From positions 85,693,878 to 85,757,877 of the forward strand of contig CM055092.1 in assembly GCA_029204225.1 (NCBI GenBank): DNA of 64,000 nt, read 5' to 3'. The notes beneath the pieces are model-generated. The model made no database searches, had not been told where the DNA came from, and was given only the letters and a program-made list of their open reading frames with translations. Positions 1-64,000 of this stretch are shown piece after piece. The translations under genes were made by a program, and so were the position numbers. Each line of letters starts with the position of its first letter. Position 1 is the stretch's first letter. The stretch is from Diphasiastrum complanatum. Lineage: Eukaryota > Streptophyta > Lycopodiopsida > Lycopodiales > Lycopodiaceae.

Positions 1-106
1 TATTCCCACACATGTGAAGCCTAGATGTAATTTGGTGCATTGTAGCCAAAGTTATGGTTGCTTGAAATTTTGGCAGTTTTGTGAGTAAAATTGACAAAAT
101 TTTGCT
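1..106. repeat. Dispersed repeat, copy also near 18749-18847
   Basis: The first ~106 bases match 18749-18847 closely in the same orientation (shared words such as gtaatttggtgcattgtag and ttttggcagttttgtgag). No coding potential is visible. It is probably the edge of a retroelement non-coding region, but the element type cannot be told. Confidence 0.6.
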
Positions 107-417
107 TAAATCACAAGATCAGGTATGGATGTGTGGTATCCATCTGATAGGCATGCCAATCATCCAAATAAATGGATTCTCTAGGTTTTGGGAACAAGAG
201 ATAATATCCTATATGGACTATAGGACAACTAGATGACCAATGGATCTATAGAATATCAGATAAGGCGGTTAAGGGTTTTCTGGAAGGAAGAGCTAGTGGT
301 ATGAGATATCAGCAACTTTGGAAAGGAAATTCTAGGACTGTAAAGATCTGATTATCAATGGAGTATTTTAGAACCTAGTCATGATATGGGAAAAAGAAAA
401 CCATTAATTGCAATGTT
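107..417 (+). repeat. Fragment of the copia-B 3' non-coding region
   Basis: This block matches 31465-31770 on the same strand and 63384-63690 on the opposite strand. In those two places it lies directly before the start of a ~1.07-kb LTR, so it is best read as the 3' untranslated part of that retrotransposon family. Here no LTR follows; the block ends near 417 and runs into an unrelated copia fragment, so this copy is recombined or truncated. Confidence 0.6.
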
Positions 418-445
418 TATTGAGAAAACATTGAGCATACTTAGA

Positions 446-1660
446 TTAAATAATGAAGATGAAATATGAAGCTCCAAGTACTTCTATGCCCAATATGAAG
501 TGAAGTTGACCAAGATCTACCATCTTAGATTTTAGAGATAAAGTTTTCCTAGTTTTCTCTATGCCATCAATGTTATTACCACTAGGTATGATGTCATCTA
601 CATAAACCAACAAAAGTGCAATGCCATTTACATCAAAATTTATGTACAAACTTGTATCATACTCACTTTTAGTGAATCCAATGGAAACTAGAAAGTCATT
701 CACTCTTGAATTCCAAGACCTTGATGCTTGCTTCAAGCCGTACAAGCTCCTTTGAAGATGTTGATGAAGCCTTGGGGCTGCTCCATGAAGATGTCTTCCT
801 CCAAATAACCATTAAGGAATGCATTAGAAACATCCATTTGGAAAAGCATCCAACCAAAATCTGAAGAAGGATTAACCCTATGGTGACCATCTTGGCCACG
901 GGTGCAAATGTTTCTTCGTAGTCTATGGTTTCTCTCTTGGGCATATCCTTTGGAAACTAGCTTTGAATTGTGCTTGCTTATACTCCATCCATGTCGAGTT
1001 TAAGCTTGGAGATCCATTTACATCTAATCACATTCTTTAGACGTCTATCAACAAGGATCCATGTGCCATTTTCAATCACAAAGTTGTATTCATCTAACAT
1101 TGCTTGGAACCACTATGTGGAACTTAATGCATCTTCTACACATGAAGGTTATTCAAAATTTGAAATGAATGAAAAGGATGAAGATGGATTACCCTCGGCT
1201 TGCTTACCCTTGTCTTGATATGTGAGTCTCATTGGCTCCATTCTTGCCCTTGATGACCTTCTTGGAGTGATTGGTACACTCGGCTCTTGCTCCTCCTCAA
1301 GATCAAGATTGTCTTGATCCTCGGCCACCTCTGTCCTGATAGGTGATTTGGTTGAGTCATTTTACTTTCATCAAATATGACATCTCTAGATACAACAAAC
1401 TTGGGAATGTATACCTAGTATGCTTTGCTTTCATTTCCATACCTGAGCATGATCCCTTTGATTGATGATGGCTCTTCCTTGGTCCTTGTCTGCAACGGTG
1501 TATGCACATAACAAATGCATCCAAAAACCCGTAAGTCCTTGAGATTGGGCTACTTCCCATAAAAGACTTTAAATGGTATTTTGCCTTCAATAGAGCTACA
1601 TGAATTGACCCCGTCTTAAAATGTATGTAGTTGTGGCCATATTGCCTTGTCACTTATCTA
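446..1660 (-). pseudogene. Ty1/copia pol fragment (integrase C-terminus to reverse transcriptase)
   Basis: Read on the minus strand, the piece starts with an integrase C-terminal region near 1650-1370 (KDLRVFGC-like and SRDVIFDESK-like words). It continues into reverse transcriptase, with [11 protein letters not shown] at about 935-900, [11 protein letters not shown] at about 745-710 and the catalytic YVDDI motif at about 610. The parts lie in different frames with stops between them, and gag, protease and RNase H are missing. The copy is an inactive fragment. Its subfamily differs from the copia-B copies described elsewhere in the window. Confidence 0.85.
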
Positions 1661-1922
1661 GTTAGGTTGTATAGTAATAACAATGGTTAGAGCAAGTCAT
1701 TAGCTTTATAACAAGTAGAATCATGATTTGTTAACCTTTGACAAATATTTGTCAGACCTTTTGATAGTTGCTCGATAATTGTTAATCTCGATGTTGACCC
1801 ACCTGTTAGCGATTGTTGTATATTTCAATAGATTGTGCAATAACATGAGTAAAATCTATAAAAACTAACTACATGAATGAATCTATATTAATAATTGGAT
1901 TATAAAAATAATAATCCAACAC
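1661..1922 (-). mobile_element. Putative 3' LTR of a minus-strand copia element
   Basis: On the minus strand a purine-rich tract (aagggagag) at about 1923-1932 is followed by TGTTGGATTATT, a plausible LTR start at 1922. It comes directly after the RNase H remnant to the right, as expected for a 3' LTR. The far end near 1661 is where integrase-like sequence of another copia fragment begins, so it is only approximate. Confidence 0.5.
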
Positions 1923-3150
1923 TCTCCCTTAATCTAAATCCATGAACGCCTTGATCTTTAAACTTAATATTGCACATTTTGTGTGCATCCAAGCTCAATG
2001 TCTTAGTGAAAATATCTAATGTCATGTCTTGCATTCACGCTTACATCTTTGTTGAGAACTTTGCTTCTGACATAATGATAGTTAATCTCAATGCGCTTAC
2101 TCCTAGAATGAAATCTAGGGTTGGTCGATAAAGAAATAACACTTTCATTACCACATCAGACAATTGTTAGGACATACCTTTTTTTTTTTAAATTTGATAG
2201 TAAGTTTCTCAGCCACTCTGCTTCCTTTGTCAATTGAGAGGCAACAACATACTCTAACTGTTGAGATTTGCTTATGATTGTTTCATGAGATTGGACCATT
2301 GTTGAGAAAGAATGTAAATCCAAAAGTGGATCTATGAGTATCTACATCTTTTGCCCAACTAGCATCTAAATATCCATTGAGTATCTTAAGTTTGTCATTG
2401 GCGACTAGATGCATTGGTCGATAGTATCTTGAATGTATATCATAGCTCTAATAAGAGCCTTCCAATATGTAATAACTAGATTATATAGGCTATACATTCA
2501 TTTGATGTATCTCAAGATTGTCTACAACAACATATGATAGAAGTGTTCTAAAGACTGCTTGATTACAAGATTGAAAGTCTCAATATAGTCGATATGAGAT
2601 CTAGGAAAATTCTCTTGCTACAAGTAGAGTTTTCCTTCTATCTATACTTCCATCCGCTTTGTATTTAATCTTGAATATCCATTTACAATCAACTACCTTT
2701 ATGGTCCAAGTATGGTTTTTGATTAGAGATGAATACTATATATTCATAACTTCTCTCCATAGATTAAAGTCTGACAGACTGAGTGCATCTACAATAATAG
2801 TTAGCTTTCGAATGAGATAAGAAGCAGATTCATCAATATACCTATTAGATGGTCTAAAATCTCTTGTCAAATCTTTTGCAAGGCAATGAGGCTAATGTTC
2901 ATTTCCTTCATTTTCTTGCTACAGTGCTGCAACATCATCTTCTGATTCCCTATCAACAATTTGTTCATCATATTGAAAACATGAGTGTTCGATAAATTGA
3001 CTATCTAAGCTTGGACCTTGTCTTTGATTTTCGACAAAGATAACATATTTTCTAGTGAATGTGTTTGAGGTATTGACTCTCCAAAGAATCAAAATTGTAT
3101 CAAAGGTTGTGTTGGAACTATAATTCCACTTTAAACACAATTCGATCAAG
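1923..3150 (-). pseudogene. Decayed Ty1/copia pol (integrase end, RT, RNase H)
   Basis: Minus-strand translation gives, in element order, an integrase C-terminal word FTRKYVIFVENQ (about 3060-3020), an RT N-terminal word VDCKWIFKIKYKADGSI (about 2700-2645), and RNase H remnants including SKRIEINYHYVRSKVL-like and DIFTKTLSLDAHK words (about 2120-1960). The frame changes many times and RT is largely deleted. The same wording (VDCKW..IKYK, NPR.. SRSK, YHYVRSKV) occurs at 12536-14880, so both are old copies of one family. Confidence 0.75.
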
Positions 3151-3520
3151 TTGCCTCTCTGTATTTGTTACTAGCTATTTCATTCAGGTTATTTGCTCGA
3201 AAATTTGCTATGGATGAAGAACCTTCAGAAATACATGCAACTTCAAGACATGTTCGACACTACACAAAGTCAATCAAACATGTCAAATAAGAGTTGGATC
3301 CTTTGATAGACAATGATCATTCAATAGTTGCCAATCTCTCGACTCGAGAATCCTTCGACAGCAATGGACACCATTAACTTGACAATTTTTGGGAGATGTT
3401 CAAATCTAATGGCTACATCTTATGTCTCAAAGATGATTTTTACTACTATCAATTCTTCACATTGCTTCACTGGACAGATACCCAAAGGCTCACATGTGAT
3501 AGAGTAACTGCATTGTGTAT
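3151..3520. other. Unassigned sequence
   Basis: I see no recognisable gene or repeat boundary here. A short open frame on the plus strand across 3180-3500 has no family resemblance that I can name. Confidence 0.3.
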
Positions 3521-3545
3521 ATCTATATATATATATATATATAAC
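3521..3545. repeat. (TA)n microsatellite
   Basis: A run of alternating t and a of about 22-25 bases is followed by a CATG-rich stretch. A similar arrangement (TA run near gcatgcgc words and tcctcctcccc words) recurs at 11400-11600, which suggests a related dispersed repeat. Confidence 0.8.
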
Positions 3546-3704
3546 TACTTATGTGCATGTCGTGCGCATATGTATGGGGTAGGAGGATGCATGGGGTGTG
3601 GGCACCCATACATCCTCCTTTCACACACTTTTGTGAATGAAATTTCTAGATGCATGCATGGGGAGGAATATGTATGCATCCTGCCCATGCTACACATTAA
3701 TGCC

Positions 3705-3959
<255 letters not shown>

Positions 3960-4225
3960 CCCCTCCCCAAGATCCCTCTCCCCCACTATGAACCAAGATC
4001 CCTCTCCCTCACTGTGGAGATTGAGTAGCCAGCTAGAATCCATTGATTGCCTCTGGCAACATGTTGATCTCACAAACTACTGATCTGAAATCATTCAATG
4101 GCAACCCGCTAATCTGAAATCCTTCATTGCCATCTGAAATCCGTTGATCCCATTGGTATGAAAGTGTTGCATTGGCATCTGAAATCTGACATTTGCATCT
4201 GGTCATCAGAATTTGACTGGCCGCT

Positions 4226-4228
<3 letters not shown>

Positions 4229-4261
<33 letters not shown>
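4229..4261. repeat. (CT)n microsatellite
   Basis: A perfect CT dinucleotide run of about 33 bases. It may be related to the longer run 300 bases upstream. Confidence 0.95.
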
Positions 4262-4263
<2 letters not shown>

Positions 4264-5070
4264 GCATTCTAGATTACACTATGACTTTGCAAATGATCGT
4301 TTTCCAAGCTTTGTTAAACATTTTCTATTTTGCTACGTACATGATGAGCATGGTAATCAAGACTTTTTTCTCTCTATATTTTAGCTTCACATGATGATTT
4401 CTTATGTCTACCACAGTCCTAAATGAAGAATGTAATTATTTTTCTCTTCTTACCCTATATAGTTCTGATACAATGAAGCCATTATTTCCAGCTCTGTTTC
4501 GTTTGATTCCGATCTTCACTACAATGTAATTGATCGCATTTACTCCCTGAGAGGTGGCCTAGCCACAATGTGGTGGTCTTGGGATCATGCTCCTAAGTGC
4601 AAATTATAGAGTAGTAGTAGTATAAAGATATTTTCATAACAATCACAGTTGAGGAGTGGCCATCGTGCGCGGCTTTCCGTTGGTTGCAGTCTGTGTCTCT
4701 GGAGATACTCTTTTGGTTATTTGCGGCTTACCAAATAACTTCCTCCTTACGAACCTTTGATCTGCGGGCCTTGGTATTTCAATAATGCCATTTGCTCTAT
4801 TTCTTCCAGCATGTCTTCGTTCAGCCTCGGAGTGGTGGCATCATCAACACGGTTGACTATGATATCGATATCCATGACATATCATCCTATGCGACCCCTC
4901 CCAAATGACAGCAAAGGAGGTGTTTGCGGCCCCTCCCTTCATCCCGCATAGGGACCACGTTTAGGCCATTTCTGGTCCTTTAGGCCACGCATTTCACCGC
5001 AAACGACCCCATTTGACCGCATTTCATTATATTTTCACCGCAAAGAACCACCCTTTGGACCGTTGTTGAC
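4262..5070. other. Unassigned intergenic sequence
   Basis: No recognisable gene, LTR or terminal repeat. Open frames are short and lack family resemblance. From about 4960 the words accgcat and gaccgcatttg recur, leading into the GA-rich array. Confidence 0.4.
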
Positions 5071-5211
5071 CGCATAGGACCGCGAGAACCGTGAGAATTG
5101 TTGAGAACTGTGAGAACCGTTGACAGATAGTGAGGGAGAGTCGTTGAGAGAGAGAGAAGGAGAGTCGTTGAGAACCGTGAGAACCGTTGAGAGCCATCAT
5201 GTGGGAGAGCA

Positions 5212-5292
<81 letters not shown>

Positions 5293-5325
5293 TGTGAGTG
5301 AGAGAGAGAGAGAGGGAGAGCATCT

Positions 5326-5391
<66 letters not shown>

Positions 5392-5402
5392 ATCGTGAGA
5401 AC

Positions 5403-5457
<55 letters not shown>

Positions 5458-5500
5458 ATCGTGAGAACCATGAGAGTGAGAGAGAGAGGAACCGTGAGAA
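5071..5500. repeat. GA-rich compound microsatellite with a gagaaccgt minisatellite
   Basis: The tract opens with degenerate repeats of gagaaccgt/gttgagaac (about 5075-5205). Three long (GA)n runs follow (about 5217-5290, 5325-5392 and 5412-5458), separated by short spacers such as actgtgagtg and catcgtgagaac. The spacer words match the leading minisatellite, so the GA runs probably expanded inside it. Open frames on both strands are artefacts. Confidence 0.95.
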
Positions 5501-6413
5501 CATCTCTTGTAGGAACTCGCGCACCTCATCATTCAATTTTATATTTTGAACATGGTTCTCTTCTTTCAATTGTCTTTCGTAGCGCTAATCGAACATGATA
5601 CTCCAATAGTGTATATCCAACACATGTTTCGTTTTGAATCGTTGGCCGAATCAATGGATTGGGATGCTAGAAATGCTATAAAAAAAACATTTGCTAGTAT
5701 AGCATTGAAAGTATTTGACCGAAGATATAGAAAACATTACTTCAAAATTGTCAACCTTTGTGAGGTACTATTTATGAGTCTTAATGTGATTTAATGAACA
5801 CATTCGACAAATTTATTTATAAGCGTTTCTATATTTGGATGTGACGAGATAACATACATGATTATAGCATATACAAAACGCATGCATCTCACAAAGCCAT
5901 TGAGATTGTTTGTGCCTTTCAGAGATGTCTCTCCGTTATTCCTGGACATTCAGATTCTATTTGCCAAAAAGTGTGTAGAAGGAAGCATGGATGGCACAAT
6001 TGTCCATTGTTTTACATTACACAATAATTGACAGAATTAAATCTGAGGGCTGAAATGTGCCATGATAGTGATGAAAAGAGCAACATGAACGTTGCACAAG
6101 AGAAATGTGTGTATGAGAGACAAGGTTTGCACGTTTATGTTATACAATAAACAAGAATTATCACCTTGGATTGATTTATATGGTAAATAAAAAAAGTATT
6201 GTTAATTGCAAAAGTCAGTAGCCTGATAAGTTTGAAATTTCCTGCATTTTGAGTGCTAGGCAAAGGACTGCACGCCTTTTTAACGTGTCCACAATACAAA
6301 ACGAAGAGATTTATTAAAATCCTTTTTTAGAACTTCTCTATGTTGAATACCATGTGTGTTCCAATACCATATGTGGTTCCAAAGTTTGTATGTAATGAGA
6401 GGTATTCCGTCCC
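5501..6413. other. Unassigned region with a short unrecognised open frame
   Basis: A plus-strand frame of 82 codons (5546-5794) contains a charged stretch near its end (DARNAIKKTF, DRRYRKHYF) that looks more protein-like than its surroundings, but I cannot place it in a family. The rest, up to the expansin 3' end, shows nothing recognisable. Confidence 0.35.
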
Positions 6414-7714
6414 TCAGGAGAACTGATTACCACTAAACGTTTGACCAAATCGCCAATCTGAAGGAGCAACATCGTGAGAGGTGACTTGCTTTCAGTCCCC
6501 TGTCGTGACTTGAAAGGATAGACTTTGGCCCACCAGCACAGTGTCACATTCCCAGTTCTGGCCCCAGGTTCGCTTCATGCTAATCCAGCCCGTCCCGTAG
6601 CCTTCAACTGAAACAGCAGATATATCGCCCACTCCACCCACATTGCTGACCAGCACGAAATTGAACCAGGGATTGCCGTTGATTGTGAAATTGATGCCTC
6701 CTTGCTTGTAGCATGGCACTCTATATAATGCATTAACGATGTATTTAGAGGTTCTAACGTCAAAAGGTCCACGCTAATTTGTTTTATAAATTATAATCTC
6801 TAGAGTTGTCACCTTTAACGAAATTCAATATGTTACAGGGATTCTAAAAGTGCCGCATCGTTATCTATTTGAATGCATCTATCCCAACAATAACGAATGT
6901 CGAAATGTACAAGCAGAAGTTCTCAATCATCGACTGCAAATAAACTCAATGTCAAAGTTGAACAGACCAAAATTCAAATGCGTATAGGCTAGAGTAACTT
7001 CTAGTCGTGTTGCAGGGTAAGCTAATGCTAGCACTTAAATTTGAGTGGTGACTTACGTGAAGTTAAATGAGATATGAAACATTCGGAAGCTCGAACTGTA
7101 ATGTTCATCCTATTCTGCTAACCATAAATTGACTGTAAATCATTGCTACCTGCGATAGAGAACAGGGACAATGCCTGCACGCCAATAAGCGATTTTGGAG
7201 AACACCGGCTGTGACATGTCAAAGTGCTTTCTGGGAACATCGCACCAACCTCCATTGTCATTTGGAAGGGAGTCGTTTGGAGGACAAAAGTTTGTAGCTG
7301 TAACCAACACGGAAAGATTCCCAGGGTTGCACCACTGGTTGGCGTTCGAACACTTGATTTCGTAGCATCTTCCACAAGCTGTACCGTTTTCAAAAAGTAC
7401 GGTGCTCAGTGCTGTTGAGTTTGTACCGTAACCCTGGCTGTAAAGATCGCCATATCCGCATGCACCGCCTGATCTCAGCCAACAGAATACAGAAGATCAA
7501 ACTCGCAGTGAGTCAAGCAAATCAAAATTCGCAATACTGTTAAATAAATCGTTCTCTCCTTGCAAAACTAAAGCGAATGACTTACCCATTGTGCCTGTTG
7601 CGTCACTGCCACCGTAGAAGGTAGCATGTGCGTGGTTCCATGACGGTTCAGAGGAATATTGTGATTGCGATCCTTGGTAGTACCTTAAACTTACCAGTGA
7701 AACGGTCCATAGTC
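6414..7714 (-). pseudogene. Alpha-expansin gene, probably inactivated
   Basis: Alpha-expansins are secreted, pH-dependent wall-loosening proteins that act without cutting polysaccharide. Three minus-strand exons fit: 7714-7586 (HATFYGGSDATGTMG), 7468-7150 ([24 protein letters not shown], the HFDM motif, ending LYRR) and 6720-6414 (GGINFTINGNPWFN, GWISMKRTWGQNW). Both introns are gt-ag and fall at the classic EXPA positions, after TMG and after LYRR. The GH45-like domain and its cysteines and the CBM63-like C-terminal domain are present. Two defects appear. A TGA at 6492-6494 lies 26 codons before the original stop at 6414-6416, and the frame stays open after it, still reading VAPSDWRFGQTF. 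At the 5' end, the ATG at 7708-7710 is out of frame with the mature protein and runs into a TGA. A different start exon upstream is possible. Confidence 0.9.
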
Positions 7715-8130
7715 CTGTAACAAATTACAGACACACATAAGGTACTACAACCACACGGCTGAGTTGGCAACGTCAACAGCTTCCAATAAGCCGAATCAGT
7801 GATCGTAATGAAATGCTCAGCACGCTGCTGCCCGTGACTCGTCAAGAGTTCCTCGCTAATAATACTCTAACTTATAGCAATGCTGCGTGTGATTTTTCTT
7901 ACGTTTGCGACCACCCAAAACCAACCACAACTACAGCTTCTGCAGGTAGCCACGTTTCTGATGCTCCTGCTGTGACTGAGAGGAGAAGAAGAGGATGGCA
8001 ATCCGCGAGAACGATGAGAAGACCGAATCAGGAAACAGAGCTGGTGATGAAGGTGCTGTTGAAACAAGCTGCCGCTGAGAGGAGAAGAGGAGATGGTAAT
8101 CTCCGAGAACGATGAGAGGGCTGAACGAGG
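7715..8130 (-). promoter_or_regulatory. Expansin upstream region (possible 5' exon, intron or promoter)
   Basis: The base before 7714 is a good splice acceptor (ttacag), so sequence upstream may include a 5' intron and a short first exon, but I could not fix a start codon. This region matches 14980-15390 in part (shared words such as agttcctcgct, gtgctgcgtg-like and agaggagaagaag-like), so it exists twice in the window. No TATA box could be assigned with confidence. Confidence 0.45.
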
Positions 8131-8549
8131 AAGACAGGTGGTTATGTGTAGCTCTAAGGAGATGGGGGCGTGGGTGGCAGTTTGCTTGATGCATTGCTCT
8201 TCATGGTTGATGGCACCAAGAGGGCAATGATCTTTAATAGACTTCTAGGGGTACGGAGGGATTGCTTGTGCCTATTCCATGGCTGCAAAAACCATTCTGT
8301 TCGTATCAAAACAAACACATTTGTGTTTATTGTGTTTCTTGACATCAGCAATCAGTCTGTGAACTTCTGTCAATCCGTAGTACGCATTTCTTGGCATGTA
8401 ACCTGTTAGTACCTTATATTAACAAGTTTGAGAGGCTGTCACATTACAGCACCATTTTCTTACAACCTAGCTATGTGATGTTCTCTCTCTCTCTCCTAGC
8501 TAGTTAATCAACCCACAAAGGACACACATGCACTAATCTACATCATCGA
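8131..8549. other. Unassigned sequence
   Basis: No recognisable gene. A short ctctctctctc run lies at about 8480-8492. The dispersed LTR fragment begins near 8550. Confidence 0.4.
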
Positions 8550-8724
8550 GAGGATTGATTCATTGCTAGGATCTCCCTCTACTCTCATGCTTTTTGTTCC
8601 TCGGCTTGGGGGTGTAGCTTCTAGAGATTGATTGGTTGCTTTTACTTGGTTGAGAGGTTTCTCCAACAATGTGTTCTCTATTGTTTTGTCTTGTAAGCAG
8701 GATCTTGAGGAGGCGACTCTTACA
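8550..8724 (+). mobile_element. LTR 3'-end fragment (family TGACATCTCC...CTTACA)
   Basis: This stretch matches the 3' end of the LTR at 17205-17693 and, inverted, 42553-42690 and 61081-61250. Shared words include tctactctcatgct, cttggggg, tgtgttctctattgttttgtct and gtaagcagg. It ends with ttaca at 8724, the same end as the other copies, but no primer-binding site follows. It is a truncated solo LTR. Confidence 0.8.
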
Positions 8725-9681
8725 ATGGTGATGGTCAACAATCATCTTCATCAAAGACCAAAAAAGACAAGTAAAAAAGCACGTGTTATTTTTATATATT
8801 ATCTGATTTATTAATCTGATATCGATATTAAAATTCATATAAAATGTTTATTTATAATATACCAAAGGTCTTTTGATAGCTAATTTTGTTTTTAATCCAT
8901 AAATTTTCTTAAAATAAAAAACTTTGTAGTTCGAAAATTTGAAATATAACAAAAAATATATATATTAAATTTTTTTTATATTTCAAAATATTATTCAACA
9001 AATGTCGATTGAGACAACAAAATATTTATCATTGTATTCTATGATTTTTATACAAGTTATCGACATGGATTGAAATTCTTATAGTTGTCTAAATATTAAT
9101 TTATCGTTGTAAATATCACAATATTTAGAAGCAATCTAAAGAAGCTTATATCTCAAGATTGCTAATAAATCAATATTAAGTTTACAAAAATTTAATATTA
9201 AGTTTGTTATGATTTTGACATGTCTAATTCAGTAGCATAAACTAAACAATAATTAGTGAGTAAATTTTTAAATAAGTCGTAGAAAATAATATGCAAGTAT
9301 AAAAAAAAATTATGAATAAATATTAATCATAAAATTTTGTTAAATTAGGCTTATATTTCAAGTTTATTTTGCATCATTGTCCCAACTATATTCAATTTTT
9401 ATGACTTATTTTGATAAAAACTAATAGTGATCACTAAAACATCTATCTTCAGATATCTTATTGCTAAAAAGTCATATCTTCTCGGTAAAAAGTCTATCTC
9501 CGTACATCTTATGCTCAAAACATCATTTGAATATATTGCTACGGGTTTTGGAAAGCCTACCAATATGAGCAAGGAGGAGCGGAGGAGCGGAAATGCGAAA
9601 TTGGTAGCGGATTGACAGCTATCTCTAATTGCTTGCCCCTCATCTATTCCCCAACTTCCTTTCTACTTTGCTCTTGCAAAT
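8725..9681. other. AT-rich non-coding sequence
   Basis: From about 8800 to 9430 the composition is strongly AT-rich with many homopolymer runs, and no open frame has family resemblance. I see no terminal repeats that would define an element. From 9430 to 9680 the sequence is more mixed but still unassigned. Confidence 0.5.
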
Positions 9682-9890
9682 TAAGTTACTCACGGTCTTG
9701 CTTTAGAAGACAGGAGGTGTAGCTGTTTCAGGCTAACGGTTGAGTGATTTTGGCAGAGTTTTTTTATTCAGAATAGGTTATTCTGCTTAGTGGATTAGTT
9801 GTTTTGCAGAACCCGCTTTGATCTGGACAGATTAGTTACTCTTGGTCTTGCTTTAGAAGGTAGTAGCTACGGCTGCATCAGGCTTGCGAC
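9682..9890. repeat. Pair of ~57-bp direct repeats about 150 bp apart
   Basis: The words ttagttactc, ggtcttgctttagaag, gtagct and caggct occur in the same order at 9682-9738 and 9833-9889, with several mismatches. The repeats could be an old tandem duplication. No coding meaning is visible. Confidence 0.7.
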
Positions 9891-10462
9891 TAAATGGGTT
9901 TGTCAAAGAACTCTATTATGTTTAGGGTTTCTACTTCCTTGTTCTCAGAATTTTTGCAGGAACCACTTTGTTTCTCTTCTCAGAGCTACTCCTTGGTCTT
10001 CTCTACTTTGTTGCCCCCCTCCTTTTGATATGTTGTGGCTTCCTTCTCTGTGTTTTTCAACACTTCCCCTCTGTTTACTCGTCCTCTGCACTTGTTGCTC
10101 CATTCCACTTTACTTGTGCATTGTTCAATTTTAACGGTGTTTTTGAACACTTCTCAATGGTTGTTTCTGAAAAAGAGGGAAAAGGATTTGCAACTTGGGT
10201 GCCGGAAATAATCTGCCCAAAAAAAATATATATATATATATATATATTTTTTCGTCCGCCAAATTAAGAGGAAGTACTTCCGCTAACTATCTGCTAAAGC
10301 TCCACCAAGGAAAATGCTCTGATGGGAGTTGGTCCTCCCCCAAATTGTGCTGAATGTTGCTGAAGCAAAGAGACGAAAGCCCTCAACAAAGAGAGAAAAA
10401 TCAGCAAGGAAACTGGGCACCCAATCAGAAAATTACGTCTGAAATTCAACAATCAGGAAAGT
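9891..10462. other. Unassigned sequence with a (TA)n run
   Basis: A plus-strand frame at 9968-10267 is hydrophobic and cysteine-rich, but this looks like a by-product of T-rich sequence. A (TA)n run lies at about 10227-10248. Nothing recognisable as a gene. Confidence 0.4.
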
Positions 10463-10475
10463 GCTCTGATACCAA
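10463..10475 (-). other. Primer-binding site of a minus-strand copia LTR
   Basis: On the minus strand the sequence reads TTGGTATCAGAGC, complementary to the 3' end of initiator-methionine tRNA and typical of plant Ty1/copia elements. It marks the inner edge of a 5' LTR lying to the right. Confidence 0.75.
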
Positions 10476-11000
10476 GTTATGATCAAAATCTCAGGTGTTG
10501 AATCAATGAAGCATAAAAGACGGCAATAGACTAAAGCCCTACAAGCAATAGACAAGACAATAGATTCTCCCACGAAGAGCCCAAACAATACCAATCAATA
10601 ATCTGAAAAATGAGTGTATAACTGCCCCTATAAATACCCTACCAATGAACCCTAAAATAGGAATTCAAAAGTAAAGGGAGGCAAAATGTGGAGGGAAAAT
10701 AGTGCGCCCTCCTACGAGCCCCCACTCCACATATAACCATATAATAAGGGCCCAAGGCCAGTCAATGTCATAAAAAAGGACCCAGTGCGGGTCATAAGCA
10801 TATAAAAAGGCTCTGGTCCCTGTACATGACTAATATAAAATGTGTAACCAGAAATATACATAACCAACAGTAAATGTAAAGAGGCTTGCGGAATATATGC
10901 AGAGTAGCCCAGTAGGCCTGTATCCTGTAGTCTGTAACTGGTTTTGAATTTAGATAGAAATCTAAATTAAAGTAAACCTCAAGCATATTTATTACATTTT
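10476..11000 (-). mobile_element. Putative 5' LTR of a minus-strand copia element
   Basis: The sequence right of the primer-binding site should be a 5' LTR. On the minus strand it carries a TATA-like word (tatttatagggg, about 10628-10640) upstream of the site, where an LTR promoter would sit. The outer boundary near 11000 is a guess, because I found no second LTR and no coding region of this element. It may be solo or truncated. Confidence 0.5.
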
Positions 11001-11280
11001 AGTATTGCATATATACTTGCTCAATGGTATTGCATGTCCCTCTTCTGCGCTTTACCCTTCTCCCTTGAAAGCTTATGGATTTATCACCTTCAACTAGACC
11101 TTTTTCAGCTTACTTTTCACTCTTCACTAAGCACTAACCATTGACTATTTAATAAAACACTCATTTTTCACTCTTCATCGCTTCAACTAACACTCTCCTA
11201 ATATTAGTGGAACTCACCTCTCACTCATGTAAAGTAGTGGGGATCAACATAGAAGAGAGAGTATTGAATCATAAAATGAT
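11001..11280. other. Unassigned sequence
   Basis: No gene or terminal repeat recognised. Short words such as cactcttca and ttcactcttcatcg recur at about 11118-11180. Confidence 0.35.
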
Positions 11281-11660
11281 TTTCTTATATTAGGAAATTG
11301 CTAATTAATATATATGTTGCGTTCTTCTCTCTTCTCTCTTTCCCTCTCCCTCTCCCTCTTTGTTTTAATGTGAGTGAGTGAGTGAGTGAGTGTGTGTGTG
11401 TGTGTGTGTGCATGCGCGCGCCGCAAGCACATATATATCTATATATATATTTAAACTTACATACACTTTTGTATGCATGGTTGAGGGGCCCAAGCATCCT
11501 CCTCCCCTCACCATTTTTTAACTAAAAAACTTGGGAAGGAGGATGGATGTATGGGTAAAAAGATGCATGGCCTTCCTCCCCAAGCATGGATCTAAGGGGC
11601 CCACTTCAAATTCAAATTACCCTTTACCAACACACATAGTGTTTTGAAGTGCATGTACAA
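11281..11660. repeat. Microsatellite-rich dispersed repeat (GAGT, GT, TA)
   Basis: A (GAGT)n run is followed by a (GT)n run (about 11372-11410), then CATGCGCGCG and a TA-rich run at 11431-11450. Further on, words such as aagcatcctcctccc and cttcctccccaagcatgg resemble those at 3590-3840, where TA and CT runs also occur. The two stretches are probably diverged members of one repeat. Confidence 0.6.
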
Positions 11661-11859
11661 ACTTTCATGGTGAAAGGTATTAAACAAATGGGACTTTTAT
11701 TATTAAGAATTTGATGGGTGCTTTAAGGATTTTTTAAATTATCAGTCTTTCCACGAAAAAAGCTAAAATAAAAATGCATTTCTATGAAAGAAAAATCGGT
11801 TGTGAAGGGCTGGGAAGGCTTCAAAATGCAAGCCTAGTGGGTCTCTCTCACAAACTCTC

Positions 11860-11891
<32 letters not shown>

Positions 11892-11897
11892 GTTGCA
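11661..11897. other. Unassigned sequence with a short (CT)n run
   Basis: No gene seen. A (CT)n run of about 28 bases lies at 11863-11890, directly before the AAGCCTATG minisatellite. Confidence 0.4.
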
Positions 11898-12110
11898 CTC
11901 AAGCCTGCATGGCAATCCTACTGGTGCATAGCTTAATTGGCTTGCCACACAAGCCTATGTCAAGCCTATGTGGCAGACTCCAACAGGCTTGCATGACAGA
12001 CATCAAGCCTATGTCATGCCTATATGACTTGCCACACAAACCTATGATAGGCCAACATGGCTTGCCACATGGCAAGGCCCAAGCCTGCATGGTTTGTCTC
12101 ATGATATGCC
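11898..12110. repeat. Degenerate minisatellite built on caagcctatg / gcttgccacac
   Basis: The words aagcctatgt, caagcctgcat, cttgccacacaa and catggcttgccacat recur irregularly through this stretch. The units are not of constant length, so this is a scrambled tandem repeat. It runs straight into the RNase H end of a copia fragment. Confidence 0.75.
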
Positions 12111-12243
12111 TACGTGTGTCCTCAAAGGAATGTGTAGCTGATATATTCACCCACAACATTGGGAAAGACTTGTTCATGAAGCATAGGACTTCACTTGTAG
12201 TGTTTGCAAAATCTATGCTTAAACTAGTTGAAGAGGGAGTGTG
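12111..12243 (+). pseudogene. Copia RNase H C-terminus
   Basis: The frame reads VSSKECVADIFT, then GKDLFMKHR, and ends MLKLVEEGV with a stop at the LTR edge. It matches almost word for word the end of the RNase H of the young element at 22908-29238, so it is the 3' end of a related element. Everything upstream has been replaced by the minisatellite. Confidence 0.85.
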
Positions 12244-12480
12244 AGAAATTTCAACTAGTTTAAGTATTTTGGTCATATTTGTATATTTGGCAATTGAGGC
12301 CATTTTTCATATTAGACTTAGAGTTTGATTTTTTTCAAAGTTATATTAGTCTAAAAGCATTTGAATAATTTAAAAAGTGTGGGAAACTATAGAACATGAG
12401 TTTTGGTGAGATTCAATTTGAGTGAGTTTGGATCTCTTTCTTTAAGTAGATGGTGATTTTTTCACATTGGCAAGATTGAT
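12240..12480 (+). mobile_element. 3' LTR start of the same copia fragment
   Basis: A purine tract (gaagagggag) at 12230-12239 is followed by TGTGAGAAATTTC at 12240, matching the arrangement at 23562 (minus strand) where the same tract precedes TGTGAAAATTG. The LTR body differs from that of the young element, so it belongs to a sister subfamily. Its end is not resolved; integrase of another copia begins near 12530. Confidence 0.65.
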
Positions 12481-12529
12481 AGAGTTGATCTATTTCTAAC
12501 CAAAGATCAAGTTATGGAATTGGATCTTA

Positions 12530-14880
12530 AATGATTTGCAATTATTCACAGAATACATCTCTACTGAATTCAAGGAGTATTGCCTTAACAATAACATTGA
12601 GCAACAATACATTACCTCCTATTTGCCTCAGTCAATTAGTCTTGCTGAGAGAAAGAACAGAACCTTTGTCAAATCGGCAAAGTGCCTGTTAGCACATGCA
12701 ACACTTTCGAAGTCCTTCTGGGGAGAAGCAATTTCCATTGCATCTTATATTCAGAACAGGTGTCCTACAGAAGGTCTCTCAGATAAAACACCGTATGAAT
12801 TTTGGACAGGCTCCAAATCTTCTTTATCGAACTTACGGATTTTTGAATGTATCGCTAATGCAAAAATTCTGCATGATCTTAGGAAGAAGCTCGACTTCCA
12901 AAGTATCAAGTCTATCTTCATTAGCTACACTACTTTAGATAAATCTCATAAGCTGTATGATCTTGGCGAGTCAAAGACATTTACTAGCCGGGATGTCATC
13001 TTCGTTGAAGATCAGTTTATCGACCTCACAGGTAAGGGCAAATCTCATATAGTCGAACTATCGGACTCTCCCAAATTATCAAACTTTCAAGTTCAAAATT
13101 AGATTATTCCTATTGAAGGTCCAAGCTCGTCTACAAATCCAAAGATGATGATCTTGTAGTTCAGCGACTACAACATAATGAAGAATCAACATTGACCACT
13201 ACACAAAAGATCCACAAGAGAAGGCAGACCACCTATCAGGTATATCGACAAGTTTGCAACTTATCTTGTCAAGAGTTGATGACTGTCGAAGAGGCACTCA
13301 GTCAACCGATTCCAATCTATGGAAAAAAGCTATGGATAAAGAGTATTCGTCTCTTATCAAGAACTAGACTTAGACTATTGTCAGATTACTTGCCAACAGA
13401 AATGTAGTTGATTGCAAATGGTTTTACAAAATCAAGTACAAGGTAGCTGGAAGTATCGATTGAAGAAAGACTCAACTTGTCACCAGAGGATTTTCTTAGG
13501 TACAAAACGTCGACTACACTAAGACCTTCAATCCAGTTGTTAAACCTTTTTTTATCAGAATTTTATTGTCATTTGTTGTTGTAAAAGATTTGGAAATATA
13601 TCAAATGGATGTTCAGACAACATATCGATCGATCGATTATCGGTAAAGGTAGTACATAGATGATGATGGATCGAGCGATCGAAGAGGACATTTACATGGT
13701 GCAACCTAAAGGTTACAATATCGAAGTTAAACACAATCATGTTTGTAAACTCCATAAAGCAGTTTATGGCTTGAAGCAATCTGCTCAAGCATGGTTTCAA
13801 AGGATCAATATTTTCCTTATTGATCATGACTATAAACCAAGCACTTCAGATTTGAATGTCTACTTCAAGTTAGGGAAGCATTCTTTTATTATCATCACTT
13901 TGTATGTAGACGACACATTGCTTTTGAACAACAATATCGATCTGATAAAAGAAGCTAAGAAAATGCTATCTTTCAAATATGACATGACTGATCTGGGCAA
14001 AGCTCATTACTGGCTATAGGTATTCAAATCCAAAGAGACAGAAAGCATAAATTGATTTACATTACTCAGCAAAGATATATTCACAATGTCTTAATCAGAT
14101 ATAATCTAATGAATTGCAAATTATCTCTCACAGATGAAGCCAGGAGTCAAGATGTCGAAGGACCAGTGTCCCTAAACAATCGAAGAGAAGGAGCACATGC
14201 ATGAGTATCGCTATCATTCTATAATAGGATCTCTTATGTAATAGCTTTTGTAGTCAATTTCTTAAGTCAGTTTATGACCAATCCTTGTATTACACATTGA
14301 CAAACTCTTATTAGGGTTTTGAGATATCTTTGAGCTATTGTGGACCTCTGCATTTGTTATGGAATATTATCAATGGTCATTTAGATGAAAGTTGGGCAGG
14401 AGATGTAGACACTCGTACACTTTCGAATGAACATTCTTCCTAAAAAATGGTCCTATTTCATGGAACAATCGCAAGCAAACTTTGATTGCTCTATCTTCTA
14501 CTAAATCAGATTATATCTCAGCCTCTCAAGCTACAAATGAAGTAATATGGTTGAGAAACTTATTTTAAGATATCAGTCGGAATCAATATGCTCTGACAAC
14601 TTTATTTTGTGATAATCAAAGTGCTATTGCTTTATCAGCCAACCCTAGATGCTATTCTAGGAGTAAGCACATTGAAAGTAAGTATCACTATGTTAGAAGC
14701 AAAGTTATCAATAGATGAAAGTTGGGCAGGAGATGTAGACACTCGTAAATCCACTTCCGAATTTACATTCTTCCACAACAATGGTCCTATTTCATGAAAC
14801 AATCGCAAGCAAATTTTGATTGCTCTATCTTCTACTGAATCAGAGTATATCTCAGCCTCGCAAGCTACAAATGAAGTTGT
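12530..14880 (+). pseudogene. Decayed Ty1/copia pol (integrase, RT, RNase H)
   Basis: An open stretch 12536-13102 (188 codons) carries the C-terminal half of a copia integrase: AERKNRTFVKSAKCLL with the catalytic Glu, SFWGEAISIA, SKTFTSRDVIFVEDQ. RT follows in broken frames, with the VDCKWFYKIKYK word near 13408, YGLKQSAQAWF at about 13765 and the catalytic LYVDDTLLL at about 13900 (frame 13660-14019). RNase H remnants extend to 14880, including SANPRCYSRSKHIE and YHYVRSKV. Frameshifts and stops are numerous. It ends abruptly at 14880 against an expansin-related sequence. It belongs to the same family as 1923-3150. Confidence 0.9.
14382..14878. repeat. Direct duplication inside copia RNase H
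   Basis: A ~170-bp block (gatgaaagttgggcaggag ... caagctacaaatgaagt) occurs at 14382-14552 and again at 14713-14878, separated by 160 bp of RNase H sequence. The copies differ at several sites and one has lost bases. Unequal exchange or template switching during reverse transcription would explain this. Confidence 0.9.
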
Positions 14881-14884
14881 TTTC

Positions 14885-15395
14885 TAGTTTTCTTTGTGTT
14901 ACTACACAGTTTGCAAAAATACTCAAGAATCACTCACAAGTGGCTCCGACATATGAAGCTGATAGTGCCATGAAGTGATCCATTGTCCTGTCACCAAAAA
15001 ACATAGGTATGCTCCCACAGAATTGTGTCACGTATATCGACAGATAAGTTCTAATAAACCGAATAAGAAATGCAGCAGGGAAACCTCTTAAGTTCCTCGC
15101 TGATAGTACGCTTACCTATTGAAGTGCTGCGTGACTATTCGATGGTTTGTGAGCACTCAAGTCCAGCTACAATCACAGTCTTTGCACGTAAATGCATCCA
15201 CCTGCTTGTACGTATATCAACCCTCTAGGGCCGGTACTCTTGAGAGAAGAGTGGCAGGAGGAGGATGATGGTAATATTGCACGAAATGAAAGCCGTAGTA
15301 AATCAAAAAAAGAGAAGAGGATCACTCTTATAATTTTCTTCAATTTAGGGCTGATAATGATTATCCGGACATACGACGGGTGGAATGGCGCCAAA
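14885..15395 (-). pseudogene. Second copy of the expansin upstream/first-exon region
   Basis: On the minus strand, the words ggtgacaggacaatgga and cttcatggcac (14960-14995) align with the expansin exon start ttacaggactatggac and gtttcactgg at 7690-7718, including the acag acceptor. Further right, agttcctcgctga, agtgctgcgtga and gagagaagagtgg match 7850-8000 in order. A short frame after the ATG ends at a plausible donor (CTT|gtgagtg) near 14938. Coding exons 2 and 3 are absent, so this is a partial duplicate, cut off by the copia fragment at 14880. Confidence 0.6.
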
Positions 15396-16087
15396 TAAAT
15401 AATTCAAATTTTTTAGCAACTAAACTTTTCATTTTTTGGTTTTGTTTTTTGTTTTTTGTTTGCTCAAAGAAAGGGACGGCAAGCACCCTGATTCCTTAAA
15501 GGCTTAAATTTAAGAGTCTTATTCTCATTTGATGTGGTTCATGCCCTACATGTCATGTTGTATTTAGGTGCAAATTTTAAATGCCCATTATCATTGTTGC
15601 ACTAAAATGAAAGTTAACAACAAGTCACATGTGTCGAGGAAAAGCGGATGGAGACCGGGAGGCAAAGGAGATACAAGCCTCCAATATGAAGGTGAACCTC
15701 TTGTTAGAGATGTTGGTCATCATCATGACGAGAGTCATTACTTAATGTGTGGCTATCATTGAAATCAAAAGTAAAAATGTGCACGGAAGTATGAATCTAA
15801 ATGTTGTTCATGGAGGGGGGTAGGCACACACAAACTTGGAAAACTAGTAATTGTACACCAAGAAACTATTGGAAGCTGGCATGTATAGAAAAAAAAAATT
15901 TCCTACAATCTTAGTGAATTACACTTAACATGATAAAAACAAATGATAGATGATTAAGGAACACACATGATAGATGATAGAGGAACACAAATGATAAAAA
16001 CAAATGATAGATGATTAAGGAACACAAATGAGTATAGAGGCTCTTAATTTGATTGCAATGACATGGGTAAGAGCAACAACAAAGTTG
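15396..16087. other. Unassigned sequence with a short tandem repeat
   Basis: A T-rich stretch (15410-15465) is followed by unassigned sequence. At about 15925-16030 the words atgatagatgat and aaggaacacaaatg recur as a degenerate tandem repeat with a ~25-60 base spacing. No gene recognised. Confidence 0.5.
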
Positions 16088-16503
16088 TTGGTGGAAAAGC
16101 TACTCCACATGTTAGAGAAGAAAATGAATGAGGTGTCTAGGTTGGATGACATGTCTTTGATACTCTTTTGCATGAATGTACAACAAATAAAATTGCTAGC
16201 AAAGAATGCATTAATTGAATTAGAAAACTTATTGACAATATTTTTAATATGAACATATCGATTTTAAATGAATAACATAAATAGAAAAAATGTTGATAAT
16301 TGTATCACATGTGCTGGACATTTAGTGGTTCAAAAAATTGGAGCCATTTTGCTACTTTCTCCATGCTAGGGAGCACCAAGATATCATGTTCGGGAGGCAC
16401 ATGCCTTTCGACAAGTGATTTTTGAAAATTAATACCATTAATATCAAGAGGAATTTTAAGAAGGTTGGGCTATTTTACATATACTTTTGTCCTGTAACAA
16501 ATA
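16088..16503 (+). repeat. Dispersed repeat, ~96% similar copy at 46322-46722
   Basis: From gtggaaaagctactccacatg to cttttgtcctgtaa the sequence matches 46322-46722 with few changes. Both copies keep a ~45-codon frame with the words EKKMNEVSRLDDMSLILF and NALIELENLLTIF, so coding origin is possible, though no family is recognised. In the second copy one end coincides with a break in a copia RT gene. Confidence 0.8.
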
Positions 16504-16866
16504 TTTGTCGATTCCACAGAAATGTCGTAAAATGTTTAATATTTTCTTGCGTGATTCGCAAAATTTTCGCATGAGATGCTTTCGTGATGGTATCGCTCGT
16601 GAAATTTCACAATGTCGTCGCAGGCAGGCCTCACGAAATTTTTGAGCATGATGCCTTCACGAAAATTTCCTGATGTCTACGTGAAGAACGTGAGGATGGA
16701 ATCATTGTTAGTAATTCAATATATTTTTGATAATGTCATGGGAATTGAAAAAAAACATTAAGTTCTTCAAGAAAATGTGAGATACAAAAAGAGAGGTAGG
16801 ATCATGTGCAACACTTAAGGATGCTTGTCAAAGACACCTTTGAGTCCAGAAATACATCAAGGTTGC
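16504..16866. other. Unassigned sequence
   Basis: No gene seen. Words such as cacgaaatttt, cgtgaaatttc and cgcatgagatgc recur on both strands at 16545-16680, forming weak inverted repeats. Confidence 0.35.
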
Positions 16867-17204
16867 TTACCTTGAGTGAAGGACTTCAGTACAAAACTTG
16901 CTTGCATTGGAGAGCCAATCAACCAAAGAGAGCTCATCCAAATAATCTCGAAAGGAATGAATGAGAACTATTCTAACTTGGTCCAATCATATGACATCCA
17001 AGAGAACCTTCCTAAAATGGAAAGCCTACAAGAATTCCTTCTGGATGAGGATATTAGGCAAGCAAGTGTCGTGTTAAGATTGGGACAACTCTCTCTCAGG
17101 GATGGGGAGTTGGACAAAGTACTTTTCATTCAAGGAATGGACAAGGATAAGGCAAAAGAAGGATTCAAGAAGAAAGTCGAGCAACACAAGGAAGATCGTT
17201 TTTA
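16867..17204 (+). pseudogene. Copia gag fragment (UBN2-type)
   Basis: The frame reads KDFSTKLACIGEPINQRELI, NLVQSYDIQENLPKMESLQE and ends in a Lys-rich segment. It lines up with the gag of the young element (SLSDDLACIDENIKDGEIV, NLVQSFAIQ). The N-terminal gag part and the zinc knuckle are missing. It stops where an LTR begins at about 17205, without a polypurine tract, so the LTR probably inserted into or recombined with this gag. Confidence 0.8.
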
Positions 17205-17693
17205 TGTCCATGTCCTATATATAGGTTTCAATATATTCCAAGACTTGGATACCCGGTACTCCATTGAATCAAGCTTATTAGTTATGCCACATCATACTAA
17301 ATGTAACCGGCAAGTATTTAATAACCTTGTGAGGCCCAGACACACTAATTGGAGTTAGTACAAGGTTTGAGACCGTATATGCATGTGTAGAGTATCATTA
17401 GCAATCTATGTATAGAGAATCCATGTATATGAATTCCATGCATAATGAATCTATGTATAGGGGGGTTAAGACCTTGCATTTTGACATGCACTAGGGCTTA
17501 TATAAGGAGGCCAAACTCGCCCTACTACACCATCATTTGGTTGATTCATTGGCATGATATCTCTCTACTCTCATGCTTCGTATTCTTTGGCTTGGGGGCT
17601 TCTAGAGTTCTATTGGTTGCTTCGACTTGGTTGGGTAGTTTCTCTAGCAGTGTGTTCTCTATTGTTTTGTCTCGTAAGCAGGCAACTATTACA
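17205..17693 (+). mobile_element. LTR (5'-type) followed by primer-binding site
   Basis: The right edge is set by attaca at 17693 followed by TGGGCATCAGAGC (17694-17706), a slightly changed initiator-tRNA primer-binding site. The left edge is inferred from alignment with the minus-strand LTR at 42553-43028 (shared ggtactcca, agttatgccac, cttgtgaggcccaga and later words). Its length of about 489 bp matches that copy. Downstream no gag of this element remains, so it is a 5' LTR with a lost interior. Confidence 0.75.
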
Positions 17694-19570
17694 TGGGCAT
17701 CAGAGCAAGGCTTACACGAAGATTGGAGAACTTGGAAAAGTGCTTTTTTTTGTCGAAATTTTGGTGTGAATCAATTGGAATTTTCTTCTAGGAGGAGATC
17801 ATGATGGCAAGTGCGTGTAGTATCATGGTTTCCATTTGCATGTTGCTAAGATCCATTTCTCTCGAATTTTTTTTGGGTTTTATGGAAAATTGTCCTAGGA
17901 AGCCAATTTGTGATGCTTTTTTGAAGCTGTAGATCTGAATTTTCCAGAAAGTGTACTTATATTTTAGGGATCATTAATGATGAAATTAATGATGCATGCC
18001 GGTTATTTTAATGATTTACGGTTCTAGGCTATGTTTTGGTCAAAATTGCTTGTTTTTCATGCTTTTTGACTCAAAATTGATAGTAAGAACACAAATCCAA
18101 CAAAATCGGATCAATTAGGTGGCTATAATTCTGTAAATTGATTGGATGTGCTAGAGAAAGAGTTGCATGTCATAAAATTCCACTTTATAATAAAGAAAAA
18201 ATCAAAAAATATCTAAAAATCATCATTTTTGCTTGTTTTTTTTTTCTTTCATAAAGTTGGATAGTAGGTGGCATGTAGATCTTGTAAAGAGGTGAACCAA
18301 AGTCTTTTGAATCTTTACCTGAAGTTAGAGCCAAGAATTCCATGAATTGGACTTGTAGAAGGTCAAAAAAGACCAAAAACTAGCTTGTTTTTGCAGGTTT
18401 TGGGGGATGGATTGAGAGCAATCCATAAGGAGATCATGTTAAAAATGTATACAACATGATTAACATTCCTTTTGCCTTTGCCAGCAAGCTATCAACCCTG
18501 TAAATGGATGGCCGGTGGGTTATGCTTATTCTCCATCAATTTTGAAGCTATTTTGACTTCTACAAACCAAGAAATCTTCGTTCTCAGCCTATACTACTTC
18601 ATAGGATCTGTATGAATGCTTCACGGAATTCTTATAGACCATTTAAGACTGTTGGTAACATCACTTTTGAGCTTGGAGAGGTGTCTGACTGATTTTACAT
18701 CATATGCACTACTAGAAGTGTGACCAACTACAATTTTTCAGACGTTCTGTTCTCACACATGTAAAGCCTAGGTGTAATTTGGTGCATTGTAGCCCAAGTT
18801 ATAATCGTTTGAAATTTTGGCAGTTTTGTGAGTGAAATTGACAAAATCTGAAATTGTTCTTATTGCATGCCAATCTTTTTCCTAATTTGTGGTACTGTGC
18901 TTGCATGTTGATTTTAAGTGTGGTTCTGACATGCATGAAGGATTTACAGTCGATTTGAGTGGTTATACGCATGTGCTCGGATGTTTGGGTCACAAATCAA
19001 TGATATTGGCTGACAAATTCCGTAAAACTGGAGTTTACGTAAAAAATTCCATCCTGACGTTTTGTGTTGATGTAGTGTGCTTTGCATGCCAGTTAGACAT
19101 TGGTTCAGTAACATTATAAATCGAACAATACTTTGATTTTTTGATTTCGATTACCTATTGTACTAACAATATTTTCGTCAGAATTTTTTGAATTATGTAA
19201 ATTGTGCCAAAAATCGAGTTTTTTTTTGGAAAATCAAAATTTCGGTCATTTTTCGTTATCTATGGGATGAGTTTAGATTAGTGAATTGACTATACTGAGT
19301 TTTTCAGTCAGAGTTAGTCACACTGATTTCACTAAGGCTAAATTATTTCTCGGTAATAGATAGTCTAAAATTGAGAAAGAACCGCAATGAATTTGCTGAC
19401 AGTTTCTACTATATGATATTTTAACTTTTGGAGTATGGTACACCCAGGTTAAAAGTTCAAATTGTTTTTTTTTTTTGGTTGAATTTTAAAATTTGGTTAA
19501 AATTTAAAATCGTTTACTTATCAGATATATTTCTAATCGATACTGATTGTTAGAAATGGGTCAAGCATTA
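17694..19570. other. Non-coding repeat-like sequence
   Basis: Apart from the primer-binding site at its left end I recognise no gene. The stretch 18749-18847 repeats 1-106. The text is T-rich and free of long frames, as expected for a leader or other non-coding part of a retroelement. Confidence 0.45.
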
Positions 19571-19974
19571 GGGCCCTTTTTGAACTCAAAAAGGGCCTCT
19601 TCCTTGCCTAAACATGTTTGCTAATTAGGATTAATTAGTTCATTAATCGTCCTATGTGGCAGCTCACCCTGGGTTTATCATGGGTTAACTTCTATTTTAA
19701 TAGGCTTCACTTAGGCCTAGCATAATATAGCAAGGACACATCCCCACAATTATGCTATATAGTCTTGTCCTATTATCATTACTACGGGTTGAGGAAGTAG
19801 GGTTAGACGAGGGTTAATGGCTGGGTTAGAATTTGAGATCTATTTTACACCATTGGATGTGCCATGTCATATGGACCACTCCATCTCAATTGTCACTCTC
19901 TTATTGGTACACATGTCGTCATTAACACTAATTATAATTAGTGAAGAGGCCCTTTTTGAGTCCAAAAAGGGCCC
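19571..19974. mobile_element. 404-bp MITE with 32-bp terminal inverted repeats
   Basis: The ends are 19571-19602 and 19943-19974. They are inverted copies differing at 1 of 32 positions, starting GGGCCCTTTTTG. Each terminal repeat is itself nearly palindromic (gggccctttttg...caaaaagggcc). TA lies directly outside each end (19569-19570 and 19975-19976), so a TA target duplication of the Tc1/mariner (Stowaway) kind is possible. There is no coding capacity, so it would depend on a transposase elsewhere. The superfamily is uncertain because the terminal bases are not the usual Stowaway ones. Confidence 0.85.
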
Positions 19975-20942
19975 TAATGTAAACGTTTGTGCAAGATACT
20001 GTGAAAATTGAATTTTAAAATCCTCAAACAAGCCTGTAGACAGATAACCTAGCAGATCTGCGGTAAAAAATGAGAAAAGGCCACTTTTTCAAGTTGAGAA
20101 AAAATCACCATTTCTCCACGGAATTTCATGTTTGAACACTCTATAGACTTGGAATCAGTAGAGCAACTAGGCCTCAGATCGCACTCAAATAGATCAGAAA
20201 AGGAGTTTGATCAAGCTAGAAACAGGCTAGGAAGGCGCGGCCATGCAGAGAAGGTGGAGACAGATCGCGAGCCAGTTGCGCACCCTCACCCGAGTGGGTA
20301 TTTAGTGCACGAAGGTGCCTAGCGGCTGTGTGGAGGTCCATCAATGCCCAGAAGGATTAAGAGCCATATGATTGAGTTCCATCGCGATGGACAGTGCTGA
20401 TTAAGGGCCTCATGAGCATTGTGAATCGTTGGATCCAAGATAACCACTGGATTGCTTTGGAACCATTTTAAACTTCAAATAAAGGGGCTTGAAGGGCAAA
20501 GTGAACTTCAACTTCTTTAAAAATCCTCACTTTGAAATTGGAGTTGGGTCCCAATTTTCTTGAGGGTTAAAGTTTCTTCAAGCTGAAGAAATAGTTCAAA
20601 AACTAGAAAAGCCCTTATTTTCTAGTCCTTAAGCCTATTTGACTCAAACGAAAGGCTATAACCTCCAAACAAAGAGCACCCAGACTGTGCAAGTATGGTA
20701 CCGCAAAACAGAGTGATTGCAGCGGAGAAAGTGTTCGAAGCATGCCAAAAGCGATTTCACCATTCCATTGGGCACTTAGTTGGGAGTCGGCGACAAAGTG
20801 CATTTCGGAAGGCGTCGCCGATTTGGCTTCCAATATGGCAGAAAAGCAGTGGGTGGCCTGGTAAAGAAAAAATAGCAGGTCATTATTTTCAACTTCTAAT
20901 ATCGCAGTTGGCCTCGGCATACAACTTTTAGCCTACGGTTGA
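19975..20942. other. Unassigned sequence before copia-B gag
   Basis: A plus-strand frame at 20128-20322 and another at 20695-20931 are open but match no family I recognise. The stretch directly before gag (20880-20942) may be the element's leader but does not match the leaders at 29367-29690 and 32846-33207. Confidence 0.35.
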
Positions 20943-22175
20943 AGTTTCAAGCAATTTTGGGATGGCAAACATGGGAGAGTCCATTTTGAGTGAAAGTAGC
21001 AAATTAGACGAGATTTCCAACTATGCAGTGTGGAAATTCAAAATGAAAAACCACTCTGATGGAGAAGGACATGTGGGATGTCGTCACAGGTGATGAGAGA
21101 AGACCGCCAAATGAAGCGGACATCAAAGTGTTCAATAAGAAGGTGAGAAAAGATTTGAGCTTCATTAACTTGTCAGTGAAGGATCACATCATTACCCACA
21201 TTTGTGATGTTGTTACACCCATACAGGCATGGGATGTGCTAAAGGAAGTTTGAAACGTCAAAACTATCAAGAATCATGTTTTTGAAGTCAAAACTGAATA
21301 GTGCCTGCATGGAGCAAGGAGAGCACATTCAGACGTACATGACCAGAATCAAGACAATGAGGGATGAAATGCACTCTATTGGTGAGCGCATACGTGATGT
21401 TGAGCTAGTGCACAATGCATTGTGCAGCATTGCCGAACTCTAAGGATGGGAGAATAAAGTATGTCACTTGAAGAAAGCGCTTTATGGTCTTAAATAGGCA
21501 CCAGGTGCGTGGTATAGCAGGATTGATGCCTACTTTCATTCTACAGGGATGGTGAAAACACATTCTGATCCAAATCTTTATGTCTTATGCTTTGATGGTA
21601 TGGTTGCTTTGATTACTCTTTATGTTGATGACTTGATTATCACAAGAAATAATCAAGAGATGATAGACATGATAAAGAAAGACCTCATGGACTAATTCGA
21701 GATGACAAATCTCAGCCTAATGTATTATTGCCTTGGAGTGGAGGTGTGGCAAAAAGGACATGTAGTGGCTTTAACACAGGTGAAGTATGTCAGAGAGTTG
21801 CTGCACAAGTTCAGGTTGCAGGATTGCAAGTCAGTGAACACTCCTATTGAACCAGGTAAAAAGCTTTCTAAGCTTGATGAGTCATAGCCATTTGATGTTA
21901 TGCTGTATAGGCAGTTAGTAGGGAGCTTGATTTACCTTACCATGACTAGACCAGATATATGCTATGTTGTTGGTATTGTAAGTCAATTTATGGAAGCACC
22001 TATGGAAACGCATTGGAAGTCAGCTAAGCGCATTTTGCATTATGTTAGTCGTGAAATTCATGTTGTTCATTGTAGTAAGGACAAACAACTAGCTGATATT
22101 TTCACTAAGCCACTTGTTAAAAAAAAGTTTGATAAGTTTACATCAAATCTTTCTGTACTTAAAGTTTGTTGACTT
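20943..22175 (+). pseudogene. Copia-B element interior, internally deleted (gag, RT, RNase H end)
   Basis: Gag begins MANMGESILSESSKLDEISN at 20961 with frame breaks and runs to RDVELVHNALCSIAEL near 21440. It then joins directly to RT (VCHLKKALYGLK, then LYVDDLIITRNNQE at about 21620), so zinc knuckle, protease, integrase and the RT start are deleted. A second deletion joins KRILHYV to SREIHVVHC (about 22045) and removes most of RNase H. The end, ADIFTKPLVKKKFDKFTSNL...KVC, is intact with its stop at 22172. Extra stops lie in RT. The product cannot be active. Confidence 0.9.
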
Positions 22176-22215
22176 TAAAGCTAGATATATGACTGTATAA
22201 AAAGTAGACTCTACT

Positions 22216-22907
22216 TTCATAAACCTAGGATATCTCTATTGCATAAATAGACTTCAGTTGAATGGTAGTTACTATCACTCGAGTTGAAAATATTTGAAGG
22301 AAGAGTTCACATTGTAATAGAGTTTTTGGATCCATTTCTAAGTGTATACTTATAATTGACTTTTCATTTATTTAGATATTGTCATATATCATCTATCCTG
22401 TTAACATTTATAAAATTGATAATTTCTTTATAGGAGGGGTGAAGTGATGGGATAAAATTCTATTTCAAGATTTGTTGGTTGCATAGTTTTCAGAAGAGAA
22501 CCAATATAGAAATAAGATTTTTCTGAAAGTATTTCTAGATAAATTCAAAGTAAGATACCAACTTGGAACTATTCGAATAAGAGAAATTCTCTAGGGATTG
22601 TGTGGACAATCTAGAACTAGAACATGTTTGAAATTTGAATCATTATCTATTAGTACAATGAAAGGTCAAAAGTTACTAATTCCAATTTGATTGGAATAGG
22701 AGTAAATTTGCTCAAGATTTAAATTTGGAAGGTTTGTTAAATCAACCTAATCTTAGTGGAGTGGTGGCTAATTTTTTAGCACATAAAATGGAGCTAATTT
22801 TCAAAGTTTTATGTAATATCTAATATAAGTTGATTAAATCAGTGTGTGACTGGCACGGATTTGGCCAATATAGCCCATGCCAAAGGGGTCCCAGTGCACC
22901 CAAAAAG
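22216..22907 (+). mobile_element. Copia-B LTR, left part (5'-truncated, split by a nested element)
   Basis: From cataaacctaggat the sequence follows the LTR at 31772-32845, starting about 270 bp inside it, and continues to cccaaaaag at 22907. There it is cut by the young element; the LTR resumes at 29239 with aaaagaactacc. At 32728 the same LTR reads through uninterrupted (gcccaaaaagaactacc), proving the break is an insertion. Confidence 0.9.
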
Positions 22908-23562
22908 CGTGAAAAATACAGATCCTAAGTGGATCTAAACTCCAAGATCATTGGCTTGAATGCTTGCACTCCAAACTACATAAGCTAGGAATTGGCAACA
23001 CATTCTATGCTACCTAGAATGCAAAGAACTTGATCAAAAAGCATTTATCACAAATGGAAACTTCCATAAACATCAAGTGCGGCCCAAAATAGCATTATAC
23101 AGTCCATAATACATCAGCCTATCACTTTTGGAAAGCACCTAAGATCATACACAATAGCTTGAAGACAATACACACAACAATGCTCTCAATGGAGGAAGAA
23201 ACAATGACAATGATCTATTGATCTCAATGAAGCATACAAAAGGTTTCTCCAACCTGTTCTCCACGACTTCCCTACTATTTATGGATGAGGAAGATGACTC
23301 TCTCTCCTCTCTCTAGAAGGTACTTGACCCTAGATATTCCCTATATAGGAAAAATAGCTAAAAATGGCTTATATGACCAAAATACATCAAAATGGTCTCA
23401 TTTTGAAGGGTATGAAGTTTGACACTTCATCATACTGAAAAAATACAATAAATAAAAACATTGTGGCCTGGTTCACACGTGCAAAACTCCAGAACCAAAA
23501 CTATTTACAATTTTGGCCAATTTAGGCCTCAAACTAGCTAGGAAATGTTGACAATTTTCACA
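22908..23562 (-). repeat. 3' LTR of the young copia element
   Basis: On the minus strand the LTR begins TGTGAAAATTG at 23562, right after the polypurine tract, and ends ...TTTTTCACG at 22908. It is 99.5% identical to 28584-29238. Confidence 0.95.
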
Positions 23563-24751
23563 CTCCCTCTTCAACATTGGATGCTAGTTTCAACATAGTC
23601 TTTGAGCACATTCCAAGATTAGATCTATGCATTAAATATAGGTCCTTTCCCAATGGTTTGGTGAAGATATCAGCCACACACTCCTTTGAAGAGACATGTT
23701 GAAGCTCCACCTCTTTGGCAATGACTTGATCTCTCACAAAATGGTGAGCAATCTCAATGTGCTTGCTCCTTGCATGAAAAACAGGATTGCTTGCCAAGCT
23801 TTGGGCTGAAAGGTTATCACAAAGTATGATTGGAGTCTTCTCTGGTTCCAGCAAGTGAAGATCCAATAACATCCTCTTGATCCAAAGAATCTCCTTGGTG
23901 CATGTTGTTAATGCCTTGTACTCGGCTTCGGTGGAAGATAGAGAGATAGTTGGTTGCTTCTTTGATAGCCATGAGACCACTCCATCTCCAAGATAGATTG
24001 CAAAGGCACTTGTTGACTTCCTATCCATTTGATCACCTGCAAAATCTGAATCTGAAAATCCACAAAGGTTAGGTGTAGTACCTCCATACAAGATGCCAAA
24101 ATCTCTAGATCCCGAGATGTATCTAAGTACTCTCTTTCCTAGCTTCCAATGAGCCTCACTAGGATCTTGCATAAATTGACTTAGTTTACCAACCACAAAG
24201 CTTAGATCAGGTCTTGTGATGGTTAACCATATAAGAGATCCTATTAGCTTTCTATAGAGAGTAATGTCCTTGAAGGATCTTTCATTACTTCTTGTAGTTA
24301 GCTTTACATTTGATTCCATAGGAGTAGAAACAACTTTACAATCTTCCATATGAAACCTTTTTAGAATAGAGTTAACATACTTTTCTTGACATATGAATGT
24401 AGATTTAGAAGTTCTAATAATCTCTATTCCTAAGATATAATGAAGTTTACCAAGATCTTGAATTTCAAACTCTCTTTTGAGTGCCATCTTGATTTCATCT
24501 ATATCTAGATTGTTACCACCACTTAAGATAATGTCATCAACATAGATCAAAAGTAAAGTGATATCATTTTCATTCAATCTAAAGTAGAGAGAATGATCAT
24601 ACTCACTCATAACAAAGTTTTGAGAAAGTAAGAAGGAATTGAGCTTAGCATACCAACTCCTTGGTGCTTGCTTTAGCCCATACAAACTCTTTTGGAGATA
24701 GCACACATGATTAGGCTCATCATGTGAAACATAGCCCTCGGGTTGCTCCAT
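23558..24751 (-). CDS. Copia RT (partial) and RNase H frame
   Basis: This 397-codon frame holds the reverse transcriptase palm and the RNase H of the young element, which copy the element RNA into DNA in virus-like particles. It starts at MEQPEGYVSH. YGLKQAPRSWY lies at residues 24-34, the catalytic YVDD at 70-73, LIGSLIWLTITRPDLSF near 170-185, STEAEYKAL near 275 and ADIFTKPLGKDL near 360. In an intact element it is continuous with the upstream frame; here a deletion has removed the RT N-terminal region with the first catalytic Asp (the usual DVK.AFLNG motif) and shifted the frame. The stop codon lies just inside the 3' LTR (23558-23560). Confidence 0.95.
   Translation of the reverse strand: MEQPEGYVSHDEPNHVCYLQKSLYGLKQAPRSWYAKLNSFLLSQNFVMSEYDHSLYFRLNENDITLLLIYVDDIILSGGNNLDIDEIKMALKREFEIQDLGKLHYILGIEIIRTSKSTFICQEKYVNSILKRFHMEDCKVVSTPMESNVKLTTRSNERSFKDITLYRKLIGSLIWLTITRPDLSFVVGKLSQFMQDPSEAHWKLGKRVLRYISGSRDFGILYGGTTPNLCGFSDSDFAGDQMDRKSTSAFAIYLGDGVVSWLSKKQPTISLSSTEAEYKALTTCTKEILWIKRMLLDLHLLEPEKTPIILCDNLSAQSLASNPVFHARSKHIEIAHHFVRDQVIAKEVELQHVSSKECVADIFTKPLGKDLYLMHRSNLGMCSKTMLKLASNVEEGV
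23563..23574 (-). other. Polypurine tract of the young copia element
   Basis: On the minus strand the tract reads ttgaagagggag, directly before the LTR start TGTGAAAA. It primes plus-strand DNA synthesis. The same tract precedes the sister LTR at 12240. Confidence 0.9.
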
Positions 24752-27411
24752 GTAAATATCATCTTTGCCACGGGTGCAAAGGTCTCATCATAGTCAATAC
24801 CATATTCTTGAGCATACCCCTTTGCCACCAACCTTGCCTTGTACTTGTTGATTGATCCATCTTGATTTGTCTTGATCTTGAAGATCCACTTACAACCAAT
24901 TGCCTTCTTGTCCTTTGGAAGCTTTACCAACCTCCATGTGTTGCTTTTGATGAGTGCTTGATGCTCATGATCCATGGCTTGGATCCATTCCTTCTTTTGA
25001 ATTGCTTCACCTACACAAGTTGGTTCATCAAAAGAGGTAAGAAAAGCAAAGTTAGAGTTGTCCACCACTTGCTTTCCTTTTTCATCATAGGTTAGCCTTG
25101 ATGGCTTAGCCCTTTGCCTTTGAGTCTTCCTTGAAGTTTGCTTTGGAGTGGCATCTCCATCTTCATCCAAGACATCTTGCACATCATGATGATTAGTAGG
25201 CACATCAACATCAACATCAACAACATTGGAAACATTCTCTTCATGAAAGATGACATCCCTACTTATGACAACTTTCTTTGTAGAAGGAATGTACACTTTG
25301 TAAGCCTTGCTTACTTCACTATAGCCAACAAACACACCCTTCTTTGATGAAGGATCTTCTTTAGTTCTATCATCAAGTGTGATATTGACAAAACATGTAC
25401 ATCCAAAGATCCTACAATGCTTGACACTCGGCCTTCTACCATAAAGAACCTCATGAGGAGTTTTACCATCCAAGGAAGCACTTGTCCATCTATTACATAG
25501 ATAGTTAGCACATGCTAAAGCTTCCCCCCAAAAAGACTTAGCAAGATTAGCATGTAGTCTCATTGCCTTGGCACATTCACAAAGGGTTCTATTCTTCCTC
25601 TCGGCCACTCCATTCTGTTGTGGAGTCCTAGGACTAGACATCTCCCTCTTAATCCCATGTGCTATACAAAAGTCTTTGAACGTATTTGAGGTGTATTCCC
25701 CTCCATTATCAGATCTTAAGCATTTGATCTTTGTATTGAATTGGTTTTCCATTTCATTCTTGAACTTGACAAATGCAGCAAACACTTCATCCTTACTTTT
25801 AAGAAGATAGATCCAAGTATACCTACTAAAGTCATCAATGAAAGTTGCATACATCTTTGCCCCACCATTGCTAGTTGTACTAGAAGAATGAATATCAGAA
25901 TGCACAAGTTGAAAAGCTTCTTTAGATCTAGAAGTAGATCTAGAATAAGCAAGTCTATGAGATTTGGACAAGGCACAATGTTCACAAACACTATTGTTTG
26001 CAACAAGACTTTTAGGGAGACCAAGAACAAGCTCTTTCTTTGCCATTACCTCCAAAGATTTGAAGTTGGGATGGCCCAACCTCTTGTGCCAAACTTCTTG
26101 GTTTGTCAATTGCTCCCTAGCCATACATCCTTCATGATTAGAGATCACACATGCATCAAGCTTGAAAAGTTTACCATGCCTCCTACCTTGAGCAATCAAG
26201 GATCCACATTTACTTATCAAACATGCATCTCCAATGAACTCCACATCAAGTCCTTTGTCAATCATTTGACTTACACTAAGCAAATTCTTAGTGATTGAAG
26301 GAATGTACAAAACATTTTCAAGATTTGCTTTCCTATTTGTTGAAAGGGAAATAGGAATAGTGCCTATGCCTTTGATGTCACATTGACCATCATTTGCAGT
26401 GTAGATGATGTTACCTTCTCCCTCATAAGACAATAAGGATGTAAAGTATTCCTTATGTCTTGTCATGTGAGATGAGGCTCCACTATCAATCCACCAAGGA
26501 TCATTATCATCTATGTTGGCTAACAAACTTGAAGTCATAACAAGTGATTCACATGTGTTATGTTCTTCCTCATCTATTGTAAGATTTCCTTGCCTCTCTC
26601 CTTGCTCTCTTTTCTTCTTATAACATTCATTTGCAAAATGACCTTTTATCACACAATAAAAGCACTTGAACTTTGACTTATTGTTCTTAGTAGAAGAGGA
26701 AGAGGAAGAGTGATCATCATGATCAAAGTTACCACCTTTGGACCATTTCCCTTTGCCTTTACCTTTGCCCTTGAATTTGCCTTTTGTGAAGAAAGCCTCT
26801 TCACCTCCACCTTGCAAGGATGCACCATCAAGCTTTGATTGCAACCTATGTTCTTCAGCCAATAAGATTTCTTGCAAGTCAACCACACTTGGCAAGACTC
26901 TTTGAATGGCAAAACTTTGCACAAGGTTAGCATGTTCATTTAGCAAACCATTCAACATAACTTGGACTATTTCACCATCTTTTATGTTCTCATCAATGCA
27001 TGCTAAATCATCACTTAGGGACTTAACTCTCAAGATAAATGCATGAGCACTTTCACCCTCTCTTTGCCTACTAGAAAATATTTGTCTCCTTAGGGTCAAT
27101 ACCCTAGATGTGGACTTTGATTCAAAGAGCTTCTTTAAGGCATTCCATGCCTCACTTGCACTTTGACACTTTCCAACTTCCTTGAGAAGTTCATTTGTAA
27201 CATTCATTTTAATGATATGAAGAGCCCTTTTGGCCTTCTTATCAAACCTTTGTTGCTCTTGAAGTGTGAGAGGTCTCTCTTCAATTTCTGCAACTATGTC
27301 CATGAGTTCATTCAACTCAAGTAAGGACTCCATCCTCACTTTCCAAGTAGAGTAGTTTGATGAACTCAACCTTTCACTAGACTCTAGCATGATCCCACCA
27401 TTGGAAGCCAT
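24673..27411 (-). CDS. Copia gag-protease-integrase polyprotein (912 codons)
   Basis: Gag occupies residues 1-245 (UBN2-type, ending in a GKGKGKGK basic stretch). A CCHC zinc knuckle CFYCVIKGHFANEC lies at 250-263 and the aspartic protease motif WWIDSGASSHMT at 306-317. The integrase HHCC zinc site lies at 442-479, and the catalytic triad is D506 (HSDIH), D568 (RSDNGGEY) and E604 (AERKNR). After [11 protein letters not shown] the frame should enter RT, but a deletion follows and the last ~27 residues are out of frame. Gag, protease and integrase look intact, so the copy could still supply these while lacking a working RT. The start is the ATG MASNGGIMLESSERL, typical for copia gag. Confidence 0.96.
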   Translation of the reverse strand: MASNGGIMLESSERLSSSNYSTWKVRMESLLELNELMDIVAEIEERPLTLQEQQRFDKKAKRALHIIKMNVTNELLKEVGKCQSASEAWNALKKLFESKSTSRVLTLRRQIFSSRQREGESAHAFILRVKSLSDDLACIDENIKDGEIVQVMLNGLLNEHANLVQSFAIQRVLPSVVDLQEILLAEEHRLQSKLDGASLQGGGEEAFFTKGKFKGKGKGKGKWSKGGNFDHDDHSSSSSSTKNNKSKFKCFYCVIKGHFANECYKKKREQGERQGNLTIDEEEHNTCESLVMTSSLLANIDDNDPWWIDSGASSHMTRHKEYFTSLLSYEGEGNIIYTANDGQCDIKGIGTIPISLSTNRKANLENVLYIPSITKNLLSVSQMIDKGLDVEFIGDACLISKCGSLIAQGRRHGKLFKLDACVISNHEGCMAREQLTNQEVWHKRLGHPNFKSLEVMAKKELVLGLPKSLVANNSVCEHCALSKSHRLAYSRSTSRSKEAFQLVHSDIHSSSTTSNGGAKMYATFIDDFSRYTWIYLLKSKDEVFAAFVKFKNEMENQFNTKIKCLRSDNGGEYTSNTFKDFCIAHGIKREMSSPRTPQQNGVAERKNRTLCECAKAMRLHANLAKSFWGEALACANYLCNRWTSASLDGKTPHEVLYGRRPSVKHCRIFGCTCFVNITLDDRTKEDPSSKKGVFVGYSEVSKAYKVYIPSTKKVVISRDVIFHEENVSNVVDVDVDVPTNHHDVQDVLDEDGDATPKQTSRKTQRQRAKPSRLTYDEKGKQVVDNSNFAFLTSFDEPTCVGEAIQKKEWIQAMDHEHQALIKSNTWRLVKLPKDKKAIGCKWIFKIKTNQDGSINKYKARLVAKGYAQEYGIDYDETFAPVAKMIFTWSNPRAMFHMMSLIMCAISKRVCMG

Positions 27412-28572
27412 GATTCTAATGTTTTTTCAACTTTTAGGTTCTGTCCTAAAGCACTTAGCACTCACTTTTCTCTCAACAAATGATAGATAAAGAGATCTAT
27501 GAAGATTTAGGACCCCAAAACACTTCTATCTTGAACCTAGATGGTTTCCAAGCATAGAAAGGAAGATTGAAACACATGCAACACTTTGCACACACTAAGA
27601 ATGGATTACAAAATCAAACCAACCTGAACACACTCTTGCTTAAGCTCTCAAACTTTCCAGCAAGTGACCAAATCAAGTTATGGTGTGAAGAGTTACTTGC
27701 ATTCTTAGAAAATACCCAAAACTAGGATGCCAAGATTACCTAGTAATGAACAAACTTGATCAACATATGATCAACACACTAAGATATTGATTCAACCTGT
27801 AAAACCACATGTAAACCACACTTCTAAAAGTTTATAAACTCCAGCAAGTGATAAATACAAGATTTAGAGGTGAATGAATGAGCACACTTAGTGAATCACA
27901 AGACTAGCTTCACTATCTTGTCAAATCTTGGTGTTTAGATGTAGATCTAAGATCACTTCACATGAGAATGTTCCTCAACCTGTTAAGAACCTGAAAACAC
28001 ACTTGCATAATGGTTAACACCTTCCAGCAAATGCTCCAATCAAATTACATAAGGAGAGTTACTTACATGCTCAACAAAGTACACCAAAATTTATGCCAAA
28101 ATTGATGACAATCTTTACAATATGCTCTTCACAATGGAGCTTACAATATGTTCACCCAAAAAAGGGGATCTTTCATCCAAATGGGAGCTTTGCTCAGCCT
28201 TTAGGAGAATTACAACTCACTCAAAAGAGCATTTGTCATCCACTTAAGGAGAAGTTTCATCCACATAAGGAGAGTGTTCATCCAAGAATGGAGATTGTCA
28301 ACAATAGGATTGAAAAGAACATTGTTAGTATTGAATATGCACAAACCTCACAATCACAAATGATTAGGTGTTATGATCTGATCCAAAATAGTTTCTTTTC
28401 AGCCTCTGATCTTCAATAGACCTGAAATATGCTTTTGATCCACAAGTTCAACTCACAAAACAAAGGTTAGTAAGATTTGATCAACAAAGCAATGCAAAAT
28501 CATGCTAGAACTTGATCAAACATCCAAATATCACCAAAAATGGAATACTTACTGTAAATAGAAGCCAACCAG
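27412..28572 (-). other. Leader of the young copia element, with internal repeats
   Basis: This ~1.16-kb untranslated leader lies between the primer-binding site and gag. It contains three diverged direct repeats that start caacctg and include ccagcaa with agagttacttacat-like words (near 27622, 27794 and 27982). Next to the primer-binding side is a run of ~18-24 bp units built on tttcatccacataaggag (about 28140-28300). A plus-strand open frame at 28093-28419 is produced by these repeats. Confidence 0.8.
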
Positions 28573-28583
28573 CTCTGATACCA
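28573..28583 (-). other. Primer-binding site of the young copia element
   Basis: On the minus strand the 5' LTR ends ...TTTTTCACA at 28584 and is followed by TGGTATCAGAG(C), the initiator-methionine tRNA complement used by plant copia elements. Confidence 0.95.
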
Positions 28584-29238
28584 TGTGAAAAATACAGATC
28601 CTAAGTGGATCTAAACTCCAAGATCATTGGCTTGAATGCTTGCACTCCAAACTACATAAGCTAGGAATTGGCAACACATTCTATGCTACCTAGAATGCAA
28701 AGAACTTGATCAAAAAGCATTTATCACAAATGGAAACTTCCATAAACATCAAGTGCGGCCCAAAATAGCATTATACAGTCCATAATACATCAGCCTATCA
28801 CTTTTGGAAAGCACCTAAGATCATACACAATAGCTTGAAGACAATACACACAACAATGCTCTCAATGGAGGAAGAAACAATGACAATGATCTATTGATCT
28901 CAATGAAGCATACAAAAGGTTTCTCCAACCTGTTCTCCACGACTTCCCTACTATTTATGGATGAGGAAGATGACTCTCTCTCCTCTCTCTAGAAGGTACT
29001 TGACCCTAGATATTCCCTATATAGGAAAAATAGCTAAAAATGGCTTATATGACCAAAATACATCAAAATGGTCTCATTTTGAAGGGTATGAAGTTTGACA
29101 CTTCATCATACTGAAAAAATACAGTAAATAAAAACATTGTGGCCTGGTTCACACGTGCAAAACTCCAGAACCAAAACTATTTACAATTTTAGCCAATTTA
29201 GGCCTCAAACTAGCTAGGAAATGTTGACAATTTTCACA
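28584..29238 (-). repeat. 5' LTR of the young copia element
   Basis: A 655-bp LTR that starts at 29238 on the minus strand. A TATA-like word (cctatatagg) lies at about 29016-29025, a plausible promoter for the element. It pairs with 22908-23562. Confidence 0.95.
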
Positions 29239-29366
29239 AAAAGAACTACCAAGTTTCTAAATAAATTAGTCGAATTGGCTATAACGTTTTATTTCGGCTA
29301 GTGTATGACAGACTTCATCTATGTAACCTTGGGTTTTTATTAATATAAAAAGGTATTTGAGATTTT
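29239..29366 (+). mobile_element. Copia-B LTR, right part (continuation of 22216-22907)
   Basis: From aaaagaactacc to the ttattaatataaaaagg word it matches 32731-32845. It ends at a changed primer-binding-like word (ggtatttgag). Confidence 0.9.
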
Positions 29367-31771
29367 GCAGGACGTCTTTGTCCTTGAGACCTAAAAAAAA
29401 AATCTGAGACCGAAGAGTTTAAAGAGAATCGACATCAGCCCAATGGCAGCAATTCTTGTGCAAATCATCGACATAATTGACAAAAGGGGAAGAACCAACA
29501 ATCCAAGTAAAGACACAAACCTCATTCTAAGTGTTATTGGGACCGAAGGATAGACCCTTAAAAGACAAAGTGCAGCCTTCCAAAAGCAAGGATAGTCCTA
29601 AAAGGGTATGACTCATCACAAGTACTATGGGACATTTCAACTTGACAAAATGAAAAGAAAAAAGAAAGAAGTGTCCTCTTTCTTGCATAAAATACTAGAA
29701 GAGACCACAATCTTAAAGACCCTGGACCAAAGTACAAGGGGTCTTGCCTTTCTAAAAGAGAATGGAACATATAAAATTGACAAGTCTCCTCTGCACCACC
29801 CTTCAAAAATGAAAAGTCAAAACATGGTCCAATAGGCCCCATGCACACTTAATTGGAAATAAAAGATGGGTGAAGAAAGCACATGGGTAATGAGCAAGAA
29901 GGTCTTTCTGGTGTGACTATGAGTTAACCACCATTTTGGCCTCATTCCAAGGTGGGAAACCCTCCTCATCCCCTTGGAGATTTTACTTATTGAAGAGCTT
30001 AGGTTTTTGAGAGACTACAAGTGGTTGATCATTTCATCATTCTATTAGCAAGAGAGAGTTGATTATGCATTATGAGTTCCTCTTTTGAGTGTCCATTGAG
30101 ATGTGAGTGGTTGTTTGAATGAGAGACATCCAGAGATACACTACCATCACTGCCAAAGAGACCTTCGTTGAGCTAACTACACCTATGCTGAGCCAAACAT
30201 TGTTTCTATCCTGAAAAGCATGTATGAATGTAGTCCTGAATAATCCATTTTGAGATAGATCTCTGATTTGTTAGAGAGACATCTATTGAGTGCTGATTTT
30301 CAACTGATTATGTAGGCTACTGAGCATTGACTCATTACTATTGTTTATTGTGATTATGAGGGAAGACTTTTATGTATCCAAAGCTACCTTCTGAGAGTAG
30401 ATTCCTTACTGTTTTCATGAGACTAGCTTCTGTTATTTGAGCCATTTCCGAGGTCTGTTCACTTACCACTGATAGAGAGATGCCATCGCTACCAGACCTG
30501 AGAGGAGAGTCCATCGCTGATATAGCCATACATTCTGAGAGAGCCAATGAGCAGCAGCGTGCCCCATATCATCGTTGTTTGGGTGCATATTTACCTCTGT
30601 TGTCTAAGCCACTAATGAGGCCTGATCACTTACGATTGATAGAGGGATGTCATCACTGCTTTGGAGGTCACAGTTGAGCCAAAAATATTACCAAGAACAT
30701 ATACAGATAGCAAAAGCTCATACTTTGCTCCATCGTTGTTTCTATTGAGATTCTGAAAGATCAACCAATCGACAAAAGTGCTCCCCATCCCATCCCTGTT
30801 GACAGAGGAGGCTACGTTCTACCATCCATATTTCAGAGTCTTATTTTGAGCACCTAAATGCAATACCTGTACTGTTTTCTGGTGGACCTGAGTGCATTTT
30901 CACACGTTCATTCACACTTCCTATGGCATAATCAGACATGATCCTAGTGCCATCACTCAACTCACTGCTGCTACCAATGAACCATTGACCTTAGAGGCAG
31001 AATGGATATGTGAACCCTCGCGCTTCAAGTTTGCAGCTAATTGCAATTTTTGTGGCAGTTAATCTTCGTTGTACCTTAGCTTAAACATATTTTCAGGGGG
31101 ACTGAAAATTCTAAGGGGGGGGGGAAAGAGTGGACATCAGAGGTAGTAAGTGTGATCGGGAAATGTATTTTGCAATTAGGATCTTGGTAATTCTTGGAAA
31201 TAATTGTTTAATACCGGATATTAATTTCCTGGATTGAACTCATTTAGTTGAATTCAAAGCCGATATCTTTGTAACCATTGAGTTTATCCGCTGTTGTGGA
31301 TGTCAATTGTGATGTTAGAACTGGAATCTGATACATGGATTACATTGGATTTGTTACTTGATAGAAGCTTGTCCCTAAAGTTCTCTCTTGGATCCATAGG
31401 GATTCAAAGCTTATCACTAACTTGGAAGGACCAAATGTAATGTTGAACCATGTTAATTCTTCTATTTAAATCACAAGATCAGGTATTGATGTGTGGTATC
31501 CATCTGATAGGCATGCAAGTCATCCAAAAAAATGGATTCTGCAGGTTTTGGGAGCAAGAGATAATATCCTATATGGACTATAGGAGAGCTAGATAATCCA
31601 TGGATCTCAAGAATATCTAATAAGGCGGTTAAGGGTTTTCTGGAAGGAAGAGCTATTGGTATGGGACATTAGTAATTTTGAAAAGAAAATTCTAGGACTG
31701 TAAAGATCTGATTATCAGTGGAGTATTTCAGTACCTAGTCATGATAGGCGAAAAGAAAACCATTGATTAAA
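29367..31771 (+). mobile_element. Non-coding interior of a copia-B-derived, non-autonomous element
   Basis: The first ~320 bp match the copia-B leader at 32846-33180 (accgaaggatagacccttaaaag, tgaaaagaaaaaagaaag). After 29690 the sequence departs and no gag or pol frame appears. The last ~480 bp (31290-31771) match the 3' non-coding region also found at 63384-63850 and, in part, 107-417. LTRs of one family lie on both sides (22216-29366 and 31772-32845), so this is a LARD-like element. The stretch 30862-31072 also occurs at 37221-37420. Confidence 0.65.
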
Positions 31772-32845
31772 TGGGGGGTATTTTGGAAAATTTTGAGGTT
31801 CAATCTGGATTCCAATGGTTATCTCACTATTTACAAAATCGGGAACCCTCAAATCTATTTCTCATTTTTTTAATTAATCCTTTACTTTTTAGCGATTTCT
31901 CAAATATAAGACATTAGATTGGCTTATATGATTCTTTCCAACATGAGATTATTCTTCTGAAAGACTTTTATATCATATGAATTACTACTTGAGTGAATAG
32001 ACTTGAAACTTAGATAAATTCTAAGGTGATTGTGTTTCAGTTTCATAAACCTAGGATATCTTTGTTGCATAAATAGATTTCAGTGAAATGGTAGTTATTA
32101 GGTTGAAAATATTCAAAGAAAGAGTTCAGATTGTAATAGAGTGGATCCTTTTCTAAGGAAGACATTATTACTGACTTTCATTGATTTAGATATTGTCATA
32201 TATCATCTTGCATGTTAACGTTTATAGAAATTGATAATTTCTTTAAAAGGAGGGGTGAAGTGATGGGATAAAATTCTATTTGAGGATCTGTTGGTTGCAT
32301 AGTTTTCATAAGAGAACCAGTTGTGATATAGAAATGAGATTTTTCTTAAAGTAATTTTGGATAGATTCAGAGTAAAATACCAACTTGGAACTACTTGAAT
32401 AAGAGAAATTCTCTAGGTATTGTGTTGACAATCTAGAACTAGAACATGTTTGAAATTTGAATCATTATCTATAAGTAGTACAATGAAAGGTCAAAAGTTA
32501 CTAATTCCAATTTGATTGGAATAGGAGTATGTTTGATCAGGATTTAAATTTGGAAGGTTTGTATTAAATCAACCTAATCTTAGTTGAGTAGTGGCTAAGT
32601 TTTTAGCACATAAAATTGAGCTAATTTTTAAGGTTTTATGAAATATCTAGTATACATTGATTAAATTAATATGTGACCGGCACAGATTTGGCTAGTATAG
32701 CCCATGCCAAAGGGGTCCCAGTGTGCCCAAAAAGAACTACCAAATTTCTAAATAAATTAGTCTTAGAATTGGCTATAAAGTTTTATTTCGGCTAATGTAT
32801 GCCAGACTTCATCTATGTAACCTTGGGTTTTTATTAATATAAAAA
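31772..32845 (+). mobile_element. Copia-B LTR (~1.07 kb)
   Basis: The start TGGGGGGTATTTTGG (TGTGGGG in the copy at 51248) follows the word gaaaagaaaaccattgatt. The end is set at ttattaatataaaaa before ggtatctgag, a degenerate primer-binding site. Matching copies lie at 22216-29366, 50289-51248 (minus) and 62565-63376 (minus, old). Sequence on both sides is element interior, so this single LTR is shared by two head-to-tail elements. Confidence 0.8.
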
Positions 32846-33207
32846 GGTATCTGAGATTTTTCAGGACATCTTTTTCCTTGAGACCCAAAAAGAAATATGA
32901 GACCGAAAAGTCTAAAGAGAATCAGCATCAACCCAATGGCAGAAATTCCTGTGCAATATCACCGACAAAATTGACAAAAGGGGAAGAACCAACAATCCAA
33001 GTAAAGACACAAACCTCATTCTAAGTGTTATTGGGACCGAAGGATAGACCCTTAAAAGACAAAGTGCAGCTTTCCAAAAGCAAGGATAGTCCTAAAAGGG
33101 TATGACTCATCATAAGTACTATGGTACATTTCAACTTGACAAAATGAAAAGAAAAAAGAAAGAAGTGTCCTCTTTCTTGTACGACAAAAGTTTCAAACAA
33201 TTTTGCG
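32846..33207 (+). other. Copia-B leader
   Basis: Untranslated leader between LTR and gag, almost identical to 49931-50288 (minus strand) and similar to 29367-29690. A minus-strand open frame across 33021-33248 is a shadow. Confidence 0.8.
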
Positions 33208-33851
33208 ATGACAAATATGGGAGAGTCCATTTTGAGTGAAAGTAGCAAATTGGACAGGATTTCTAACTATGCAGTGTGGAAATTCAAAATGAAAAACATA
33301 CTGATGGAGAAAGACGTGTGGGAAGTCGTCACAGGTGATGAGAGAAGGCTGCCAAATGAAGCAAATATCAAAGTGTTCGACAAAAAGATGAGAAAAGCTT
33401 TGACCTTCATTAACTTGTCAGTGAAGGATCACATCATTACCCACATTTGTGATGCAGTTACACCCAGACAGGCATGGGATGTGCTAAAGGAGACATCTGA
33501 TCTGAATGTGCTCTCCTTGCTCCATGCGGGCACTATTCAACTTTGACTTCAGAAACATGATTCTTGACAATGAGAAATGAACTGCAGTCTATTGGTGAGC
33601 GCATACGTGATGTGGAGCTGGTGCACAATGCATTGTGCGGCATTGCAGAACCGTATCAGATGTTTGTGAGCGGAATAGCATCAAGAGAAAGATTGCCAAC
33701 CTTTGACGAGCTCACAGGAATCTTGATGCAGGAAGAACAACGGCGAGAAATGGTGAAGGCTAGACGTCAAAATACTGACGATCAGGCACTTGCGACATGC
33801 CAAAAACAAGGCAAGGGCAAGGGCAAGAAGAAGTCTAAGCCTGAGGTGTAA
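33208..33851 (+). pseudogene. Copia-B gag fragment with internal micro-inversion
   Basis: Gag begins MTNMGESILSESSKLDRISN and carries WKFKMKNILMEKDVWEVV, followed by a stretch where ~67 bp (about 33502-33568) are inverted relative to 21240-21340, giving the alien word DLNVLSLLHAG and a stop at 33544. The normal frame resumes (MRNELQSIGERIRDVELVHNALCGIAEPY) and ends at KGKGKKKSKPEV with a stop, just before the zinc knuckle expected from 49200-49330. The rest of the element is absent. Confidence 0.9.
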
Positions 33852-36020
33852 GCACGGTCAATTCTCGCAATTCGAGCCTGGCGCTGTCTGCACGTAGGAC
33901 AGATGAGGCAAAGTGCTGCCTAGGTAGGTGAAAGCATGGTCTGTACCTTATGGGGTGCGGAGCGACATATTCGAACTGTACGGGTTAACCATTGATACAG
34001 AGATGCAGCTCGAATTCGGGTGTAAAGCACGGGTGGTTAGCTGCCGGTGCGGGATAGCTGCCGATCGTTTAGCTATAAGGGCTATCGACCAAAAAGTGGT
34101 GGGGTGTGACTGAGGCAATGTGCTGCTTAATGGTGAAAGCACGGATAGTTGGAGGGGTGTCCTATGTGGGCTGATTCTTGTGATCAATTTGTATGGGCGC
34201 GGCCAGGCAAAGGTCCGTTGGCAGGACCATCTCAAAGGGGGACCTTGTCTTTGTTACTTGTTAGTAAACCTGCCTGAGTGTCTTACTTGTATGTATTCGT
34301 GGTGAGTCTTAGTACTCGTGCTTTGCCTGGTTTGCATGATTGCTTGTGATACAAGGAGCTGATGGCTCGAGAAGGAACCTTTTCTTTTGAAGGCTGATAC
34401 CATCAAACAAAGAGGACTACAGAATCTGTGGGGCGGATTTGCAGTTCAAGTACTCGCACGTGAACGGCAACGAAACGATTCAATGTTTGCAAAGGATGGA
34501 TGGCTAGCCAGTTTCTTGGGTTAGTTTCATTTGCGACAACGCCCACCACAAGCAGGAAGTCAAAAGTTGGAAAGGGCAATTTCAGGGGAGATCTTCTATG
34601 GAGCAGTTGGCCTTCATTTTGGGACGGCCACCTTTGGAACTAAAACTCACTGAGCATGGGTGATATCCAATATCAGTTGGGTTTTTCCTCAAAGGGGAAA
34701 GACTAGGATCCTCTTCAGAGATTGGCAACAAGTTGGATCAAGCCATAATCCTAGCAGATGGGAAGCAAAGTGTTGGAAAGGCTTTTTGTCCGAAGGACTC
34801 TACTGTAAGTCCGATCAGTTGATTTTATAAGTGGAGGGGACCTATCACACACACCTCTCTCTCTTGGGACAAATTTTGAATGAAAGTTGATCAAAACGGG
34901 GGCAAATTCAAGGTTACCTAGCAATACTCACATGAGGAGACTGGCGAACTTTGGACCTAATAAGTTGACAAGTTTTTGTTGTGGAAAGGAAAGCTTGTTA
35001 TAGGCTTTCTCTGGACCAGCAATGATGAGGAAACATATGAGTACGCTGGCTTGTGTTACGTGTAAGGCAGCTGATCAATGAAGGAACTGTGAAAGTTGAG
35101 TCTTGCATGAGAGACTTGGTATTTCGAACGAACGCTAAGGGACAGTTCGCGTTGAGATTGGACTAGTGCAAACTCTGGGTGCATGTGTCTGATTCAAAGA
35201 GAGCTACTTGAAGCCAAGCTCGATGTACACTTCTTGTTTTGACTGTGAGGCAAATGAACAGTGATGGAATTGTGAAAGTCAAGTTTTGCGCAACGGACAT
35301 GGTGCTTCAAACAAACGCGAAGAGATAGTTTGGATGCGGATCAAGCTGGTGTGACCCTTTGGCTTTCCATGAGGTCAATGGTTACATTTGGGCTGATTCA
35401 AAGAGCTACTTCAAGCTAAGTGAGAGGTGCATTGCGGAGTACTCAATCTTTGCCTACCTTAAAGAGCCAAGATGGAAAAGTATCAAGATCAGGCTAAGAC
35501 GAGGAGAGAAATCAAGGTGCAGAAGCAACAAGGCACGGAGTGGACCATAAGGTGGGCAATCAAACGATAAATCCTTTGGCTCAGGGAGCCTTGGTACCTG
35601 TGCGGAACTAAACAAATCTGGAGCTCAGGGAGCTCAACACAAAGTGCATCAAGGACAAATCAGGAGCTCAAAGGAGTTCCAAAGTCGGAAGTCAGAAGCG
35701 ACAGGGGCGAACATTTCAAAGAAAAGCCTCTGTCACCAGTTAATAAGGTTTTTGGGTTTTACGAAAGCGATATCAAGTCTACGCTTTTCCCAGACAAAGA
35801 TATATTTTCAAGTTATGTAATTTTTCAGTACAAAGAGCTGAGCCTCCGACTTGTGGTGTGCCAGCTTCAATGTTAATAAAAAGTGGCCAGTAAATTGAGT
35901 ACTGTGCCAAGTAGCTTAAATGTATAGTTATTTTAATAAGGAGACACCTTTACTTTAATCTGACATCTGATGAGGACATCAGATTTTATAAAAGTGGAGT
36001 GGATGTTGTAAAGCTACCTT
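33852..36020. other. Unclassified, moderately GC-rich repeat-like sequence
   Basis: No gene family recognised. Base composition is clearly richer in GC than the flanking copia sequence. Duplicated phrases such as aggaactgtgaaagttgagtcttgc (35083-) and ggaattgtgaaagtcaagttttgc (35266-) show an old ~180-bp internal duplication. An aataaaaag word near 35876 may be a polyadenylation signal. Possibly the interior of a non-autonomous LTR element. Confidence 0.4.
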
Positions 36021-36135
36021 TACAAGCTTTACTTCCGGCGCCATCGGTGCCAGCTATGTCCCCAACGCCAGCAGTGCCCCTGCTGCTCCCAGCGTCAACG
36101 GTGCCGGCGCCGCTCCCGGTGCCACCGTGACAAGA
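36021..36135. repeat. Short GC-rich stretch with ggtgcc/gcgcc repeats
   Basis: About 110 bp with far higher GC than its neighbours, made of repeated gccggtgcc and ggcgcc-like words. On the plus strand one frame reads a Pro/Ala/Val-rich peptide (PAPSVPAMSPTPAVPLLLP). It may be a captured GC-rich exon piece or an expanded simple repeat. Confidence 0.55.
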
Positions 36136-36759
36136 ATCCAGTCGTTGCCAAGTTCCTATGGCTGAAAATCTTTGATCTGTTCTAGCGGAGTCCAGAGAGC
36201 TCAGATCGATGTGCAATCACCTCACACGATCTAGGCATGATTAAAGGAAGCCTGGGGATCAATAAAATCTAGAGAGATAAAATGACTTTCTAGAAAGAGA
36301 AAATTCTAGAGAGAGAAAAATGTGCTTTACCAGCTTGGGTAGAGTGCTTGGTATGAGGGGGGGGGTGCAGAATCACACCAATACTATAGGGGAGTGCGGG
36401 TTGCGACTTAGGGCGAGCTCCAACCAAGTCTCAGCCTCCCTTGCTGGAATGTTGTCATGGCTCTCGCCTTGGCATGCTAGCGCCCCGGAGACTAGGGTCG
36501 GTCACACACTTGAAATGTAACCTTCTCAGATTTATCAATAAAGTGGGATTTTTCTCAAACTGACTCTGATTACCTTCTGGGTTTCAGTGTTCGGTAAAAG
36601 CGCCAGTTGTAAGGCCGCTTTCAGAATTTTTAACTTGGCACATAGCTGAGGGTCGTATCCCGGGACGCCAGCGGTATGCTGTCGGGACCATTTGGTCCAG
36701 GAACTGGTTGTCTCCATATCTGTCGCGGGTTGTGGTTCTGAGTGTTCCTTGCATGAACA
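36136..36759. other. Unclassified sequence
   Basis: Contains two agagagaaa stretches (36265-36320), a run of ten G (about 36357-36366) and an aataaag word (about 36536). I recognise no gene. Confidence 0.35.
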
Positions 36760-37170
36760 TGAATGGGTTAAGCTCTTGGGGAATGGGCTCTAACCTGTCG
36801 GCTAAGTTGGATGGCTTGCTTGGGTGGAAGTTACCTGTTTATGGCTGTCCAGTCTGGCGTGGCGCCAGGTTGGCTTCCAGCGCTCGTGACGAAGCTTTCG
36901 GTTGGTTAAGTCTGATGCAAGTCAGACCGCTTGCTTGGAATGGATGTTACTCGTTTGTAACAAAGCTTCGAGTTGGTTAAGTTTGATGTATGTCGGGCGG
37001 CTTGCTTGGAGGGAAGTCACCCACATCGGGACCGCCGATCTGGCATGGCGCTAGGTTGGATCTCAATGTTGGTTTTCGGAACTTCAAGCTGGTTAAGTCT
37101 GATCGTTGTTGGCGAGTTGGCTGCTTGTATGTCAAGTGGGTTTGGATGGCAAGAGTTGAAGGCTGGAAAG
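36760..37170. repeat. Degenerate tandem repeat, ~110-130 bp unit
   Basis: The words ggttaagtctgatg, cttgcttgga, tggaagttac, ggcgtggcgccaggttgg and gaagctttcggttggttaag recur in order about three times (starting near 36800, 36903 and 36974, with a partial copy near 37090). The units have diverged and vary in length. Confidence 0.7.
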
Positions 37171-37220
37171 CTAAGTCGTGGTTCCCGGCTCCCTTTGGGA
37201 TGCCTGCACTACAGCGCAAT

Positions 37221-37420
37221 ACCTATACTGTTTTCTCGTGGACCTGAGCGCATTTTCACACGTTCATTCACAGTTCCTGTGGCACAATCAGGCGCAATCC
37301 TAGTGCCATCTCTCAAATCACTGCTGCTACCAGTGAACCACTGATCTCGAAGGCAGAATGGATTTGCAGACCCTCGCACTTCTAGTTTGCAGCTAATTGC
37401 AATTTTTGTGGCAGTGGTCA
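37221..37420 (+). repeat. Dispersed repeat, copy at 30862-31072
   Basis: The stretch from caatacct to tttttgtggcag matches 30862-31072 with about a dozen changes. It belongs to the non-autonomous element interior described there, which suggests that 33852-37420 includes a relative of that element. Confidence 0.85.
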
Positions 37421-38797
37421 ACCGCACTTCTGTTGGTTTGGAGTGGAAGCCATCGTCAAATTTCAGGTATCATCCTTTTACATATGTTGTTTGAGTTCCA
37501 TGAAATGCTAGAGAAAATTGTTGTGTCATTTTTCTTGAAAGCTATTTTAGGAGTTGGGATAAGAAATGTGTACTTTGATATTATGAAGCAGATTAAGAGT
37601 GTTTATTCTCCAAGTATTATAAGGAAAGATTTTTTTTATACTTAGAGAATTGCCATTTTGCTATGGTCATTTAAGTGTGAAGTTTGAAAGGTACATGTGT
37701 CTCAGTATTGTAATTTCACCCTATCTCCCTTGAATATAGGAGGAATATAGGAGGTGGGTCCATACTGGACATAGTTGGAATACACCATTTAGAGCTAAAA
37801 TCTCAACCTACTTGCATGTCTACTTAGGATACCCCGTTGGAATATACGGATCCTAGTTACACACTAGCAAACATTTGAAAACCAAGATGTTTTGGTGGTT
37901 GTACAACACACTTGACACAAATCTCTCTTTATCAAGAAAATAATCTACCTTTTGTCATAGAGAGGTCAAAAGAAATACATGAATGAGTGTATTAAGTCAT
38001 TAGAGACTGGAAAGACAAACTTTATAACTCTCGTTGAAAACTGAAAAAATTATTGACTGATGTAGGATACTCTAGAAATCCATTTCGATGAAAATCTAAA
38101 AGATGTTTCACTTGAATCTTCCCATAAGATTAGATGCTCACAATCTAATCCTCTTTTAGAGAGCGGTGTGTTTTGCATTGTCTTGAAAAAGTGAGAAAGG
38201 ATCGTTATGTGAGATATCTCATGCATCACAAATCCAGAGTTGTCTTTAGGGAAGGTGTTTCAACCAACCATCCGCTAGGACATGATATTCCATATACTAA
38301 TACATCCCATTTGAATATTGTTCTATAGGTTGGGTTGAAAATTATGTCCGTCGACGAATAGTGTCTCTCCTAGGAGCACCTAGACTCAAGGAGATAATGG
38401 GATCAACTGAGCCTTGCATCCTACCCATCGTGAACCTGAGAAGAATGAGAGATATCATAATTCTTATCCTATTCTAGAGGATAGAATCTTGATGGAGGTA
38501 TAGATCTTAACACTCCAATATCCCACCCACTAGAGAACACCTTAAGTATGACTGTTCTTTGTCACCTGACTCAAAGTGAGTTGAAGATATTGATTTCTTA
38601 CTATCATTTGGTGACATTTGTCAGCTGATCCGGAGAGGTATCTTGAATCATCATTTCTATTTCCCTTAGTTCTATCACTATTTATAACCAAGGGATGTCC
38701 TAACGTGACAAATAAATACCTCCATTAGTATCCTTTGAGGTAAGATCTAACAAGATGGTAGGAGACCTACTGAGAACCATTAGTAGTCCCTAACACT
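37421..38797. other. Unassigned sequence before a gypsy gag fragment
   Basis: No gene recognised between 37421 and about 38700. The last part may be the leader of the gypsy element whose gag follows. Confidence 0.35.
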
Positions 38798-39010
38798 GTG
38801 GGAGAACTACCCAAGCTCAAAGGAGCAATTCGTGAGTATCATGGAGCTCCATATGAGGATGCCGAGTTTCATATCAATGCCTTTTGGACCGCCTACCTTA
38901 TACACATAATCAATGCTCCCCACCATGAGATGAAGTTCTTTGCACTCACTTTGACTGGGTCAGCCAGGAGACTGAGAGCAAATTCTTGGTTAGATTTGGA
39001 ACGTGGAGAA
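38798..39010 (+). pseudogene. Ty3/gypsy gag fragment
   Basis: The frame reads LPKLKGAIREYHGAPYEDAEFHI then MKFFALTLTGSARRLRANSW, the pattern of the plant retrotransposon gag domain (P..F.L.L.G.A..W). Only this ~70-residue segment is present before copia sequence takes over on the other strand. Confidence 0.7.
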
Positions 39011-39724
39011 CGTTGGACAACAACTTGACTTCACCTCTTTTGAATTCAACTCTGACTGTTCCTTTACCTTTGATTGAATGTGATGAGTTGTCTCCAAGTT
39101 GCACAACTCGAGACTGGGTGAAAGACTTATAGTCCTTGAACCAATCGTGATGGTGAGTCATGTGTTGAGTTGCTCCGGAATCTAGATATTAGGAGTCAAT
39201 ATCCTATTGTTCTCCGACTTTGGTCATGAAAGCTGCTTCATCTTCATCTTCTTCTTCTTGTTACTGATTTGAGTGACTGGTTGTAGCACTATGTGCTTGT
39301 TGTTGGAACTGCTTATTCTTTTCATTGTTGTACTTTAAAGTTCGGCAGCCCTTGATTTTGTGGCCAGTGCTCTTGCTCTTACAGTATCTGCAGAAAAGTT
39401 TCTACACTGGTTGGAATGATGAATAGCTTGATTCGATCCTGGACCAGAATTTGGTCCAGACTACATGTTTTTTGCAAAAAGTCCTATTCTTCCTTTTAGC
39501 CACTCCATTTTGTTGTGGGGCTCCTTGATGCTGTATACTCGCTCTTGATCCCATGCTCATCACAAAAGGCCTTGAACTTGGTAGATATGTACTCACCACC
39601 ATTGTCACTCGTTAAATACTTGATCCTTGTGAAAAATTGGTTCTCCCTTGCATTCTTGAACTTGATAAAGGTATCATACACTTCATATATGCAGTAGGGA
39701 GGGAGCATTTGGTGAAATTCTAGA
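39011..39724 (-). pseudogene. Scrambled copia fragment (integrase, then zinc knuckle and protease)
   Basis: In minus-strand order, integrase comes first: KFKNARENQFFTRIKYL, then DNGGEYISTKF and QQNGVAKRKNRTFC, 39708-39440. It is followed by a zinc-knuckle-like CRYCKSKSTGHKIKGC near 39390-39345 and the protease DSGATQHMTHHHDW near 39165. The natural order is gag, protease, integrase, so the pieces are rearranged. Frames are broken by stops. Confidence 0.8.
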
Positions 39725-40507
39725 ATAGGATATAATCGTACGGTTCAGGGAGTTTTGATTAGCACTCTACTATGTTTTCTTTCTTTTTGCTCTTCATGTG
39801 TGTTTAGGGTTTAGGGTTTAGGGTGTGTGTGTGTGTGTGCATGTAAGTCTGATGCCATTCGTTTATGTTTCATGCTTACTACTTCATGCTACGATAAGTC
39901 ATAGTTTATGTGTTACATATTCGTTTATGTTTCATGCTTTAGTTCATGTTTCATGTTGTTAGTTTCATTTTGTTAGGTTTCAGGCTTACATGATTTGATG
40001 TTGCTTATAAGAAGTGTGTGAGAGAGAGCGAGAGTGTGTATAGATTTGACTTAGAGTAGGTGGGTCTATTGACTATATACCGGCCCTTGTTCCGAGGTTT
40101 GCTGTTCCGAAGAACAATAGTATCATTTCTGATTTTTTTTTTGTTGAACTTGCAATTTTGAGTTGCTTTTTTAGTTGCAATTTTGAGTTGTTTTCTTTGT
40201 TGGACTTGGAATTTTGAGTACTTGTATATGTGTTTGGTAGAGTATATATCATGAGATAGAGAATGAGAGAAGAAAGAAAATGAGAGAGAGAGAGAGCTAA
40301 AGGTAATCAAAGCTCCCAATTCTAGGAAGGTGTGTGGCCCTTGTTTTCTTCCATTAAAGACGTGGTTCAAATGTTTTTTGTTGGAAGTTCCACAAGAAAG
40401 CCCAAACACCGCAGGTAGGGAGCATGTGGTGACATTCTAGAAACGGATATAATCGTATGGTTCGGGAGTTTTTATTAGCACTCTATAATGTTCTCTTTTT
40501 TTTCTCT

Positions 40508-40547
<40 letters not shown>

Positions 40548-40700
40548 CATGCTACTAGTTTATGCTATATGTTATATGTTAGTTTATGTTTCATGCTTTT
40601 CTTCTCAAATCCTAACATATCATGGTTATAGAGTTTAGTTTACTTTTATTGCTCTTAGTTTAGGTTTCAATCATATTTAGTGTGTGTGAGAGAGAGATAC
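39693..40700. repeat. Direct repeats ~720 bp apart with telomere-like and GT/GA tracts
   Basis: A block beginning gtagggagg and containing ggatataatcgta and gattagcactctacta occurs at 39693-40030 and again (gtagggagcatg, ggatataatcgtatgg, attagcactctataatg) at 40413-40700. Both copies continue through tttatgtttcatgct words and end in gtgtgagagagagag. They could be LTRs of a short element of ~1 kb or a tandem duplication. No primer-binding site was recognised. Confidence 0.7.
39803..39823 (+). repeat. Interstitial telomere motif, three TTTAGGG units
   Basis: Three perfect TTTAGGG units are followed by a (GT)n tract. TTTAGGG is the standard plant telomere repeat. It lies inside the first copy of the direct repeat and is missing from the second, where a longer (GT)n run (about 40510-40545) takes its place. 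Confidence 0.85.
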
Positions 40701-41558
40701 CGAGTCAAAGGTATGGGGACAATATCAGTAGATAAATACATTTTCATCCATAAACAACAATAAACCCTAAACTTCAAATAACAATAATGAGACCCTAAAC
40801 TTTGATAAACCCATGGGAAATAAAATAAAGAATTAAACCATGAGGGCAAATTAGGACGTACAATGAATTCTTGGAATATTAATGATTAACCAAATCCATT
40901 TAGGATACATTGTACGGGGGCTCACTGGCACTAGAATCTAGTTGTATGGGCCAATTGGGTGTTTCATCTAGCTATGATGCCACCAAAGAGGCGCCAAGGA
41001 GACTGATGGTGTGCAAGCCATTCACATCCTTGAACTTGAGGGTTCACAACGTTAACATCAACAAGAGAAAAGGTTACAACTACTTCAAACTTAATAATTA
41101 TATATGTTTGTTTAGATTTAAACAAGTATCAATGTTTTACAGATGAAGACCTTTTCTATTGTAGATCTTCCTCTGTCACATGTTGACACTTGTTTGAATT
41201 TAAATAAACCACATGCAACCACTTAGATTTATTAAGTTCAAAGTAGAAACATCATTCTCTCTTCAATTTCGCTAAGCATCAGATTCAAGGACTGCTAATG
41301 GCTCACATAGCATTTTGTTGACCTTACCGTGGCCCTCTTTTGTGTCATCATAGAAGAAATACACAATCATTGCATACAAGTCACTTGTAGGGCCAATGAG
41401 CACCTATTACAGTGTAGTCCTCAATGTGGATTAATTTGGACATCATTAATATTACAATAATTAATTAATGCACCCTTCATTTTCCCTCATAGTTTTGGCG
41501 TTGTTCATTTTTCTCACTGTTTAGACAAGGTAGACTTTTCAAGCTTGATGCTTTTGTT
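40701..41558. other. Unassigned sequence
   Basis: A plus-strand frame at 40910-41146 is open but not recognisable. No repeats of the named families were seen. Confidence 0.35.
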
Positions 41559-42552
41559 ATGGCTAACAAAAAGGATGGAATGGAAAGGGAGATTGGTCTC
41601 AACTTTCCAAAGTTACCTTTTAGCATCAATAAGATTGGTGGATCTTATGCAGAGTCTAAAAAGCTTCCTTATGCTAGATCTAGGTCAAGATCTAGTATGC
41701 TTCTTGGAGATGTTCATCTTTGTGCTAACTTGGCTAGTCTTGAGGATAATGATGGAGTTTCAATGGTTCTTCATGGCAAGTGCAAGCATGCAAAAGGTAA
41801 GGAAATAGCTAACTTCATCAATGGAGGTGAAGGTTCTTCCTTGGAAAAGGTTGTTTCTAATGATTTCTTTGATCATATAGAAAAGGATGTTGCTAGGTGC
41901 ATTCATGAAGGAGGTGGTTATTCTACATTCTTTTGTGATGAGTCCAAGGAAGTCATTTTTGCAGCAAGTGGAGTCACATGTCTTCATAAAGAGAGTAGAT
42001 AAAATGGTTCTATCAAGAGACTTGGTGAGGGAGATAGTCACAAGTCAAGAAGAAGAGAAGTATGTGAAGAGTTCAAAGTAGGATGTACTTTGAAATATTT
42101 AATTGAGAATGATAGTGAGGAAGAATCATTATCATATGAGTCCTTACCTAAAACATTAAGTAGAAGTTCTTGTTTGAAAGAAGAGAGTACTTCAATCATT
42201 CTTATGTTGAAGGTACTAATCATTTTTTCATGGCTTCTAATGTTTTTGAGGTTTCTACTTCTTATGATGCAATCATTAAGAGGGAGTCTTATGAAGGAAA
42301 GATCAATGAAATATTGGTTCTTGGGAAGATCCAAGTCATGGATCTCACATCTCTTCATCAACTCAAAGGATTCTATGATTATGAATTGATCACTCATGAT
42401 CGAGATGGCAAAATGTTGGTTGGAGAAGACTACATGGAGCAAATCGAGATGCAATTTCTTCAAGGCAAGGGAGATCTCATTGGTGAGCTTATTGAGGTTT
42501 GTTATGAGCTCAAGAAAGCTGAATTTATTAGGTTTGATACTCATCTTCACCT
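41559..42552 (+). pseudogene. Unrecognised broken protein-coding region (~330 codons)
   Basis: The first frame (41559-42002) begins MANKKDGMEREIGLNFPKLP and has a protein-like composition. After a stop the sense continues through frames at 41887-42081 and 42090-42180 and then 42170-42552 (VLGKIQVMDLTSLHQLKGF, DRDGKMLVGEDYMEQIEMQF, ELIEVCYELKKAEF). The pieces lie in order with small shifts, as in a single gene with two or three frameshifts. I cannot assign a family. It ends where a minus-strand LTR begins, which may have removed its 3' end. Confidence 0.5.
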
Positions 42553-43028
42553 AGACAAAACACACTATGGAGCAACCACCCAACCAAGTAGAAGCAACCA
42601 ATCAACTCTAGAAGCTTCACCCCCAAGCCAAGGAATAAGAAGCATGAAGGTAGAGTGAAACCATGGCAATGAATCAATGACCACAATGAGGAGTAGGGCA
42701 AGTTTGGCCTCAATATATAGAGCCAAAAGCAACTTGGGCACATAGCCATGCATAGCCTTAATTTTTCTATACATAGATTCACCTAGAATAGAGTCCTAAT
42801 CATGGACCAACTATTCATAGAATTGCTATTGATAACTCTACACATTCATACACTATCTCATACCTTGTCTAAAGTCCATTTAGTGTGTTCTGGGCCTCAC
42901 AAGGATATTAGTTACTTTCGGGTCACATCCAGTATGAAGTGGCATAACTAACAACTTGATTTACTGGAGTACCGTGTATCTAAGGCTAAGAGTATACTGA
43001 ATCCTACTTACCGGTCATGGAGATGTCA
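42553..43028 (-). mobile_element. 3' LTR of a minus-strand element, truncated at its end
   Basis: On the minus strand a tract ttaaggagggaagaa (43042-43029) is followed by TGACATCTCCATG, the LTR start at 43028. The body matches 17205-17693 (cttgtgaggcccaga, tctactctcatgct-like and tgtgttttgtct words). It stops at 42553, about 30 bp short of the expected ttaca end, where the unrecognised coding region begins. Confidence 0.8.
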
Positions 43029-43675
43029 TTCTTCCCTCCTTAAACTGCTTCTATCTTTAGAAGCTCACTAAACAGGAAATAATAACAAGAACAAATCTTT
43101 TAACTCTCAACATCAACCTAGAAAATCATTATCCTTACTTTACTTTTCACATCAAACAAGTACTTAGAGATAATCCTATTTTCCAACTGATAATTTCTAC
43201 ACTAGAGTACAACTCAGGTTTGAAAAGTACACTAAGCGATAAATTTTTCATCTGGGTTATATTCACCACAAGTTAGTAACATCACCTTCCTGTAAAGCAC
43301 TTACATAAAACACTGAGTGAAACAACCTAACTTAAGAGGTTAAAGTTAAAGAAATAATAAAATAATTATAATTACAGTCTGAAATTATCCACAACTATGA
43401 CAGATAATTCATTATCTTTCAAGTACACATATCCTTAGAATCCAAATTCTAAGATATGATAACTCATTCAATTAGAATCTATGGGAGAATCATTAAGATA
43501 CCCAGGTTGCCGTTGGTGGGACGCGTGTCCCGTCGACTTGCCTCGTGGCGAGGCCAACTGATCCTTATCCACTGATAGGACCCACAGACAGTAACACAAT
43601 GATTCTTCTTTAATTCTAACTCTCTCCCTTTAAGTAGAGTCAACTTTTTATACAGTCATATACATAGCTTTAAAG
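43029..43675 (-). other. 3' non-coding sequence between copia-B RNase H and the LTR
   Basis: After the RNase H stop the minus strand shows a purine tract (aaagggagagag, about 43620-43631) but no TG start of the copia-B LTR. The rest, to the polypurine tract at 43029-43042, is not recognised. A GC-rich patch around 43515-43560 contains cgtgtcccgtcgac. Two elements of different families seem to be joined here. Confidence 0.4.
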
Positions 43676-44434
43676 TCAACAAACTTTAAATACAAAAAGC
43701 TTTGATCTAGACTTATCAAACTTTTCTCCAGTATGTGGCTTAGTGAAAATATCAGCTAGTTGTTCTTCTGTGCTAAAATGAACAACATGAATTTCACGAC
43801 TCAACAGCCTCTCACGTATAAAGTGATACCGAATCTCAATGTGTTTAGTTCTCACATGGAACACTGGATTCTTTGCTAGCTGAATGCCACTCTGACTGTC
43901 GCTATGTAATGTCATGGGATTTTTCTGCTTCATGCCAACTTCCTACAAGATTTGTCTCAACCATATAGCTTCATGTGTTGCACTACACATTGCCTTATAC
44001 TCTGCTTCTGTGGTGGAAAGAGCAATTGTACTTTGCTTCTTACTGGACCAGGAAAAGCAACTACCACAAAACTGGAATACATACCCTGTGGTGGATCTAT
44101 GATCATCATAGTCACCTCCCCAATCCGCATCCACATAGCCACACAACTCAGGTAAACCATCATGCTTCTTGTAAATCAAGCCATACTCTGAAGTGCCTTT
44201 CACATAACGCAAAATGCATTTAGCTACCTTCCAATGCATTTTCGTAGGTGCTGCCATAAACTGACTTACAATGCCAACAACATAGCATATATCTGGTCTA
44301 GTCGTGGTAAGGTAAATCAAGCTCCCTACTAACTGTCTATACAGCGTAACATCAAATGACTGTGACTCATCAAGCTTAGAAAGCTTCTTACCTAGTTCAA
44401 TAGGAGTGTTTACTGGTTTGCAATCCTGCAACAT
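43676..44434 (-). pseudogene. Copia-B RT end and RNase H
   Basis: The minus-strand frame reads QDCKPVNTPIELGKKLSKLD, LVGSLIYLTTTRPDICY, STTEAEYKAMC, a stop after WLRQIL (about 43943), then DSQSGIQLAKNPVFHVRTKH, EQLADIFTKPHTGEKFDK and KVC with its stop at 43676. This is nearly complete copia RNase H apart from the single internal stop. It is the 3' part of the element whose 5' part lies at 46723-49930. Confidence 0.92.
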
Positions 44435-45072
44435 ATGGATAATGGAACGTCTGTTTCACAAGCAAATGGTGAGGTGTGCAAGATCAAGGGGATAGGCACC
44501 GTTTCAATCCAACTACCTAATGGCAAAAGCAGGACGATTAGGGAGGTACTTTACGTACCAGGTTTGAAGAAAAATCTACTTTCTGTTGGGGTCATTACTG
44601 ATCAAAAGTTGAAAGTAGAATTTGCCCATGATCGTTGCTTTGTGAAGGATGTGAATCAAAAGTTCAAAGTTATTGTGGATGGAATAAGAGAGCCCAATGC
44701 AAAATTGCACAGGTTGAATGCTACAATCAAGGGACAACATGGATTTGTATCATCCGTTCCTTCGCAAACTGAGTTGTGGCACAAGAGGCTTGGTCACTTG
44801 AACTTGGGAAGCCTCAGTTTGATGAGGAAATTGGAGATGGTAACAGGATTGCCTACTATAGAAGACCACTTGAAATCGATGTGCGAATCATGTGTATATG
44901 GGAAGCAGCATCGAGAGAAGTTCAATAAAGGTGGTGTTGCAAGAGCAAAGAACATCCTGGATTTAATCCACACAGATTCATGCGGGCTTATGAGGACCAT
45001 GTCCTTAGGTAAAGCCTTCTATTTCATGACCTTTATTGATGATATGTCACGTAAGACGTGGATCTACTTGTA
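44435..45072 (+). pseudogene. Inverted copia-B fragment (protease end to integrase)
   Basis: A single 212-codon frame on the plus strand reads from the post-protease region (DNGTSVSQANGEVCKIKGIG) through the integrase zinc site (LWHKRLGHLN ... CESCVYGKQH) to the first catalytic Asp (IHTDSCG) and FIDDMSRKTWIYL. It matches 48360-48995, which is on the minus strand. It lies inverted inside the gap between the two halves of the copia-B element. Confidence 0.92.
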
Positions 45073-46321
45073 AGTTCAAAGGTAACACCTTTTGCTTAGT
45101 TCTAGAGCTATCAGGCCGATCCTTTTACAAGCCCTATTGTTTTCTTTGTACTTGATAATTAATGATGTGAATAGATGTGTTTTGGCGGTGGTGTGCGAGA
45201 GAGCAATTCTACTTCTTGCCTTGAAGAACTTAATGTTGTGTTTGTCTAATTGAATCGATCCTTCTAAGTTTTTCAACTTTGTACCAGAGCCTTGGGGTGA
45301 TTGCAATCAGTGGGCAACGACGAGAATCAGATTTGAGAAAAAATCTATAGTGAATTTAATGACGGTGAAGGCTTTGAAAGTAGAGCTTTATAGCAGCAAC
45401 TGGATTCGAGTGGCAACTTTGGTGTATCAAACCAAACAATTAGAGATTTATAAAATTTCTCAAGCATATGAAAAGCCTTCCACTACACTTGTGTTTCGAG
45501 TACTTGTTTGAATCAAAGTCTTGGGTTAACGGAAATCTGAAAATTTTCAGAGAAGAAATTCTTGAGGAGGAGTTTGCAGTTGGTGTGTGCTCTATACTCC
45601 ACCGATTGACGAACTGTTTGTGCATTATTTGTAGTGGGGCAACCTCAGTGGAAGAGGTTTTGTCAGAAAGTCATGAAAGAGGCAAAAATTTGCTGAGTAT
45701 AAGTTTGGATTTCACAGCACAAAAACACGAATCTGTCCCCACACATAACACTTTTGGAAGCTGTAAAGTGGTGGAGGGCACCCAAGGTGGTTTAAGCTAG
45801 CCGTACAAGGACGTGGAGGGTCGGGGGTCAGAGAAGATGTTGTGTAAAGGTTTTGCTAAGCAACCTTTTTCATGCTTCTGATAATGATGCTAGATGGGAT
45901 TTACTAGCTCCTTGCAAGTGGCATGACATACAGAAAATCTATGGAAAAATAAGCTCGTAAAATGTCTTTCGGATTGTTTCACAATTGTTATAGAGAAATG
46001 TTTGGAATATTCAGTGTTAGCGATAATCGTGATGTGTGTTCTGTTCTTCTTTAAATTTTTTTCCAATTAAGTATTCGATGATATTCTACTCTTGCCGACT
46101 CAAAATCCAAAAACATAAGTCTTCTGCATACGATCATAGAAAATGATGCTGATTTTTGTCCATTCTTTTGTAAGCAGACTGTCCTATGATGACGTGACCT
46201 ATGATTGCAAATGGGTAGTCACACAACCACAACTCATTCCTATTAATATACATGAAATCCAGTGAGACATATGATAGCTTATCACGAACAATTTTTTTTT
46301 TTGTTTTTTCTTTGCTCTATA
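45073..46321. other. Unassigned part of the insert
   Basis: A plus-strand frame 45468-45800 (110 codons) is open and protein-like in places (EEILEEEFAVGVCSILHRL) but I recognise no family. Nothing else was seen. Confidence 0.35.
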
Positions 46322-46722
46322 GTGGAAAAGCTACTCCACATGTAGAGAAGAAAATGAATGAAGTGTCTAGGTTGGATGATATGTCTTTGATACTCTTTTG
46401 CATGAATGTACAACTAATAAAAGTGCTATCAAAGAATGCATTAATTGAATTAGAAAACTTATTGACAATATTTTCAATATGAACATATCGATTTTACATG
46501 AATAACATAAATGAAAAAAATGTTGATAATTGTATCACATGTGCTGGACGTTTAGTGGTTCAAAAAATTGGAGCCATTTTGCTACTTTCTCCATGCTAGG
46601 GAGCACCAAGATATCATGTTCGGGAGGCACATGCCTTTGAACAAGTGATTTTTGAGAACTAAAACCATTAATATCAAGAGGTTTTAGGAAGGTTGGGCTC
46701 TTTTACATATACTTTTGTCCTG
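46322..46722 (+). repeat. Dispersed repeat, copy of 16088-16503
   Basis: About 96% similar to 16088-16503. Its right end (cttttgtcctgtaa) coincides with the broken edge of copia-B RT at 46722-46723, so it is likely the end of the inserted DNA. Confidence 0.8.
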
Positions 46723-49700
46723 TAATTGTTCCATGAGGTCTTTCTTTATCATGTCTATCATCTCTTGATTATTTCCCGTAATAATCAACTCATCAACATA
46801 AAGAGCAATCGAAGCAACCATACCATCAAAGCATAAGACATATAGATGGATTAGAGTGTGTTCTCGCCATCCCCTTTGAACAAAAGCAGACATCAATCCC
46901 GCTATACCACGCACGTGGCGCTTGTGTAAGACCATAAAGCGCTTTCTTCAAGTGATGTGACGTACTTAATTTTCATGCCCTTCGCTACAAAGCCTTCAGG
47001 TTGATCCATGAACACTTCTTCTTCTAACTCACCATTTAGAAAAATAGATTTCACATCCATCTGATGCAAAGGCCAACCAAAATGTGAAGCTAAAGCAATA
47101 AGTAGACGTAGAGTATTCCACTTACAAACTGGCGCAAAGGTCTCCTCGTAGTCGATGCCTTTATTTTGTGTGTATTTGTGCTTTGCTATACTTCCATCTG
47201 CATGGTACTTAGTCCTCTATACCCATTTGCAACCAATGGGTTTCTTGCCAACTGGTGGTTCTACTAAGTTCCATGTGCTATGTTTAGCAATTGACTCCAT
47301 CTCCTCTCCCATGGCCTTGACCCAAATGTCATCATCCGTCGCTTCACCATAAGTCGAAGGTTCTTTGCTTTGAATAATGCTAGATAAGAGAGCATAATTT
47401 GCTTCATACCTTTCAGGTAGTGTCTTCTCTCTTGTTGATCTTCGTAGCTCTCCCTAGTTAGATGATCCTGGAAAGTCATCTATATCGCGGCTCTCCAACA
47501 ATCTCTCAAACCACTTAGGGAGCTTCCTGTCAGGTGATCGGCTTCCTGGTGAAATTGTATCCCACGGTACATCCTTCTCCTTGCGTTTGTCACCTGCAAC
47601 TTCAATCCTTCTTGCACCAAAAGGTTTGTCCCTACCTCTCCAACCTATTTCTTGAGGTTGAGTAGTAGTATCTTGAGATGTATCCTCATGTTCATCACTC
47701 GGAAGGTCAATGAATGGATCATCATCAGGTGGTATCCTCACTATACCATATTTCCTAGTGGATGTGTCTATCTTCTCAGCATCCTCGTCTTCATACATCT
47801 TGGATTCATCAAAGATAACATCACGGCTTATATGGATCTTGTTTTCCACTGGATCAAAACATCTATAGCCCTTCACACGATCATCATATCCTAGGAATAT
47901 GCACTTGATAGCTTTTACATCAAGGTTTCGTCTCTCTTCCTTAGGAATGTGTATAAAGGCCTTACATCCAAAGATTCGCAAGTGGTCCACCTTTGGCTTC
48001 TTCTTCGTGAATGCTTCCTCAGGTGTTATCTTTGGTATGGCAATGGTAGGACTCCTATTTTGAAGATAGACTGCCGTGCTACATGCTTCTGACCAAAAAT
48101 CTTTTGGTAGTTTCATCTCAGCTAGCATAGATCTGGCACTTTCCACAATCGTACAATTTTTGCGCTCAGCTACACCATTGAGAGCAGGAGTATGAGCTTG
48201 CATAAATTGTCTTTTAATTCCACATTGATCACAAAGATCATTAAAGTCATTAGACTTGTACTCACCTCCACTATCTAATCTTAGGACTTTGATCTTCCTA
48301 CCTGTCTGATTTTTGACCAATGCTTTGAAGCTCTTGAAGTTATCAAATACATCTGATTTCTTCTTCAAGAAGTAGATCCACGTCTTATGTGACATATCAT
48401 CAATAAAGGTCATAAAATAGAAGACTTTACCTAAGGACATGGTCCTCATAGGCCTGCATAAGTCTGTGTGGATTAAATCCAGGATGTTCTTTGCTCTTGC
48501 AACACCCACTTTATTGAACTTCTCTCGATGCTGCTTCCCATATACAAAAGATTAGCACATCAATTTCAAGTGATCTTCGATGGTAGGCAATCCTGTTACC
48601 ATCTCCAATTTTCTCATCAAACTGAGGCTTCGCAAGTTCAAGTGACCAAGCCTCTTATGCCACAACTCAATTTGCGATGGAATGGACAATACAAGTCCAT
48701 GTTGCCCCTTAATTTTAGCATTCAATCTGTACAATTTTGACTGGGCTCTCTTACTCCATCTGCAATAACTTTGAACTTTTGGTTCACATTCTTCACAAAG
48801 CAACGATCATGGGCGAATTCTACTTTCAACTTTTGATCAGTAATGACTCCAACAAAAAGTAGATTTTTCTTCAAACCTGGTACGTAAAGTATCTCCTTGG
48901 TCATCCTACTTTTGCCATCAGGTAGTTGGATTGAAATGGTGCCTATCCCCTTGATCTTGCACACCTCACCATTTGCTTGTGAAATAGATGTTCCATTATC
49001 CAACACCTTCAAACTATTGAACCAATTCTTGTTACCTGTCATGTGTCTTGTGGCTCCCGAGTCAATATACCATGCTTGATCATCTTGATTAGATGACAAT
49101 GCAGATATAAAAATGCTAGAGTCTTCAATCTCACCCTCATCGACAAGGTTACCTGCTTGTTTTGGTTTTCCCTTGCCTTGTTCTGCCAAGAATTTGCGAC
49201 ATTCACTCTTCCAATGGCCCTTTTTACCACAACGGAAGCACTTGCCTTTCTTCTTAGTTTTACTAGAAGATCCCTCATCCTCCTGAGACTTGGAAAATTG
49301 CTGCTTAGACTTCTTCTTGCCCTTGCCCTTGCCTTGTTTTTGGCATGTCGCAAGTGCCTGATCGTCAGTATTTTGACGTCTAGCCTTCTCGCCGTTGTTC
49401 TTCCTGCATCAAGATTCATGTGAGCTCGTCAAAGGTTGGCAATCTTTCTCTTGATGCTATTCCGCTCACAAACATCTGATACGATTCTGCAATGCCTCAC
49501 AATGCATTGTGCACCAGCTCCACATCACGTATGCGCTCACCAATAGACTGCAGTTCATCTCTCATTGTCAAGAATCATGTTTCTGAAGTCAACGTTGAAT
49601 AGTGCCCGCATGGAGCAAGGAGAGCACATTCAGATCGGATGTCTCCTTTAGCACATCCCATGCCTGTCTGGGTGTAACTGCATCACAAATGTGGGTAATG

Positions 49701-49930
49701 ATGTGATCCTTCACTGACAAGTTAATGAAGGTCAAAGCTTTTCTCATCTTTTTGTCGAACACTTTGATATTTGCTTCATTTGGCAGCCTTCTCTCATCAC
49801 CTGTGACGACTTCCCACACGTCTTTCTCCATCAGTATGTTTTTCATTTTGAATTTCCACACTGCATAGTTAGAAATCCTGTCCAATTTGCTACTTTCACT
49901 CAAAATGGACTCTCCCATATTTGTCATCGC
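46723..49930 (-). pseudogene. Copia-B gag-protease-integrase-RT start, with defects
   Basis: From right to left, gag starts MTNMGESILSESSKLDRISN at 49927 and carries the same ~67-bp micro-inversion (49567-49633) as the copy at 33208. The zinc knuckle CFRCGKKGHWKSEC lies at about 49230 and protease YIDSGATRHMTG at about 49060. Integrase runs through LWHKRLGHLNLRS, IHTDLCRPM, RLDSGGEYKSND and GVAERKNC (main frame 47454-48509). RT opens with EETFAPVCKWNTLRLL and QMDVKSIFLNGELEEEVFMDQ (47150-46990) and reaches LYVDELIITGNNQE near 46800, then breaks off at 46723. The palm motif reads YVDE instead of YVDD. Several frameshifts and stops separate the parts. Confidence 0.93.
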
Positions 49931-50288
49931 AAAATTGTTTGAAACTTTTGTCGTACAAGAAAGAGGACACTTCTTTCTTTTTTCTTTTCATTTTGTCAAG
50001 TTGAAATGTACCATAGTACTTATGATGAGTCATACCCTTTTAGGACTATCCTTGCTTTTGGAAAGCTGCACTTTGTCTTTTAAGGGTCTATCCTTCGGTC
50101 CCAATAACACTTAGAATGAGGTTTGTGTCTTTACTTGGATTGTTGGTTCTTCCCCTTTTGTCAATTTTGTCGGTGATATTGCACAGGAATTTCTGCCATT
50201 GGGTTGATGCTGATTCTCTTTAGACTTTTCGGTCTCATATTTCTTTTTGGGTCTCAAGGACAAAGATGTCCTGAAAAATCTCAGATAC
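49931..50288 (-). other. Copia-B leader
   Basis: Nearly identical, inverted, to 32846-33207. The degenerate primer-binding word ggtatctgag lies at about 50279-50288 on the minus strand. Confidence 0.8.
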
Positions 50289-51248
50289 CTTTTTATATTA
50301 ATAAAAACCCAAGGTTACATAGATGAAGTCTGGCATACATTAGCCGAAATAAAACTTTATAGCCAATTCTAAGACGAATTTATTTAGAAACTTGGTAGCT
50401 CTTTTTGGACGCACTGGGACCCCTTTGGCATGGGCTATACTGGCCAAATCTGTGCCGGTCATAATCAACTTGTATATTAAGATATTTCATAAAACTATGA
50501 AAGTTAGCTCGATTTTATGTGCTAAAAATTAGCCACCACTCAACTAAGATTAGGTTGATTTAATACAGACCTTCCAGATTAAAATCTTGATCAAACTTAC
50601 TCCTATTCCAATCAAAATGAAATTAGTAACTTTTGACCTTTCATTGTTCCAAAATTACTTTCAAAAAAATCTCATTTCTATATTACAGTTGGTTCTCTTC
50701 TGAAAACTATGCAACCAATATATCCTCAAATAGAATTTTATCCTATCACTTCACCCGTCCTTTTAAAGAAATTATCAATTTTTGTAAACATTAACATGAA
50801 AGATGATATATGACAATATCTAGATCAATGAAAAATCAGTAATAAGTGTCTTCCTTAGAAAGGGATCCACTCTATTACAATCCGAACTCTTTCCTTGAAT
50901 ATTTTCAACCCCAGTGATAGTAGCTACCATTCCATTGAAATCTATTTATGCAACAGAGATATCCTAGGTTTATGAAATTGAAACATGATCACCTTATAAT
51001 TTATCTGAATTCCAAGTCTATTCACACAAGTAATAATTCATATGATATAAAAGTCTTTCAGAAGAATAATTTCATGTTTTAAAGAATCATATAAATCAAT
51101 CTGATGTCTTATATTTGAGAAATTACTAGGAAGTAAAGGATTATTTAAAAAAGTGAGAAATAGATTTCAGGGTTCCCGATTTTGTAAATAGAAAGATACT
51201 CATTGGGATCCGGATTGAACCTCAAAATTTCTCAAAATACCCCACATT
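50289..51248 (-). mobile_element. Copia-B 5' LTR (minus strand)
   Basis: On the minus strand the LTR starts TGTGGGGTATTTTGAG at 51248 and runs to the ttattaatataaaaa end near 50289. It matches 31772-32845 throughout, with small gaps. Outside it lies an older copia gag fragment, so the element inserted into that gag. Confidence 0.8.
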
Positions 51249-51745
51249 TTTGTAGAAACACCAATGGAGCAAGATGTAAAAGTGCTCAATAAAGGTGGAA
51301 GAATCCTTCATGGACATCACTCTTTCTAGGTAGCTTACAGGCTCATTGATGTGGATTACCATTACAAGTGGACAAACTCAACATCTCTTATTGGTTCTCC
51401 AATAGTTGTCAACTGGTCTCGTAACTCCTTAATTCACATGAAATAGCTATTCCTTCATTCTCCTCCATGCGAACACCTATGAGTTTGGTCCTCAAAAACA
51501 TGATTCGTGAGGAGTTCGTCGTCTGAAAGTATGTTTTGAGTGTCTCCCAGACGTCTCTTGCTGTCACAAATTCACTAATATGGGCAATGACATGGTCCTA
51601 ACAAATTTATCAAAGATAAGGCCTTCTGTGCCCTTTTATCAAATGCATGAATGTCGGTTGGATATGCAGTCGACCATTGCTCCACCCCAGTGACAATGTC
51701 CCATAGCTCCTTTTCCATGAAAATACGCTTCATTTAGAATTTCCA
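51249..51745 (-). pseudogene. Older copia gag fragment, target of the copia-B insertion
   Basis: Minus-strand words include FMEKELWDIVTGVEQW (about 51720-51670), DKRAQKALSLIN and ELRDQLTTIGEPIRDVEF (about 51430-51380). These align with gag words of copia-B (MEKDVWEVVTGDE, LQSIGERIRDVEL) but are clearly diverged and contain stops. The fragment is cut at 51249 by the LTR. Confidence 0.75.
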
Positions 51746-51861
51746 AAAGATTTGTCATTGATTTTAAGACTATGTTATGGAATAAATTTAAATTGTAATC
51801 AATTAAATTTAATATCATTATGGTATCTTTATTCTATTAAATACGTTCATTGTATTTTCAG

Positions 51862-52058
51862 TGGATGCTGCAAAAGTCCTTCAAGTGCACATAGATCAAC
51901 AAACAATCGAAAGACAAAAGTTGGCCAAGCATCGAAAGAAATGTTTGAAATGTCCACAAAAAAATTTGGGCCTTGTTATTGATGACATGGATCAGAAGAA
52001 AACAATGTTGCCTCATTTTGTCAGATCGAGCTCTGACACCACTGAAGAGAATAAACAG
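51862..52058 (+). pseudogene. Exon of a transposon-associated protein (DMDQ.KT..PHF motif)
   Basis: The exon is bounded by a good acceptor (tattttcag) and donor (CAG|gtagaa) and is open throughout. It reads VLQVHIDQQTIERQKLAKHR, then LGLVIDDMDQKKTMLPHF. The I(I)DxMDQxKTxxPHx pattern is, as I recall, typical of a large eukaryotic family of uncharacterised transposon-like proteins (DUF7869-type), but I could not check this. Function is unknown. Only this part is preserved here. Confidence 0.55.
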
Positions 52059-53034
52059 GTAGAAATTGATTCGTCTAGACTATCCTAGAACCCGAATGGA
52101 ATTCAATTATGTCTGCCGGCTACTGCCTGCTATGACAGAGCTACAATCCTCCAGAGTGTAGACAGACACTACTGACCTATGTTATAATACGTTTAAGCAT
52201 TCAACAAGATAATCTAGTGTGCGAAACTATGAATAAACGGCTGATTACAAACAATCAACAATCAGACATAAAAGTATTCGAGATCATTCAATAAGTCATT
52301 ATCAATGATCGTCTTTCTTGTAAGTGTTGTTGTGAAATCCACACAACACGTCGGCATGAGAGATACGATCTCTCTCACGAACTATATCAGATCGTCTCGC
52401 TTACTAGCGAACGTCCGAAACATAAGGTAGCAACATTGTGCTTAGCTCATATTGATGTTTTATCAATTTGATGTTCCAACCGATTCTCTCAATTTCAATT
52501 TGCTTATATGGATGGAGGGATATATGGTTTAAGTTAATTAGAAATTACAAGAACAGTTGATTAAGCACGTTCCAATGGTATCCAGATTGCCTCCAACATC
52601 ATCTATGCAGGAGCTTGTCCTTCTGGTTTTTTCTTGATTTCCTTTGTACTTGCAGCGTGAAGATTTGCCACCTTTCGGTCTTCGTGTCTTGTTCGCCTTC
52701 GTGTGTTCTTTGTCCTTCGGCTTCACCATTGAGCTTATTTTTGGTCCACGAACATTTTACCTTCGCGTTCATCTCGCATTCGGGTGTTCTTCAGTCCACA
52801 AACATATGACCTTTGTTTTTGGGTATTTTTCAGTCCTCGAAGCTTTGGTCTTCGCTTTCAAGCAGTTCCCTTGTGTTTGTGCGGACATGAGCTCAAAATC
52901 TAACAAAGCTTTGTGGCTGGAAACATTTTGTTTCTTCCGATAGCAACATTCTAGGTACTTTTCTATGACGTGTTTTCTATTAAAATTATATTTCTATTAC
53001 AATTATATTACTCATGTTACTTGCTCTATTATAG
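52059..53034. other. Intron-like or unassigned sequence
   Basis: No gene recognised. The stretch 52650-52870 is rich in the word cttcg and gives open frames on the plus strand that look artefactual. It ends at a good splice acceptor (ctctattatag) at 53034. Confidence 0.35.
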
Positions 53035-53461
53035 GTTTTGAAAGAAAAGCATGGAATTCTATCATGGATATTTTCACATACAGATTATGGAAAGATTATA
53101 AAAGAACATATGGAGGGTCAAAAACTTACAATGGAAAATCATGGCAGTTTTCAAATTCAATGGCACCTTGCAGGCGATTTGAAAAAGTTGAAATGCATAT
53201 ATAATGTTTCTCATGGGGCAACATCTAAGCATCCATGTATTTACTGCATGAAAGATTGCTATGATATAAATGTGGGATGAACAAACAATGGTCCACAAAC
53301 AAGGGAACTAGAAAATCCAAATCTGAAATGTGTTTTGCCAATACACTTAAAATATGTACACATATGCACATTGCATGCTGAGATAAATTTGCAGCACATC
53401 TTTCTACACCATGCCACATATTTTGCAAGAGAGTACGGGAGCTTAAGTACTTTAACAAGTA
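53035..53461 (+). pseudogene. Second transposon-associated exon (HPCIYC and VHICTLHA words)
   Basis: After the acceptor, a frame opens VLKEKHGILSWIF and continues WHLAGDLKKLKCIYNVSHG, ATSKHPCIYCMKDC, a TGA at 53278-53280, then in the same frame CVLPIHLKYVHICTLHAEIN. The sense of the text before and after the TGA looks continuous, so this is one coding segment with a nonsense mutation. A pattern of GDLK.L, HPC.YC and VH.CTLHA is familiar from uncharacterised transposon-like proteins, but I cannot name the family. It may belong to the same gene as 51862-52058. Confidence 0.45.
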
Positions 53462-53589
53462 AAGGTGAGAATGTCCTCCAAATCCAAGGTAGAACTCCAA
53501 ATGTCCTCCAAGCCAAGCTCCAAGATGCTTTCCCAACTCCAAGCTAGGATGCCTCCACCTGCAAGTAAGGATCTGCAAGGCTCGAAGGA

Positions 53590-54608
53590 TATCTCCTCCA
53601 CCTGTGTCATTTGCTATAGAAAGAAATTTATTAGCACCATTGAAAGAGTGCAAGGTTGAGAATGTGTCCTTTTGGAAAGTCATGTGGGAGCTAGCCCCAC
53701 TATCAATCCACCAAGTGTCCTTTGAGTTGCTTTTGCTTGTTGGAGTGGATGTAGATGCCATCAAAGATGAGATCTCCTCATCTACATCCTCTTCATATGC
53801 AAGGTTCCCTGGTTTGTCCTCCTTCTCTTTTGATCTCAGCCTCTTGTAACATTCGGATGCATAATGCCCCTTCTTTCCACAAAAGAAGCATTTTTGCTTT
53901 GACTTGTCCTTTGAGCTTGATGCATCATCCTCTTCTTTGGCCTCTTTTGGATGCTTCTTGTTGCCCTTGAATGAGAAATTGGCTTTCTCATCTCCATCCT
54001 GGAAAGACAATGAACTCATTCTTGCCTTGGTGTGGAACATCCTACACTCTTTAGCCACTAATACACTGTGAAGTGTTTCTATAGTTGGCAAAGAGTCTTG
54101 GATGGCAAAACTTTGGACCAAATTTGCAAAATCATCTCCTAAACTATTAAGAACAATTTGTACAAGCTCTCCATCGTGAATCTTCTCTCCAATGGAAGCC
54201 AACTCCCTATTTAGAGACTTAATTATGAGTACATAATCCTATGCACACTCCTCACTTCTTTTCATGCTTTGCAAAATCTGATTTCTAAGCATGAGAACCC
54301 TCGAAGTGTTACTAGATTCATAGATTGATTTTAAAGACTCCGAAGCCTCTTTAGCACTTTTACATGATGATGCTTCCCTCAAAAGATCATTGCTCGCATT
54401 CATTTTCAAACAATGAAGTGCTACCCTAGATCTCTTTTTGTATCTCACTAATTCCTATGCACCTAGAGATTCATCTTCATCCTCAATCAAGAACTCATAA
54501 AGGTCTTGGAGCACCAAGAGTGACTCCATCCTAACCTTCCAAATAGCATAATTTGTAGAATTCAATCTCTCACTAGCTTCTAGAAGGTATGCTCCAATAT
54601 ATTCCATC
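53590..54608 (-). pseudogene. Copia gag-protease fragment, close relative of the young element
   Basis: The gag frame reads MEYIGAYLLEASERLNSTNY, WKVRMESLLVLQDL, then KMNASNDLLREASSCKSA and LVQSFAIQDSLPTIETL. A zinc knuckle CFFCGKKGHYASEC lies at about 53870-53910 and protease WWIDSGASSHMT at about 53690-53720. All parts share one frame, interrupted by two TAG codons (near 54452 and 54236). After the IANDTGG word near 53590 it passes into unrelated, repetitive sequence. Integrase and RT are missing. Confidence 0.9.
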
Positions 54609-56280
54609 TTACTAGTGACCTCTACAAACAAGAAATATAGTTTGTATGAGACTTTGTTTATCACTTGGATAACCTTAAAAGGAGTGCAATACCTAGGCGT
54701 CAACTTACCAGTTTTCAAGTCGCTAGAGTGACTAGGGACTCTAAAAAACACCCAGTCGTTGACCATGAATACCTTGTGCTTTCGAGATAGATCAACATAG
54801 TGCCTTGCCCTGCCTTTGGCACTACTTATGCTATCTTTAGCCAGCTACAACATTTCTTCCATATCCGCAAGGAAATCAGCTATGGCTTGCACCCGTAGGT
54901 TTTTCATGTCAACATTGATTGGTGATCGAGGTTGAAAACCATACATAAGCATGAAAGGGCTGAATCCGGTTGCTTAATGTTTTGCACTGTTATATGCAAA
55001 TTCCACCAATAGAAGGTATTGTTTCCAATCAGACTGCCGATGGCCCACATATGCTCGAAGCATATCCTCCATCGTCTGATTGGTCCTTTCTGTTTGACCG
55101 TCTGATTTTGGATTATCTGTAGAACTCATGCTTAAAGTTGTTTCCAACTTTTCAAATACTGCTTGCCAAAAATTCCCAGTGAATTTTGGATCACGGTCAC
55201 TAACAATATCGCAAGGTAGCCCGTACAATCGAAAAAGCTTCTCAACAAACAGTTGAGCTAGTCCTGAAGCTTTAATAGTAGTTTTCGTTGGGATAAATTG
55301 AGCAAACTTCATAAGTCTATCAACAATGACCCAAACCGATTGTGGCCCTTTCCTGTACGTAGAAGCCCGACCACAAAATCCATAGCTATACTTTTTGACT
55401 TTTCTGTAGGAATATCTAAAGGATGTAATAGGCCACTAGCTTTAAGTCTCTCTGCTTTATTTAACTGGCACTTTGTACATTTAAGTACATAGGCCTCTAC
55501 CTGACTTTTCATCTTAGGCCACCAAAATTGCCTTCAAACTAAGTCAAGTGTTCTTTTTATACCCGGATGTCCTACGCATGGACTATCATGACACTCATGC
55601 AAGATTTGGGCCCTTATAGTGTTATTCTCTAGTACACACACCTTTCTTTTATGAAACAAAATCCTGTTTCAAATGAGGAAATCCGTTTCAGTATTTCCTT
55701 GATTCGAGGAATTTTGCAAATTTGAATCAACCCCCGAAAGTACTTGTTGCCAATACTTTTCAAAAAAAGGATCAGACTCATATAGTCCTTGAAGAAATTG
55801 AAACAACCCTGGTTCTATAGCAGTAAAGCATAACAAATAAATGACTGGTAACCGACTCAAAGTATCTACTAGAGTATTTTGACTTCCTTTACAATAACGT
55901 ATAGAAAAGTCAAAGATTTGCATCAGCTCAGCCCATAGAGCTTGCCTCCCCTTTAAATTTGTAGCATCATAGAAATATCGAAGAGTCTGATGATTTGTCA
56001 AAATTTCAAATCTGGCTCCACACAAATAGTGTCGTCAAATTTTCAAGGAATGAACAATTGCAAACAGTTTCTTCTCATAGGTACAATATCTAGACTGAGC
56101 AAGATTGAGTTTCTTGCTTTCATAAGCCACAAGATGTCCATCCTGCATTAAAACAGCTCCAATAGCATAATCACTGGCATCGGTCCTAACCACAAAAGCC
56201 TTATTAGGATCACCATTCATGTTGATGGAACTTTGGATATGGGCGATTACAATGGATATTTTGTCATGAGACGAGCTCAT
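54609..56280 (-). pseudogene. Ty3/gypsy RNase H-integrase fragment
   Basis: Minus-strand order: RNase H (FVVRTDASDYAIGAVLMQDG, YCTYEKKLFAIVHSLK, FEILTNHQTLRYF), the integrase zinc region (GHPGIKRTLDLV, CTKCQLNKAERL), and the core with catalytic residues (AMDFVVGLL, DIVSDRDPKFTGNFWQ, SDGQTERTNQTMED). The C-terminal part reads VNDWVFFRVPSHS, LTPRYCTPFKVIQVINKVSYKL. In-frame stops lie after HSLKI, TDFLI, TLDLV and NSAKH, and one frameshift near 55312. RT, protease and gag are missing. No chromodomain is seen. Confidence 0.93.
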
Positions 56281-57240
56281 GAATTGACCAAATTATATAT
56301 TAGCGATCCTCTCAGAGATTGGCATGTATAGCCACATGTAGAGAAGGATCGTATCTTAGAGGCATTGCATAGGAAATTTCCCTGTGACACTCCATTTAGT
56401 GATAAATCGATTAAGACAAAATTTGGCGAGCAGATGCGTCACTATCATGACTCTGCCAACAATCTCAAAGGCCAGGTAGACCAGGCAAGCCAAGCTCGTG
56501 TAGCAAAAGTAATTGGACTTTGCTCATGAGAGAGTTTAGGAAAAACCCCCCATAAACATGACAAGCATAAGAAAGCCACAAGAGTAAGACTGAGCATGAA
56601 TAGTATTAGTCATCTTAGCTCTGGGGGAAAACAACGTTTTGTAGATTATTTTGTGAGTAATTTTTAACCATAAATTTCATTGTTAAGTTCTCTTCATAGC
56701 CTAAGTCAACTAACTTATATTCATAGCTTAATTGCTAATAAGTTTCTTTGATGTGTCTACAGAATACGATCTATGGTAGAGAGCTAACTGAAGAAGAATA
56801 TAAACTCTGTTAATTTCATTTTGACGAATGAAAACAATGTTATTTGTAAGGACTTGAGTGATGAAATGCTCGTCGAGTTGTTGGATGATCGTTGGGATAC
56901 AAAACAAAATGAGCAAGTTGAGTTTAGAGTATGTAAGTCATCAATGACATTTAGATATCAAATAGACAAACAAATGCTGACTTTGTTGCTGTATCATAGA
57001 AGATGAATAAAATCCAAAAATGAATGGAAGCCACTAGATCAAGATTATGCATTAAATCATCATGAGCAACTTTAAATAACAGTGAAAAGAAATGACAACA
57101 TTCTTGTTATGGAAGATTGGAGTCTCAATCACATTTGATTAGAACTAGACATGTTGCATTTTGATCTTCTTCAATACTATCAATTTCAATTGAATGGTGT
57201 TAAGGTACGGTTTTTTATATGAAAATTTTATTTTTTTGTT
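56281..57240 (+). other. Unrecognised coding-like stretches
   Basis: A plus-strand frame beyond the gypsy edge reads EKDRILEALHRKFPCDTPFSD and FGEQMRHYHDSANNLKGQV. After a good acceptor (tgtctacag, 56760) another reads NTIYGRELTEEEYKLC and, shifted, CKDLSDEMLVELLDDRWDT, MTFRYQIDKQMLTLLLYH. A donor-like GTTAAG|gtacgg lies at about 57202. The composition is protein-like but stops and shifts are present and no family is recognised. It may be part of the same relic locus as 57455-61000, though on the other strand from the protease. Confidence 0.35.
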
Positions 57241-57454
57241 TCTTAGTGATTAAGTTTTACAAGATAAAAGAACTTAAATAGTTTCTCATGTGTAGGTAAG
57301 AGCAAGGCAGGAAGAGCGTATAAAATGCAAAATACATAGGAACATCCATCAAAATTGAAGATCCTTAGAATTTGAACAGCGTGATTTTCTATTATGTCGT
57401 ATAATTTTTTGTATACATCATGTTTAAAAATATAGTAACCGCTCAAATTGAGTA

Positions 57455-58279
57455 TCATTGTTCAAGTTGAGGATCTTTCTTTTCTATGATCTCTATATCC
57501 ATTTCTCTATATGGAAGTAACTTTCTTGGAGAATGTGTAATTGAAACTGGAAATGAATTTTCAATAACAATTTTTATTGTCTCCTGCCAGAAATGCATTA
57601 TCTCTTCTGGGGAGACCTTCGAGCAAGAGAACTGCAAAAAAAAAAACACAAGCACATGTTATTAATGAAGAATAAGTGATTGAGAATTATGAATATGTGA
57701 TTCTGATTGTGATTGTGAATAAATAGATAACCTCAAGCAGATTTAGAAGCTTATCATGTAGTGCAAGCCAATTAAAAAAATGTTTGGCATTGTATATCGT
57801 ATACCAGCCACAACTAACACAGTCAGTCTGTTGGGAGGACTACAACGCGCATGTGATTAAATTGAAATCTACAAAAAAAAAAACTGTGTCAAATCGATAT
57901 CAGATAAAAATACCTTTGTATCAAACCTTTTAAGCTTTGTAAAGGTTGTTGCACTTGGCATTGGAAAGAGTTCCAATATCTTCTGAATAGAGCACTTCGG
58001 ATTACAAACACCCTCATCGTTGAGATACAAAGACAAAGCATCTAAACTCTAGTGGCCACTATAATCAGAAATCAATATGTTCTTTAGACTGCAAGTAAAA
58101 TCACAATTCATATGAAAAAATCAACTTATTAAAATGTGAAAAGCATACACATACTTGTGTATGCATGGGAGCACGAACAATGGAGTCCCCTCTCTGATGT
58201 TTTTTATCATCTCAGAGTGCATGTGGCAAAATCGAGAAAGTGGAAAGCACTCATGAATTTTATATGAAACATGAGACAT
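57455..58279 (-). pseudogene. Ulp1/C48-like cysteine protease relic, four exons
   Basis: Four minus-strand exons have proper gt-ag borders: 58279-58155 (MSHVSYKIHECFPLSRF...), 58088-57914 (LKNILISDYSGH, CNPKCSIQKILELFPMPS), 57868-57732 (RVVVLPTD, QTDCVSCGWYTIYNAKHF) and 57631-57455 (EEIMHFWQETIKIVIENSF, stop at 57457-57455). Phases fit between exons 1 and 2 and between 3 and 4. QTDCVSCGWY matches the Ulp1/SENP active site, with the oxyanion Gln six residues before the catalytic Cys and Cys-Gly following. Defects are a TAG in exon 2 (after SGH) and a frameshift in exon 3 just before the active site. The His/Asp part is not recognised. C48 domains occur in SUMO proteases and in plant transposons (some Mutator-like elements); the relic could be either. 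Confidence 0.65.
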
Positions 58280-58499
58280 CTAAAAAAATTGGAGTTTGAA
58301 AAAACTAAAGGCAAGAATATTGAATGCCCCCCCCTCCTACATTTTCTCCTAACATGCTACCCTTATTTTCTAATTCACCTGTATCTAATTTATTAATTTA
58401 TTTTGGAAAATTGTAAAGTAGACCTAGAGATTTAAGATGTGTAGATAGTAATTGGTCATATTGTACATATTTTGGAGACCCTACAAATGTAAGTCCAGG
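58280..58499. other. Possible intron upstream of the protease exons
   Basis: Non-coding, AT-rich, with a C-run at about 58327-58336. It ends, on the minus strand, at the acceptor tttttttag before 58279. Confidence 0.4.
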
Positions 58500-59180
58500 G
58501 AGTGCATGAAGTAGGGAGTGATACAGACAAACCCAAAATGAATTCTTTTCAAACAATGAGTCATTCTTTAACTTTACAGATTGGTCTAATTCTGTTGTTG
58601 ACAGTGAGGGGGGGGGACATAGGAGGTTTAGGAGGAGAAGAAGCTTTAGGAGGAGATGGAGCAGATTTAGGAGGAGAAGAAGATTAAGGAGGAGGAGACG
58701 GAGGAGATTTAGGAGAGCTAGGAGATTTAGGAGAAGAGGAGATTGCTCTCAAGATATCCTTGAGAGGAGACACATGTGAAAAATCTCTGGCTCTTTGAGG
58801 AATGCAGAAAGACGTCCTCCTCTTTGAGACGTCCCACTCTACACCCGAAATACGAGGCAATCAGTTGAGGTTCCTTCCAATTTTTTTTTTGACCATCGAT
58901 TTTGGAGGAGAGGACGAAGCTGGTCGGAAGCACTCATCAAATTTTTCATGTGCCCCGTAGCCTAACACAATCGTCAAATCCTTCGACGTGATAGTCACCC
59001 GCTTGGCATGAACAACTACAACAACACAATCTGAAAACAATTTCACTTTGAAATCCTCATAGGTTGTAGCAATTTCAGATGATGAGTCTGTTGAATCTTC
59101 TATTGTTCCCTTGATTGAAACATCTACATCTGTTCCAATCGAAGTAGATGAACAAAATACTAATATAGGGGTTGAAGCTT
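58500..59180 (-). pseudogene. Histone H3-fold segment with an SPK/Pro-rich tail
   Basis: On the minus strand, frame 59180-58861 reads an acidic/Ser stretch (IEDSTDSSSEIATTYEDF), then VKLFSDCVVVVVHAKRVTI followed by TSKDLTIVLGYG. This aligns with the end of helix 2, loop 2 and helix 3 of histone H3 (family pattern LFED..LCAIHAKRVTIM.KD). Helix 1 and the N-terminal tail are not found. After a frame change near 58880, a second frame reads VEWDVSKRRTSF, SHVSPLKDILRAISSSPKSP and SPPKS-type repeats to about 58600, with a stop in the repeat. It lies ~220 bp upstream of the protease exons on the same strand, so one gene is possible but unproven. Canonical plant H3 diverges from this text, so it is not an ordinary histone gene. 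Confidence 0.55.
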
Positions 59181-59519
59181 AAGCATCCATAACTTCATAT
59201 TATGAGAAAACCCTCTCGTTCTATAATCCTCTCTGACTCTCTCCCAACTGAAACTCCTATTAATATATCAACTCTACTCGATGTTCATGTATACTTTATA
59301 AATAAGGATAGTATATTTCTTTTAATGATATATAAAATGTTTTTGATATGAGAGAGGATGAAGTCTTCTCAATTTTTGCACAACAATTCTCAGAATTTTT
59401 TGACATAATTGATTATAGTTATAATGATCTTGAAAGTGAGATAGATTTTGATTAAGATGGTGATTGGAAATCTGGCAAGGGGGCATTGTAGGCCATAATT
59501 GAGAAATCGAAAGCCTATG

Positions 59520-60391
59520 GGCTAAAAGCATGGTTTGGTAGTACAACATGGAGTGTCAAGGACACTACCTTTTTGGGTAGAAATGTTCTTTTGTATTATT
59601 ATACACTATTTTTAAATAGAGGGTACCTTCAGATTCACCTGCATGGAAACACATCAACAAAGAGTATTCGAGCTTTACCAACGAGTCAAGAAATGTGAGA
59701 TTTGGTCTTGCAATAGATAGTTCAGTCTAGAACTTGTTACCTTTGCAATAAAGCATATTGTTTCCATGATCCATCGTGGATATCCAGCATCGCGCACGTG
59801 AGCTTCTTTTCCATTTACTCATCGAACAAAAAATCATTTATGTTTGGTCCAATATGTGTCATGTTGATATATGGATTAGAGCTAGAGAGCAATCAAATAC
59901 AAATTATTCGGGTTCATGATAAGGTATCATATGTCTCGTTGGATTTCATGTATTTTGATGGGAATGAATCATAGTTTGACTTGCCATAATGTTTTAACTG
60001 TGCCTTGAAAATTGGTCATCTAACATATCATTGGAAAGCACTTGTCAAGTGCTTTCTAACACACCAAACTCCATTGGAATTGGATTTACCACTAAAAAGA
60101 TATGTCATTTTTAATGTGGACTCAAAAAATTATGATTAATAAAGTCCCCATACCTTTGACTTGCCATAACTCTTTAACTGTGGCTCGAAAGTACGTTATG
60201 TAACATGTCAAAGCACTTTCTAACGCACCAAACTTCGCTGAAATTGGACTCACCTCTAAAAAGTTATGTCATTTCTAATGTGGACTCAAAACAATTATGA
60301 GTGATAAAATTCCCAAAAAGTGAAATGTACTACCAAAAGGTACAATGAAAAATGGGTTCTTTTTTTGTACCACCAAACCATGCTTTTAGCC
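59520..60391. mobile_element. 872-bp TIR element inserted in an exon
   Basis: The ends 59520-59546 and 60365-60391 are inverted copies differing at 1 of 27 positions (ggctaaaagcatggtttggt...). TATG flanks both sides (59516-59519 and 60392-60395); the match can be extended to AGCCTATG if the first four terminal bases are counted as target. Removing the element restores an open reading frame across the site. It has no transposase and is non-autonomous. With a 4-bp duplication the superfamily is unclear; with 8 bp it would fit hAT. Confidence 0.85.
59972..60318. repeat. Two tandem ~170-bp units inside the TIR element
   Basis: Units begin tttgacttgccataa at about 59974 and 60152 and share gaaagcac, tttctaac.caccaaact, aaattgga and atgtggactcaaaa words in order. 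They differ at many positions, so the duplication is older than the insertion or was copied from a satellite-like source. Confidence 0.85.
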
Positions 60392-60943
60392 TATGAAGAA
60401 ACTTTGCCGAATGAGGAGGAATTTTTGGAATTAAAAAAAAAACATCCTCCAAGGAATCATTATATCTCTTCGAGAATTGTAGAAGTCATTGGAGGACATG
60501 ACATTAGCAGAACAAACATCATTAAATTTGACGATCATGATATGGTAAGTAGATATTATATTGGTTTTGATATTGTGCAGTTTTCTTTCAATCAAAAGTT
60601 GAAGTTTGAAATTGTATTGTTATCTTTCATTCTAAATTTATTTGATTAACTCTTTTATAGGATTCTATTGAACTAGATTCTTTTGGTATGAGACATGGAG
60701 GCCTTTGACGTATATCACTTGGGAGAAAGAATGTATCTCTTTCTCATTATTTGAAAAACTTTGAAAATAATGAGATTTGTATATATCATGGATCTTTTAA
60801 TCCATATGCTGCCACTGTCATTATGGCCTTCAAGTCGTTATCTATTAGTTTAAGAGGCTCTATTTACTCTAGAGGAACGTATAAAATAGCTTTTTGTGAA
60901 AATGGATCTGGCCATTACAATATTGGGTTATACCCCCAATGAT

Positions 60944-61080
60944 ACTACAAAAAGATCATGTACAATGGCCATTTATTCAGGTTACAGAGATATGAGCAAA
61001 CGTAAAAATCTAGAATTTTTGGATTAGGGAGATTATTCTTCCATGACAATACCATATGCTTGAATCTTGAAGATGATGAA
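60944..61080. other. Unassigned sequence
   Basis: Short stretch between the relic gene and an LTR fragment; nothing recognised. Confidence 0.4.
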
Positions 61081-61250
61081 TGTAAGAGAAGCTCCCTATG
61101 ATCTTGCTTACAAGATAAACCACAACGGAAAACACATTATGGAGAAACCACCCAACCAAGTAGAAGCAACCAATCAACTCTAGAAGCTTCACCCCCAAGC
61201 CAAGGAACAAGAAGCATGAAGGTAGAGTGAAACCTTGGCAATGCATCAAT
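61081..61250 (-). mobile_element. LTR 3'-end fragment (family of 17205-17693)
   Basis: On the minus strand it matches the 3' end of that LTR family, ending tcttaca at 61081 like the other copies. It is almost identical to 42560-42660 in its inner part. Beyond 61250 the similarity stops, so the LTR is 5'-truncated. Confidence 0.8.
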
Positions 61251-62564
61251 GATCACAATTCCACAAATAAGATAACTTATCTTGTGAAAATATATGTGAG
61301 ATCCATAGGTCCTCAAATATAACACCGGAGTAGAGAAATTCAAAAACACTACTTCAAATTCTTACTCAAACAATAGATCAAGAATTAATCATCACACTTA
61401 AGAATCATTACAATTTCTCATAATCCTCTGACAATAATTAAATATCTATTTATGATTCGTCAACCATAAATATTTAGATTCACATGATTCGTCAATCATA
61501 ATTTTCTGAAATCCAAAACATACTTAATCATCTACAGGATACTGGAGTATATGTTCCATATAACTCAGGAAAAGTAAGAAAAAATCTTTTCCAACAAGAA
61601 AATACTATATTTTAGGAATACTCTCCAATCGGGATTCTTTAATTGAAATGCGAGATATTCAAGCTTTATAAACCACTGGTAATTAAAGACATAAAGCATA
61701 CCAAATGGCAATCATCTTCAACTACAAAAATTTTAGATTACAATCCAGAATCACATCTAGATACCCAAATTCCTACTGAATTACAACTCAGTTCTTTATT
61801 CTTGTATTCATTATGCTCGTTATGCAATTGAGCTCTCTAGGATACAATCACTAATGAGCTGAGTCCCTTCCTTAACTAAGGAATACTCTATCCCAAGAAT
61901 ATTGTATATCCAATGCACACAATTTTAAACTGATGAACTGAAATGATTTACTAATCATGTGTCTTACAAGCAATATAAATAAAAACCCATCAGTTCCCTG
62001 TGAATCCACATCACACTAATCGTTTTACCAATTAACTTCATCTTGGAGTAATCAACTACTCAAGTTAACTGCCAATGATTCAGAAATCTCAAATGTCTAG
62101 GTGAAAAACTAGTATGACACCACATTTAGAACCTTATCCAAATCATTTGTAAGTTTATCCATAAATCTTCTATACAAAGATTTGTTAACTCTGCAAGTAT
62201 CTGTCAAACAATACTTGATCATATGTCTGTGTTCACTGACTAGGTTAAGTGCACCAAATAGCCCTAGTGACCAGAAATACACAGTAGATTCATACAAGAT
62301 TAATCGTGCACATATGAGAATAATCTCACTATGACCCAGTACATAAACACATTCATACCTGGCAGATTCCTCCAGAACCCTCATATGTTACTCACATATC
62401 TCACTGAGATCTTGTAACTCAGCTACAAAATATTTTCTATTTCATATGAGTAAATAACATACCCGAAAAATCTTTGAGACGAATTCAATCTCAATAGTTT
62501 TCCAATCCAATTTGTTTTAATAGCATAATTTCTTCCACTCAAACAACCCCTCTCTGATCCTAGT
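61251..62564. other. Unassigned AT-rich sequence
   Basis: No gene or known repeat of this window recognised. Words such as atgattcgtcaa recur (61454, 61487). The right end may include the diverged 3' part of the LTR that follows. Confidence 0.35.
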
Positions 62565-63376
62565 ACTAAAACTAAGATTAGGTTGTAACTCTTAGACTTA
62601 AATTCTAATCAAACTTACTTCTATTCCAATTAAAATGGAATTAGTAAGCTTCGAACTTTTATTGTACTACTTATAGATAATGATTCAAATTCCAAACTTG
62701 TTCCAATTCCAGATTGTGCACACAATCCCTAGAGAATTTCTCATATTTCAAAAAATTCCAATTAGGCATCTTACTCTGAATCTATCCAAAATTACTTTCA
62801 GACTACATTTCTATACCGCAGTTGGTTCTTTTTCAAATACTATGCAACCAACAGATTCCCAAATAGAATTTTAATCCACCACTTCAGCCCTCCTTTTAAA
62901 AAAATTATAACTTTCAATAAAAGTTAACTGGAAAGATGATATATGAAAATATATAAATCCAAGAAAAGTTAGTAATAAGTGTTTCCACTACAGAATTTCA
63001 CTTCATTACAAACATGACTTCTCCTTCAAATATTTTCAATCTGAGTGATAGAAACCACTATTCCATCGAAATCCTTTTATGCAACAGACAAATTCTATGG
63101 TTTAAGAAATTGAAACATTTTAACCTTAGAATTTATCTGAATTCCAAGTCTATTCACACAAGTAGTAATTTATATGGCATAACAGTCTTCCAGAAGAATA
63201 ACTTCATGCTGGAAAGAATCATATAACTAGTCTGATGTCTTTTAAGAAATTATTAAAAAGTAAGGGATTTACTAAGAAAGTGAGAAATAGATTTGAGGGC
63301 CTCTAATTTTGTAAATAATGAGATACCATATTAGAATCTAGATTAAACCTTAAAATCTCCCAAAATATCTCACATT
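62565..63376 (-). mobile_element. Old copia-B LTR copy (minus strand, partial)
   Basis: On the minus strand it starts TGTGAGATATTTTGGG at about 63376 and follows the LTR at 31772-32845 to the caacctaatcttagtt word near 62570, where similarity fades. Divergence is much higher than among the other copies, so this insertion is old. Confidence 0.75.
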
Positions 63377-64000
63377 TGATCGAATGGTTTTCTTCTTTCC
63401 CATATTGCGACTAGGTACTAAACACACCATTGATTATCAGATCTTTACAGTCCTAGAATTTTCTCTCCAAAATTACTGATGCCTCATACCATCAGCTTTT
63501 CCTTCCAAAAAATCCTTAACCGCCTCATTTGATATTCTAGAGATCCACTGATCATCTAGCTGTCCTATAATCAGTATAGGATATTATCTCTTGTTTTCAA
63601 AACACTGGAGAATCCATTTATTTGGATGACTGACATGCCTATCAGATGGATACCCAAAATCCAAATCTGATTATGTGACTTAGACAGAAGAATTAACATG
63701 GTTCAATATTACATCTTGATCCTTTCTGGTTAATGATAAGCTTCAAAACCCTATTGATGCATCAAATCTAGGGACAAGCTTCTGTCAACTAACAGATCCA
63801 ATGTAATCCACGTATTAGATTCCACTTCTAACCTCACAATTGACATTCAAAACTGCGGATAACTCAATGGTTACAAAGATACTAAAACTACAAACAATAA
63901 CCGTATGAAAAACTACATACTACAAGAAAACTAAAGCACGATTCAAAGAGATATTAGAAAGCAACAAGATCTTAACAAGTAATTAGATAAGTTAAAGGCA
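63377..64000 (-). mobile_element. Copia-B 3' non-coding region (minus strand)
   Basis: On the minus strand the block 63850-63384 matches 31290-31770, including gaaccatgttaattcttct, tatccatctgatagg and gaaaaccatt just before the LTR start. With the LTR it forms the 3' end of a copia-B-type element that extends past the window. The last ~150 bases were not matched. Confidence 0.65.

Follow-up and report, generated by a model that had tools for sequence, protein, structure and literature searches.

Histones normally belong to the host. The closest described systems are summarized here. In Pseudocercospora fijiensis, 784 H3-like sequences were counted in 471 hAT elements (PMC6710886), and the likeness to the present locus lies in a core histone H3 amplified inside a DNA transposon with terminal inverted repeats (TIRs). 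The H3 transcripts captured by these Dothideomycete elements are mostly truncated and RIP-inactivated, and 23 of 26 in Pyrenophora are putatively functional (PMC6710886). The term 'Ulp1' has no occurrence in that paper, whereas in the element described here a divergent H3 appears to be joined to a C48 domain, dN/dS is low and no 8-bp target-site duplication was seen.

In plants, the Vandal MULEs (Kaonashi/KIU, VANC) encode an accessory protein with a Ulp1/C48 domain, and this protein counters silencing (PMC13317346). The partner of Ulp1 there is VANC, not H3, and the Vandal elements are non-TIR MULEs, in contrast to the CATTAG-TIR element studied here; 'histone' has no occurrence in that review. 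Ginger1 transposases with a C-terminal Ulp1 or OTU domain also couple C48 to a transposon-encoded protein (PMC2836005). Their C48 domain is fused to an integrase-like transposase, whereas ours would have H3 as its partner, in a gene distinct from the transposase-like one, and the Ginger1 paper contains no occurrence of 'histone'. Viral histones and histone fusions show that selfish DNA can carry histones, some of them fused to other sequences (PMC9145170); these belong to NCLDV, nudiviruses and bracoviruses, and 'protease' is absent from that text. Among the open-licence papers listed, we found no report of an H3-C48 fusion and no transposon histone besides the fungal captures. Transposon-borne H3 (fungal hAT) and transposon-borne Ulp1 (MULE, Ginger1) are known separately, and their predicted fusion would be the new part.

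The copy in the window

The window, a stretch of 64,000 nucleotides from Diphasiastrum complanatum, contains a truncated, decayed relic of the element (Table 1). The sequence-only reading had claimed an H3-like segment on the minus strand, and profile analysis of its translation agreed: the ORF at 58864-59178 matched Pfam Histone (PF00125) with 26.9 bits (cut-off 26.4, E 6.2e-6). The DNA search of the genome (1.745 Gb), in which the best 40 of 1,445 candidates were scored, gave matches all at E 5.8e-42 or better. A chance match to H3 was ruled out by these genome copies and by the profiles. The proposed extent of the segment, helix 2-loop 2-helix 3, is correct for the window, where tblastn confined H3 to residues 51-107 or so of an element H3 query 111 residues long, and not for the relatives, which have full-length H3. 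The N-terminal part of the ORF (59178-59068) is upstream element sequence that was brought onto the H3 remnant by deletion, because L016, L023 and L025 hold about 0.9-1.8 kb between the bases matching window 59066 and about 59061-59091 (blastn).

The Ser-Pro-Lys tail claimed beside the H3 segment shares its frame, and a single stop codon (58861-58863) divides the two. A protease with a Q-x5-C-G signature had also been read on this strand, and its pieces were recovered there in order from 58589 to 57458. Exon 2 of this copy has a stop codon at the Trp after the catalytic His as well as an internal deletion, and frameshifts are present in the protease region. Taken singly, the window's own protease pieces gave no Pfam match; it is through other copies that they are assigned to C48. 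Between the outermost upstream piece and the next one, about 870 bp (60387-59520) gave no blastn match to L016 or L025.

Table 1. Features of the element copy, and of a neighbouring fragment, by position in the window
Feature	Position	Strand	Evidence
H3 fold remnant: α2, loop 2 with HAKRVTI, α3; N-tail, αN and α1 deleted	58900..59067	-	tblastn, Pfam Histone
Upstream element sequence fused to H3 remnant; homologous to region 5' of H3 gene in L016/L023/L025	59065..59519	-	blastn
Ser/Pro/Lys linker; H3-remnant frame past one stop, frame change later	58600..58863	-	ORF list; linker match 58797-58711
Putative protease lead-in, remainder of exon 1 (LGDNVG..AIQYW segment in relatives), frameshifted	58154..58589	-	tblastn, 58589-58317 and 58330-58154 in different frames
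Predicted C48 exon 2, triad His	57911..58060	-	tblastn (58060-57911) and sequence
Predicted C48 exon 3, Q-x5-C-G with Gln and catalytic Cys	57687..57839	-	ORF; tblastn (57839-57729)
Predicted C48 exon 4, C-terminal part	57455..57658	-	ORF; tblastn (57631-57458)
3' flank of the gene within the element, homologous to L025/L026	56820..57462	-	blastn
Internal part of the element, upstream, with homology to L016 and L025	60388..61079	-	blastn
Further element ORF on the opposite strand, pieces 59081-59203, 59381-59518, 60389-60589, 60724-60894	59081..60894	+	tblastn
Transposase-like gene fragment from another copy, CLYC and CTLHAE motifs	52939..53449	+	tblastn, blastn

Three more copies of window 57358-60680 (~3.3 kb) were observed on contig C1, at 99.5-99.9% identity as far as the fetched loci extend. 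These near-identical copies hint at a larger, recently duplicated unit around the window copy.

Gene structure in the fuller copies

The first 20 loci were taken from the DNA-ranked list. When the protein sequence of the L025 H3 fold was used as query, the best 150 of 6,426 candidates had E values of 2.6e-52 or lower, and 13 further family-A copies (L029-L031, L033-L042) were picked from this list, mostly for long frames and therefore non-randomly. Some of the counted copies are closely related (L016 and L021 share 98-99% identity), and L009 resembles L010 in having equal match lengths. Among the matches listed, copies are spread over many contigs, and most copies examined are damaged.

Less damaged copies were nevertheless found in the host genome. 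In these, a single long exon comes first and comprises the N-tail and the whole fold of H3, a Ser/Pro/Lys linker and the lead-in of a Ulp1/C48 domain. The order within it is a MARTKQTAR-like tail, a Pro-rich segment, the H3 fold (WLKDIRKLQKTNNLLI...HAKRVTIMPKDF), the Ser/Pro/Lys linker and the segment LGDNVG..AIQY, which we read as the C48 lead-in. The frame is open from the H3 fold into this segment in 5 of the 13 family-A copies picked mostly for long frames, namely L030 (417 aa), L031 (378 aa), L033 (335 aa), L034 (364 aa) and L036 (311 aa), and only L030 and L031 extend to the end of exon 1. L041, which carries an internal deletion, extends to the lead-in, and the linker of L029 is interrupted by a Copia insertion. 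In the other families, uninterrupted frames were present in three of the four places fetched at length (L050, 434 aa; L049, 402 aa; L052, 347 aa).

C48 pieces were detected by tblastn downstream of H3 on the same strand in 15 of the 20 loci of the first set. No protease piece was detected by tblastn in the other five (L009, L010, L016, L021, and L024), all of which keep H3 and four of which keep the linker. Phase-compatible exons had been proposed for the window, and L031 shows introns with GT/AG borders and compatible phases; in L050, too, the catalytic exons come next, with borders of the GT/AG type and phases that agree. The first acceptor of L030 no longer has its AG. Exon 2 carries HWSLY and KMNS and exon 3 carries SSQQVDSVSCGW, so that the catalytic His, Asn, Gln and Cys fall in exons 2 and 3, which splicing would join. 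The single gene, originally marked as an inference, thus gained support from uninterrupted frames running from the H3 fold through the linker to the protease lead-in in relatives. Two separate relics lying side by side are disfavoured by the same open frames and by the conserved order. We consider it very probable that this is one fused H3-C48 gene, in which exon 1 is joined to the catalytic exons by splicing inferred from the exon borders.

A second, diverged match to C48 exon 4 was observed about 0.6 kb downstream of the first in L030, L031, L041 and L043, and L035 and L037 have the second only. Exon 2 of L030, L036, L038 and L039 contains in-frame Thr-His runs of varying length just past KMNS, with CA microsatellite DNA in L030.

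The histone and protease parts and their possible role

A profile of ten fuller copies aligned with solved H3 over positions 1-131 (E 1.2e-24). PF00125 matched 10 of 10 family-A copies (best 2.4e-20), and Pfam Histone matched all tested copies of families A-C. H4 in place of H3 was ruled out, as the alignment of the fuller copies with H3 begins at residue 1. In one PDB search a Cse4-Scm3-H4 chain came out best, the match extending over its Cse4 part as well as its H4 part. Members of the H3 alignment also gave below-cut-off Pfam matches to CENP-T_C (9/10) and DUF6819 (5/10), which we take to be histone-fold echoes.

The start of the tail was readable in 27 of 34 H3-bearing loci; in L011, L012, L014, L015, L017, L024 and L025 no match reached it. 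The element H3 keeps an ARTKQTAR-like tail start, and family-A tails showed K4 in 27/27, Q5 and T3 each in 26/27, R2 in 21/27 and R8 in 19/27. Position 9 was Gly (11), Ile (8), Leu (6) or Val (2) and Lys in 0/27. Position 10 was His in 27/27, giving S10 in 0/27, and position 14 was Lys in 1/27. K4 was kept and K9 absent in the one family-B start (L050, MARTKQTARL) and in both family-C starts, MDRRKQTRRD of L049, which is out of frame with its own H3 fold, and MDRRK-stop-TRRG of L052. The loss of tail lysines could be drift or ancestry.

The protease part was compared with PF02902 at its curated cut-off of 20.7 bits. Three copies from three families exceeded it (L019, 21.7 bits; L050, 24.7 bits; L049, 23.7 bits), so the predicted C48 match holds for these relatives and fails for the window pieces taken singly. 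Within family A, 1 of 14 scanned copies was above the cut-off (L019), L013 gave E 0.25, and the others gave nothing. One scan of seven copies had one match (best E 2.9e-4; the trimmed L019 reading alone, 2.0e-4), and a second scan had 0 of 9 above the PF02902 cut-off, with L013 and L031 included in both scans. Both tested copies of families B and C passed. The exon-1 proteins of L050 and L052 alone showed no C48 match in Pfam, and the Pfam call therefore rests mostly on exons 2-3. The C48 profile had no match among solved structures up to E 10. In hhalign against Ulp1/SENP1 it aligned at the Q/C box only, with a probability of 0.5%, and a control with the H3 alignment was lower still.

Catalytic columns were counted over the family-A copies whose match covers the column. 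His was found in 19/19, Cys in 15/15 and Gly in 15/15. The oxyanion Gln of Q-x5-C was present in 11/13, with His in 2/13, and the Gln preceding it in 13/13. The position of the usual triad Asp was Asn in 17/19, Asp in one and a stop in one, and Asn also occupies this position in L049, L050 and L052. We assign the protease part as a divergent C48 (Ulp1-type) cysteine protease domain. The changes from Asp to Asn (17/19) and from the oxyanion Gln to His (2/13) mean that protease activity is not assured. Papain uses Asn at the corresponding triad position, and activity is therefore possible.

The explanation that we consider best, and hold at slightly better than an even chance, is that the TIR family encodes a spliced H3-C48 protein acting as a chromatin-entering, anti-silencing accessory factor. 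Splicing of the exons would yield one H3-C48 protein, the element's own accessory factor. Its H3 part would pair with H4 and enter or dock on nucleosomes at element DNA, and the linker would carry the C48 domain, tethered to chromatin via H3/H4. The loop-2/α3 stretch HAKRVTIMPKD, which we take to be the H3-H3' contact in nucleosomes, is kept, and pairing is therefore plausible. Plants silence transposons by H3K9 methylation. A tail without K9 could therefore not receive the H3K9 silencing mark, and the kept K4 would leave the element tail able to carry an active mark. The tethered C48 domain would free silencing proteins in its vicinity of SUMO or of a modifier related to it. Silencing would then be countered, and element copies would stay expressed and mobile.

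The anti-silencing role itself is proposed tentatively, at somewhat less than an even chance, by analogy with VANC genes with a Ulp1 domain, which hypomethylate related Vandal elements according to the review; VANC-KIU is the nearest precedent (PMC13317346). It is more doubtful that the protein works as a selfish histone, that is, a K9-unmethylatable H3 variant that would replace or join H3 over element DNA and make a mark-proof, locally deSUMOylated, unsilenceable chromatin. If true, a transposon histone kept by selection, joined to a protease and lacking K9 would add a new weapon to those used between genomes and mobile DNA in their conflict, and would also serve as a natural test of the roles of the H3K4 and H3K9 positions. 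With its high copy number, the H3-C48 family could have shaped this genome.

The transposon, its families and competing readings

The transposon setting suggested for the window was borne out. The element is a TIR DNA transposon family. Its TIRs are imperfect, about 35 bp long and start with CATTAGGGG, the two being CATTAGGGGAAATATGGGCTCAAAATGGGCCCTTT and CATTAGGGGATATTAGAACTCAAAATGGGCCCTTT. With up to 3 mismatches, 1,230 matches to the 5' and 1,039 to the 3' TIR were counted, against 0 for the reversed-pattern controls; a few sites may count in both totals, because the patterns differ at only five positions. Both TIR ends were found in L043 and L044. L043 is a 9,031-bp copy with both TIRs, parts T1 and T2 of the transposase-like gene, the opposite-strand ORF set and a frameshifted H3-C48 gene; T3 of the transposase-like gene was not found in it. 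Four TIR pairs showed no target-site duplication (for the two on C2 and C3, the ends alone were read), and neither did the L029/L032 pair. The MULE target-site duplication is 9 bp. Membership in MULE or hAT was rejected, since neither a 9-bp nor an 8-bp target duplication at these TIR pairs nor a Pfam transposase match was obtained.

In the first set, 7 of the 20 loci have the transposase-like gene upstream. Its protein contains the motifs KLDES, GDLK...CLYC, CTLHAE and WSSQGMEKSHW, which we read as a putative DDE-type RNase-H fold with a zinc-binding insert. None of the pieces T1, T2, T3, the E motif and the N-terminal piece was above a curated Pfam cut-off, and T2 had no match among solved structures. 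The position of these pieces, upstream on the same strand in the 7/20 loci and also in L029, L043 and the family-C copy L049, speaks for another role, in which H3 (with H4) would dock the transposition complex on nucleosomes or handle the element ends, and C48 would deSUMOylate repair or transposition factors. The Ulp1/OTU domains of Ginger1 have been proposed to act in transposition or repair (PMC2836005). However, this role leaves the conserved tail start with its loss of K9, S10 and K14 unexplained, and we regard it as unlikely.

Selection was estimated by median pairwise dN/dS, leaving out L009 (likely a near-duplicate of L010), rows that covered less than 70% of a query, and pairs whose dS was saturated or very low. 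H3 had a median of 0.24, from 430 pairs among 30 copies; the two protease segments of exon 1 had 0.32 and 0.24, exon 2 had 0.33 and exon 3 had 0.24. These pairs are non-independent, with the many dead copies pushing the values up and the 13 protein-ranked copies pushing them down. Constraint was weaker in C48 exon 4 (0.53). The three transposase pieces gave 0.61, 0.23 and 0.34 (5 copies each), and the opposite-strand ORF set 0.47-0.67. The low values for H3 and protease exons 1-3 (0.24-0.33) argue against a passenger, in which H3 and C48 fragments were transduplicated by chance and remained functionless as in the fungal hAT elements, and so do K4 in 27/27 and the conservation, from one divergent family to another, of the order, the exon borders and His/Asn/Cys. 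We judge such a passenger highly improbable, even though hAT capture of H3 with decayed copies is documented (PMC6710886) and most copies examined here are damaged.

An Arabidopsis CENH3 query gave 5,531 candidates, the best 150 of which comprised 13 canonical-H3-like places (59% identity), including L054, a canonical H3, and 137 others at 47-56%, many of which have long frames free of stop codons. Among these best 150 of 5,531, few of them read, no clearly separate host CENH3 was found. The H3 folds of families B and C were 59% and 43% identical to the family-A queries, respectively, and the His and Cys exon pieces 32-67%. The H3 of L050 (family B) scored 87.8 bits (8.5e-25), and its C48 score given above refers to a spliced reading that breaks off at an in-frame stop within exon 2 and is taken up again with exon 3. 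L052 (family C) scored 98.7 bits for H3 (3.5e-28), and the C48 score of L049 (family C) comes from exons 2 and 3. L049 also contains a T1 match of the transposase-like gene (39%), just upstream and within the same open frame. L053, a short stretch, has a family-C H3 fold with a stop.

These families also bear on a possible centromere-directed element, in which a CENH3-derived H3 would guide the element, or the complex that transposes it, to chromatin of the centromere and C48 would act on SUMO-regulated kinetochore or CENH3-loading factors. The folds of families B and C have LIPRAPF/LIPRASF and EDF/EDY stretches, which resemble the signature of plant CENH3, and the 137 of the best 150 places, few of them read, are 47-56% identical to Arabidopsis CENH3. 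Integration of retrotransposons directed by CENH3 chromatin has reportedly been published. However, the 13 canonical-H3-like places scored higher in the CENH3 search (59%, among the matches listed), and L035 of family A is about equally identical to canonical H3 (35/84) and CENH3 (38/83). The tree, built on a short alignment of 11 rows, sets A+B+C apart from AtCENH3 and canonical H3 with support 84/84, and the copies lie on many contigs. A centromeric role is improbable in our view, and the anti-silencing accessory factor remains the explanation that we prefer.

Elsewhere in the window, positions 19566-19980 hold a non-autonomous element of about 415 bp with near-perfect TIRs (CATTAGGGCCCTTTTTGRACTCAAAAAGGGCC), the start of which is similar to the TIR of the H3-C48 element; no target duplication is visible at this element. 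L051 (C17:8894700-8897900, minus; reverse-strand ORF 2-688), one of the four places fetched at length from the CENH3-query list, encodes an H3-like protein without C48. It has an N-terminal extension of about 100 aa and matched Pfam Histone with 95.9 bits, and its CENP-T_C match (28.3) was just above the cut-off of 28.1.
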